38,090 nucleotides of DNA, taken from IMG/VR virus record IMGVR_UViG_3300035180_001763, positions 1-38,090 of that record. One strand, given 5' to 3'. Source of the stretch: a virus. The notes under the pieces were generated by a model, which saw only the letters and a list, made by a program, of their open reading frames with translations, had not been told where the DNA came from and did no database searches. The position numbers and the translations under genes are program-made. Below are positions 1 through 38,090 of this stretch, one piece after another (the stretch's first letter is position 1; the number at the start of each line of letters is the position of its first letter).

Positions 1-35
1 ATCGTTGGAACTAATATTTCCCACATTTGTTTCAT
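1..35 (-). CDS. Partial gene running off the left edge (N-terminus only)
   Basis: Only the first eleven codons lie in the window, reading MKQMWEILVPT. A good ribosome site (GGAAGGAAAG) lies seven bases or so before the ATG. It directly follows the permuted tRNA-Cys and is probably on the same transcript. Too little is visible to assign a function. Confidence 0.6.
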   Translation of the reverse strand, partial: MKQMWEILVPT

Positions 36-48
36 AATCTTTCCTTCC

Positions 49-197
49 TGAATTTTACAGAAATCTCTTTTTGCATTTCTTTGCTCTACCAGCTGAGCTA
101 CCTCTCCATATGAATTTGGAGGAGAGGTGACGATTTGAACATCCGACACAAGAATTTTCAATTGCTTTGGTTTGCTATAAGATTTCTGTAAAATTCA
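49..197 (-). tRNA. Circularly permuted tRNA-Cys(GCA) gene with flanking inverted repeat
   Basis: Reading the minus strand, the 3' half comes first (154-117): anticodon-stem 3' strand TTCTT, variable loop, T-arm with loop TTCAAAT, acceptor strand CCTCTCC, discriminator T, encoded CCA. After a 9-base spacer (116-108) the 5' half follows (107-70): acceptor GGAGAGG, TA, D-arm GCTC..GAGC, anticodon strand AAGAA, loop ATGCAAA. The acceptor (7/7) and anticodon (5/5) stems pair perfectly between the halves. The loop gives anticodon GCA and the discriminator T fits Cys. Outside the halves, 180-197 and 49-66 are a perfect 18-bp inverted repeat that would bring the two anticodon-loop ends together. Removal of the stem and joining the ends would make a normal tRNA. 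An ordinary tRNA-Cys also exists at 13656-13731. Activity is inferred. Confidence 0.8.
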
Positions 198-203
198 TTA
201 GTT

Positions 204-289
204 TGGTACTGAAGGCCGGACTTGAACCGGCACGCCCGAAGGCGAGGGATTTTAAGTCCCTTGCGTGCTACCAATTTCGCCACTCCAGC
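204..289 (-). tRNA. tRNA-Leu(TAA), class II
   Basis: Full cloverleaf on the minus strand with acceptor GCTGGAG/CTTCAGT, anticodon loop CTTAAAA, a long variable arm (CGCCTTCGGGCG) and encoded CCA. The class II variable arm and D-arm AAATTGGTAGC fit leucine. It is the first normal tRNA behind the promoter at 361-383. Confidence 0.93.
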
Positions 290-296
290 ATATATC

Positions 297-350
297 AGGA
301 AACGTCTGTTTTTGCATTACCAAGCATTTTTTATTTGCTGAATGTTTCCT
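297..350 (-). ncRNA. Stem/internal-loop RNA element 1 (CAGCAAA family)
   Basis: Arms AGGAAAC (297-303) and GTTTCCT (344-350) pair. On the minus strand the 5' arm is followed by ATTCAGCAAAT, then a small TGC..GCA hairpin, then GCAAAAACAGAC before the 3' arm. The same arrangement surrounds the permuted tRNA-Cys and recurs at 3811-4151. It sits right at the predicted transcript start of promoter 361-383. Confidence 0.55.
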
Positions 351-360
351 ATATGTTGTT

Positions 361-383
361 ATTATAACATAACTTACCTTAAA
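361..383 (-). promoter_or_regulatory. Early/middle-type promoter
   Basis: Minus-strand TTTAAG box, 11 bases, then TATAAT. It points at RNA element 1, tRNA-Leu and the permuted tRNA-Cys. Confidence 0.75.
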
Positions 384-389
384 TATAGC

Positions 390-551
390 TTATTTGAAAA
401 CAATGAAGTCGCCATTTTCAATAACAACTACAAATTTTCTATTTCTGCAATATTTATCCATAACTTCTTGAGAAACTGTAGGGTTTAGTAATATAAAAGT
501 TTCTAAAGATTGTAATTCTTCTACAGATAATAAATGTTTATTCTTTATCAT
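390..551 (-). CDS. Small protein of unknown function (53 aa)
   Basis: I do not recognise this protein. It starts MIKNKHLLSVEEL and ends GDFIVFK. Its ATG overlaps the stop of the upstream gene (ATGA), a sign of translational coupling, and it is the last gene of a three-gene operon behind the late promoter at 997-1004. No membrane segment or Cys motif is visible. The upstream half looks helical and the C-terminal half strand-rich (KFVVVIENGDFIVF). Confidence 0.7.
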   Translation of the reverse strand: MIKNKHLLSVEELQSLETFILLNPTVSQEVMDKYCRNRKFVVVIENGDFIVFK

Positions 552-760
552 TTTGCTAATTGAAAACTGGCATTTTTCATAATGTTTTGTAAGCCAGAAA
601 CTTGATTTGGGTGAAATGATTTGTTTTCTTCATAATAAGAAATCAATCCTTCTGCAAATTCTTTAGCTTTTTCGTCGCCATTTTTAGCTAATAATTTAGC
701 TGCTTTTAATACTTCTTCATCAGACATTTTTGCTTCTAACACGAAACTTCGGAATGACAT
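548..760 (-). CDS. Small late protein of unknown function (70 aa)
   Basis: Not recognised. It begins MSFRSFVLEAKMSDEEV and is rich in Lys, Glu and Ala, predicted mostly helical. It starts two bases after the stop of the upstream gene and its stop overlaps the next start, so the three genes form a tight late operon. A second in-frame Met at residue 12 is an alternative start, but the first fits the operon spacing better. A virion or assembly role is possible from the late promoter but is unproven. Confidence 0.7.
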   Translation of the reverse strand: MSFRSFVLEAKMSDEEVLKAAKLLAKNGDEKAKEFAEGLISYYEENKSFHPNQVSGLQNIMKNASFQLAK

Positions 761-762
761 AA

Positions 763-972
763 TTAGATCCTTACATCTTCTTTAAATTTTGCTATGAGTT
801 TTGGGATTATTAATTTTTTAAGTAAAATATAATCTTCACTATCTGTAGCTTTAGTATCAATCAAATCTTCAATTTTTTTAAGAATAGCTTTATATTCTTC
901 ACTAGAAACCAAATCTTTAACAATATTATCGGCTCCTTCTGTTAATAAAGCATGTTTAGAGAAACTTGTCAT
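763..972 (-). CDS. Small late protein of unknown function (69 aa)
   Basis: Not recognised. It starts MTSFSKHALLTEGADN and is mostly helical, with a Lys/Ile-rich C-terminus. A strong ribosome site (AAGGAGT) precedes the ATG. A perfect late promoter lies 25-32 bases upstream (997-1004), making this the first gene of the 972-390 late operon. The N-terminal start of this and the next protein is similar in tone (MTSFSKHALL, MSFRSFVLEA), but the proteins are not clearly paralogous. Confidence 0.75.
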   Translation of the reverse strand: MTSFSKHALLTEGADNIVKDLVSSEEYKAILKKIEDLIDTKATDSEDYILLKKLIIPKLIAKFKEDVRI

Positions 973-996
973 AATGACTCCTTAGATATTTTTGAT

Positions 997-1004
997 TATT
1001 TATA
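997..1004 (-). promoter_or_regulatory. T4-type late promoter (TATAAATA)
   Basis: Perfect TATAAATA on the minus strand just upstream of the three-gene operon 972-390. Confidence 0.75.
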
Positions 1005-1116
1005 GAATTTATATGATTCATTATACAATGGTTTATCATGTTTAATTTTTCAATTAGATCATTGAAAATTTATAACACTGCTGAAGAAACTTCATTTTAA
1101 TGCTCATATCTTCCCT

Positions 1117-1545
1117 TTATAATAAAAATTCTGGGTGAATGTTGTAAATTTGAGCTTCAAATTTATACCTAAATCTTTCTGGATATTCAATGTAATACCA
1201 AACACCAAGCCAAAATGTTAGATCGGGCATTTTCATAGATGAAATACCTACTCTTTTTATTCCAATGTTTTCATTGTAAATTAAATTACTCACACATGCC
1301 ATAAATTCATCAAACTCTTTGGGTTTGTATTTTCTTATCCTTTGTACGGATTCCATTACATTTTGGTCAAATCGTTCTTCGGTTATATGACAAGTCTTAA
1401 TCAAAGTCCATAAGATCAATCCATATGGATCTTTTACTACTTCTAAAGATGACGATCTTATATCAAACCCAAATTCAGGTATTTCAAAAGATCTACCTTT
1501 TAGAATAGCTTGTTCGTTATATTTTATAGTTGTTTCAAAACCCAT
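1117..1545 (-). CDS. Hypothetical protein (142 aa)
   Basis: Not recognised. It starts MGFETTIKYNEQAILKG and has an aromatic-rich C-terminal half (LTFWLGVWYYIEYPERFRYK). No signal peptide or catalytic motif is clear. It follows the 74-aa gene by two bases, so both are probably read from the promoter at 1799-1821. A region of about 140 bases without genes (973-1116) follows; besides the late promoter I see nothing in it. Confidence 0.75.
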   Translation of the reverse strand: MGFETTIKYNEQAILKGRSFEIPEFGFDIRSSSLEVVKDPYGLILWTLIKTCHITEERFDQNVMESVQRIRKYKPKEFDEFMACVSNLIYNENIGIKRVGISSMKMPDLTFWLGVWYYIEYPERFRYKFEAQIYNIHPEFLL

Positions 1546-1547
1546 TT

Positions 1548-1772
1548 TTAATCATCTCCGAAAAGAGAGTCGAAAATAATAGATCTTAAAAGGTCTTCAT
1601 CTGATATAAATCCTGATAAAATACTCTCAGCAATAGCAGTTACTACTAAAGATGTTAAAAAAGAATCATCTAAACATGATTCTGATGTTCGATCTTGGTC
1701 ATATGTTGCACAAGAATCACATTTAGACATGTTTTTATATGTACAAATTTCGCATTCTGGGTAACTTTTCAT
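1548..1772 (-). CDS. Small Cys-rich protein (74 aa)
   Basis: Starts MKSYPECEICTYKN. The first third has five Cys in the pattern C-x2-C-x8-C-x2-C-x11-C or close to it (CEIC...KCDSC...SC), which suggests a small zinc-binding knuckle. The C-terminal half is helical and acidic (ending FGDD). A ribosome site (GAAGGAAAG) precedes it, and it is the first gene behind the promoter at 1799-1821. A regulatory or host-interaction role is a guess. Confidence 0.75.
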   Translation of the reverse strand: MKSYPECEICTYKNMSKCDSCATYDQDRTSESCLDDSFLTSLVVTAIAESILSGFISDEDLLRSIIFDSLFGDD

Positions 1773-1798
1773 TATCTTTCCTTCTTTTTAATTATATA

Positions 1799-1821
1799 AG
1801 TATACACAATATAATATTAAA
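1799..1821 (-). promoter_or_regulatory. Early/middle-type promoter
   Basis: Minus-strand TTTAAT box, 11 bases, then TATACT. It points at the 1772 and 1545 genes. Confidence 0.55.
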
Positions 1822-1830
1822 ACTTCATTA

Positions 1831-1860
1831 GAAAAAATTATTAAAATTCTTTATAATAAT
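1831..1860 (-). terminator. Rho-independent terminator of the large RNA
   Basis: AT-rich hairpin on the minus strand (ATTATTA..TAATAAT) followed by six or more T. It ends the non-coding transcript from promoter 2813-2835. Confidence 0.6.
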
Positions 1861-2806
1861 GTTTAAAGTGTATAATGTTTAGATTTCACATTACACTGAG
1901 AACGCTTTCACGATATTATCCATCCGTATCCCTACGAAGGTTCTTCGCTTATCCAAATGATTCAACCCTCTCGGGTGCAATCTATTTACATCCTCGCAAC
2001 CGCAGTTTATTTTACAGGTCATGCATTAGACCTCTATCACGTAGCTACTCAATTATCATCCGTTTCCTGTCTATGCCTAGCCACTAATAGGAGCTACCCT
2101 AATAGATGTGGATTCCAATTAAACACTTTTCGCCTTGGGAGCTACTAAGCGCAATACATTCCTTTCGGTGTATTCTTAGGTTGCTTTCGCTGGGACTTTC
2201 GTCCTTTTACGTGAGGAGCAAAACTTTCCATTTGTTAAAATTTAGATTTTGCATTCAAAAGCAAATTTACGTTTTACAACGTAAATATATAATATAATTG
2301 TAGGTGAAGACAGGTTTGCTCAGTGCTTCAAAGAATGACCTTCAAAATACACACCGCCTTCTGCTTCCATCTTTCGATTTCCACGTTATTTCAAGTGCTA
2401 GGCCTTATGGGCCTATACTATCATAATGAATATTAGCCTTTATATCTCTACTCTGACCAATACTCTACTGTTCAATAATCATATCTCGACATGTTGGATA
2501 GACCTTCATAACGTCCCCGTCATCTGTACATTACACCGAATGGCTCTCATGCACGTAGTTTGTTAGACTACAGATCTCATACTTCGATATTAGGACAACT
2601 ATTTTTATTTCGTTATCCGTCGTGCAACACACGACTAATTGTCAGCTTGTTTAGATTGTCTCTTACGAGCGCAGGATTACCAGACCTGCCTTTATTTTGA
2701 TGCTATCTCCGCTATCTCTGCTAAACCAGATTCGTTTGATTAACACGAATGTTAATAAACTCAAATGAAATTACAAAATAATCTCGTTTGAATTTACCTT
2801 CTTTGT
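1831..2806 (-). ncRNA. Large structured non-coding RNA (GOLLD/ROOL-like candidate)
   Basis: About 975 bases with no credible gene on either strand, bounded by a promoter (2813-2835) and a terminator (1831-1860). It is richer in GC than its surroundings and full of hairpins. On the minus strand, GNRA tetraloops cap stems at 1965-1976 (ACCC-GAGA-GGGT), 2153-2174 (CC-GAAA-GG inside AATACA..TGTATT) and about 2190-2201 (GGAC-GAAA-GTCC). There is a UUCG tetraloop stem at 2739-2756, 6-bp stems at 2399-2415 and 2619-2635, and a long stem near 2759-2790 at the 5' end. GOLLD and ROOL RNAs are large, ornate RNAs found near tRNA genes in phages, which matches this setting. Whether it fits either covariance model is untested; it may be a new class. 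Confidence 0.65.
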
Positions 2807-2812
2807 ATATGT

Positions 2813-2835
2813 ATTATACAATAATGAACCTTAAA
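2813..2835 (-). promoter_or_regulatory. Early/middle-type promoter of the large RNA
   Basis: TTTAAG box, 11 bases, TATAAT on the minus strand. Transcription would start near 2806. Confidence 0.75.
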
Positions 2836-2850
2836 ACCTTATTAAGGATT

Positions 2851-2878
2851 TGGAGGTAAAGGTATGACTCGAACATAC
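2851..2878 (-). pseudogene. tRNA 3' fragment (T-arm, acceptor strand, CCA)
   Basis: A perfect T-arm (GTATG-TTCGAGT-CATAC), acceptor 3' strand CTTTACC, discriminator T and CCA are present on the minus strand. No matching GGTAAAG 5' strand is seen nearby. Upstream is an AT-rich inverted repeat (about 2890-2918). It is probably a tRNA remnant, or half of another split tRNA. Confidence 0.55.
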
Positions 2879-2938
2879 ATTAACACCCTTAAAATAATAT
2901 GAATATTATTTAAGTGAGGATCTATCCATTTAGAATTT

Positions 2939-3013
2939 TGGTTGCAGAGGACCGATTTGAACGGACATATTCTTGGTTATGAGCCAAGTGAGTTACCAAT
3001 ACTCTACCCTGCA
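2939..3013 (-). tRNA. tRNA-Met(CAT) or tRNA-Ile2(CAT)
   Basis: Acceptor TGCAGGG/CTCTGCA, anticodon stem CTTGG/CCAAG with loop CTCATAA, encoded CCA. The anticodon stem lacks the three G-C pairs of an initiator, so it is an elongator Met, or Ile if C34 is made into lysidine. The upstream endonuclease gene ends inside its acceptor stem. Confidence 0.9.
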
Positions 3014-3753
3014 AAACTCATTTTACGGCCTTTAAGCCAACCTAAACTTTCATATTCAGGAAATTCATCTTTTTTAATTTTCTTAGACTCTTTTAAATCT
3101 AAATTATGAATCCACATAGTCCCAAATGAAGGATTTTTTTCGCCATTATTTCTATCGTGCCCTTTTAGTTTATCTAGTTGGGTTTGTGAAAAGGTTTTAC
3201 CTTTCATGCCATTGGAATATGTATTGGATTTTTTTCTGTAATTTACACTACACAAATTATCACAAAAATTTCTTTGGTTATTTAATAATGTGTTACAAAA
3301 CTTACAATAATAAACTTCCCATGATAATTTTCTACCCTTTAACCAACCTTCAGGAATTTCATCAGATTTAAGAATTTTCTTAGACTCTTTTAAATCTAAA
3401 TTATGAATCCACATAGTTCCAAATTGTGAGTTTCCTTCGCCTGATTGAGATCTAGAAAATTCAGAGGCTAATTTTTCTCTTAACCAACCATACATTCTGT
3501 TGCCAGATCTATGTTCTTTGTGACCCGTACACATCATACTTATAGCTTTAATTAATCCATAACTCTCAGGATGAATTTTCCATAACAATAAATGAGCTAT
3601 AAAATGTTCCCTTGCTGTTAAATCTACTAGATTATCACGTTCATCTGTTCCGCCTAAACATTTTGGAATGATATGATGTGATTCTTTGTATCCTTCAAGA
3701 GTTCTTTCTTTGGCTCTATTGATTAGATTGGTATAATGTTTTGTGTACGTCAT
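3004..3753 (-). CDS. HNH homing endonuclease with NUMOD-like repeats
   Basis: 249 aa. The N-terminal HNH domain shows HHIIP (residues 26-30), GGTDERDN (34-41) and H50/H54, the usual catalytic and zinc layout. Two copies of a G-E-x-N-P/S-x-F-G-T-M-W-I-H-N motif (about 105-117 and 210-222), each followed by L-K-E-S-K-K-I and G-W-L-K-G-R-K, are NUMOD-type DNA-binding repeats, with a Cys4 knuckle (CKFC...CDNLC) between them. Such free-standing genes cut DNA next to their insertion site and spread between T4-like phages. The start is buried in a 19-bp hairpin that also contains a late promoter. The gene's last 10 bases overlap tRNA-Met. A decayed copy of its C-terminus lies at 16756-16835. Confidence 0.85.
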   Translation of the reverse strand: MTYTKHYTNLINRAKERTLEGYKESHHIIPKCLGGTDERDNLVDLTAREHFIAHLLLWKIHPESYGLIKAISMMCTGHKEHRSGNRMYGWLREKLASEFSRSQSGEGNSQFGTMWIHNLDLKESKKILKSDEIPEGWLKGRKLSWEVYYCKFCNTLLNNQRNFCDNLCSVNYRKKSNTYSNGMKGKTFSQTQLDKLKGHDRNNGEKNPSFGTMWIHNLDLKESKKIKKDEFPEYESLGWLKGRKMSFAG

Positions 3754-3754
3754 A

Positions 3755-3802
3755 GTTCATACTCTTATTTTTACATTTATTTATAAAAATAAGAGTATGA
3801 AC
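3755..3802 (-). promoter_or_regulatory. Start-burying hairpin with a late promoter inside
   Basis: Perfect 19-bp inverted repeat (3755-3773 / 3784-3802) ending one base before the ATG at 3753. The loop and right arm hold TATAAATA (3785-3778). A late transcript would start near 3771 and lack the 5' arm, so only late transcripts could be translated. This is the arrangement known for T4 I-TevI. Confidence 0.75.
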
Positions 3803-3810
3803 ATTAAATC

Positions 3811-3868
3811 AGAAAGCGCATTTATTTTCATTAAAAGTGAAATTATTTTGATTTGCTGTATGCTTTCT
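3811..3868 (-). ncRNA. Stem/internal-loop RNA element 2 (CAGCAAA family)
   Basis: Arms AGAAAGC/GCTTTCT. The minus strand carries ATACAGCAAAT after the 5' arm, an inner hairpin TTTCA..TGAAA and AAATGC before the 3' arm. Confidence 0.55.
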
Positions 3869-3874
3869 ATATAG

Positions 3875-3969
3875 ACAATTGTCTTAAATCAGGAAATGTT
3901 TTTAGCTTCAAATTTTTGCGTTTGATATTATTATTATTTGCTGAATATTTCCTAATTTAAGACAATTGT
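3875..3969 (-). ncRNA. Stem/internal-loop RNA element 3 (CAGCAAA family)
   Basis: The longest closing stem of the family: 15 bp (3875-3889 / 3955-3969) plus AGGAAAT/ATTTCCT, with one C bulge. The minus strand shows ATTCAGCAAAT, an inner TCAAA..TTTGA hairpin and GCTAAAAAC. Confidence 0.6.
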
Positions 3970-3973
3970 AAAA

Positions 3974-4010
3974 GATATCAGGAATCTGGTTTAAAAATTC
4001 CTATTATATC
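3974..4010 (-). ncRNA. Short hairpin within the element array (motif lost)
   Basis: GATATCAGGAAT pairs with ATTCCT..TATC around an 11-base loop. It shares the ATCAGG edge of the other elements but lacks the CAGCAAA sequence, so it may be a collapsed copy. Confidence 0.4.
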
Positions 4011-4081
4011 CTTATATCTGGAAATTTTGTTTTACATCATAATTGTATATGGTTGCTGTATATTTCCAAATATAAAGATAT
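4006..4081 (-). ncRNA. Stem/internal-loop RNA element 4 (CAGCAAA family)
   Basis: Closing stem extended beyond TGGAAAT/ATTTCCA by ATAT and GATAT pairs. The minus strand has ATACAGCAACC, an inner CATA..TATG hairpin and GTAAAACAAA. Confidence 0.55.
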
Positions 4082-4086
4082 AGACC

Positions 4087-4151
4087 AGGTAACGTTTTGT
4101 GCTATGTTCCATTATCAGTAGAGTGCATAAAATTTTTGCTGAATGTTACCT
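4087..4151 (-). ncRNA. Stem/internal-loop RNA element 5 (CAGCAAA family)
   Basis: Arms AGGTAAC/GTTACCT. The minus strand has ATTCAGCAAAA, an inner TATGC..GCA-type stem and GCACAAAAC. It is the first element of the array in the direction of transcription. Confidence 0.55.
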
Positions 4152-4234
4152 ATATTTTTGCATTGATCTATGAAGTGAGTTATTTTATCTCGAGTTATTT
4201 AACTTTTCATCATTTTTTGAAAATCTATTATTAA

Positions 4235-4300
4235 CTTGTGGGATTTGAACCCACGCTTTTCGCCAAAGGGCAACTATACTAACCACTCTATATTAAAGCT
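4235..4300 (-). pseudogene. Decayed tRNA-like sequence
   Basis: A perfect T-arm (GTGGG-TTCAAAT-CCCAC) and a D-loop-like TGGTTAG are present. The acceptor strands do not pair and the central stem TTGCC/GGCGA closes a loop of only four bases. It lies between the promoter at 4459-4481 and the element array. Confidence 0.5.
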
Positions 4301-4458
4301 CATTTTAGATTTAAATATCAACTAGTCTCTACATTTCTTTCGTTTTAGGGGTAATTACTCCACTAAACAATTCCAGTTATGTATTGACTTTAAACAATCG
4401 TTATGTAGGATCCATCTACTAAACGATTTTTTAAAATCAATTTTTTATTTGTTTTAAC

Positions 4459-4481
4459 ATTATATCAAATAAAACCTTAAA
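4459..4481 (-). promoter_or_regulatory. Early/middle-type promoter
   Basis: TTTAAG box, 11 bases, TATAAT on the minus strand. It points at the decayed tRNA, the RNA element array and the endonuclease gene. The rest of 4301-4620 holds no gene that I can see. Confidence 0.7.
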
Positions 4482-4620
4482 ACAAAATAAATCACCTATC
4501 ATTTATTATCTAACATTAAATGATAATCTATCCACCGATAGACTGCTAACGACATCTGGTATGATGAATCCGTGATTAGAACTGGATTCAAATTCTTAAG
4601 GTTACGTTATTCAAAATGGT

Positions 4621-4649
4621 TTATGTTGTGAACTCTTTTCACAACATAA
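4621..4649 (-). other. 12-bp hairpin at a transcript start
   Basis: Perfect inverted repeat TTATGTTGTGAA / TTCACAACATAA around CTCTT. It begins at the -10 box of promoter 4649-4670, so it would form the extreme 5' end of that transcript and could stabilise it. Confidence 0.6.
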
Positions 4650-4735
4650 TTATATCATATTAATCTTAAAATAACATTAATATTATTAACTAACATACCA
4701 TTCGATGCTTTTTGAATAACAATGAGTTTTTATGA
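4640..4735 (-). repeat. Promoter-module repeat, copy A
   Basis: Includes promoter 4649-4670 plus upstream sequence that matches the last codons of the 9262-10038 gene (reading CYSKSIEWYVS, stop). Related copies are at 5092-5177, 5881-5925, 7674-7770 and 9216-9304. Confidence 0.75.
4649..4670 (-). promoter_or_regulatory. Early/middle-type promoter
   Basis: TTTAAG box, 10 bases, TATAAT on the minus strand, in promoter module A. The downstream stretch has only short hairpins and no gene before 4459. Confidence 0.7.
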
Positions 4736-4795
4736 ATTGAACCCACATCATGGTTTGAAATCCGCTAGGATATCATTACACAATCACCTTATCAG
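4728..4795 (-). pseudogene. Decayed tRNA-Trp-like sequence with TCA at the anticodon
   Basis: Shares CGGATT-CAAACC and GTGGGTTCAATT blocks with tRNA-Trp at 12989-13058, but the anticodon position reads TCA instead of CCA. The anticodon stem, T-stem 3' strand and acceptor are broken, the 3' end being overrun by promoter module A. It is probably not functional. Confidence 0.4.
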
Positions 4796-4796
4796 G

Positions 4797-4852
4797 GTGT
4801 CCTAGAGGACTCGAACCTCTGACCGATGCCCTTTCATCTGAGCTAAGGACAC
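4797..4852 (-). tRNA. D-armless tRNA-like gene (56 nt), probably decayed
   Basis: The acceptor stem GTGTCCT/AGGACAC and T-arm AGAGG-TTCGAGT-CCTCT are perfect. Only one central hairpin (GATG-AAAGGG-CATC) lies between. It looks like a tRNA of the Lys type that lost about 12 bases between two CAG repeats in the D-arm. No U33 or clear anticodon remains and no CCA follows. A structured non-tRNA role is possible. Confidence 0.5.
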
Positions 4853-4858
4853 ATATGA

Positions 4859-4922
4859 TAAGTTAGGATCTACTCTAAGTAGCTAAAATTTTATAGCACT
4901 TAGTCTAAACACTTCCTAACTT
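4859..4922 (-). other. Large inverted repeat downstream of promoter module B
   Basis: AAGTTAGGA and TCCTAACTT (9 bp) enclose a second stem, CTAAGT..ACTTAG. The whole could fold into one long hairpin of about 60 bases. The function is unknown. The rest of 4923-5090 shows only short imperfect hairpins. Confidence 0.5.
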
Positions 4923-5091
4923 ACTATGTGATGGTATTTCATTTTACCAACTGATTAGATACCTTCCAATTAGTAGTATCCGTGAGAGATTACAACCTCA
5001 ACTACAATTAATGAGTTCATACACCCATGTTATTGTTTTATTAACTCTTCTTTAGTCATCTAGTTTTCATTCTTTCAACATATTCTTTTGA

Positions 5092-5177
5092 TACAATAAT
5101 TATATCATATTAATCTTAAAATAATATTAATATTATTAATTAATATACCTGAGATGCTTTTTGGATAACAATGGGTT
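5092..5177 (-). repeat. Promoter-module repeat, copy B
   Basis: Same module as copy A, with promoter 5099-5120. The gene-end remnant is more diverged here and its stop is lost. Confidence 0.7.
5099..5120 (-). promoter_or_regulatory. Early/middle-type promoter
   Basis: TTTAAG box, 10 bases, TATAAT on the minus strand. It drives the stretch with the decayed tRNAs. Confidence 0.65.
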
Positions 5178-5229
5178 TTCTTCGCTTTCAATTCATTTTA
5201 TCTTTCTTTTTGAGATTATTTTTTATCTA

Positions 5230-5859
5230 CTATGGCCCTACATATCCAGTTGGTACTGCAGGTGACATTTCAATGATCTGGAAGATGATTGTTTTCCATT
5301 TAGTCCACCATTCCAGCTCACAATCAACCATGCTTTTGATTTCTTCATCATCAAAATTTTTCCATTGTTCAATTTCATATGTATGACAACCGATGTTCAA
5401 AATAGAATCAGTATATGAAACCATATATTTTTCAAGTTGAAATGAACGTAGTGATCTCATCTCTCCAATGGTATAGCGCAAGTCGGCATAATGCAAATTG
5501 GTAGAGCGTAGGTCGGTAGATCTCATATCAGCATAACTCATATCAGCATAGCGCAAGTCGGCATAATGCAAATTGGTAGAACGCAAGTTTGTAGAACGCA
5601 GGTTGGCATAACTTAAGTTTGTAGAACGCAGGTTTGCAAAGCTCATATCAGCATAACGCAAGTCGGCATAACTTAGGTCGGAAAAGCTTAGGTCAACAAA
5701 GCTTAGGTTGATATAGCTCAAGTTAACATTTCTCAAGTTGGTATAGCTTAGGTCGGCTTTAATACCACCCTTTTCATTATTTAACCATTTTGTATGAAGT
5801 TTCAAAATCTTTTTCAGCTCTTCAGCTGAATAAGTTTTTAAGCCATTTTCTTCTGTCAT
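5230..5859 (-). CDS. Pentapeptide repeat protein
   Basis: 209 aa. Residues of about 38-130 are a run of A/S-D/N-L-R/S-x pentapeptides (for example YADLRYADMSFANLRSTNL), the hallmark of the right-handed quadrilateral beta-helix. Both ends are non-repeat: an N-terminal helix (EELKKILKLHTKWLNNEKGG) and a C-terminal Trp-rich tail. Some family members mimic DNA and bind gyrase (Qnr, MfpA); whether this one does is unknown. It is a single-gene cassette behind module C (promoter 5890-5911), with ribosome site AGAAAGGATAG before the ATG. It is probably an accessory host- or defence-directed protein. Confidence 0.85.
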   Translation of the reverse strand: MTEENGLKTYSAEELKKILKLHTKWLNNEKGGIKADLSYTNLRNVNLSYINLSFVDLSFSDLSYADLRYADMSFANLRSTNLSYANLRSTNLRSTNLHYADLRYADMSYADMRSTDLRSTNLHYADLRYTIGEMRSLRSFQLEKYMVSYTDSILNIGCHTYEIEQWKNFDDEEIKSMVDCELEWWTKWKTIIFQIIEMSPAVPTGYVGP

Positions 5860-5880
5860 TTTCTATCCTTCTTTTCTTTT

Positions 5881-5925
5881 GATACAATAATTATATCATA
5901 TTAATCTTAAAATAACATTAATAAT
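5881..5925 (-). repeat. Promoter-module repeat, copy C (short)
   Basis: Matches the promoter half of copies A and D but not the upstream gene-end half. It includes promoter 5890-5911. Confidence 0.7.
5890..5911 (-). promoter_or_regulatory. Early/middle-type promoter of the pentapeptide gene
   Basis: TTTAAG box, 10 bases, TATAAT on the minus strand, about 30 bases before the ATG. Confidence 0.75.
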
Positions 5926-5983
5926 AGCCTCTTTTATACGCTTTGTTTTACTCTTTTAAAAATTCTAAAAGAGTAACATATTA

Positions 5984-6232
5984 TTAACCCTTTAAGTGGT
6001 TTGACAAATCTCCAGTAAATTTAGAGAAATTAACCCAGAACTAGCATCATTAGCTATACAGGCTCTACACTTCTACAAGATTAAGCTCTTTTCCATATAC
6101 ATACTCACCATTCTCTGTAAAATTTATTATAGAACCATCAGCATACATACAAAATAATAGGATGTTCAGTAAAAGGTCTATCAATGCATAATATTCGCAC
6201 CGACTTTCCATTAATTGTATATTTTATCAACT
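5984..6232 (-). pseudogene. Frameshifted, truncated copy of the GEWCLFW family
   Basis: Without a start codon, the minus strand reads INGKSVRILCIDRPFTEHP, then shifts frame to YADGSIINFTENGEYVYGK and ELNLVEV with a stop. After a gap it ends WVNFSKFTGDLSNHLKG and a stop. These match, in order, the N-terminal, middle and C-terminal parts of the proteins at 6713-7288, 7278-7646 and 8135-8488. It is a dead fourth member of that family. Confidence 0.75.
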
Positions 6233-6325
6233 GAGATTAAAATCTCGGTTCTCCCATTTGTTTTTGTAACTACCAATAAATGTATATAGTATTCTAATAA
6301 TACTTCCTTTTAAGTTTAATTTTCT

Positions 6326-6712
6326 TTAATATTCCCCTGCAAGTTCATTGTTATATTTGGCAATCAATACGCACATACTATGGAACGCAGGGGACTCTAT
6401 GTCACTATGTAATTTAATATCCCTGTCTAGACAGTATTTAACATAGCTTTGCCATGTATTATCGTGTTTTTCATGAAAGGAACATCTATTTCCTGCTAGA
6501 CCCATAGGACACATAACACAATGGTCACATGCATTTAAGCTAGAATAACCTACACAATATGGGCAACTTCTACTTGTTGTAGCATTGCTTAACGGCTTAC
6601 ACAAATTTTGTGGCAAATCTATAATTTGCTCTTCAGGGACTAAATCAAAGTTTAGTCCAATTGTATCCCGTAGGATACAATTCTTTTGACGTAAGAATTC
6701 AGAAGTAGTCAT
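6326..6712 (-). CDS. Cys-rich hypothetical protein (128 aa)
   Basis: Not recognised. The middle (residues of about 38-80) holds a dense Cys/His cluster, CPYC..ACDHCVMC..C..H, that probably binds one or two zinc ions. The ends are helical. Its ATG follows the stop of the upstream gene directly, and the ribosome site (GGGGAT) lies in that gene's last codons, so the two are coupled. It belongs to the 7646-6326 cassette behind promoter module D. Confidence 0.75.
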   Translation of the reverse strand: MTTSEFLRQKNCILRDTIGLNFDLVPEEQIIDLPQNLCKPLSNATTSRSCPYCVGYSSLNACDHCVMCPMGLAGNRCSFHEKHDNTWQSYVKYCLDRDIKLHSDIESPAFHSMCVLIAKYNNELAGEY

Positions 6713-7288
6713 TTATATCCCCTTTAATTGGTTTGGAAGTTCTCCGGTGAATTTAGTGCAATTCTTCCAACTAATTCCGTGCCAAGATTGAAATGTTCCA
6801 TCTGGAAGCACTTTATTAAGTTTACTTAAAACAATAATAGATAGAACACCATCATCCCAAAATAAACAAAACTCACCAACTAATGGATTCAATACTTCGA
6901 CAAGATCGTATGCATCACCATATAGTTCATCGCTATAGACGTATCTTCCGTTCTCTTCAAAATACATTATATCACCATTATCACTGAGTCCTATAACTGG
7001 ATATCGCTCATGATTTCTATCAATACACAGAATACGAATTGGATCTCCACCAGATGTGTACTTCTTGCTCATTGATATTTTCGTATCTGCTTTATCTTCT
7101 TGTTGTTCACACACTTCAATAAGATCATATTTTGGACCAAGAAAACACAAACCATCATTTTTAAATGACAATATCGCTCCATCGTCACGTAAACCTACTA
7201 CAGTGTAATCTTTGTCGTTTCTATCTGTACATAAAATTCTAATAGGTTCCCCATTTGAAAGGTAAGTTTTACCAACTTCAATTTTCAT
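6713..7288 (-). CDS. Paralogous phage protein, two tandem N-domains (191 aa)
   Basis: Not a family I can name. The Y-x-S-x-G-x-P-I-R-I-L-C-x-D-R-N motif occurs twice (residues of about 8-24 and 78-94), each followed by a G-L-x-D-x-G-x-I module. The C-terminal FCLFWDD...KNCTKFTGELPNQLKGI block is single. It is therefore a domain duplication of the 122-aa neighbour. I chose the ATG at 7288 (MKIEVGKTYLS) rather than 7378: it has a GAGGA site eight bases upstream and aligns with the paralogues, whereas the longer form would run 100 bases back into the upstream gene. It overlaps that gene by 11 bases. Confidence 0.8.
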   Translation of the reverse strand: MKIEVGKTYLSNGEPIRILCTDRNDKDYTVVGLRDDGAILSFKNDGLCFLGPKYDLIEVCEQQEDKADTKISMSKKYTSGGDPIRILCIDRNHERYPVIGLSDNGDIMYFEENGRYVYSDELYGDAYDLVEVLNPLVGEFCLFWDDGVLSIIVLSKLNKVLPDGTFQSWHGISWKNCTKFTGELPNQLKGI

Positions 7289-7646
7289 TGGTAAGTTCCT
7301 CAAGATGTTTGGGAAGCGTTCCATCAAATTTTTTACAATATTTCCAACAAGGTCCATCCCAAGATTGAAATGTTCCATTAGTTTGCATTTTGTAAAATCT
7401 GCTCAAAATAATACTATTTTGGTCATTATTGTCCCAAAATAGACACCATTCTCCAAGCTCTGGTTCCCATACCTCAACAAGGTCATATTTTGAACCATAC
7501 CCACATACTCCATTGATTGTAAAGTGGGCTATTGAACCATCATCTCCAATACCAATAACAGGATATTCGGTATTGTTTCTATCAGTACATAGGATACGAA
7601 TTGGCTTTCTGTTACTTGTGTATTTTTTGTTCATTTCTACTTTCAT
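7278..7646 (-). CDS. Paralogous phage protein of the GEWCLFW family (122 aa)
   Basis: Single-domain member: KKYTSNRKPIRILCTDRN near the N-terminus, GIGDDGSIAHF in the middle, GEWCLFWDNN..ILSRFYKM and QSWDGPCWKYCKKFDGTLP at the end. I chose the start at 7646 (MKVEMNKKYTS) with ribosome site AAGGA. A further ATG seven codons upstream lies before that site. First gene of the cassette behind module D. The many copies, including a broken one, suggest a fast-evolving accessory protein. The function is unknown. Confidence 0.8.
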   Translation of the reverse strand: MKVEMNKKYTSNRKPIRILCTDRNNTEYPVIGIGDDGSIAHFTINGVCGYGSKYDLVEVWEPELGEWCLFWDNNDQNSIILSRFYKMQTNGTFQSWDGPCWKYCKKFDGTLPKHLEELTNEN

Positions 7647-7673
7647 TTCTAATCCTTCTTTCAACATATTCTT

Positions 7674-7770
7674 TTAATACAATAATTATATCATATTAAT
7701 CTTAAAATAACATTAATACTATTTTAACATACAATGATATGCTTTTTGAATAATAATGACTACATTACGA
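7674..7770 (-). repeat. Promoter-module repeat, copy D
   Basis: Promoter 7686-7707 plus a diverged gene-end remnant reading HYYSKSISLYVK, related to the end of the 9262-10038 protein. Confidence 0.7.
7686..7707 (-). promoter_or_regulatory. Early/middle-type promoter
   Basis: TTTAAG box, 10 bases, TATAAT on the minus strand, serving the 7646-6326 cassette. Confidence 0.75.
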
Positions 7771-7789
7771 TATTTACAGTTACGCTAAT

Positions 7790-8012
7790 CAATTTTACCT
7801 ACAATCTTAATATAGAAATGTATCACACACCCTCTATAGATGTAGATATCTGATTAAATACTCAATCAATTAAAAATTGATTTCATAGGTAAGAATAAAC
7901 TCTTTATAGTGATACATAGTAGCGTATAATGTGAAGGAGTGGTGTAAGAATCGATGATGCAAGATTCTCCGAAAGCGAAAGATGACATAGTTGGGTGTAG
8001 CTCCTAAGCGCT
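7790..8012. ncRNA. Structured intergenic RNA candidate
   Basis: No gene is visible between 7771 and 8134. Two interleaved long-range inverted repeats occur: TTACCTA near 7793 with TAGGTAA near 7887, and ATGTATCAC near 7817 with GTGATACAT near 7910, a pseudoknot-like order. Also present are a perfect hairpin AATCAATT..AATTGATT (7863-7881) and, near 7920-8010, nested stems AGCG..CGCT, GGAG..CTCC and AGAATC..GATTCT. The strand is uncertain. It could be the 3' region of the 8488 gene or an independent RNA. Confidence 0.45.
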
Positions 8013-8134
8013 TATGATAAAACTAGAAAATAAAAACCCATATTAACCTGGATATACACAGAAATGGAAAATGAAACCAAAGTCGGAATGCACTCCTATT
8101 TGGATGTTTGATATTAATTTGATTCTTGGATTTC

Positions 8135-8488
8135 TCACACTTGCAAATGCTCAGGTAATGTTCCATCAAATTTTGAACAATATTCCCAAGTAATTCCGTT
8201 CCACGATTGGAACGTCCCATCAGACTGCATTTTATAAAATCTACTTAAAGCAGCACCATTTTGTTTATTTGAATCCCAAAAAAGGCACCACTCACCATGC
8301 TGTGGTTCCCAAATTTCAACTAGATTGTAGTCTTTGTTACTCTCACATTTACCATCTTCTGTATAAAACAAAATCTTACCAGTACTATCCATTCCAATAA
8401 CTGAATACTTATTATCAGGTCTATCTGTGCATAATATTCTAATATCTCCCTTTAGAGATGTATATTTCTTTTCCATTAAAATTTTCAT
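8135..8488 (-). CDS. Paralogous phage protein of the GEWCLFW family (117 aa)
   Basis: Third intact member: MEKKYTSLKGDIRILCTDRP, GMDSTGKILFY, GEWCLFWDSNKQNGAALSRFYKM and CSKFDGTLPEHLQV. Ribosome site AAAGGA sits six bases upstream, inside the remnant C-terminus of yet another copy (8489-8530). It closely resembles the 7278-7646 product. The function is unknown; the conserved Cys in ILCTDR and Trp in WCLFW may be structural. Confidence 0.8.
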   Translation of the reverse strand: MKILMEKKYTSLKGDIRILCTDRPDNKYSVIGMDSTGKILFYTEDGKCESNKDYNLVEIWEPQHGEWCLFWDSNKQNGAALSRFYKMQSDGTFQSWNGITWEYCSKFDGTLPEHLQV

Positions 8489-8530
8489 TACAATCCTTTC
8501 AAATTATCGGGAAGTTCCCACCTATTTTTT
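8489..8530 (-). pseudogene. C-terminal remnant of a GEWCLFW-family gene
   Basis: The minus strand reads NRWELPDNLKGL then a stop, matching the GELPNQLKGI end of the 6713-7288 product. It has no upstream body. Its last codons now supply the ribosome site for the 8488 gene. Confidence 0.6.
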
Positions 8531-8595
8531 ATTCAACCATCAGTAAAACTATCACTTCAAATAGTGACTCACCCTTGAGTTTTCATCATGTATAT

Positions 8596-9186
8596 TTAAA
8601 TTTGTGAATCATCACCTAACCACGCAGAACCATATACATGTGCGGCGCCATATACATGAGCTTTACCACTCACCCTTGAGTTTTCGCACACATGTGCTCT
8701 TTCATATATTAATGCATTTTCATATACTAATGCATTATCGTATATACGTGAGTTACCAGACACACATGCATAACCATATACATTTGCATTATTATATACT
8801 CTTGCGCTACCATATACTAATGCATTACCATATACATTTGCATTATCATATACTCTTGCATTATAAAATACTTGCGCTCTGTCTCTTATGATTGCTTTAC
8901 CATATACATTTGCATTATCATATACTCTTGCATTACCATATACTAATGCATTGTCATATACCCATGCATTATAGTATACTTGTGCATTATCATATACTTG
9001 TGCATCACCGTATACTTGGGCTTCATCATATACCCAAGAATTACCATCTTGTGCTAGATTGGATTCGCTTTCGACCCATCCGCCGATGTCGCCAATGGAT
9101 ACATCACCAAAATTTTTAAGCGCAACTACTCTATATAGAGTACGCCCATCAAATTGTTTGCTCTCACCAAGACTATATTTTTTCAT
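8596..9186 (-). CDS. Hexapeptide-type beta-helix repeat protein
   Basis: 196 aa. After a 50-residue head with VVALKNFGDVSIGDIGGWVESESNL, residues of about 52-190 are some 20 hexapeptides of the type x-V-Y-D/G-N-A (for example ARVYDNANVYGNAL), as in left-handed beta-helices. Similar repeat proteins with this GGWVE head occur in phages and prophages; their role is not known to me. The ribosome site is AGAAGGATAG and the promoter is 9225-9246. The DNA is near-periodic at 18 bases, which also produces long open frames on the other strand that I do not believe. Confidence 0.8.
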   Translation of the reverse strand: MKKYSLGESKQFDGRTLYRVVALKNFGDVSIGDIGGWVESESNLAQDGNSWVYDEAQVYGDAQVYDNAQVYYNAWVYDNALVYGNARVYDNANVYGKAIIRDRAQVFYNARVYDNANVYGNALVYGSARVYNNANVYGYACVSGNSRIYDNALVYENALIYERAHVCENSRVSGKAHVYGAAHVYGSAWLGDDSQI

Positions 9187-9215
9187 TTTCTATCCTTCTT
9201 TTCTTCTTTTCTTTT

Positions 9216-9304
9216 GATACAATAATTATATCATATTAATCTTAAAACAGCATTAATATTATTAACTAACATACCATTCGATGCTTTTTGAGTAACAATG
9301 GGTT
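9216..9304 (-). repeat. Promoter-module repeat, copy E (source copy)
   Basis: Here the upstream half of the module is the true 3' end of the 9262-10038 gene, and the promoter 9225-9246 follows it. The other copies carry the same gene end without the gene. Confidence 0.75.
9225..9246 (-). promoter_or_regulatory. Early/middle-type promoter of the beta-helix gene
   Basis: TTTAAG box, 10 bases, TATAAT on the minus strand. Confidence 0.75.
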
Positions 9305-10038
9305 TTTACCTCATCGTCCCAATCTTCATTGGAAATATATTGACGGACATTTACTCTATCTTTTGAATGAGCCATTTTTTGCCCGTATTTTCTACGTCGT
9401 CCATCATTCCAATAAGTTTTCCAGAAAGATCCTTTGTTTATTGGTTTACCGTACAAGAATATGGTTTGATTATAAAGATTAAAATCGCGAATTTTTTCAT
9501 CTTCTTTTTTTGCAGCTTCCCAATCAAGTTCAACTTTATCGTAAGTATCACTTAGTTTGTGAACTTCAATTGGATTTCTCCAAGTTATTCCTAGAACATC
9601 TAGGAGTGCATTTCTAGTTTCAAAATCAAAATATCCGTGGCGATAAATGTCATTATAAATTTTCATTTTCTTATGATGATAATGAGTACTTTTTTTTCTT
9701 ACAAGAACTTCATATTTAGACCCATCCATGAAATCTCGTTCCACATATACATCTTCATAAGAATATGTTCTCCAAGTAACTAATGCTTTGAAAACATCAG
9801 CAGTTTTTTGATATGTTTTATTATTTTCAAAAACTTTGACCAATTTATTTTCCAAACGATAAACATCTGGTCTTATGCGAGTATCATTGTTATGTGTTCT
9901 TTTACCATCAAAAATTCTGTAAACTGCTTTAGCTTTATCTTTCAAGAAGTTTTTGCGAGTCTGTTTTTTGCGTCTAGTATCTTTATGATTCCACCCGCTT
10001 ACATAATTTTTCCATTGTCCTTGCATTTTTTCATCCAA
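9262..10038 (-). CDS. Basic hypothetical protein (258 aa)
   Basis: Not recognised. Very rich in Lys, Arg, Tyr and Trp, with a strongly basic N-terminus (HKDTRRKKQTRKNFLKDKAK), which suggests nucleic-acid or nucleoprotein contact. No known catalytic motif is seen. It starts MDEKMQGQWKNYVSG and ends CYSKSIEWYVS. The last dozen codons are repeated, without the gene, in promoter modules A, B and D, so this gene or its end has been a recombination partner during cassette exchange. A palindrome, CTAAGTT..ACTTAAG, near 10055-10075 just upstream could be an operator or hairpin. Confidence 0.75.
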   Translation of the reverse strand: MDEKMQGQWKNYVSGWNHKDTRRKKQTRKNFLKDKAKAVYRIFDGKRTHNNDTRIRPDVYRLENKLVKVFENNKTYQKTADVFKALVTWRTYSYEDVYVERDFMDGSKYEVLVRKKSTHYHHKKMKIYNDIYRHGYFDFETRNALLDVLGITWRNPIEVHKLSDTYDKVELDWEAAKKEDEKIRDFNLYNQTIFLYGKPINKGSFWKTYWNDGRRRKYGQKMAHSKDRVNVRQYISNEDWDDEVKTHCYSKSIEWYVS

Positions 10039-10146
10039 GATGTTATAAATTTAACTTAAGTCAAGACAACTTAGGTTCAGTTTTCGCTTTCATATTAAAC
10101 CTTAAATATTTATTATGAAGTGTCACAAGAACCTTCATTTGAAAAT

Positions 10147-10541
10147 TTAATTTATTTCATTAAGTTTTTTATAAAGATAGAAAAATATTCTATCAAGAAT
10201 TAAATCTTTATTTTCATCATCTATCAAGGAATCTTCAATTTTAGATAAAGTATTAGAAATTTTCCATTGTTTCTCTATTGAGTAATCAATGTAATCACAC
10301 CAATCAATAACAGAATTATTTTGTTTAAGTTCATCTAATACAAATATTAGAGGAATTCCTATACAATCTGTAAATTTACCAATACCTTTAACTACAATCT
10401 TTCCATCATTAGTTCTTCCAGATTGTGTTAAAATATGATTACGAATTCTTTTCTTTACACTAGATTTAGGTCGGCGTTTAGCTGTGAACTATCAACCTCT
10501 CTTCCTACAGGTAGCATTATTGGGTTATCTAGATTCATCAT
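10147..10541 (-). pseudogene. Frameshifted phage gene (unknown function)
   Basis: A short frame starts at 10541 (MMNLDNPIMLPVGREVDSSQL) and stops at 10455. In the -1 frame a long frame begins about 15 codons before that stop and runs to 10147, reading KRRPKSSVKKRIRNHIL..TNDGKIVVKGIGKF..IGIPLIFVLDEL and ending LYKKLNEIN. The second frame has no ATG near its beginning. Together they make one protein of about 130 aa broken by a -1 shift near 10475-10485. No classic slippery heptamer is seen, so mutation or sequence error is likelier than programmed shifting. The start overlaps the end of the 10848 gene. Confidence 0.65.
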
Positions 10542-10542
10542 A

Positions 10543-10848
10543 TTATTTACCTTTGGTTGGGTATTTAGAATCTAATTCATCAATGTAAGCCAATGGACTA
10601 GTTCCAGGTTTAAGATCATGAATTTTTTCAAATCCATTTTCAGAAGTAATTACAGATTCTTCACTTTCGATTGACCCTTTATTTTTCTTCCAACCTTTTT
10701 TGACCATAAATTTTCCGTCTGAAGGATTTATAGATCCCCATTCAACATGTGAATCTCCAATTGCTTCTACAAAATACTTTTTTCCGGTTCGCATTGAGGT
10801 TACTATAAACCTTCCAGTGTCAGAAGATATTTCAAATTTATTTTTCAT
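10543..10848 (-). CDS. Hypothetical phage protein (101 aa)
   Basis: Not recognised. The N-terminal half is beta-rich (KFEISSDTGRFIVTSMRTGKKYFVEAIGDSHVEWGSINPSDGKFMVKKGWKK read in parts), perhaps a small barrel; the C-terminal tail is acidic and ends YPTKGK. The C-terminal PGTSPLAYIDELDSKYP segment resembles short peptides that bind partner proteins, but this is only an impression. It lies two bases after the 11204 gene and overlaps the start of the frameshifted gene, so all three are one operon. Confidence 0.75.
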   Translation of the reverse strand: MKNKFEISSDTGRFIVTSMRTGKKYFVEAIGDSHVEWGSINPSDGKFMVKKGWKKNKGSIESEESVITSENGFEKIHDLKPGTSPLAYIDELDSKYPTKGK

Positions 10849-10850
10849 TT

Positions 10851-11204
10851 TTATACTCCTCTACAATTATGATAATCAATGGGTCTTCCATTGATAGTTT
10901 CTGTTACATCTTCATTATATTCACTCATACCATGTTCAGTAAAAACTTGTTTTAGTGTTTTTGTATTAGGTATTTTGTTTTCTTTTTCAGCCAAAAATTC
11001 TGAGGCTCTAACGGCTTCAATTTGTTTGCGAATATAACGCATGAAAATCATTGCCTTGTCTTGTTTAAGAAATGTTCCATCACCTGTGTCCTCTACAGGA
11101 ACGGGGAACATAAAGCCATCTGTGGTTTTGTACCAAAGTTCACCTTTTCTGTAAAACTCAAAGGTGACTTGTTTGTTATCTTTCACCATTTCTTTAATAT
11201 TCAT
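10851..11204 (-). CDS. Hypothetical phage protein (117 aa)
   Basis: Not recognised. It begins MNIKEMVKDNKQVTFEFYRKGELWYKT and has a basic helix (MRYIRKQIEAVRASEFLAEK read in parts) around residues 54-75. The N-terminal segment with VTFEFYRKGELWYKT..FMFPVPVEDTGDGTFL looks like a small beta domain of a type common in large phages. It heads the 11204-10147 operon. A tRNA (11228-11298) sits directly upstream, so transcription probably reads through the tRNA. Confidence 0.75.
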   Translation of the reverse strand: MNIKEMVKDNKQVTFEFYRKGELWYKTTDGFMFPVPVEDTGDGTFLKQDKAMIFMRYIRKQIEAVRASEFLAEKENKIPNTKTLKQVFTEHGMSEYNEDVTETINGRPIDYHNCRGV

Positions 11205-11227
11205 TGTTTTTCTTTATTTTTAGTTTT

Positions 11228-11298
11228 TGGAGCCCCATATGCGAGTCGAACACATTCATCAAGCTTCGAAGGCTCAAGTCTAATCCCTTAGATGGGGC
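11228..11298 (-). tRNA. tRNA, anticodon TCG (Arg?), shortened
   Basis: Acceptor GCCCCAT/ATGGGGC is perfect, T-arm ATGTG-TTCGACT-CGCAT, anticodon loop CTTCGAA, discriminator T and CCA. The body is only 68 nt because the D-arm is small. TCG reads Arg codon CGA, but discriminator T is unusual for Arg, so the charged amino acid is uncertain. Confidence 0.65.
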
Positions 11299-11308
11299 AT
11301 ATTGAGGC

Positions 11309-11743
11309 TTACGCCCCTTTTAACATTTCTTCTAGTGAATATTCACCATTAGAAGAAACTTTAATAATATTGTCCATCCAATCATAATCAAGAATAGGGC
11401 GAGTTTCTGAACCGGTAATACGAACTTTAATAATACTAGCACATGAGAATGGATATGTAATGCAATCATTTAATACATATACATCGAAAGTTTCGCCCGT
11501 ATCTCCAGTATGGTAGATAATCTTATCTGCTTCAGTTACGGGACATGCCCATATACCTTCACCATTACCTGATTTGAAGTTTTTCTCTGAATCAGGAAGA
11601 TTTACTTTAATGTAATCTTCTTCATTGAGATTCAATTCACCTGAATAAAACTCTTTTGCTTTAGAAATTAATCCTAAACTTTTTTGATTCTTCACAATAT
11701 TAGCAATTTCTTTCAATTGCTCTGATGTTAATTCTCTTTTCAT
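11309..11743 (-). CDS. Hypothetical protein (144 aa)
   Basis: Not recognised. A helical N-terminus (ELTSEQLKEIANIVKNQKS read in parts) precedes a beta-rich middle containing GEGIWACPVTEADK and THTGDTGETFDVYVLND-like stretches, then ILDYDWMDNIIKV. No catalytic motif is obvious. A weak promoter (11770-11792) lies just upstream and the tRNA at 11228 follows, probably on the same transcript. Confidence 0.75.
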   Translation of the reverse strand: MKRELTSEQLKEIANIVKNQKSLGLISKAKEFYSGELNLNEEDYIKVNLPDSEKNFKSGNGEGIWACPVTEADKIIYHTGDTGETFDVYVLNDCITYPFSCASIIKVRITGSETRPILDYDWMDNIIKVSSNGEYSLEEMLKGA

Positions 11744-11769
11744 GTAAGTCCTTCATATTGATATGTAAC

Positions 11770-11792
11770 ATTATACATAAATGAACATTAAT
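11770..11792 (-). promoter_or_regulatory. Probable early/middle-type promoter (diverged box)
   Basis: TATAAT is preserved on the minus strand, but the upstream box reads TTAATG. It precedes the 11743 gene. Confidence 0.5.
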
Positions 11793-11843
11793 ACAACATA
11801 AAGTTCTTATATTACATCTTCAATAAAATTTAATATAAGACCT

Positions 11844-11919
11844 TGGTACCACCTGAGGGACTCGAACCCCCATAGCCGGTTTCGTAGACCGGTGCTCTAT
11901 CCCGTTGAGCTAAAGCGGC
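11844..11919 (-). tRNA. tRNA-Arg(ACG)
   Basis: Acceptor GCCGCTT/AGGTGGT, anticodon stem CCGGT/ACCGG with loop CTACGAA, T-loop TTCGAGT, discriminator A, encoded CCA. A34 would need conversion to inosine to read CGU/CGC/CGA. Confidence 0.93.
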
Positions 11920-11939
11920 AAGAAGATGTTTTTGTCAGA

Positions 11940-12095
11940 TTTTATTTTTTATTGAGGCAGTTTACCCTTTCGGAACATCATAACCCATTCTGCCTATTCC
12001 CTCTGTTTGCTATAGTTGAGACTTCTACGGTTCCCGCTAAAGTGCTGGTTACTAATCGTTTTTTGACTGAGCGGGTTATACGAATAAACCCATAA
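11940..12095 (-). ncRNA. Structured RNA candidate upstream of tRNA-Arg
   Basis: No gene is visible. The minus strand has four compatible stems: GGGTT..AACCC with a TTCG loop, CCCGCT..AGCGGG, GGCAG..CTGCC, and an inner CC-GAAA-GG. GGGTTAT can also pair with ATAACCC, offering an alternative fold. GC is higher than in the flanks. It may be a leader for the tRNA or an independent small RNA. Confidence 0.5.
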
Positions 12096-12106
12096 AAACA
12101 ATCAAA

Positions 12107-12304
12107 TTAACGGTTAATTTTTTTAACAAATTCCGTGAAATATACTGAACTTCGTTTTCCATTTATGGCTTCTACAGTAACATATCCTGAAGGTCTTGAA
12201 TTTATGGCTAAAACAATATCTCCATTTTTAAGTAAAAAACTATTAGGATAATTAGCTTCCCTTAAAATTTTCTTTTTATGGTTTTTCAATTCAATCTCTG
12301 TCAT
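12107..12304 (-). CDS. Small hypothetical protein (65 aa)
   Basis: Not recognised. It starts MTEIELKNHKKKILREAN; the second half, LLKNGDIVLAINSRPSGYVTVEAINGKRS, is strand-rich and resembles a small SH3-like barrel. Ribosome site AAGGATTA precedes it and promoter 12332-12353 lies about 28 bases upstream. It is single, with the structured region 11940-12095 and tRNA-Arg following. Confidence 0.75.
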   Translation of the reverse strand: MTEIELKNHKKKILREANYPNSFLLKNGDIVLAINSRPSGYVTVEAINGKRSSVYFTEFVKKINR

Positions 12305-12331
12305 AATTAATCCTTCTTTTTTCTTACAATA

Positions 12332-12353
12332 ATTATATCATAATAAACTTAAA
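12332..12353 (-). promoter_or_regulatory. Early/middle-type promoter
   Basis: TTTAAG box, 10 bases, TATAAT on the minus strand; the sequence around it matches the promoter modules only partly. Confidence 0.75.
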
Positions 12354-12364
12354 AAGAATATTAA

Positions 12365-12817
12365 CTATTTTTTGCTTTTTGTATATCTATCTGCAACATG
12401 TGAAGCACACCATGCATCTGGCTTACAGACTGGCTCTACACCAATAATACCCCAGATCATACCTTTAGCGGCACTGTATGCAACATTAGATCCTTCATTT
12501 TCATCTGGATTAACATCAAGATGTACTTCAAAATCTCTTTCAATCAATACATCTTCTAACATAGAATACAATTCTGAAACTAGATGAACTTCTTTCATCA
12601 TACGATTGAAAGGTTTAGATAGTTTAGCATCCATTATTTTTTCATAATAAACATTTTTAAAAATTTTTGATTTATCTTTTTGATAAACAACCAAGACTGT
12701 TACAAATCTAACATTCTTGTGCTTAGCTCTCTGAGAGTCACATCCCAAATAGATTTTAGCATTAGGATTATCAGAAATGTAATTTATCATTTCTTGTAAC
12801 TCTTCATTACTAAACAT
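12365..12817 (-). CDS. RNase H-like protein, YkuK/DUF458 family
   Basis: 150 aa. KIYLGCDSQR (residues 21-30), HLDVNP (99-104), and KPDAWCASHVADRYTK (132-147) match the conserved blocks of the YkuK (DUF458) family, a predicted RNase H-like fold. D27, D101, D134 and D143 are the candidate metal-binding acids. Between them, EGSNVAYSAAKGMIWGIIG fits the family's glycine-rich helix. The substrate is unknown; RNA or RNA-DNA hybrid processing is a fair inference. It lies next to a large tRNA array, but that link is speculative. Length is close to the family's usual size. Confidence 0.8.
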   Translation of the reverse strand: MFSNEELQEMINYISDNPNAKIYLGCDSQRAKHKNVRFVTVLVVYQKDKSKIFKNVYYEKIMDAKLSKPFNRMMKEVHLVSELYSMLEDVLIERDFEVHLDVNPDENEGSNVAYSAAKGMIWGIIGVEPVCKPDAWCASHVADRYTKSKK

Positions 12818-12988
12818 TTGTTTACCTTTTTATTTAATTTCTTTCTGATTTTGTTCTATATATCTCTAAGGATTTAAAGATAGAATCTATTCTCTGTGTT
12901 TATATTCAAAAATGAGAAAACTTAGTTTCATTAAAATTTTTAATTACTTACATCTTATACCGCGTGAAGGTGTTTCTCTTATAAGACC

Positions 12989-13058
12989 AGGGAATCGGGG
13001 AATTGAACCCACGACCTTCGGGTTTGGAATCCGATATTCTACCATTATACTAATTCCC
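12989..13058 (-). tRNA. tRNA-Trp(CCA), no encoded CCA tail
   Basis: Acceptor GGGAATT/GATTCCC, anticodon loop TTCCAAA, T-loop TTCAATT. The T-stem has a bulged T (CG-T-GGG/CCCCG) and the anticodon stem has an A31-C39 mismatch. The 3' end reads T then GGT, so the tail must be added. The same two flaws occur in tRNA-Cys at 13656. Confidence 0.85.
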
Positions 13059-13061
13059 TAT

Positions 13062-13139
13062 TGGTACCTGCGGTGGGATTTGAACCCACACCTGGATGGA
13101 TTTTAAGTCCAATGCGTCTTCCAATTGCACTACACAGGC
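13062..13139 (-). tRNA. tRNA-Leu-like (TAA) with short variable loop
   Basis: Acceptor GCCTGTG/CGCAGGT, Leu-style D-loop (CAATTGGAAGACGC), anticodon loop CTTAAAA, CCA. The variable region is only about 6 bases, unlike normal class II tRNA-Leu such as that at 204-289. It is a close relative of 13416-13493. Confidence 0.85.
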
Positions 13140-13148
13140 TTATTTGAA

Positions 13149-13224
13149 TGGTTCGGGAAGCAGGGCTCGAACCTGCAATATACGGCGTCAAAGGCCGTTG
13201 GCATGCCAATTTGCCTATTCCCGA
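13149..13224 (-). tRNA. tRNA-Gln(TTG)
   Basis: Acceptor TCGGGAA/TTCCCGA, anticodon stem ACGGC/GCCGT with loop CTTTGAC, T-loop TTCGAGC, encoded CCA. Confidence 0.93.
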
Positions 13225-13235
13225 ATATGAAATTT

Positions 13236-13311
13236 TGGTACCCAGAGTCGGATTTGAACCGACACTTGATAGGTTCTTAGCCTATTGCCTCTGCCGTTGG
13301 GCTACCTGGGC
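13236..13311 (-). tRNA. tRNA, anticodon AAG (Leu?), class I
   Basis: Acceptor GCCCAGG/TCTGGGT, anticodon stem ATAGG/CCTAT with loop CTAAGAA, T-loop TTCAAAT, CCA. AAG reads Leu CUU, but the variable loop is short, so the identity is not certain. Confidence 0.85.
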
Positions 13312-13316
13312 TTGTT

Positions 13317-13403
13317 TGGTACTTCAGGAGGGCTTCGATCCCTCAATCCCTTGCGGGCCATGGTTTCTAAAACCATGATGTATGCCATTTCCAACACTGA
13401 AGC
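13317..13403 (-). tRNA. tRNA-Leu(TAG), class II
   Basis: Acceptor GCTTCAG/CTGAAGT, anticodon stem ATGGT/ACCAT with loop TTTAGAA, long variable arm, CCA. The T-loop is ATCGAAG, with A in place of the usual T54. Confidence 0.9.
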
Positions 13404-13415
13404 ATAAATTTATTT

Positions 13416-13493
13416 TGGTAGTCATGATGGGATTTGAACCCATACCTGGACAGTTTTTGAAACTGATGCGTCTGCCAATTGCACTACATGACC
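13416..13493 (-). tRNA. tRNA-Leu-like (CAA) with short variable loop
   Basis: Acceptor GGTCATG/CATGACT, Leu-style D-loop (CAATTGGCAGACGC), anticodon loop TTCAAAA, CCA. The variable region is as short as in 13062-13139, of which it is a paralogue. Confidence 0.85.
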
Positions 13494-13495
13494 AT

Positions 13496-13570
13496 TGGTG
13501 CGGAATAAGGGACTCGAACCCTTAACTAAACGTTGGCAACGTTTTATGATAACCATTTCACTAATTCAGC
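13496..13570 (-). tRNA. tRNA-Gly(GCC)
   Basis: Anticodon stem AAACG/CGTTT with loop TTGCCAA, T-loop TTCGAGT, CCA. Acceptor GCTGAAT/ATTCCGC has a T3-C70 mismatch, and the discriminator is A rather than T. Confidence 0.88.
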
Positions 13571-13573
13571 ATT

Positions 13574-13648
13574 TGGTGCGTCTATTCGGACTCGAACCGA
13601 AATCTCCTGGTTGGAAGCCAAGTATGCTAACCATTGCACTATAGAAGC
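13574..13648 (-). tRNA. tRNA-Gly(TCC)
   Basis: Anticodon stem CTTGG/CCAGG with loop CTTCCAA, T-loop TTCGAGT, CCA. Acceptor GCTTCTA/TAGACGC has the same T3-C70 mismatch as tRNA-Gly(GCC), and discriminator A. Confidence 0.88.
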
Positions 13649-13655
13649 ATTTGTC

Positions 13656-13731
13656 TGGAGCCGAATGAGAGAATCGAACTCATCATCTACGGGTTTGCAA
13701 TCCGTTATACTAGCCATTATACTAATCCGGC
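13656..13731 (-). tRNA. tRNA-Cys(GCA)
   Basis: Acceptor GCCGGAT/ATTCGGC, anticodon loop TTGCAAA, discriminator T and CCA. The T-stem has a bulged T (GA-T-GAG/CTCTC) and A31-C39 mismatch, as in tRNA-Trp at 12989. It has the same anticodon as the permuted gene at 49-197. Confidence 0.9.
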
Positions 13732-13735
13732 ATTT

Positions 13736-13812
13736 TGGTGCTTGATGCAGGAATCGAACCTGCTCAGTTCACCTTGTAGGGGTGACGAAATCCCACTCTT
13801 CTTCAATCAAGC
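13736..13812 (-). tRNA. tRNA-Val(TAC)
   Basis: Acceptor GCTTGAT/ATCAAGC is perfect, anticodon stem TCACC/GGTGA with loop CCTACAA, T-loop TTCGATT, CCA. Position 33 is C instead of the near-universal T. Confidence 0.85.
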
Positions 13813-13893
13813 ATTTTGACATTTTGTAATCGACTTGCATTCATAACATCAACTTAAGATATTTGAATACTCAAGCTAATCAACATATATTTT

Positions 13894-13968
13894 TGGCTCT
13901 CCTACCTGGGATCGAACCAGGGACTCTCGGTTAACAGCCGAGGATTTGTACCGCTAAACTATAGGAGA
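13894..13968 (-). tRNA. tRNA-Asn(GTT)
   Basis: Acceptor TCTCCTA/TAGGAGA, anticodon stem CTCGG/CCGAG with loop CTGTTAA, T-loop TTCGATC, discriminator G and CCA. Confidence 0.94.
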
Positions 13969-14062
13969 ATGAATATTCATTAGGAACATAACCTAAAACT
14001 TTCAATTCAAAATCGAAATATCACTGTTAGATGATATAACCATATATTTCATAAACACTCAG

Positions 14063-14148
14063 CTCCCCACTCTGGAATCGAACCAGACATCGGATTTCTC
14101 ACGCCAAACGATTAACAGTCGCCTCGCACACCTTGCGCGCTGTGGGGA
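14063..14148 (-). tRNA. tRNA, anticodon GTT (Asn) with enlarged variable region
   Basis: Acceptor TCCCCAC/GTGGGGA and T-arm TCTGG-TTCGATT-CCAGA are perfect; D-stem CGCG/TGCG; anticodon stem GGCGA/TCGTT with loop CTGTTAA; discriminator G. About 19 bases separate the anticodon stem from the T-stem, as in class II tRNAs, and CCA is not encoded. Odd for Asn. Confidence 0.75.
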
Positions 14149-14254
14149 ACTGAATGTTCATTAGACAAATATAGGTTTAGAATTTTGAATAATTAAAAGT
14201 TCTTAACTATATTAAGGTAAAATTTGATTTTTTTAAATGAATTTTAGTTTGTCA

Positions 14255-14283
14255 TTTAAAGGGGAATCAAATTCCCCTTTAAA
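14255..14283 (-). terminator. Strong hairpin, probable terminator
   Basis: Perfect 13-bp stem (14255-14267 / 14271-14283) with a 3-base loop, just after the stop of the 47-aa gene. T-richness after the stem is modest (AAATGAC), so it could instead protect the 3' end. Confidence 0.6.
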
Positions 14284-14289
14284 GAAAAC

Positions 14290-14433
14290 TTAGATTGAAG
14301 TGTTCTGTAAAGAAGAATTATTTAACCATTGTTGGCATTGCCCCAACCCAGCTAAATTTAGTAGATTATTGCGGAGCACGTTATTACGATTTGCTGCGTT
14401 GATATTAACGATGTTGTTGTTTACGTTATACAT
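14290..14433 (-). CDS. Very small protein, Asn-rich (47 aa)
   Basis: Reads MYNVNNNIVNINAANRNNV, continuing LRNNLLNLAGLGQCQQW and ending NTSI. The ribosome site AAGGAG is excellent, seven bases before the ATG. Its own promoter (14500-14522) lies upstream and a hairpin terminator follows, so it is a complete single-gene unit between tRNAs. About a quarter of its residues are Asn. No function is known; such tiny early proteins often target host enzymes. Confidence 0.7.
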   Translation of the reverse strand: MYNVNNNIVNINAANRNNVLRNNLLNLAGLGQCQQWLNNSSLQNTSI

Positions 14434-14499
14434 TTACGTGCTCCTTATTTTTATTTTATTTATTGTTTGAAAAATTACTTTTTCTTTTTATGTATATGT

Positions 14500-14522
14500 A
14501 TTATAACACAATATACCTTAAA
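14500..14522 (-). promoter_or_regulatory. Early/middle-type promoter of the 47-aa gene
   Basis: TTTAAG box, 11 bases, TATAAT with an extended TGN motif, minus strand. Confidence 0.75.
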
Positions 14523-14602
14523 GTTGGATTAAATTTATTAACTTTTGTGAAAGACTTTTCATTTAAGAAAATATTGCCCTTCATAAAAATTAATTAAAGG
14601 TT

Positions 14603-14679
14603 TGTTGCTAGACGGAATTGCACTGTATCTGGAGTGTCCAATGTGCTCTCCTATTTTACTATTATAACTACAAGCAACA
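14603..14679 (-). ncRNA. tRNA-like element without a proper T-arm
   Basis: TGTTGCT and AGCAACA form a perfect 7-bp acceptor-like stem 77 bases apart. Inside is an imperfect stem, GGAG..CTCC. No TTCRA T-loop, anticodon loop or CCA is recognisable. It lies 8 bases from tRNA-Tyr, so it may be a decayed tRNA or a spacer RNA. Confidence 0.4.
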
Positions 14680-14686
14680 TATCAAA

Positions 14687-14770
14687 TGGTGGGTATGGTT
14701 GGACTTGAACCAACAGTCAGAAAGAACGGTTTTACAGACCGCGCGGCTACCAATTACCGGTTACACACCC
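14687..14770 (-). tRNA. tRNA-Tyr(GTA), copy 1
   Basis: Acceptor GGGTGTG/CATACCC, anticodon stem GCGGT/ACCGT with loop CTGTAAA, class II variable region, T-loop TTCAAGT, CCA. Confidence 0.9.
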
Positions 14771-14789
14771 ATATAAAACTTCATCTTGT

Positions 14790-14927
14790 GCAACATAGGA
14801 ATGTGAACGTTGAACGTTATAGCCTCATTCCAAGCACATAAGCCTTGCAGAAGATATGATAGTTTCATCACTGCAATGACTTCAAAGTTTTAATAATAAT
14901 ATTCTAAAATGTCATTATTAAAACTTT
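14790..14927 (-). other. Hairpin-rich spacer between tRNA-Tyr and tRNA-Ile
   Basis: Holds GGAATG..CATTCC, TTGCAG..CTGCAA and a perfect 14-bp inverted repeat (AAAGTTTTAATAAT, 14885-14927 region) that ends at the CCA of tRNA-Ile. These may guide tRNA end processing. No gene is visible. Confidence 0.5.
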
Positions 14928-15001
14928 TGGTGCTCGTACCCAGAGTTGAACTGGGGTTACGCCGTTATAAGCGGGGCGCTCTACCATTAAGCTATACGAG
15001 C
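14928..15001 (-). tRNA. tRNA-Ile(TAT)
   Basis: Acceptor GCTCGTA/TACGAGC is perfect, anticodon loop CTTATAA, T-loop TTCAACT, CCA. One C-C mismatch in the anticodon stem (28-42). It reads AUA, a codon expected to be common in such an AT-rich genome. Confidence 0.88.
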
Positions 15002-15134
15002 ATATAAAATGTTTCGTATATCAGATATGTCTGTTTCCATCATATGCTCCTTTTGTTTTTTAATTACTTTTTATGTACAAATATTAAGAATATAATCCAA
15101 CTTAAAGTTGGTATATTCAAAAAGAATTTCTAAA

Positions 15135-16022
15135 TCAATCGTACCATTTATCTCTTGTACTTGATACGATTAATATGTCTTTATCTAGCTTAAAACTTGT
15201 CTTATTATCGCCGAAAACTAGTTTTACTGCATACATTACATCATCTTCACCATATTTAGTTATTAGCTTTTTAAGGTTAAATTTAGTTGTTATATATGTA
15301 CGTGTACCTGATACATATGGTGATGATGGAATTGAACTTGATGATGCATCAGAACTAATAGGTTTCAATTTTTTAAGTTCACGTATAATTTCCGTAGAAG
15401 ATAATTCTTTAGAAAACACTTCTGAAAATTTTTCTTTAGCGTCTTTAAATGCTTTGAATTTATTATCAATATCATTTATTAGCGCATTTGCTATAACTCC
15501 ATCAAAATTACCTTTTGCAAACACTTCCAATTCAGTAGAAGTTCCATTGTCAAAGATGACTTTTCCATACACCCCTGATACATAAGTACTGTCCTTAACA
15601 TTATTCCTTAAATTTTCTACTTTTTTAATTGATGTATATGCTTTCTTATCCAAAGCATTAATAATCAAACCTTTTCTGAACGTTGATACGTACTCATTCC
15701 ATTCAGGAATTTTATATGATTTTGATTCTTTTACATCAAGTGAGTTGTTGTTTTCGGTGTATAATCTTACCAACACTTCCATATTATCTGTAATATATAT
15801 AGATAGGATAAACGGAAGGTTATTAATCCTAACCTTAAAGTAAGTTACCCTTCCTTTGTTTTCTGTGAAATATATACCTGACCAATATCTATCACCTATC
15901 CAAGGATGTAAACTAACTTTGTCCTTGATACCCCACGCACTTTTATTACTGAAATTAACATTTTTCAATGCATCATCGATAAATGTATTGCTCTCTTCAA
16001 ATAGTTCTTTAAATTGCATCAT
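15135..16022 (-). CDS. Hypothetical late protein (295 aa)
   Basis: Not recognised. It starts MMQFKELFEESNTFIDDAL; residues 50-110 are beta-rich (RYWSGIYFTENKGRVTYFKVR in parts), a helical middle follows (FKAFKDAKEKFSEVFSKEL), then a Ser-rich linker (SSDASSSSIPSSPYVSG) and a C-terminal domain with LKKLITKYGEDDVMYAVKLVFG. The start region lies in a hairpin whose loop carries a late promoter. It is the only sizeable gene in the tRNA cluster, inserted between tRNA-Ile and tRNA-fMet. Confidence 0.75.
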   Translation of the reverse strand: MMQFKELFEESNTFIDDALKNVNFSNKSAWGIKDKVSLHPWIGDRYWSGIYFTENKGRVTYFKVRINNLPFILSIYITDNMEVLVRLYTENNNSLDVKESKSYKIPEWNEYVSTFRKGLIINALDKKAYTSIKKVENLRNNVKDSTYVSGVYGKVIFDNGTSTELEVFAKGNFDGVIANALINDIDNKFKAFKDAKEKFSEVFSKELSSTEIIRELKKLKPISSDASSSSIPSSPYVSGTRTYITTKFNLKKLITKYGEDDVMYAVKLVFGDNKTSFKLDKDILIVSSTRDKWYD

Positions 16023-16026
16023 TATC

Positions 16027-16054
16027 CCTAATTTTATGATTATTTATAATTAGG
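16027..16054 (-). promoter_or_regulatory. Ribosome-site hairpin containing a late promoter
   Basis: CCTAATT (16027-16033) pairs with AATTAGG (16048-16054). The left arm holds the AGGG ribosome site of the 16022 gene, and TATAAATA (16048-16041) is in the loop. Late transcripts would lack the right arm and so be freely translated. Confidence 0.65.
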
Positions 16055-16057
16055 CCT

Positions 16058-16133
16058 TGGTTGCTGTTGCAGGAGTTGAACCTGCTGTCTCTGGGTTATG
16101 AGCCCAGCGGCGAAACCGTTTGCCCCTACAGCT
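16058..16133 (-). tRNA. Initiator-type tRNA-fMet(CAT)
   Basis: Anticodon stem CTGGG/CCCAG has the three consecutive G-C pairs typical of initiators, with loop CTCATAA. The first acceptor pair is A1-A72, unpaired as in initiator tRNAs. T-loop TTCAACT, discriminator A, CCA. Position 7-66 is also unpaired. Confidence 0.8.
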
Positions 16134-16145
16134 ATATAAAATTTT

Positions 16146-16220
16146 TGGTCCTCGATGATTGAATCGAACAATCATTTTGCGATTATCGGTCGCATGTACT
16201 AACCGTTGTACGAATCGAGG
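16146..16220 (-). tRNA. tRNA-Ile(GAT), copy 1
   Basis: Acceptor CCTCGAT/ATCGAGG is perfect, anticodon stem TGCGA/TCGCA with loop CCGATAA, T-loop TTCGATT, CCA. Position 33 is C, as in tRNA-Val. Confidence 0.85.
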
Positions 16221-16225
16221 ATGAA

Positions 16226-16308
16226 TGGTGGTTAGGTGTGGTTTCGATCCACTCCCGTAAAGACAGGTTTTACAGACCTGTTGCCAGAGCCACTGGCTTT
16301 ACCTAACC
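16226..16308 (-). tRNA. tRNA-Tyr(GTA), copy 2
   Basis: Acceptor GGTTAGG/CCTAACC is perfect, anticodon stem CAGGT/ACCTG with loop CTGTAAA, class II variable arm, CCA. T-loop ATCGAAA has A in place of T54. Confidence 0.9.
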
Positions 16309-16313
16309 ATATA

Positions 16314-16387
16314 TGGTGCCCAATGACTGAATCGAACAGTCGACAACTGATTACAAATCAGTTATTATACCTCTTAACTAATCGGGC
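16314..16387 (-). tRNA. tRNA-Thr(TGT)
   Basis: Acceptor GCCCGAT/ATTGGGC, anticodon stem ACTGA/TCAGT with loop TTTGTAA, T-loop TTCGATT, CCA. Confidence 0.92.
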
Positions 16388-16399
16388 ATTTTATCTTTT

Positions 16400-16492
16400 T
16401 GGAGGGCAATGTCGGGTACGATCCGACAAGAGTTTTTTAGGCTCTGCTAGTTTTCAAGACTAGTGCAATTATTCCATTTCTGCCAATTGCCC
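16400..16492 (-). tRNA. tRNA-Ser(TGA)
   Basis: Acceptor GGGCAAT/ATTGCCC, anticodon stem CTAGT/ACTAG with loop CTTGAAA, long class II variable arm, CCA. Discriminator T rather than G, and T-loop ATCGTAC, are unusual. Confidence 0.88.
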
Positions 16493-16497
16493 ATGTT

Positions 16498-16571
16498 TGG
16501 TAGTTCTAGAAGGTACTGACCCTTCGTCTATCCCTTATCAAGGGATTACTCTGCCATTGAGCTATAGAACT
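16498..16571 (-). tRNA. tRNA-Ile(GAT), copy 2
   Basis: Acceptor AGTTCTA/TAGAACT is perfect, anticodon stem ATCCC/GGGAT with loop TTGATAA, CCA. T-loop GTCAGTA departs strongly from TTCRANT. Confidence 0.82.
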
Positions 16572-16579
16572 ATTTGTTT

Positions 16580-16654
16580 TGGCGATCTTGAGGAATTTTG
16601 AAATCCCGACCCTTCCGCTGACAACGGAGCACTCTGCCTCTGAGCTACAAGATC
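16580..16654 (-). tRNA. tRNA-Asp(GTC), copy 1
   Basis: Acceptor GATCTTG/CAAGATC, anticodon loop TTGTCAG, discriminator G, CCA. One T-T mismatch closes the T-loop. Confidence 0.88.
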
Positions 16655-16665
16655 ATTTAAATTAT

Positions 16666-16742
16666 TGGTGGAGAATACGGGTTACGCTCCCGTCTTCCTA
16701 CGTTGCAAGCGTAGAGTAATCAACCTAATATACTAATTCCCC
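16666..16742 (-). tRNA. tRNA-Ala(TGC)
   Basis: Acceptor GGGGAAT/ATTCTCC, anticodon stem CTACG/CGTAG with loop CTTGCAA, CCA. T-loop AGCGTAA is atypical. The acceptor has no G3-U70 pair in the usual orientation; position 3-70 is G-T. Confidence 0.85.
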
Positions 16743-16755
16743 ATTTTTAAATTTC

Positions 16756-16835
16756 ATTTTTACGACCCTTAAGACAACCTAAATTTTTTCATATTCAGGA
16801 AAAGATTCTTTTTCTTTATTTTCTTATTTCAACAT
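16756..16835 (-). pseudogene. Remnant of an HNH homing endonuclease C-terminus
   Basis: The stretch closely matches 3022-3100, the coding region for the final GWLKGRK repeat of the endonuclease at 3004-3753, but with indels and no open frame. It marks a past endonuclease insertion in the tRNA cluster between tRNA-Ala and tRNA-Asp. Confidence 0.7.
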
Positions 16836-16902
16836 TGAATTATTAGTTTCCCATTTAAGGTACTTACAACGTTCGCTACGTGAAAGCTAATTCTTGAACG
16901 TC

Positions 16903-16974
16903 CGGTCCCACGGGGAATTGAACCCCGATCTCATGGCTGACAACCACATATAATAACCACTATACGATGAGACC
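16903..16974 (-). tRNA. tRNA-Asp(GTC), copy 2, no encoded CCA
   Basis: Acceptor GGTCTCA/TGGGACC, anticodon stem TGTGG/CCATG with loop TTGTCAG, T-arm CGGGG-TTCAATT-CCCCG, discriminator G. The tail reads GAC rather than CCA. It is the tRNA next to the endonuclease remnant. Confidence 0.87.
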
Positions 16975-16986
16975 ATTTTAAATTTT

Positions 16987-17062
16987 TGGTAACACTAACG
17001 GGGCTCGAACCCGTAACATATCCTTGAAAGGGATATAAGATAACCTATTTCTCCATAGTGTC
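16987..17062 (-). tRNA. tRNA-Glu(TTC)
   Basis: Acceptor GACACTA/TAGTGTT, anticodon stem TATCC/GGATA with loop CTTTCAA, T-loop TTCGAGC, discriminator A, CCA. Confidence 0.9.
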
Positions 17063-17072
17063 ATTTAACAAT

Positions 17073-17161
17073 TGGTGGTCAGTCTTGGAGTCGAACCAAG
17101 AGTCCTTACGAAACCGGGTTACAGCCGGTGCACCTATCCAGTTAGTGTTGATTAACTGACC
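17073..17161 (-). tRNA. tRNA-Tyr(GTA), copy 3
   Basis: Acceptor GGTCAGT/ACTGACC is perfect, anticodon stem ACCGG/CCGGT with loop CTGTAAC, class II variable arm, T-loop TTCGACT, CCA. The D-loop is long. It is the first tRNA of the cluster in the direction of transcription. Confidence 0.9.
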
Positions 17162-17290
17162 ATTCTTTGAGAAGTTTTAAGTAAACTCTCGTAAAAGACT
17201 GCTAATTCAGAACACAATAAACTCGCGTTATATTGTACTTAAAATGAAATAATTGATTGAATTTGTCCGAATGGACTGAGGATTCATTCA

Positions 17291-17314
17291 ATGTCTTTCA
17301 TTTCTGAAAGACAT
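17291..17314 (-). terminator. Hairpin after the 41-aa gene
   Basis: Perfect 9-bp stem ATGTCTTTC/GAAAGACAT with a 6-base loop, 15 bases past the stop. It is not followed by a clear T-run, so termination may be partial and allow read-through into the tRNAs. Confidence 0.5.
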
Positions 17315-17328
17315 AAATGACTTTCAGA

Positions 17329-17454
17329 TTAGATAATATCTGTCTCCGATGCAATCGCATCCGTTTCAGAAATAGAGTAGGCATAGGTATAATCAGATGT
17401 GTTTACTGATGTATATGATATTACATTTACTGTTGAGTACATTGTGTAAATCAT
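17329..17454 (-). CDS. Very small protein, Thr/Ser/Tyr-rich (41 aa)
   Basis: Reads MIYTMYSTVNVISYTSVNT, continuing with SDYTYAYSISETD and ending ETDII. The ribosome site AGGAG lies seven bases before the ATG, and promoter 17489-17511 lies 35 bases upstream. It is the first gene of the tRNA-cluster transcript. The alternating pattern suggests beta strands. The function is unknown. Confidence 0.7.
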   Translation of the reverse strand: MIYTMYSTVNVISYTSVNTSDYTYAYSISETDAIASETDII

Positions 17455-17488
17455 TTTGTTTCTCCTATGTTTCTTTTTATATGTTGTT

Positions 17489-17511
17489 ATTATATCATAT
17501 GTTACCTTAAA
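17489..17511 (-). promoter_or_regulatory. Early/middle-type promoter of the tRNA cluster
   Basis: TTTAAG box, 11 bases, TATAAT with upstream TG. Probably the main promoter for tRNA-Tyr 3 and the downstream tRNAs. Confidence 0.78.
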
Positions 17512-17545
17512 ATAACATTAAATGATACAAATCTTTTTCTTTTAT

Positions 17546-17932
17546 TTATTGTTTGAAAAATACGTCCGTTGCAATTTTAGCATACAAATTATAGTTAAGA
17601 TCTTTCAATTCCAATTGTTCAATAACGTCTAAGGCTTTATTCTTAGTAAGTGTTGGAAACGACAAATCAATATTGTTTGCCAAATATTCTTTTATTTCTT
17701 CTAAAGAAATTGTAGCGCTGAACTTGCTTGTGTTTTCATTTACTTCTTCATTTAAACGTTCTAATACAAGTTCACGTCCTACTTTTTTTGAAAACATATC
17801 TTTGCTTGAGCAGACTGAACATGCCAGAAACAATGAATCATCATTGTACATCCATCCCAAGGTGACACCGCCTTTATTACCTTCAAATTGAAAGTGTTTA
17901 AATCTTGTATTATCCAATGTCGCTGTTAACAT
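17546..17932 (-). CDS. Hypothetical early protein (128 aa)
   Basis: Not recognised. It starts MLTATLDNTRFKHFQFEGNKGG; the first half is beta-rich and includes LGWMYNDDSLFLACSVCSS with two Cys; the second half is helical (EEIKEYLANNIDL, LDVIEQLELKDL). It is preceded by ribosome site AAGGAAAC and by promoter 17962-17984, and is followed by the tRNA-cluster promoter. It lies beside the divergent late gene at 18015. Confidence 0.75.
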   Translation of the reverse strand: MLTATLDNTRFKHFQFEGNKGGVTLGWMYNDDSLFLACSVCSSKDMFSKKVGRELVLERLNEEVNENTSKFSATISLEEIKEYLANNIDLSFPTLTKNKALDVIEQLELKDLNYNLYAKIATDVFFKQ

Positions 17933-17961
17933 TTTGTTTCCTTCTTATTTTAAATTATGTT

Positions 17962-17984
17962 ATTATATCAGCACTTACCTTAAA
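17962..17984 (-). promoter_or_regulatory. Early/middle-type promoter
   Basis: TTTAAG box, 11 bases, TATAAT on the minus strand, driving the 17932 gene; it abuts the plus-strand late promoter at 17989. Confidence 0.75.
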
Positions 17985-17988
17985 ATCT

Positions 17989-17996
17989 TATAAATA
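17989..17996 (+). promoter_or_regulatory. T4-type late promoter (TATAAATA)
   Basis: Perfect TATAAATA 19 bases before the start of the gp14-like gene. Confidence 0.8.
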
Positions 17997-18014
17997 AAAC
18001 AAAAAGGAGGGAGT

Positions 18015-18644
18015 ATGGCTTGGAACTTGAATAATAAAACCAATGAATATATATTACATCGAAACCAATCTAAAGAATTAATTGATATATATGGCGTCCA
18101 ATTGAGTTATTTCAAGATAACCAATAAAGGCAAAAATACTGTTTTTCAAGAATATACATACAAAGAATCTAATCCCAATAATGTTTTTTCAATTATGATG
18201 TATCCAGAGAATGTAGAAGCATTTGACAACGCTGGTGATTTATTTAGCAAGTTTGGTATGCAGATTACGGATACGATTAATTTGATTGTAAGCACAGAAA
18301 CATTTAAAGACATATATGACTTAACCGATTTTAAAAATGCATTTCAATCAGTGGGAGATATTATAAAAACTCCTAGAGGAAAATTATTTGAAGTAACAGG
18401 TGTTGAAGATGAAGTTCCCGGGTTGAGCAATATATTCACATCAAATAACGGAAAAAATGTATTAATGTTAAAATGTAACATATACAATTATAAACCATCA
18501 GACAAGGTTCCAGAAATTGTAGATCCTAGTGAGTATGATTTTTCAAATTTAGATTCCGTCTTTAACGGTCAGAAAGAAGAACAAGAAGTAGAAACTACAA
18601 CATATACAGCTCCTAGAGATTCTGTATTTGGAGATTTAGGATAA
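18015..18644 (+). CDS. 14: Neck protein, T4 gp14-like
   Basis: 209 aa. The stretch FSKFGMQITDTINLIVS (residues of about 78-95), followed by GDIIKTPRGKLFEVTGVEDEVPG (about 114-140), follows the pattern of T4 gp14 (FSNFGMQVQDEVTLSI and GDLIYFP..LFEINWVE). The C-terminal DSVFGDLG also resembles gp14's Phe-Gly-rich tail. In T4, gp14 joins gp13 in the neck that seals the filled head for tail attachment. It is shorter than T4 gp14 (256 aa). Ribosome site AAGGAGGGAG is excellent. It opens the plus-strand late block. Confidence 0.75.
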   Translation: MAWNLNNKTNEYILHRNQSKELIDIYGVQLSYFKITNKGKNTVFQEYTYKESNPNNVFSIMMYPENVEAFDNAGDLFSKFGMQITDTINLIVSTETFKDIYDLTDFKNAFQSVGDIIKTPRGKLFEVTGVEDEVPGLSNIFTSNNGKNVLMLKCNIYNYKPSDKVPEIVDPSEYDFSNLDSVFNGQKEEQEVETTTYTAPRDSVFGDLG

Positions 18645-18655
18645 GGAGATAAATA

Positions 18656-18985
18656 ATGACTACAGTTTTAAATTCTACAATGGGTGTAACTAATTTTACA
18701 TCTATTCCAACAGCACCTACAGCTACTAAAGGGGATAGTTCACTTAAATTAGCTACTACAGAATTCGTTATGAATGCTTTATCAGGCGTAAGTACAACTA
18801 AATACAAATTCGTAGCAACAGACGGACAAACTGTATTTAATGCTGGTGCAGTTTTAGTTGACCCAATGGTTTATCTAAACGGTGTTCTTCAAACAAAAGA
18901 TTTGAGTTATACATTCACACCTGGTGCAACATCAATAACCTTTTTAGATGCTAGGGTTCTTAACGAAACTGTAGTAATTGCATAA
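18656..18985 (+). CDS. Small virion/adhesin-type protein (109 aa)
   Basis: Begins MTTVLNSTMGVTNFTSIPT; its SIPTAPTAT..SLKLATTEFVMNAL stretch is the A-P-T-x(n)-I-A-T-T-E-F-V motif of phage tail fibre and structural proteins. The C-terminal half (YKFVATDGQTVFNAG..VDPMVYLNGVLQTKDLSYTFTPG) is the small beta domain that also often occurs in fibre proteins. Late context, ribosome site AAGGAGAT. Probably a fibre tip or decoration module upstream of the kelch-like proteins. Confidence 0.7.
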   Translation: MTTVLNSTMGVTNFTSIPTAPTATKGDSSLKLATTEFVMNALSGVSTTKYKFVATDGQTVFNAGAVLVDPMVYLNGVLQTKDLSYTFTPGATSITFLDARVLNETVVIA

Positions 18986-18994
18986 GGATTATTA

Positions 18995-20038
18995 ATGTAT
19001 GAAAATTCAATAGTAGTAGTAAAAAATTGTACATCAACCGGCATAGATGTAATTCCTATTAATTCATTAATATTAAATAAAGATACTGGTGATATTTTTT
19101 TATTAACAAATAAAACAAACGTATCATCTACTACACAATTTTGTGATGTAGTAGGTAAAGTATTAATCGCTAGTCTTGTTATAAGTGGAGCATTGTTTTA
19201 TGGCGGTAGTAATAATATAAATCTAAATTTAGCTACCATGCTATCAGCAACGGCTACATTAGTTCAAGCTGAAAAGAGTGTAGGTACAGCTAGATATGGA
19301 TTAGCTGGAGCTAACGTAGGTACAAATGCTTTATTTTATGGTGGATATACTACAACATATGTATCTACCACTACTTTATTATCACCAACAATTAATTTAG
19401 TACAATCAGAGACTAATGTAGGTACAGCTAGGGCTACCCCAGCTGGGGCTAAGGTTGGTACAAATGCTTTATTTTACGGTGGTGCCGTTGATTCAAGCTA
19501 TTATGGGGTAGATACCGTAACATTACTATCACCAACAGCTACATTAGTTCAAGCTGAAACAAATCTTGGAACATCTATGTACTCATTAGCTGGAGCTAAC
19601 GTAGGTACAAATGCTTTATTTTATGGTGGAGCTAATTATGGAAGCTATAATACAGCTTCTGTAGTATCTCCATTGGGCGTCTTAGTATCTCAGTCTACTA
19701 ATATAGGTACAGCTAGATTTGGCCTAGCAGGAGCAAATGTTGGTACGAATGCTTTATTTTATGGTGGAATACAAATCTGGCCCACTGTTCTCAATACAAC
19801 TACTTTGTTATCACCGACGGCTGTTTTATTACAAGCTGAAACAAGTGTTGGATCAGTAAAATGGTCAAATTCTGGAGTTAATGTTGGTACAAATGCCCTA
19901 TTTTATGCTGGGTGTAATGATGCATCAACAACATTTATCAATACTACTACACTACTATCACCTACCGCAACATTAGTACAGCCAGAGACTAATGTTGGAA
20001 CATCAGGCCGTCATTACTTAGGAGGAGCATTAATATGA
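18995..20038 (+). CDS. Kelch-like six-repeat protein 1 (putative receptor binder)
   Basis: 347 aa. An N-terminal domain of about 65 residues (VVVKNCTSTGIDVIPINSLIL) is shared with the two paralogues. Then come six repeats of about 45 residues of the form NALFYGG-x(8-14)-TLLSPTATLVQAETNVGTA-R-x(3)-AGANVGT, which resemble kelch blades: a GG pair after a beta strand, a variable loop, then a conserved strand. Six copies fit one six-bladed beta-propeller. The variable residues sit in the loop after YGG. Adjacent fibre-type genes and late promoters make a tail tip or adhesin likely. Its stop overlaps the next start. Confidence 0.7.
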   Translation: MYENSIVVVKNCTSTGIDVIPINSLILNKDTGDIFLLTNKTNVSSTTQFCDVVGKVLIASLVISGALFYGGSNNINLNLATMLSATATLVQAEKSVGTARYGLAGANVGTNALFYGGYTTTYVSTTTLLSPTINLVQSETNVGTARATPAGAKVGTNALFYGGAVDSSYYGVDTVTLLSPTATLVQAETNLGTSMYSLAGANVGTNALFYGGANYGSYNTASVVSPLGVLVSQSTNIGTARFGLAGANVGTNALFYGGIQIWPTVLNTTTLLSPTAVLLQAETSVGSVKWSNSGVNVGTNALFYAGCNDASTTFINTTTLLSPTATLVQPETNVGTSGRHYLGGALI

Positions 20039-21153
20039 GTTTTGAAAGACAGTCTCTTGTTGTTTTTAAAGATGAGTCATCAACTGGAATAAACTTTGTT
20101 GCAAATAATAGATTTGTATTTGTGAACTCAACTGGATATATGTATATTAAAGTTAATTCAACTAATATCACTACCAATACCACCATAGCACAAGCAATTT
20201 CAGGTGCAAATTTAATTTTAATAACTGGAGTTATTCCTGCTCCACCAACAACGACAACAACGACAACAACGACAACAACGACAACAACTACTACAACAAC
20301 GTCAACTAGTTTTACCAAAGCTTTATTTCATAATGGGATAGATAGTTCACCAACAAGTGTATCAACAACCACATTGTTATCTTCAACGGCTACTTTAGTT
20401 CAAGCAGAAACTTCAGTAGGTACAGCAAAATTTGGCGTAGCAGGAGCCAATGTTGGTACAAATGCATTATTTTATGGCGGAACAGATAATTCTTATTATT
20501 ACAACACAGTTACATTATTATCACCAACTGCGACATTGGTTCAAGCTGAGTCTACTGTTGGGTCAGGAAGAAGTTATATATCTGGAGCAAATGTTGGTAC
20601 AAATGCACTATTCTATGCTGGGTACAATTCTGGATATAAGAATACGGCAACAATATTGACACCTACTGGTTCATTGGTTCAAGCTGAGTCAACTGTAGGA
20701 ACAGTGAGAACTGGAACGGGTGGAGCCAATGTTGGTACAAATGTATTATTTTATGGTGGAACAAATGGTTCATATTTTAATACAGCAACACTGTTATCAT
20801 CAACAGCTACTTTGGTACAAGCGGAATCAAATGTTGGCACAGCACGGTCATATACTGCTGGAGCTAATGTTGGTACGAATGCTTTATTCTACGGTGGGTA
20901 TAATGGTTCATACTTAAATACAGCAACACTGTTATCATCAACAGCTACTTTGGTACAAGCTGAATCAAATGTTGGTTCTACTAGACTTGGACCAGCAGGA
21001 GCTAACGTAGGTACAAATGCTTTATATTATGCTGGGGCTAATAGTGTTAAATTAAATACTGCTACATTATTATCGCCAACAGCTACTTTAGTTCAAGCAG
21101 AAACTAATATAGGTAGTACACCTAGACATGGACTCGCAGGATCTAGTTTATAA
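20035..21153 (+). CDS. Kelch-like six-repeat protein 2 with poly-Thr linker
   Basis: 372 aa. The same N-terminal domain (QSLVVFKDESSTGINFVANN), then PAPP and an uninterrupted run of about 18 Thr encoded by tandem ACAACAACG units (20249-20300), then six kelch-like repeats. Thr-rich linkers join domains of surface proteins, and the repeat DNA can change length by slippage without breaking the frame because the units are multiples of three. It begins four bases before the end of protein 1 (ATGA). A late promoter overlaps its stop codon. Confidence 0.7.
   Translation: MSFERQSLVVFKDESSTGINFVANNRFVFVNSTGYMYIKVNSTNITTNTTIAQAISGANLILITGVIPAPPTTTTTTTTTTTTTTTTTTSTSFTKALFHNGIDSSPTSVSTTTLLSSTATLVQAETSVGTAKFGVAGANVGTNALFYGGTDNSYYYNTVTLLSPTATLVQAESTVGSGRSYISGANVGTNALFYAGYNSGYKNTATILTPTGSLVQAESTVGTVRTGTGGANVGTNVLFYGGTNGSYFNTATLLSSTATLVQAESNVGTARSYTAGANVGTNALFYGGYNGSYLNTATLLSSTATLVQAESNVGSTRLGPAGANVGTNALYYAGANSVKLNTATLLSPTATLVQAETNIGSTPRHGLAGSSL
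20249..20300 (+). repeat. In-frame tandem repeat (ACAACAACG units)
   Basis: Roughly five 9-base units, degenerating at the 3' end, inside the kelch-like gene 2. All encode Thr. The length is prone to slippage. Confidence 0.85.
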
Positions 21154-21156
21154 ATA
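21149..21156 (+). promoter_or_regulatory. T4-type late promoter (TATAAATA)
   Basis: Perfect match overlapping the stop codon of kelch-like gene 2, upstream of the 21186 gene. Confidence 0.75.
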
Positions 21157-21185
21157 TTAAAATATAATATGAAAGAAGAGTAAAA

Positions 21186-21824
21186 ATGGCATCACAAGTA
21201 AATTCACAATATGCATATCTTAACCTTATTAATGGAGAGACAATTTGGGAGAGATTAAGAATAGTTCGTAATTTTATTGAGGATAGAAAAATTGCAAAAA
21301 AATTACAAACTACACAAGAACTAAAACATCAAGCATACATTGCTAAAGTTCAAGAAGCTACTAAAGAATCAGAAAGATTATTTGCTCAAGCAGAGTTAGA
21401 AGAATTTGAAGCTCATCAAGAACAGCAAACAGATGGTTATAAAAAGCTTGATGATGAACTTGCTTTCTTGTTAAAGTATGAAGCGGAATTAGCATCAATT
21501 GCTGAACAGTCTCGTATAGAAGGTAAATCAGATGATGAAATGTACCAAATAAATATGGAAACAGAGGTTTATTTAAGAAACCTTAAAAAAATTGAAACAG
21601 AACAAGTGGCAAGAACCTTAGGTATTTCTCAAGCAACCGCTGAAGAAGCTATGAGAATACCTCAAATGCGTGTACAGTTGTTAAATACAGCCACAGCAAT
21701 GATGCTACCTGATACTGATGAGAACAAAGCTAATTTAATAGCAAATGGTATTAACCTTAATAACATACCACTAAGTGTTCAAGAGACTCTAAGTATAACC
21801 AAATTACTAACACAAGGAAACTAA
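21186..21824 (+). CDS. Coiled-coil protein of the tail adhesin operon (212 aa)
   Basis: Not recognised with certainty. Mostly helical, with heptad-like stretches rich in Glu, Lys, Gln and Ala between residues 35 and 160 (AKKLQTTQELKHQAYIAK, KESERLFAQAELEEFEAHQ). It begins MASQVNSQYAYLNLINGETIWERL and ends KLLTQGN. It lies between two kelch-like genes and next to a DUF4376-type protein, in the place of a fibre assembly factor. A chaperone role is inference only. A late promoter precedes it. Confidence 0.7.
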   Translation: MASQVNSQYAYLNLINGETIWERLRIVRNFIEDRKIAKKLQTTQELKHQAYIAKVQEATKESERLFAQAELEEFEAHQEQQTDGYKKLDDELAFLLKYEAELASIAEQSRIEGKSDDEMYQINMETEVYLRNLKKIETEQVARTLGISQATAEEAMRIPQMRVQLLNTATAMMLPDTDENKANLIANGINLNNIPLSVQETLSITKLLTQGN

Positions 21825-21826
21825 AA

Positions 21827-22342
21827 ATGAAACTCGTAACATGGCTAGCGAAAGATTCAGAAACTCTATTTGGGAAATTTGACCCAATGTCTAATACGGA
21901 TACAAGAACTAATGTTCAAATTATAGCAATTGGGCAATTTGAACCAGACGCAAGTCAATACATTGGTCTATCTAATGAAGATGTTACCCCAAAAGAATGT
22001 GCTGAAATTTTGAATGTTCCCGAAAATACATTTTATAACATATATAGCCCTATTAATGGATATTTTTTAACGGATGCTTGGGTTGAATCAATATTGAAAG
22101 ATTTGCGTCAAAAAGAACTAGATAACTTAACAGTAAAAGTTGAAGATCATGTTTATGATGCTGATGAAGTATCTCAAGATCGTATGGCAAGAGCCTATAT
22201 GATTATTGGTGATACAGGAACCATTGATTGGAAATTAGCAGATAATAAAGTATTTAATGTTTCAGGTGGAGAGATTAAACAAGCTTTGACACTCGCTGGA
22301 AAGGCTCAAACAGCTCTATGGGCTAAATACACACTTAATTAA
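21827..22342 (+). CDS. DUF4376-domain tail protein (171 aa)
   Basis: The C-terminal half, VEDHVYDADEVSQDRMARA followed by GDTGTIDWKLADNKV and ALTLAGKAQTALW, matches the DUF4376 domain, often found in phage tail fibre or fibre-assembly proteins. The N-terminal half (EDVTPKECAEILNVPENTFYNIYSP) is less conserved. It follows the previous gene by two bases. Together the two genes probably serve folding or attachment of the kelch-like proteins. Confidence 0.75.
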   Translation: MKLVTWLAKDSETLFGKFDPMSNTDTRTNVQIIAIGQFEPDASQYIGLSNEDVTPKECAEILNVPENTFYNIYSPINGYFLTDAWVESILKDLRQKELDNLTVKVEDHVYDADEVSQDRMARAYMIIGDTGTIDWKLADNKVFNVSGGEIKQALTLAGKAQTALWAKYTLN

Positions 22343-22354
22343 CAAGGATATAAT

Positions 22355-23437
22355 ATGGGGGCATCACAGTCTCAGTCTCAAATTTCTGGATTTACCAGAA
22401 ACCCTATATGGGTGTTTAAGGATGAAACTTCAACTGGGTTAGATAAGATTCCAGTAGGAGAGATTGTCGCTATTAAATCCAACAAATTACTATATCAATG
22501 TGTTAGTAAAGTTGGAGTCACTAGTAGCACACAAGTTGGTTCAGCTACTGGATTATTACCTTATACATTTAAGGTAACAACCTCTTTTACCAAAGCTTTG
22601 TTCTATGGGGGGTGGATATCAACCGTTGTGGCTACCACGACTCTATTATCTTCAACAGCTACTTTAGTTCAAGCAGAAACCAATATAGGTACAGCTAGAT
22701 ATGGATTATCAGGATCTAACGTGGGAACTAATGCTTTATTCTACGGTGGGTGGATATCAACAACAGCTGTTTCCACAGCTACTTTATTATCACCAACCGC
22801 TACTTTGGTTCAGGCAGAAACAAATGTAGGTACAGCTAGACGTGAAGTAGCAGGAGCAAAAGTAGGTACAAATGCTTTATTTTATGCTGGATGGGGTTCA
22901 ACAACAGCTGTTTCCACAGCTACTCTATTATCTTCAACAGCTACATTAGTGCAAGCCGAAACAAATGTAGGTGTAGCTAGATATGGATTATCAGGAGCTA
23001 ATGTAGGAACTAATGCTTTATTCTACGGTGGATTTGCCCTTTCAGGAGCTATACCAACAGCTACTCTATTATCTTCAACAGCTACTTTAGTTCAAGCAGA
23101 AACCAATATAGGTACAGCTAGATATGGATTATCAGGATCTAACGTGGGAACTAATGCTTTATTCTACGGTGGATATGGCAATAACATAATATCTACCACG
23201 ACTCTATTATCACCAACAGCTACTTTAGTTCAAGCAGAAACCAATATAGGTTCAGCTAGATATGAATTAGCAGGAGCTAATGTAGGAACTAATGCATTAT
23301 TCTATGGTGGAGATACGGGAACTAGCTCTCACGTAGCTGTGAAAACAGCTACTCTATTATCTTCAACAGCTACTTTAGTTCAAGCAGAAACTAATGTAGG
23401 TACAGCTAGATATTACCTAGCAGGAGCATCATTATGA
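22355..23437 (+). CDS. Kelch-like six-repeat protein 3
   Basis: 360 aa. N-terminal domain (PIWVFKDETSTGLDKIPVGE) homologous to proteins 1 and 2, then six repeats with the same blade sequence. Blades 1 and 5 of the repeat region are nearly identical at DNA level (for example the stretches at 22680-22745 and 23100-23165), indicating recent duplication or gene conversion. No Thr linker. Its stop overlaps the start of the truncated fourth copy. The role is probably host binding, by analogy with its neighbours. Confidence 0.7.
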   Translation: MGASQSQSQISGFTRNPIWVFKDETSTGLDKIPVGEIVAIKSNKLLYQCVSKVGVTSSTQVGSATGLLPYTFKVTTSFTKALFYGGWISTVVATTTLLSSTATLVQAETNIGTARYGLSGSNVGTNALFYGGWISTTAVSTATLLSPTATLVQAETNVGTARREVAGAKVGTNALFYAGWGSTTAVSTATLLSSTATLVQAETNVGVARYGLSGANVGTNALFYGGFALSGAIPTATLLSSTATLVQAETNIGTARYGLSGSNVGTNALFYGGYGNNIISTTTLLSPTATLVQAETNIGSARYELAGANVGTNALFYGGDTGTSSHVAVKTATLLSSTATLVQAETNVGTARYYLAGASL

Positions 23438-23502
23438 GTTATATAAAACAATCATTAGTAACATTTAATGATACATCTGCCTTAGGGTTAGATAAAATTT
23501 AA
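23434..23502 (+). pseudogene. Truncated fourth kelch-like gene (22 codons)
   Basis: Reads MSYIKQSLVTFNDTSALGLD then KI and a stop. This is the N-terminus of the kelch-like family (compare QSLVVFKDESSTGI), with the same ATGA overlap as between proteins 1 and 2. The rest is missing. Confidence 0.75.
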
Positions 23503-23716
23503 GATAATATATTATTTTTTAAAGAAAGTAATATAAAAGATAATTCAAATAATTTTCTGTAAAATCATAAGTAAGTACATTTATTATCAACAATATTATA
23601 AATGAAAACCCTATTATAAAAGAAATGAAAGGTTTATTTATGAACATAATAAAATGCTTTAATCTTTCCTCATTAAAATATATGTTCCCCAACTCATCAT
23701 TACCTTATCAAAAAAT

Positions 23717-23737
23717 AAAGAACTATTTTAGTTCTTT
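23717..23737. terminator. Bidirectional terminator hairpin
   Basis: AAAGAACTA and TAGTTCTTT pair around TTT. A T-rich tail follows on the plus strand, and ATTTTTT follows on the minus strand. Confidence 0.65.
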
Positions 23738-23812
23738 TATCTTCAATTTAAATTAATCAAAATTATGTTATTATAACACAATATTCATAAATCTAAAGTT
23801 CTATCTTAGATG

Positions 23813-23847
23813 GAAAAAGGTCCCGATGAAAAAATCATCAAGGACCT
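23813..23847 (-). terminator. Terminator of the capsid operon
   Basis: AGGTCC..GGACCT stem with inner TGATGA..TCATC pairing, followed on the minus strand by TTTTT. It lies 24 bases past the gp23 stop. Confidence 0.8.
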
Positions 23848-23870
23848 AAATAAAAGGTAAAACCTTTAGC

Positions 23871-25175
23871 TTACGCTAAAGGAGATGTTTTACCTGCTGC
23901 TACGGTTGCAAAATTAACACCGAATGTTGCGATGTAATTTTCTGGGTTCAATGGAGTTGTATCCAAAGCGTAACGTTGTGACAAGATGATTGCTGGTTGA
24001 CCTGATTCTTGCAATGTAACACGTTGGAATGACGCTGGTACATATGGGCTGAAGAATACAGCTGAATCACGACGATCTTGACCTTTGTAAAGGATAGTTG
24101 CATAATCGCTTGCTGCGAATGTATCAACAACAACTTTATAACGTCCATCAAATGTTCCTGCTACTGCAGTTGACATACCATCTACAGTTGATTGAATTGC
24201 AGCTGCACTGAATCCACCAAGTGCTTCAAGAGCAACTGATACTTTAGGAGACACTAACAATGTGTTACCTGCACCACGACGAGTCAAACGATTGATTTTT
24301 GAACTTTCATCAGCAAGTTTAATTGCCAACATTCTGTAACGTTCAATTTCCCAACGACCGTCATAACCACCAATTGCAGCATCTGCTACTACACGTGCTG
24401 TATTGTTAACTTTAGAAATGATCTCACGGTCAATCTCTGCTTGCATTTCATAACTCATGATTCCCATAAGTTCTTCATCTGCATTCATACCATGTTGAGA
24501 TTTCAAATCTTGGTACATTTCAAGGGTATATTTACCTTTCAATTTACGTGTACGAGCTTCAACAGTTTTACGAGAAAGTTCAAATCCGATTTCGTTCATG
24601 TCGTCGCCAAGAATCTCACCATCCGCTGTTGAATATGATCCAGTATAACCTTTAAGTACTTTGTTAAAAGTAGCTTCATTCGTATAAGTATCTAAAACAT
24701 GAACGTCTGTAAAAATTACATCACCTTGAGCTTTAGTTGTGCCAGCCCAAAGAACTTTTACAACATTACCATCAGTTTCTTTGTAAAGAACGTCTCCGCC
24801 AACAATAACTTTTGCATCATCTGCAACTGCAACTACAAGAATTTGTTTTTTATTACTTGGAGCGATTTTGTTGATACTATTACCAGTATAACGACTTGTC
24901 ATTGAATAAATGAAACCAGTTGGTCCATTCAACGGTTGAACACCAGCGATTTCGTTAGCGATCAAATTAGGGTAAACACGACGAACTAAAGGCATAAGGA
25001 TTTTTGTAAATCCTGCTACGTCAGCAGCTTGTGTACCTTCTTTCAACATATCGCTAATAGCTTTTTCTTGTTGTTCAAGAATAACTGCCATAGTAGACAT
25101 ATCTTTTTTGCTGATTGATGAGTAGTTTTCACTCAACAATTGCTTTTCAAATTTTTCAGTAAGATTGAAATCCAT
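23871..25175 (-). CDS. 23: Major capsid protein, T4 gp23-like
   Basis: 434 aa. FTKILMPLVRRVYPNLIANE (residues 56-75) and GVQPLNGPTGFIYSMTSRY (about 78-96) are the signature block of T4-type gp23. Later, RRGAGNTLLVSPKV and ALGGFSA also fit the HK97-type fold of the family. The N-terminal 35-50 residues would be the peptide removed by the gp21 protease; ILE at 32-34 and LSE at 14-16 match the L/I-x-E cutting rule, so the mature N-terminus is uncertain. T4 gp23 is longer (521 aa). Codon use looks better adapted than in neighbours. It has its own late promoter (25207-25214), a good AAAGGA ribosome site, and a terminator. Confidence 0.93.
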   Translation of the reverse strand: MDFNLTEKFEKQLLSENYSSISKKDMSTMAVILEQQEKAISDMLKEGTQAADVAGFTKILMPLVRRVYPNLIANEIAGVQPLNGPTGFIYSMTSRYTGNSINKIAPSNKKQILVVAVADDAKVIVGGDVLYKETDGNVVKVLWAGTTKAQGDVIFTDVHVLDTYTNEATFNKVLKGYTGSYSTADGEILGDDMNEIGFELSRKTVEARTRKLKGKYTLEMYQDLKSQHGMNADEELMGIMSYEMQAEIDREIISKVNNTARVVADAAIGGYDGRWEIERYRMLAIKLADESSKINRLTRRGAGNTLLVSPKVSVALEALGGFSAAAIQSTVDGMSTAVAGTFDGRYKVVVDTFAASDYATILYKGQDRRDSAVFFSPYVPASFQRVTLQESGQPAIILSQRYALDTTPLNPENYIATFGVNFATVAAGKTSPLA

Positions 25176-25206
25176 AACTTAAATTCCTTTGTTAATTGAT
25201 TTGATT

Positions 25207-25214
25207 TATTTATA
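25207..25214 (-). promoter_or_regulatory. T4-type late promoter of gp23
   Basis: TATAAATA on the minus strand, 32 bases before the gp23 start, next to the end of gp22. Confidence 0.8.
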
Positions 25215-25216
25215 TT

Positions 25217-25945
25217 TTAGAAAAAACGTGAACTATCTGCAACTGAAGCAGGTAATACAGAACCTTCTGGTTCTTTGTTTTCAACAATTGGTGTATGTGT
25301 ATGTGTTTCTTCAACTTTTGCTGCAGTTACACTCTCTCTCAAAGTTTCTAATTTTTTCAAATATCCACTAGCATCAGAAGAATTGAATTCTACGATTGCA
25401 GCCAATTTGTCAAATTTTTCTTTTTGAATAACACTTAATCCTTCTTTAACTTCAGCGATAAGACCCATTTTCAAAAGTTCTGCTTTTTGTTTTTTCAAAT
25501 CCAAATTTTCAACAACTAGTGCATCAATTTTTGCAGTGCTTTCAGCAATTTGAGCTTTCATTTCAGTATCATCAAGATTCTCAGCGATTTGTTTGATTTC
25601 AACGCCACCAGCTATTAACAATGCGTTAAAGCCTTCTAACAATGATTCAAGTTTTTCACCTTGTACACTTTCTTCGATAGTGATTTTATTTTCACTGATG
25701 TATTCTTCAGCGATAAGACTCAAAAATTCATCTAGGTTTTCAAGCAATTTTTCTTTATATTCTTTTGCTTCTGTCATGAATTTTTCTGTGATTTCAGTTT
25801 CTTTTTCTTCAACGATTGCAGCTACTTTTTCAGCAACTAATGTCTCAACTTTCGCATCAACAGCAGCGTTAAAAGATTCAGAAATTTCGGCTTTCAACTC
25901 GTCTGTAAAAACAGCTTCGTCAAGTTTACTTAGAATTTTTTCCAT
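25217..25945 (-). CDS. 22: Prohead core scaffold, T4 gp22-like
   Basis: 242 aa, highly helical, rich in Glu, Lys and Ala, with long coiled-coil stretches (SFNAAVDAKVETLVAEKVAA in parts, residues 26-60). It contains many L/I-x-E sites for the prohead protease, as expected of a scaffold that is digested during maturation. Position between gp21 and gp23 matches T4. Ribosome site AAAGGGATT; an AATAAATA late-like box lies about 25 bases upstream. The C-terminal tail (VLPASVADSSRFF) is typical of scaffolds that bind the capsid protein. Confidence 0.88.
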   Translation of the reverse strand: MEKILSKLDEAVFTDELKAEISESFNAAVDAKVETLVAEKVAAIVEEKETEITEKFMTEAKEYKEKLLENLDEFLSLIAEEYISENKITIEESVQGEKLESLLEGFNALLIAGGVEIKQIAENLDDTEMKAQIAESTAKIDALVVENLDLKKQKAELLKMGLIAEVKEGLSVIQKEKFDKLAAIVEFNSSDASGYLKKLETLRESVTAAKVEETHTHTPIVENKEPEGSVLPASVADSSRFF

Positions 25946-25981
25946 ATCTAATCCCTTTGTTAATAATTACAATTTTATTTA

Positions 25982-26662
25982 TTAAAATGATTTAAACAAT
26001 TCTTCAAATTTATTTTTAGCACACTCTTGTACAAGTGATTTATTTTCTAAAGTACAACCGCTTTCGCTACATATTGTCACTTTTTCAATATCTCCGGATT
26101 CTGATATTGAATAATCAAAATCTTGTACTATACCATTCTCTACAATAAGAGACTCTGCTAAACCATTTAAGTAACTACCAGGGTTACTTGGGTTATCTAC
26201 TAGGTCATATGTGATTAATTTGAAATCTTCAACTATACCACCACTCCCTACAGATCCAACTCCACGTGAACTAATACCAATTTTAATTCCTTCATCTATA
26301 AGATTTTTTAATCTATTTGATTCTGGATTATCTAATAATTTAGCTTTTCCGTAAACAAAATCACCTTCCATACGCAGTTCAACAATTTTGATGACTGCCT
26401 TCATTGGATCAATTGTAGTTCTTGGTGGATGTTGCCATTCACCAAGCGTTTCTAAACCATTATTTTTAATAACTGATTGATATCTTTGAACTTCACGTCT
26501 CCATATATTGGAAGGGTAAATTCGTTTGTTAGCGTTTTGCACGTTAGCTGTCGAAAAAACACCTTCTACAAAATATGACTTCTTTCTTACATTAGAAGAC
26601 TCATTAAGTTCTTCTACGCAATACCCGTCTAACGGGACAGCTTGCTCTAAAATAAGTTTCAT
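25982..26662 (-). CDS. 21: Prohead protease, T4 gp21-like
   Basis: 226 aa. NANKRIYPSNIW (residues 43-54), LGEWQHPP (73-80) and KIGISSRGVGSV (127-138) are the conserved blocks of the T4 gp21/herpesvirus-type prohead protease. H78 and S131 or S132 are the likely catalytic pair. It degrades the core and trims gp23 after assembly. About the same length as T4 gp21. The start MKLILEQAVPLDGYCVEEL lies three bases after the upstream stop, in a coupled arrangement. Confidence 0.92.
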   Translation of the reverse strand: MKLILEQAVPLDGYCVEELNESSNVRKKSYFVEGVFSTANVQNANKRIYPSNIWRREVQRYQSVIKNNGLETLGEWQHPPRTTIDPMKAVIKIVELRMEGDFVYGKAKLLDNPESNRLKNLIDEGIKIGISSRGVGSVGSGGIVEDFKLITYDLVDNPSNPGSYLNGLAESLIVENGIVQDFDYSISESGDIEKVTICSESGCTLENKSLVQECAKNKFEELFKSF

Positions 26663-26665
26663 TCT

Positions 26666-26893
26666 TTATTCCTCAGAAGATTTTGGCTCCGGTTCCTTGT
26701 CAAGATAAGTTCGTTTGTCTATCTGTGCGAAGATATCTTTAATTCTTGAAAAGTTATCGAGCTCTTCTTTTTTGTCCTTAATATAAGGGTGTGTTTTTAC
26801 TTTTTGATCTAACACTGCTTTTACTGTCTGAGCAAAATCGGTAAATTTACCATCATGTGCTTGATCTAAAATGTCTGTTGACAATTCCGCCAT
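26666..26893 (-). CDS. Small prohead core protein (gp67/gp68 position)
   Basis: 75 aa, helical and charged, starting MAELSTDILDQAHDGKFTDF and ending with an acidic tail (EPEPKSSEE). It lies between portal and protease, where T4 has genes 67 and 68 for prohead core proteins. I cannot tell which of the two it matches, and it may replace both. Ribosome site AAAGGTTT and a weak ATAAATA late-like box upstream. Confidence 0.75.
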   Translation of the reverse strand: MAELSTDILDQAHDGKFTDFAQTVKAVLDQKVKTHPYIKDKKEELDNFSRIKDIFAQIDKRTYLDKEPEPKSSEE

Positions 26894-26944
26894 TTTTAAA
26901 CCTTTCTGTTTTTATTCATATTTATTTATGTTTTTTAGAAATCT

Positions 26945-28510
26945 TTAAAAATTGCCTTCATCAGTTTTATAAAAAGCTGCATAACGTGGGTCTTTTTTCT
27001 CTTTCTCTATTTGTTCACCCATAGCTTTTATATCTTCGTCAGATAATTTCAAAATATTTTTGAATGTAAATTCTACTGGGAATACTTTTCCTATTAAATC
27101 AGAAACATTATTATACGCTTCGATTTTTTTATTAAACATTTCACTTTCTAGATTTTGAATAAATGTATTTTCTTTACTAAAATATAAAGTAAAACTATCA
27201 TAAATTTCATTCCACTCTTGGTTAGTAACTTTACCTTGAGACAATAAATGTCTATACATAAGCTCTTCAAATAAAGATAAAAATTTACGTCTTAGTCTTT
27301 GTGTATATGCAAAGAATTTAACTTCATCTCTTTGAACGCTAGTAGAGCTAAAATCAAATTCAGCTGAATTTCCTTCTATTTCATTGTTAATTCGAGACAT
27401 AGGAATTTTTAACGCTGTGTATAATTTTTTCTTAAAATACATTACATCACCCAATTCACCAAGGTTTCCAGTCTCATCCAATGTTTCTACGGTCGTGCCC
27501 CTTCCTCCAGATCTATTAGGGAACCAATAATCTTCAACCAATGTAGTTACATGATTTTGGTTACTAATTGTACCTTTTTCAATATCATAAAACTTTTTAT
27601 ACTTGAAGTTTTGTTTTATTTTCTCTAACGCTTGTTCTGCACGTTGAGGATTTAAATCACCTACGTCTACATTAAAAACTCGTCTTGAAATTGAACGGCT
27701 GAATCTCATAGGAATAAGCATGTCTTCTACAGTTTTAAGTTGATTTGCTGGTTTTATTGCTGTATATAACTCACTCAAAATCAACTTTTCAGATCCCATA
27801 CGGTTTTTCTTAAAGCTAGGTTCTATGTAAATCCCACTATCTATTTTAAATACTTCATCTATTTTAAATCTTATTTTAGACTTTGATTGAGAAACAAATC
27901 CAGTGAATTGATCTGTTTCTTCTATCATATAAAGCCATTCATTATTTGCTTTGTCGAAATATAAATCTAAAGGAGACAAAATATTTAATTTTACTATTCC
28001 TTTAGATAAATCCGAATTATCATAGATTGTTTGAATATTTAATTGTCCATCTATAAACCATTGAGATATTAAATTATAAGCATTAGAATCGAAACGTAAC
28101 AATCTGGACATTTCTTCAAATGCATCAGTAATCATTTTTTTAGTACCTTCTGTCATTTTAGCGTCAGAAAAATTAATTTTAACTAATGATTCATTTCCTG
28201 TAGTAAATACAATTTCATTCATTATTTCAGAAACAGCTGCGGAAACGTCTGGATGTGTAACAATATCTCTAAACGTTTCAATATATCTGCGTTGTTCTGC
28301 CAAAGCAGACATCATTAAATCTTGATTAGATCTATCATAATTTTTATCATCTCCATCAAAAAATCCTATAGTTGGAGATATTTCGGCTGTAAAATTTTTG
28401 CTAAATGTTTGTGATATTACTAATGGGTCCGTATCATAATCAGTTAAACTCTTTTGATCTTCAGGTTTAGGTATAAAGGTTTTCTTCAACGATTCGTAGA
28501 GAGTTCCCAT
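26945..28510 (-). CDS. 20: Portal protein, T4 gp20-like
   Basis: 521 aa, close to T4 gp20 (524 aa). Characteristic blocks: HPDVSAAVSEIMNEIV near residue 87, WFIDGQLNIQTIYDN near 157-170, MLIPMRFSRSISRRVFNVDVGDL near 270-292, and EDYWFPNRSGGRGTTVETL near 338-357. The portal is the dodecameric ring through which DNA is packaged and where the neck attaches. It starts MGTLYESLKKTFIPKPED. It is transcribed away from the terminase gene, with overlapping late promoters between them. Confidence 0.94.
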   Translation of the reverse strand: MGTLYESLKKTFIPKPEDQKSLTDYDTDPLVISQTFSKNFTAEISPTIGFFDGDDKNYDRSNQDLMMSALAEQRRYIETFRDIVTHPDVSAAVSEIMNEIVFTTGNESLVKINFSDAKMTEGTKKMITDAFEEMSRLLRFDSNAYNLISQWFIDGQLNIQTIYDNSDLSKGIVKLNILSPLDLYFDKANNEWLYMIEETDQFTGFVSQSKSKIRFKIDEVFKIDSGIYIEPSFKKNRMGSEKLILSELYTAIKPANQLKTVEDMLIPMRFSRSISRRVFNVDVGDLNPQRAEQALEKIKQNFKYKKFYDIEKGTISNQNHVTTLVEDYWFPNRSGGRGTTVETLDETGNLGELGDVMYFKKKLYTALKIPMSRINNEIEGNSAEFDFSSTSVQRDEVKFFAYTQRLRRKFLSLFEELMYRHLLSQGKVTNQEWNEIYDSFTLYFSKENTFIQNLESEMFNKKIEAYNNVSDLIGKVFPVEFTFKNILKLSDEDIKAMGEQIEKEKKDPRYAAFYKTDEGNF

Positions 28511-28514
28511 CTTT

Positions 28515-28554
28515 TATCCTTTTTATAAATATAATGTTTCATTTATTTATAAAG
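28515..28554. promoter_or_regulatory. Palindromic pair of late promoters between gp20 and gp17
   Basis: TATAAATA occurs on both strands (plus 28524-28531, minus 28551-28544), each the complement of the other within a near-perfect inverted repeat that also includes the AAGG ribosome sites of both genes. The predicted start points nearly coincide near 28537. Any longer transcript from either side would fold and hide the ribosome site. Confidence 0.75.
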
Positions 28555-28561
28555 GAGTTTT

Positions 28562-30271
28562 ATGAGATTAAAAGACATTGATAAACTGATAACATCATTA
28601 GAATTACCCAAAGATCATGAAGGTTATTATTTAGATGCTTTTGGAAATAGAATTTCATTTAATGGCGTTAGAACATTAAAACCATCATTTACACAATTAC
28701 AATTAACTCAGCCGCATATTGAAGAAATAATAAAATGTGCTAATAGTTATCAATATTTTAGAGCTAACTATTGTATAATTTTAACTAAAAAAGGTTATGA
28801 TAGACCAGAGCCACGTGAATATCAAAGAAGATTAGAAGTCGATTTGTTAAATTCAAAGCGTAATATAGTCTTGTTTGGTAGACAATCTGGGAAAACAGTT
28901 ACTATTGCCACTTACCTTCTATGGAAAGCGTTATTTTCAAAAGATATGACTATAGGAATAGCTGCAAACAAACAAGGTATGGCTGTAGAAGTTTTGGATA
29001 AAATAAAAAATATTTTTATCAATTTACCTATTTGGCTTATGGCTGGAGTAACAACATGGAATAAGAAAACTATTGAATTTGAAAATGGCGTAAGGATTTT
29101 AACCAGTGCGACAAATGGGGATTCATTTCGTGGTTTCTCATTAGGAATGTTATACATAGATGAAACAGCGTTTATTAGACCGACCATATGGAAAGAATTT
29201 GAAGACTCCGTATTCCCTACTGTAGAGGCTATTGAAAACTCACAGATAATCATTTCTAGTACACCTAAAGGTATGAACCACTTCTATGACTTAGTTCAAG
29301 GAAGCCGATTAAATGTTAATGGATATACATTAACAGAAATGGAATGGAATGAAGTACCTGGTAGAGACGAAACGTGGCGTAAAAATATTATAGCAGATAA
29401 AGGACTAACATTTTTTGAGCAAAATTATGGTTGTAAATTTAGTGGATCTGCGGATACATTAGTTTCTCATCAATGTCTTCAAAGAATAATTTCAACACCA
29501 GTTCTATATAAAAACAATAATGTCGATGAGTTAAGAGTTTATAAAGAGCCCGAACCTTCTCACAAATACATATGTTCTGTGGATAGTGCTAAAGATGGTA
29601 TAGACAAAATAGCAATTCAAATGATAGACGTAACTAAATTTCCATTTGTGCAAGTAGCAGCGGCTAATTTAGATATAAGTTATTTAAAGCTCGCTGGCCC
29701 ATTAACTGAGCTATGTAGAGAATATAATAATGCCTTTTTAGTTGTAGAAAATAATGAAGGTGCCGGACAATCATTAGTAGACACAGTCACAGAAACTTAT
29801 GATTATGACAACGTTTATAAAGACAAACCTGGTAAAGATGGAAAAGCTAAAAGATATTATGGATTCAGAACTTCAGGAAAGTCCAGAAAAGTAATATTAA
29901 GTATGTTAAAAACGTTTCTTGAAAATGATAGGTTGGTTTTAAATGATAAAGAAACTATAGAAGAACTTTTCCATTTTCTAAAAATAAATGGAAAATATCA
30001 AGCCGATGATGGATATCATGATGATTTAATAATGGCATTAGCAATTTCATTTGCTCCTATTATGGATATTAAAAATATGGATGACCAAAAGAAATTCATT
30101 GATAATATGTTTTCTGATTCAGAAGAAGATGAGGAAGATGCTACATTTGAAGAAATGTTTGCATTTGGTTCTTTTGATGATATTGATGATTCAGTCTACA
30201 AAAATGAATTTGAAGACTGGAATTCATATAGAGAAAATAATGATTCATATACAGATAGTAATTTTGATTAA
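28562..30271 (+). CDS. 17: Terminase large subunit, T4 gp17-like
   Basis: 569 aa. The ATPase domain has Walker A GRQSGKT (106-112), Walker B LGMLYIDE (194-201, with E201 the likely catalytic acid) and coupling motif SSTPKG (232-237). The C-terminal RNase H-like nuclease has D341 (CSVDSAKDG), E396 (VVENNEGAGQ) and D487/D488 (YHDDLIMAL). It pumps DNA into the prohead through gp20 and cuts the concatemer. Similar in size to T4 gp17 (610 aa). The acidic tail (about 515-569) is extended. Ribosome site AAAGGAG. Unlike in T4, it is in opposite orientation to gp20, and gp16, 18 and 19 are not adjacent. Confidence 0.95.
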   Translation: MRLKDIDKLITSLELPKDHEGYYLDAFGNRISFNGVRTLKPSFTQLQLTQPHIEEIIKCANSYQYFRANYCIILTKKGYDRPEPREYQRRLEVDLLNSKRNIVLFGRQSGKTVTIATYLLWKALFSKDMTIGIAANKQGMAVEVLDKIKNIFINLPIWLMAGVTTWNKKTIEFENGVRILTSATNGDSFRGFSLGMLYIDETAFIRPTIWKEFEDSVFPTVEAIENSQIIISSTPKGMNHFYDLVQGSRLNVNGYTLTEMEWNEVPGRDETWRKNIIADKGLTFFEQNYGCKFSGSADTLVSHQCLQRIISTPVLYKNNNVDELRVYKEPEPSHKYICSVDSAKDGIDKIAIQMIDVTKFPFVQVAAANLDISYLKLAGPLTELCREYNNAFLVVENNEGAGQSLVDTVTETYDYDNVYKDKPGKDGKAKRYYGFRTSGKSRKVILSMLKTFLENDRLVLNDKETIEELFHFLKINGKYQADDGYHDDLIMALAISFAPIMDIKNMDDQKKFIDNMFSDSEEDEEDATFEEMFAFGSFDDIDDSVYKNEFEDWNSYRENNDSYTDSNFD

Positions 30272-30293
30272 GATAATATTAAGGAATGTATTC

Positions 30294-30383
30294 GGTTATA
30301 ATTTTTATCCGATGCATTTTTATCATTAATGTAATAATCGCTCTAACTAGATTAAAAGAATATAAAGGGAAGTTGAACCCTTT
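30294..30383. terminator. Terminator region between converging transcripts
   Basis: Two hairpins: TCGG..CCGA near 30293-30313 and AAAGGG/CCCTTT (30364-30369 / 30378-30383). They separate the gp17 transcript from the leftward fibre operon. Confidence 0.55.
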
Positions 30384-30396
30384 CTAACTTATTATA

Positions 30397-31038
30397 TTAA
30401 TTCACCGTAATATATTTAACTAACCAAATAGAATCTTCACTGGCCAATGTAGCTTTTAATTTGAAAGTCTGTTCAGAACCTTTATTGTTCTTAATAGTGA
30501 AGCTTCCTCTCTCAGATAAATTTATTTTTAATTTAACTTTTCCGTTTATCTCTGCATTTTCTGGAGTTTTATCTTGCATTTTTATATAAATGTTTTCATA
30601 ATGTTTTATACTATCAATAGGGTCGTCTATAAAGTAGTTAAATTTATAAACAGTTTCCCCTTCATTTAAACTCCATTTAGAAGTTAGTTCATTGAAAAAA
30701 CAATTAGAACCAGATATATCTATTCTAACCAAACCTAAAACTTTTTTATCAAAATCATAAACTGGAAAACTATCTAAAAAATCATCTATACACATAACAG
30801 CTAGTCTGTAAGTGTCATAATCTACTTTTCCCAAATGAACTGCTACCATATTCGGAACATTAATATCTTCTAATGCATAATCTGAATAATGATACCCTTT
30901 AACTATATTAGATTTAGCATCAATCAATAAAGTCAAGAATTTTTCAGTATCGTATTTAGAGAAAACCTCCATTTTGTTTTTATCAAATATTTTTTGATAT
31001 GCATTTCTTTCTTCTTGGGTTAAATAATGTTTAATCAT
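30397..31038 (-). CDS. Hypothetical protein downstream of the U32-like gene (213 aa)
   Basis: Not recognised. It starts MIKHYLTQEERNAYQKIFDK, has a mixed alpha/beta middle (MVAVHLGKVDYDTYRLAVMCIDDFLDSF in parts) and a beta-rich C-terminal half resembling an Ig-like or jelly-roll module (GKVKLKINLSERGSFTIKNN). It overlaps the end of the U32-like gene by eight bases, so the two are translationally coupled and probably work together. No catalytic motif is seen. It is the last gene of the late operon from 35571. Confidence 0.75.
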   Translation of the reverse strand: MIKHYLTQEERNAYQKIFDKNKMEVFSKYDTEKFLTLLIDAKSNIVKGYHYSDYALEDINVPNMVAVHLGKVDYDTYRLAVMCIDDFLDSFPVYDFDKKVLGLVRIDISGSNCFFNELTSKWSLNEGETVYKFNYFIDDPIDSIKHYENIYIKMQDKTPENAEINGKVKLKINLSERGSFTIKNNKGSEQTFKLKATLASEDSIWLVKYITVN

Positions 31039-32008
31039 TTTTCAAAACTTCCTTAGCTATAGTTTTATATATTATATCACAATAATTACATTCATGACAT
31101 TTATTTTTACAATTTCTTGTTTTCTCATAGAAATTATGGTCATTTAAATGATGAGTGAATATTCTTTTGTAAATTCCGTTTGGGTTAGTATCTACTAAAT
31201 TAAAAATACTTATATTTAAGTTATCAAAAAAGTAAGCTTTTATTCTATCAAAAACTTCATTTAATGGTTTTCCTCTACAAGCTATTTTAAAATAATCTAC
31301 TCCCATATCTTTATATTTATTTAAAGTACCTGGAATTACAAATGGTGATTTTAATGTTATAGATGGATTAAGATCAAAATCCCCTCCACATGACAATCTG
31401 GAAATTTTGTTTACAACAGAATTAAGATTATTTGAAATGCTTTCATCACATGCTGATTTATAAGGACAATTTGGAATACAACCTTCATTTAACAAAATAG
31501 TAGTTTTAATGTTATTAAGTTTACAATAATCAATTATTTTTAATAATTCATCTTCATTTCTATTTAAAGATCTATCTAACATAATAGAATTTATATTGAA
31601 AAATGTATGATATGTAATGACATCTTCTAAGGTTTTTAATTTATTATTAACAGAATTTTTTATTTCAATATTTTCTGATAATCCTCGATTTTTTAACTCT
31701 TTCAATAAAATGGTGTTATTAATTGTTAAAATATCTATAGGTAACATTCCGATAATATTTATCAAAGCATCTACATTTTCGTCCAAATAAATTTGCTGAT
31801 TGTATGTGTAACCATTCATTACTAAATGTAACTTCACATTATTGAACTTAATTTTTATCAATTCATTAAGCATTTCTTGAGAGAATTCCTGAATTCTAGC
31901 AGAATTAGTTAAATGATGATTTATTGAGAAATAAACATCATTGACTAAATCATAACCTATTATATCAAAAATTTCTGAAATTCCTGATGTATATCCAACA
32001 CTGAACAT
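31031..32008 (-). CDS. U32 peptidase-like Fe-S protein
   Basis: 325 aa. LLNEGCIPNCPYKSAC (172-187) and SPFVIPGTLNKYKDMGVDY followed by FKIACRGKP (221-248) match the signature blocks of the U32 family (N-E-x-C-x(2)-N-C and the P-x-D-L-x-Y-x(3)-G-I-x(2)-F-K-I-x-G-R type). Cys at 177, 181, 187, 207 and 244, plus a C-terminal cluster C300-C304-C307-C310, could hold Fe-S clusters. Characterised U32 relatives hydroxylate tRNA (TrhP), rRNA (RlhA) or ubiquinone precursors (UbiU/V) rather than act as proteases. The usual Gly-Arg is Cys-Arg here. Its place in a fibre operon is unexpected. Start: MFSVGYTSGI after a TAAAGGAAAA site. Confidence 0.75.
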   Translation of the reverse strand: MFSVGYTSGISEIFDIIGYDLVNDVYFSINHHLTNSARIQEFSQEMLNELIKIKFNNVKLHLVMNGYTYNQQIYLDENVDALINIIGMLPIDILTINNTILLKELKNRGLSENIEIKNSVNNKLKTLEDVITYHTFFNINSIMLDRSLNRNEDELLKIIDYCKLNNIKTTILLNEGCIPNCPYKSACDESISNNLNSVVNKISRLSCGGDFDLNPSITLKSPFVIPGTLNKYKDMGVDYFKIACRGKPLNEVFDRIKAYFFDNLNISIFNLVDTNPNGIYKRIFTHHLNDHNFYEKTRNCKNKCHECNYCDIIYKTIAKEVLKND

Positions 32009-32017
32009 TATTTTCCT

Positions 32018-32476
32018 TTATGGGTGTCTTGCAGTAACTGCAATTGTATAAGATAATGAGGCTTGTCTTGCTCTATAACCTGTAGCGGCTGTAGCTGTTA
32101 TTGTAACGATTCCAGTAGATCCGAAAACCTGTGAAGAAAACGATGGATTTCCAACTACAGTATTTGAATATCCTTGAGTAGCTTCGGTTGATCCAGTAGA
32201 AGTGACTATCATTGAGTAAACCCAATCAGGACCGCTTGTACCAGTGATTGCAGCCAAATTGTGTGAATAAGTTCCGGGGGTTAATTGACCTACCGATGAG
32301 ACAGTTCCGTATTTTACGTCGGCTGCTCTAGCTGCCCTCGATGCCTCTTGGGCTGCCTGAGCAGCCGCAGCATTTGCTCCGTTTATCATAGAAACTAGCT
32401 GATTATAATGGTCAGTAGTTAAATATCCAGATAGATCTGGCTGCTCTACCCTTTCTAATTTAGCTTTTGTTGGCAT
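32018..32476 (-). CDS. Small virion/fibre-associated protein (152 aa)
   Basis: An N-terminal Ala-rich helix (GANAAAAQAAQEASRAARAA, residues 33-52) precedes a Ser/Thr/Gly-rich beta domain (GQLTPGTYSHNLAAITGTSG in parts; ends AVTARHP). Such Ala-coiled-coil plus beta-sandwich layouts are common in phage fibre tips and decoration proteins. It lies between the collar-domain fibre gene and the U32-like gene in the late operon. Ribosome site AAGGAGAA. The specific role is unknown. Confidence 0.75.
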   Translation of the reverse strand: MPTKAKLERVEQPDLSGYLTTDHYNQLVSMINGANAAAAQAAQEASRAARAADVKYGTVSSVGQLTPGTYSHNLAAITGTSGPDWVYSMIVTSTGSTEATQGYSNTVVGNPSFSSQVFGSTGIVTITATAATGYRARQASLSYTIAVTARHP

Positions 32477-32485
32477 ATTTTCTCC

Positions 32486-34114
32486 TTAAGATTTAGATCT
32501 CATAATATATGAAAGAACATAATATGGTGGCATTATATTGATTGGTTGTCCTGCACCTGTTGTATTTACAACAGTCTTATTTCCAGAAACTCCAGGAGTA
32601 ACCGGTTTGAGTGTCAATTCATCATATCCATCAGGTGCATTATGCGCGCTAGGTCCTTCTTGCCCCATTAACAATTCATGATTATGGGGAGGTAAATTGT
32701 CTACAGAAATGTTTTTATTTACACTTCCACCGGCTTGCCCAAAAACAAAATTATCAGCACCTATGAATCCTTCACCTAAAATAAATCTACCTCTAAGGTC
32801 CGGTGTTTGATTAGAGCCATCACAAAGATACCAATATGGAGCCAAGTTAGCTAACTCTATAGCTGTACCTGAAAAAGATATAATACCACCGGGAGGAACT
32901 AAGAAATTATTAACTTCAGCTATTTTATTATCGGTGTAAGTATTAGATTTTGTTTGGGTTGAATCTACATATTGTTTATTAGTTAAATCTGAATCTGTTG
33001 TTGGTAATACTGAACATTTCAAAATACCCGACATTTCATCGCCAGTTTGTTTAACATAAATTGGATCTAAAATTGCAGTTAATGCACCCTCTTCTAAAAA
33101 CAAAATAGTTATTCGCTCACCTATGAAACGATTAGTTGTCCAAATAATAACGCTTCCGCTTAATGTATAATCCACACCTTCATACATCAAAACAGATCCA
33201 GAATAAATCATAACTTTTCCAGATTCCATAGTCACACCAACTGATGTACTAGCTTCTTGTCCTGCCACTATAACTTTATCAATTTTTTTAATAATATTAT
33301 TGCTTCCATTTGCTATAACATTTTGAAGCTCTGTATCTACATATCCTTTAGTTGCAGCGTGTGTAGCTAAAACTGGAGTAGATACATTAAATACTTTAGA
33401 ACTGTTTCCATTTATAGCTGCATAATTTAACAATTTATTATCAAAATCTTTTCCTAAATCATCTACATATGATTTAGGAGTAGCATGTGTGCTTGCTGTT
33501 GGAACCGCAACATTAAAATTTATAAGATTGCTTCCATTTACAGCAGCTCTTGTATCCAGTTGAACCAAAGCCCACTGTCGAGTTACTGCAGATAATGCAT
33601 TATCACTGTCTTTAACTAAAAATAACTCTTGTGGATTTCCATTTATATTTGCTTTTAATCTATCTAAACCATTTATAGCAGCAAAAACATTTGCAGGTCT
33701 TTCAGTATAAAGGATTTGATTTTGTAATTGCTTTAAAGTCCAAATAGTATCATCTTCTGTTTGTGGATCTTTATCTTGTATGATATATCTATTATATGCT
33801 ATTTGGTCTGCATCAATATCAATGGGCACAATTTCCCATTCTTCTGGATTAAAATCGGGTTGTCTACCTGTGTTATCTTTTACACAAACATAATATATTC
33901 CTGAAAATTGAATTAAATCCCCTAAATAATATTCAGTGGTTTCCGACCACTCAGCTGGACGTTCCCCGAAGATTAAATTCATTCTTCGGTTCATATCAAG
34001 TTGTTCATTTTTCAAAACAAGGATAGATTTGTTTATGTTTTGTTCTGAAGCCCATTCACCATTTTTTGCCAATAGTGATATGAACTCAGCTTCTGTAGTT
34101 AAATATCTAGTCAT
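32486..34114 (-). CDS. Tail fibre protein with Tail Collar domain (gp12-like end)
   Basis: 542 aa. Residues of about 40-80 hold EYYLGDLIQFSGIYYVCVKD, a carbohydrate-binding-like stretch. The middle has repeated structural motifs (NGSNLINFNVAVPTASTHATPKSYVDD, then STPVLATHAATKGYVD in parts) with the A-T-K-x-Y-V-D signature of fibre shafts. The end has the phage Tail Collar domain: PGGIISFSG, WYLCDGSNQTPDLRGRFILG, and NLPPHNHEL. In T4 such a domain lies in the short tail fibre gp12. The last residues YYVLSYIMRSKS match the family. Probably trimeric, host-binding. Confidence 0.88.
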   Translation of the reverse strand: MTRYLTTEAEFISLLAKNGEWASEQNINKSILVLKNEQLDMNRRMNLIFGERPAEWSETTEYYLGDLIQFSGIYYVCVKDNTGRQPDFNPEEWEIVPIDIDADQIAYNRYIIQDKDPQTEDDTIWTLKQLQNQILYTERPANVFAAINGLDRLKANINGNPQELFLVKDSDNALSAVTRQWALVQLDTRAAVNGSNLINFNVAVPTASTHATPKSYVDDLGKDFDNKLLNYAAINGNSSKVFNVSTPVLATHAATKGYVDTELQNVIANGSNNIIKKIDKVIVAGQEASTSVGVTMESGKVMIYSGSVLMYEGVDYTLSGSVIIWTTNRFIGERITILFLEEGALTAILDPIYVKQTGDEMSGILKCSVLPTTDSDLTNKQYVDSTQTKSNTYTDNKIAEVNNFLVPPGGIISFSGTAIELANLAPYWYLCDGSNQTPDLRGRFILGEGFIGADNFVFGQAGGSVNKNISVDNLPPHNHELLMGQEGPSAHNAPDGYDELTLKPVTPGVSGNKTVVNTTGAGQPINIMPPYYVLSYIMRSKS

Positions 34115-34473
34115 TATTTAATCTCCTTACTTGCAGATATTGCATTTCTGGCATCTTGTCTTTTTTGTAACAATGCAATATATTCCGATTCTGTTAAATC
34201 TGGAGTTATTCCCAAATCCAATTGATCTCGATATTTTATTACTTTATAATCTGTAGCATTCAAGAAAATTGTATTTTCATCTAAAGGTTTCAATTCTTCA
34301 TTTACGGTCACTGTTTGCAACTGTATAGATCTTTTTTGTAGTTCATCATTAATTACTATATAATCACGAGGATCTATTTCCTCATCAATTTTTAATTGTT
34401 TTGCTCCGTCAACTACAATTTCAATTTCTGCCATAGAAACTATGTCACCATTTGGTTTATAATAAATGTACAT
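34114..34473 (-). CDS. Putative tail fibre assembly protein (119 aa)
   Basis: Starts MYIYYKPNGDIVSMAEIEIV, with a charged beta-rich N-terminal half and a helical C-terminus (SEYIALLQKRQDARNAISASK). Small proteins placed between fibre genes often fold or attach the fibre. The placement is the main argument; the sequence shows no signature I can name. Its stop overlaps the next gene's start, and it follows the 351-aa fibre gene by nine bases. Confidence 0.7.
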   Translation of the reverse strand: MYIYYKPNGDIVSMAEIEIVVDGAKQLKIDEEIDPRDYIVINDELQKRSIQLQTVTVNEELKPLDENTIFLNATDYKVIKYRDQLDLGITPDLTESEYIALLQKRQDARNAISASKEIK

Positions 34474-34482
34474 ATTTTCTCC

Positions 34483-35538
34483 TTATTTCCAAAACATTAT
34501 TTTTACATAACCTGAACTATAACGATTGTTTGCGTTCGTATAAACTCCACCATCTCCCGTTCTTATCCAGTAATGTATATTATCGTAAGACTCTACCAAT
34601 GTATAACAATTGGCGCCATAACCATTCCAACCGTACCACCAATACCACCAATAATTATTAGCAGTTGTTTGAATATGTGGTATAGTAAACACTTGTTTAG
34701 TATCTGAATTTGAATTATCATGTGAAAAAACTATTTGATAAAAACGAGGTCTAATTCCTAAATTATGTGGTATTGAAAAAGTATTACCACCAGATACATA
34801 TATCCACGGAGATTCATAATCTGCAACTAAATCAATATTAGCCCCTGATATTGTTCCTGAAGAATCAATAACTTTATGCCCCCCTATAGATAATCCAGTA
34901 CTATCCAATTGAGATGTACCTGCAGTAATTATAGGTGCTGAAATGTTTTGAGCTCTAACTTGGTCACCGATATAAACTTTAGGCATACTAGAAAATAAAA
35001 CCATTTCATCTTGAGGTCCTTGACCTTCTTGCCATTTACCGAAACTAAATAAATCAGAGTTGATGTATAAACCTACTCCTTTAGTATTTACGCCATTATA
35101 TGGACGAATTGTAAAATCATTCGTAGGTGAATCTAATTTTATTCCTAATCCAACCACTTTCAAAAACCCATTAGATGTTACTACAGTATCAGCAGATACA
35201 GCTTGAATTTTATTTGTGGTACTCAATGTTAATGTTCCGGTTATTTCAACATCACCAGTTATCTTGCCACCAGTTTTTGCATAATAATCGTGAGGTAATT
35301 GGCTATGATTGAATGCAATCTGACCATAATCTCCTCTAAAAGCAGTAGAGCTAGTATTCCCTAATTTAATGTTTTCAATCCAGGTTTTATTACCATTAAT
35401 ATCTGAAGTTAAAACTAGCCCGGATTTTTCCGGAAAAGGAATTCTATCTTCTTTTCCTTGATTGAGCTGAATAAGAGGAGTGTTGAAATTGTCTGGGCGT
35501 TTATCGCCTTCTTTTAAAAGAGATATGTTAATCGGCAT
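34483..35538 (-). CDS. Tail fibre/baseplate-attached fibre protein (351 aa)
   Basis: The N-terminus NISLLKEGDKRPDNFNTPLI is followed by LVLTSDINGNKTWIENI and GDYGQIAFNHSQLPHDYYAKTGG, then a KITGDVEITGTLTLS shaft-type repeat. All are typical of phage fibre proteins. The C-terminal 100 residues are rich in Tyr, Trp and Asn (NNYWWYWWYGWNGYGANCY), suggesting a sugar-binding tip. First gene of the 35538-30397 late operon. Its ribosome site is in a hairpin with a late promoter. Confidence 0.82.
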   Translation of the reverse strand: MPINISLLKEGDKRPDNFNTPLIQLNQGKEDRIPFPEKSGLVLTSDINGNKTWIENIKLGNTSSTAFRGDYGQIAFNHSQLPHDYYAKTGGKITGDVEITGTLTLSTTNKIQAVSADTVVTSNGFLKVVGLGIKLDSPTNDFTIRPYNGVNTKGVGLYINSDLFSFGKWQEGQGPQDEMVLFSSMPKVYIGDQVRAQNISAPIITAGTSQLDSTGLSIGGHKVIDSSGTISGANIDLVADYESPWIYVSGGNTFSIPHNLGIRPRFYQIVFSHDNSNSDTKQVFTIPHIQTTANNYWWYWWYGWNGYGANCYTLVESYDNIHYWIRTGDGGVYTNANNRYSSGYVKIMFWK

Positions 35539-35546
35539 TATTTTTC

Positions 35547-35574
35547 CTATTATCTAATTAATATATTTATAGGA
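35547..35574 (-). promoter_or_regulatory. Ribosome-site hairpin containing a late promoter
   Basis: TTTCCTAT and ATAGGAAA pair. The proximal arm contains the AGGAA ribosome site of the 35538 gene; the distal arm overlaps TATAAATA (35571-35564). A late start near 35556 would exclude the distal arm. The arm nearer the gene lies a few bases before 35547. Confidence 0.65.
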
Positions 35575-35661
35575 AATATTTTATAGTGCCACAATCCCAA
35601 TATCTATCCATATCCATTATTTAGCATATTTTCATATTCCGTTAACTCAGAATCAAACACT

Positions 35662-37195
35662 TCAAGTAATTTTTTTTAGTTTATGTTTCATAAATGTAGA
35701 TCTATGAAAAACCTCTCCATCTTTAAAATACCAATAAGATGGAGGAGTTATTTCCGATTTCTTAGAAAACTCCTCATAAACTTTTTTCCCAGGATTTCTA
35801 GATATATCAGCATAAGATATTATATTTTCTGATTCATAATTTAATTTAAAATATGATAAAAATTTACTAAACATTCCTGGGATATGGAAATCTAATAAAG
35901 TGCAAAATCTAGATAGTTCAATCTCTCCGGATTTATATGAGGATTTCTTGAATGTCATTACGGACACCAGCTCATCTTTTAAATAAGCCCCTAACTTTAC
36001 AGATGATATATCTTTTCCTTGGATATGATTATTTTCTAAAAATTCGTTTTTGATATTATTAGGTATTTCTTTTATAGTGACTTGACGGGCATAACATTTT
36101 GTAGATAATTTTTTTAATTTAGACTTAATTATATTTAACTATTTCTTGTTTATTCAACCAATGATGTTCAAATATATGAAATAATGTTATTCCCAATTCT
36201 TCACTTATTTTCTGTTTGTTTAAATGGTAATTTTTGTCTTTTCCCATAGATTCTGAATGCCAATATAATCCATTATATTCAAAACCTATATTTAACTCAG
36301 GTATAAAAATATCTATTTCATTTACACCTGGCAATCTTTTAGCTTCAGTTCTAAAACCTAAAGATTCTATAAATTCTTTAACTTCTAATTCAGCATACGA
36401 TGTCCCGTATGGTTTTGGATTACACATCTTGCATGGATTATAGGTTACATTCTTTAATGAATGAGTAAATACATTTTTGCAAGTTTGGCAATGAAGTTCA
36501 TAAGGAAAAAAATTATTAGATAGCAATATATTGTGATCTAGTAGTTTATTTTTCTGTCTATCTATAAAAGCTTGTTGTTTAATATATAAATGTTCAGTTG
36601 TAAAACCCTCGGGAGGGGTAGTTAAATTATTTTTCAGGCAATATTTTAATTCAGATATATTTAAAGATTTATTATATGGTATATTCAATAAATCCAATAA
36701 ATTATGTAGATATTTTGAACTAACCTTATCAATCTCAAGAAAACTCCTATCAAGTGAATATTTTTCAATAACCTTACACAAAAAATTAGTACATCTGTGC
36801 TTATTTTCTTTTCTAACATAAACTAATTGTTTTCCGCAATATCTACATACATTAGATTCTTTTCTTAAAATGGATTCTTCGTGTTTCTTTGAATTTGATT
36901 TTAATAGATTATTGGTACAAGTGCGCTGACATTCATTTGAGCAATATGTTTTGAATTTGTTATTTCTATCAGGTGAAACTAGATTATTGCACGAGGGATT
37001 ATTGCAAAATTGTGGTTCGTGTAAATCTAATTTTATATAAAATAATCTAGTACGTGAGGGGGTATTGTTAGGGAGAAATGGAGTTAGATTTTTTAACTCC
37101 ATCTCAAATGTAGTATATTTAGATGTGTCTTGGGTACATCTTTTAGAAATGTCACCATCTGGGTAAAATTGTTTTAATAATTCTAATCTATCCAT
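35662..37195 (-). pseudogene. Homing endonuclease (PD-(D/E)XK/Vsr-like) gene broken by a frameshift
   Basis: The first frame (37195-36125, 356 aa) has three Cys4 zinc knuckles (CNNPSCNN..CSNEC at 64-89, CRYCGK..C at 117-140, CQTC..CKMC at 236-258) and then SYAELEVKEFIESLGF (266-281), EIDIFIPELNIGFEYNG (293-309) and HIFEHHW (340-346), a Vsr/very-short-patch-type nuclease core with D295 and E306. It stops at KYN. In the +1 frame coding continues at once (IIKSKLKKLSTKCYARQVTI) through to 35662, with the C-terminal domain ending in SRFCTLLDFHIPG and TPPSYWYF. The intact protein would have about 510 aa. The domain loss or a sequence error should be checked. Confidence 0.75.
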
Positions 37196-37239
37196 ATATG
37201 TTATAATCTTTTTATTATTATAACATATATATGCTTAAT
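37194..37239 (-). promoter_or_regulatory. Promoter inside a 14-bp palindrome over the endonuclease start
   Basis: A promoter (box ATTAAG 37239-37234, TATAAT 37222-37217) lies in the right arm of a perfect 14-bp inverted repeat (37194-37207 / 37217-37230) that covers the ATG at 37195. Transcripts from here would start near 37210, in the loop, and escape the hairpin. Confidence 0.7.
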
Positions 37240-37857
37240 TTAAAATATAATTTTCCAAACAATTACTAATTTTACAGTATCTTCCTTAACTCTTGCTGGG
37301 AAACATTTCATTGAAAACAAATCAACATCTCCACCAGCAACTGATACTAATCCTGCTTCTGTGTAAGCAACTGGACCTGCTGGATTGTTTGCACTAGTTA
37401 CAGGAACTGTAATTGTATAAGTAGTTTCTTTTCCAGAAACGCCAATATTAACAACTACATCTGAAGTGGTTTCTGAACCATTTACTGTATTAACTACACT
37501 TTGAACTGTAGCATTTCCACCCAATGGATTTGGAATAAAATCTACGTACCAGTAAGGAGTACCACCTGGAGCTTCTTCTGAATACAATCTTGTTTTAGAA
37601 GAATCGAAGCTACCTTCAGTATATGCTCCACCAACTACTTTAGGAGACAATAAATCAGTTCCTACATGTCCTCTAGTTCCTAAAATGAAACGATTGATGA
37701 CTTTTCCTACAGCTAATCCAGCAATTAATTCAGCCATATTTTTTCTAGCTGCGTCCATGATTAGATTCTTTTCAGAATATTCTTCTATCAATTCATCTTT
37801 TTCATTATATGCTTGGACTGTAAAATGTCCTTGAAATTGAATTTTATCTGATAACAT
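37240..37857 (-). CDS. Virion-type structural protein (205 aa)
   Basis: Not recognised by name. Starts MLSDKIQFQGHFTVQAYNEK; KNLIMDAARKNMAELIAGL (30-48) followed by VINRFILGTRGHVGTDLL resembles a conserved block of phage tail or baseplate proteins in which the motif I-M-D-A-A-R-x(3)-A is followed by I-x(3)-L-G-x-x-G. The C-terminus is beta-rich and ends VKLVIVWKIIF. Ribosome site AAAAGGAAAC. Late-block neighbours support a virion role. Confidence 0.75.
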   Translation of the reverse strand: MLSDKIQFQGHFTVQAYNEKDELIEEYSEKNLIMDAARKNMAELIAGLAVGKVINRFILGTRGHVGTDLLSPKVVGGAYTEGSFDSSKTRLYSEEAPGGTPYWYVDFIPNPLGGNATVQSVVNTVNGSETTSDVVVNIGVSGKETTYTITVPVTSANNPAGPVAYTEAGLVSVAGGDVDLFSMKCFPARVKEDTVKLVIVWKIIF

Positions 37858-37878
37858 TTATAGTTTCCTTTTAATTAA

Positions 37879-38090
37879 TTAATTGTATTTATTTAAGATA
37901 TTATTTAACTCTGTTTGAATAGCTTGTTTAGTTTTTATCATTTCATCACGTTCCAATCGAAGTTTGGTTCGTTCATATACTCCCCAAATTCCAACTATTT
38001 CATTTATTCTCATAGTTATATCTGTGATATCTAAATCTATTTCAGAAATCATTCTTTTATAATCGCTAATAATTTCAGAGTCCAAGGTAA
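37879..38090 (-). CDS. Small coiled-coil protein, 5' end off the right edge
   Basis: At least 68 codons are visible. The protein is almost wholly helical (SEIDLDITDITMRINEIVG, RDEMIKTKQAIQTELNNIL) with a heptad pattern. No ATG occurs in the window, only a TTG at 38085, so the gene most likely begins beyond the edge. It ends 21 bases before the 37857 gene, probably in the same late operon. The function is unknown. Confidence 0.65.
   Translation of the reverse strand, partial: TLDSEIISDYKRMISEIDLDITDITMRINEIVGIWGVYERTKLRLERDEMIKTKQAIQTELNNILNKYN

Follow-up and report, generated by a model that had tools for sequence, protein, structure and literature searches.

Introduction

Bacterial Y RNAs are partners of the Ro60 protein and mimics of tRNA, and they are known to serve as tether and gate for a nuclease. 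One of them, YrlA, has a domain that resembles tRNA (PMC7790460), and a crystal structure of YrlA can be superposed on tRNA once a circular permutation is allowed for (PMC11472068). Jumbo phages are known to encode TROVE proteins (PMC7824862), and Y RNAs of mycobacteriophages are reported in a passage of PMC12282133 that cites Chen et al. 2014. In KVP40-like Vibrio phages, genes resembling the element described here have been termed low-score pseudo-forms (PMC3468402, PMC5107563). Here we describe a circularly permuted tRNA-shaped element in the window, a 38,090-nt viral contig (IMG/VR record IMGVR_UViG_3300035180_001763), and compare it with these RNAs.

Results

Organization of the permuted element

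As shown in Table 1, the minus strand from 197 to 49 carries, in transcript order, the 3′ half of a tRNA, a 9-nt spacer and the 5′ half of a tRNA. Both halves are enclosed by an 18-bp inverted repeat with 100% complementarity (180-197 with 49-66). Across the halves the acceptor stem pairs at 7/7 and the anticodon stem at 5/5 positions, and the T stem has 4/5 pairs with a G49/A65 mismatch. The acceptor stem is capped by a 13-nt loop composed of the spacer and U73-CCA. The 5′ and 3′ ends of the RNA pair over 18-19 bp as the enclosing stem, which surrounds 113 nt of structured tRNA. At the junction, inspection shows a large asymmetric internal loop of about 24 by 9 nt. The predicted fold, with the enclosing stem closed, has an energy of −47.7 kcal/mol (z = −5.95), and 0/200 shuffles were as low. 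The permuted halves within the repeat, the two fully paired stems, the encoded CCA and a U73 suiting Cys had been put forward in a preliminary description of this DNA and are all borne out.

Table 1. Positions of the element, its parts and neighbouring features in the window.
Feature	Position	Strand	Basis
Ordinary tRNA-Leu(UAA), 6 nt upstream of the element	204..289	-	ARAGORN/Rfam-type tRNA calls
Enclosing stem, 5′ arm TGAATTTTACAGAAATCT	180..197	-	complementarity to 49-66; closed in minimum-energy fold
25-nt linker, stem to 3′ half, with UAGCAAACC	155..179	-	sequence
tRNA 3′ half: anticodon stem 3′ strand, variable loop, T arm, acceptor 3′ strand, U73, CCA	117..154	-	sequence and ARAGORN on rejoined halves
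TTCTT (nt 39-43)	154-150	-	sequence
Variable loop GTGTC	149-145	-	sequence
T arm	144-128	-	sequence
Acceptor 3′ strand CCTCTCC	127-121	-	sequence
T73	120	-	sequence
CCA	119-117	-	sequence
9-nt spacer, CCA to 5′ half	108..116	-	sequence, fold
tRNA 5′ half: acceptor 5′ strand, D arm, anticodon stem 5′ strand, ATGCAAA	70..107	-	sequence and ARAGORN on rejoined halves
Acceptor 5′ strand GGAGAGG	107-101	-	sequence
TA	100-99	-	sequence
D arm	98-83	-	sequence
A26	82	-	sequence
AAGAA (nt 27-31)	81-77	-	sequence
ATGCAAA	76-70	-	sequence
Linker, 5′ half to stem	69-67	-	sequence
Enclosing stem, 3′ arm	49..66	-	complementarity; closed in fold
Next downstream gene start: GGAAGGAAAG ribosome site, then ATG (MKQMWEILVPT...), truncated by contig end	1..35	-	sequence
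Ordinary tRNA-Cys(GCA) of the window phage	13656-13731		tRNA search

The rejoined tRNA was called as tRNA-Cys(gca) by ARAGORN when the halves were joined into a 76-mer; the element in its native order was missed by ARAGORN and by the Rfam tRNA model at gathering. A break at 36-38/39 yields the loop AUGCAAA, that is Cys GCA, consistent with U73. A break at 31-34 yields U/AUGAAAA, that is Phe GAA, and fits equally well. The anticodon is ambiguous between Cys GCA and Phe GAA, so that the complete GCA anticodon previously proposed follows from the first break and is not unique.

The element and the tRNA-Leu(UAA) probably share a transcript, and the contig ends 48 nt downstream of the element. The window phage is tRNA-rich. 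Rfam tRNA matches missed by the ARAGORN run lie at 12988-13059, 16061-16133 and 4230-4302 (minus), the last one weak (32 bits). The terminase is nearest to those of the Vibrio phages phiKT1024 (46%), pv27, phiTY18 and Va1 (43%). Contigs with the same terminase (L001-L003) stop short of the element. An exact-pattern scan of 2.9 million viral contigs with the acceptor-spacer-acceptor of the window gave no match, and the neighbouring tRNA-Leu and the next downstream protein found nothing when used as search queries. Neither the 38-kb contig nor the contigs from the same strain (76, 30 and 25 kb), all of them fragments, contained a TROVE (Ro60) gene, and no RNA ligase was found in the window-phage fragments.

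Permuted relatives in isolated phages

A permuted RNA is present in both phiKT1024 and Va1; its enclosing stem is A+T-rich and 15 bp long, and its split arm reads ACG|GC AUGUUAA GCCGU. Among six isolated Vibrio phages this RNA is conserved at 96-100%. The genomes of phiKT1024 and Va1 also encode an Rnl1-type RNA ligase and, ∼20 kb from the permuted RNA, a TROVE protein; Pfam assigns the phiKT1024 protein to TROVE (71.5 bits), and it also matches TROVE proteins of solved structure. In Vibrio phage TDDLMA, otherwise 96% identical, the acceptor cap is GAAAA and not UAGAUUA, a change not easily squared with a processed tRNA 3′ end. In Rhizobium phage RHph_TM30, three unannotated permuted RNAs lie immediately upstream of TROVE (L419:1379, 1534 and 2121; TROVE at 2273), and the second of them has U73-CCA in the spacer and a GUGUC variable loop, as in the window. 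The permuted architecture, which the preliminary description had proposed to look for in relatives, is found in the six isolated Vibrio phages and in RHph_TM30.

Permuted elements with a common insert end, GUUACUUC, and differing break points in the anticodon arm were observed in L318 (two elements), at L231:11224 and at L419:1379; these may represent a third insert type. The contig of L318 also has a TROVE match.

Candidate YrlA-type RNAs in Ro60 loci

In a permissive Rfam search, YrlA (RF02553) matched the whole window element over the full model with 27.5 bits (E 6.5e-4), below the gathering score of 69 bits. One set of Ro60-adjacent phage RNAs likewise gave no report at RF02553 gathering. 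Weak YrlA matches were also produced by tandem tRNAs in 13/14 control genomes, and because tandem tRNAs score similarly, the Rfam match alone was set aside.

Ro60 loci of phages and bacteria were collected via their TROVE proteins and searched with a detector modelled on the window element (T arm, 7-bp acceptor, loop, D arm), which gave 89 further candidate YrlA-type RNAs. In most of them GGUUAUC precedes the anticodon side and the lower stem is GGGCCG/GCCCG. This signature, the usual Ro60-binding motif, is absent from the window element, and the Bosea L057 RNA and the phiKT1024 RNA are also without it. No Rfam YrlA was found near the Ro60 gene of jumbo phage pir03.

The two nucleotides that follow position 26 were then fused to the 15 immediately preceding the variable loop, and an arm was scored as restored if it had 5 stem pairs and a 7-nt loop with U33. 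By this measure 37/89 Ro60-adjacent RNAs have a complete anticodon arm that is split after nt 28; shuffled sequences gave 0.7 and swapped halves 7.8. As judged from these sequences, many YrlA RNAs contain in their tRNA domain an entire tRNA, interrupted after nt 28, and the anticodons vary. A complete arm is therefore no proof of decoding. Several of the Ro60-linked RNAs combine Ser/Leu anticodons with short variable loops, and UUCG occurs in 14/90 detected acceptor loops; these features point to mimicry rather than decoding. Bacterial and phage Ro60 loci also hold tRNAs of normal order with a Y-RNA-like insert after nt 28 and canonical anticodon arms (L058:2509, L159:481, L076:3507, L103:3563, L077:3108).

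Insert-containing tRNAs of KVP40-like phages

Sensitive BLASTN of the window element gave matches in KVP40-like Vibrio phages, at sites annotated as pseudo or as tRNAs of 114-122 nt. In these genes the tRNA keeps its normal order, and the anticodon arm is interrupted by an insert of 38-47 nt that contains a small hairpin and a WGCAAYC-like motif; UAGCAAACC of the window linker resembles WGCAAAC in the KVP40-like and F86 inserts. Removal of the insert restored a 5-bp stem and a 7-nt loop with U33 in 15/32 (shuffled mean 0.13), the break being after nt 28 or 29. The discriminator suits the anticodon in several of them (Asn GUU-G73, Asp GUC-G73, Met CAU-A73). Some linear orthologs have an unconserved anticodon (AGG to UAG) or 8-nt loops, and one family restores no arm. 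One insert-tRNA family (GGAGAG acceptor, AAAGA/UCUUU) is near the window element in sequence, but with the break later in the loop. Synechococcus phage BUCT-ZZ01 has two insert tRNAs (L348:2495 and 2625) that score 50.7 and 37.6 bits with the Rfam tRNA model despite the insert. Similar genes occur in several IMG/VR contigs, some of them permuted, and a narrow insert pattern found one viral contig only. Among the carriers with long records, the majority have T4-type RNA ligases; no TROVE was found in KVP40, F86 and BUCT-ZZ01, which carry related insert tRNAs.

The KVP40 'tRNA-Pseudo' genes are located at L344:6405, 6646, 6769 and 8443, with orthologs in L339-L342 and L345-L350; the insert hairpin CUGNNAAG is followed by WGCAAYC. 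Across more than 40 phages the KVP40-family insert tRNAs are conserved with compensatory acceptor changes. Ligases of both the Rnl1 and the Rnl2 type are encoded by BUCT-ZZ01. For the KVP40-type inserts, a reading as introns at 37/38, within an anticodon loop since lost, was considered and rejected, as most inserts lie after nt 28 with the arm intact downstream. RtcB was rejected as the joining ligase, since neither 10 insert-tRNA records nor 20 records of Ro60 phages contain it. Many restored anticodons of the KVP40-type and permuted elements are GUU, GUC or GUA. Colicin E5-type nucleases cut the anticodon set GUU, GUC, GUA, and such anticodons could be compatible with a decoy role.

Covariation of the split stems

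Elements were aligned with the acceptor stem required to pair at at least 6 positions. Across 19 rejoined elements, including that of the window, 99.7% of cells pair, and every one of the seven acceptor and five anticodon-stem pairs shows double changes, well in excess of shuffled and slid controls (n=19). A hand-made control table with swapped partners gave ∼54% pairing. Since the anticodon arms were partly selected by pairing, the shuffle test given above (15/32 vs 0.13) is the fairer one for that stem. Covariation of both split stems in relatives, named in the preliminary description as potential support, is observed.

Discussion

On sequence grounds, the permuted-tRNA-shaped phage RNA gene is real and evolutionarily maintained, not debris, and the window element is a better candidate for a tRNA look-alike than for a functional tRNA. 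We consider it slightly more probable than an even chance that it is a small phage RNA of the YrlA kind. Such an RNA would form a complete tRNA-like cloverleaf, circularly permuted and with a loop-closed acceptor stem, and its two ends would pair in a long stem leaving the anticodon arm. It would stay unspliced, the enclosing stem being held by a phage Ro60-like protein whose gene would lie outside the contig. Its tRNA-like end may engage tRNA-binding enzymes, either as a nuclease tether or gate as in Y RNAs, or as a decoy protecting tRNAs during infection.

The YrlA-like reading is favoured by the 89 Ro60-adjacent candidate RNAs of the same architecture found by the same detector, by the weak whole-model YrlA match, and by the frequency of the restored arm among them, which makes such an arm typical of Y RNAs too. 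The permuted RNA and TROVE in the nearest relatives phiKT1024 and Va1, the RHph_TM30 RNAs beside TROVE with their U73-CCA/GUGUC copy, the TDDLMA cap change and the ordinary tRNA-Cys of the window phage argue in the same direction. Against it stand the missing signature, the lack of TROVE in the window-phage fragments, the distance between TROVE and RNA in phiKT1024 and Va1, and the insert tRNAs of KVP40, F86 and BUCT-ZZ01 in genomes without TROVE. Moreover, U73-CCA with GCA makes a better tRNA-Cys than a mimic requires, and the Rfam YrlA score is within the range of tandem tRNAs. The class to which the element belongs is best read as YrlA-like, a Y RNA whose head is an entire tRNA. We do not assign the window element formally to RF02553: it has no Ro60-side signature, scores below gathering, and no Ro60 gene is seen in its fragment. 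The gene type, at first thought new to phages, shares its order and enclosing stem with YrlA-type Y RNAs (permutation, PMC11472068), whose reported occurrence in phages is cited in the passage of PMC12282133 mentioned above. Nor is the element necessarily a decoding tRNA, as had been assumed: many YrlA RNAs have a split complete arm, the anticodon is ambiguous and an ordinary tRNA-Cys(GCA) is present.

The leading rival to mimicry is maturation by cutting and ligation, which we regard as possible though rather unlikely. A nuclease would cut a true permuted pre-tRNA at the insert boundaries next to the anticodon arm, a T4 Rnl1/Rnl2-type ligase would circularize it, and RNase P and 3′ processing would remove the spacer, leaving tRNA-Cys(GCA) or tRNA-Phe(GAA). 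The fully canonical rejoined tRNA with CCA and U73, the arms restored by insert removal in normal-order tRNAs and the discriminator-anticodon fit in several of these are in its favour. Linear and permuted forms coexist, as they do in algae with tRNA splicing. T4-type RNA ligases are present in most long-record carriers, but Rnl1/Rnl2-type ligases are common in T4-like phages without such tRNAs, so their presence weighs little, and none was found in the window fragments. To our knowledge, no tRNA splicing endonuclease exists in bacteria. The unconserved anticodons, 8-nt loops and unrestored arm among the linear orthologs, and the Ser/Leu anticodons, short variable loops and UUCG-capped acceptors of the Ro60-linked relatives, also speak against processing. 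It is doubtful that split tRNA genes, either in normal order with a 38-57 nt insert or permuted, are cut and ligated into working tRNAs in T4-like phages and perhaps bacterial Ro60 loci; if they were, this would mean protein-based tRNA splicing in bacteria, possibly by phage RNA ligases, with Y RNAs as tRNA 'introns'.

Two tandem tRNA genes that lost their outer halves would leave the same half order, the phage is tRNA-rich, and tandem tRNAs produced the weak YrlA matches of the control genomes. A relic of this origin, or functionless tRNA debris, is nevertheless very improbable: 7/7 acceptor pairs, 5/5 anticodon-stem pairs and a perfect 18-bp stem would all be coincidence, and in tandem arrays the detector did not find a fully paired acceptor together with a long enclosing stem. 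Isolated phages conserve homologous permuted RNAs, whose stems covary, and this conservation already largely refutes a relic. Least credible of all is a hairpin that closes a tRNA operon and terminates transcription or stabilizes the RNA, with incidental tRNA pieces. An 18-bp hairpin does lie between a tRNA and the next gene, but the arm is followed by GGAAGGAAAG with no T run, and the stem contains a structured tRNA.

These results widen the range of Y-RNA-like permuted tRNAs to T4-like phages, where some forms lack the usual Ro60 signature, and reveal that many YrlA RNAs contain a complete anticodon arm broken after nt 28. The 'pseudo tRNAs' of the KVP40 family receive a common reading as tRNAs with an insert at the same kind of place. 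Decoy or spliced to tRNA becomes a direct question, addressable in the cultured phages phiKT1024, RHph_TM30 and KVP40.

Among known systems, the window element shares with YrlA (RF02553) the order of T arm, acceptor and D arm, the loop-closed acceptor, the ends paired in a long anticodon-side stem and the occurrence in phages. It differs in the missing GGUUAUC and GGGCCG/GCCCG, in its perfect, A+T-rich 18-bp stem, in an anticodon-arm break at 31-34 or 36-39 instead of 28/29, and in that a Ro60 gene is unseen in the available fragment. The phiKT1024/Va1 and RHph_TM30 RNAs have the same permuted cloverleaf, likewise without GGUUAUC; the A+T-rich enclosing stem is shared by the Vibrio RNAs only, and the U73-CCA spacer and GUGUC loop by the second RHph_TM30 copy. 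In contrast to the window, these RNAs have the anticodons GUU and UGU, a break near 29/30 and TROVE in the genome. Closest by sequence are KVP40 tRNA-Pseudo-4 and its orthologs, with a GGAGAG acceptor, an AAAGA/UCUUU anticodon stem and an insert that begins with AAAGAAUUCUGUAAA and has WGCAAAC; their order is unpermuted and the insert hairpin has a small closing loop. Algal and archaeal permuted tRNA genes, like the window element, have the 3′ half first and can be rejoined at the anticodon loop to a canonical tRNA, whereas the window element has by inspection no bulge-helix-bulge (two 3-nt bulges around a 4-bp helix), encodes CCA and is enclosed as a unit by an 18-bp stem.
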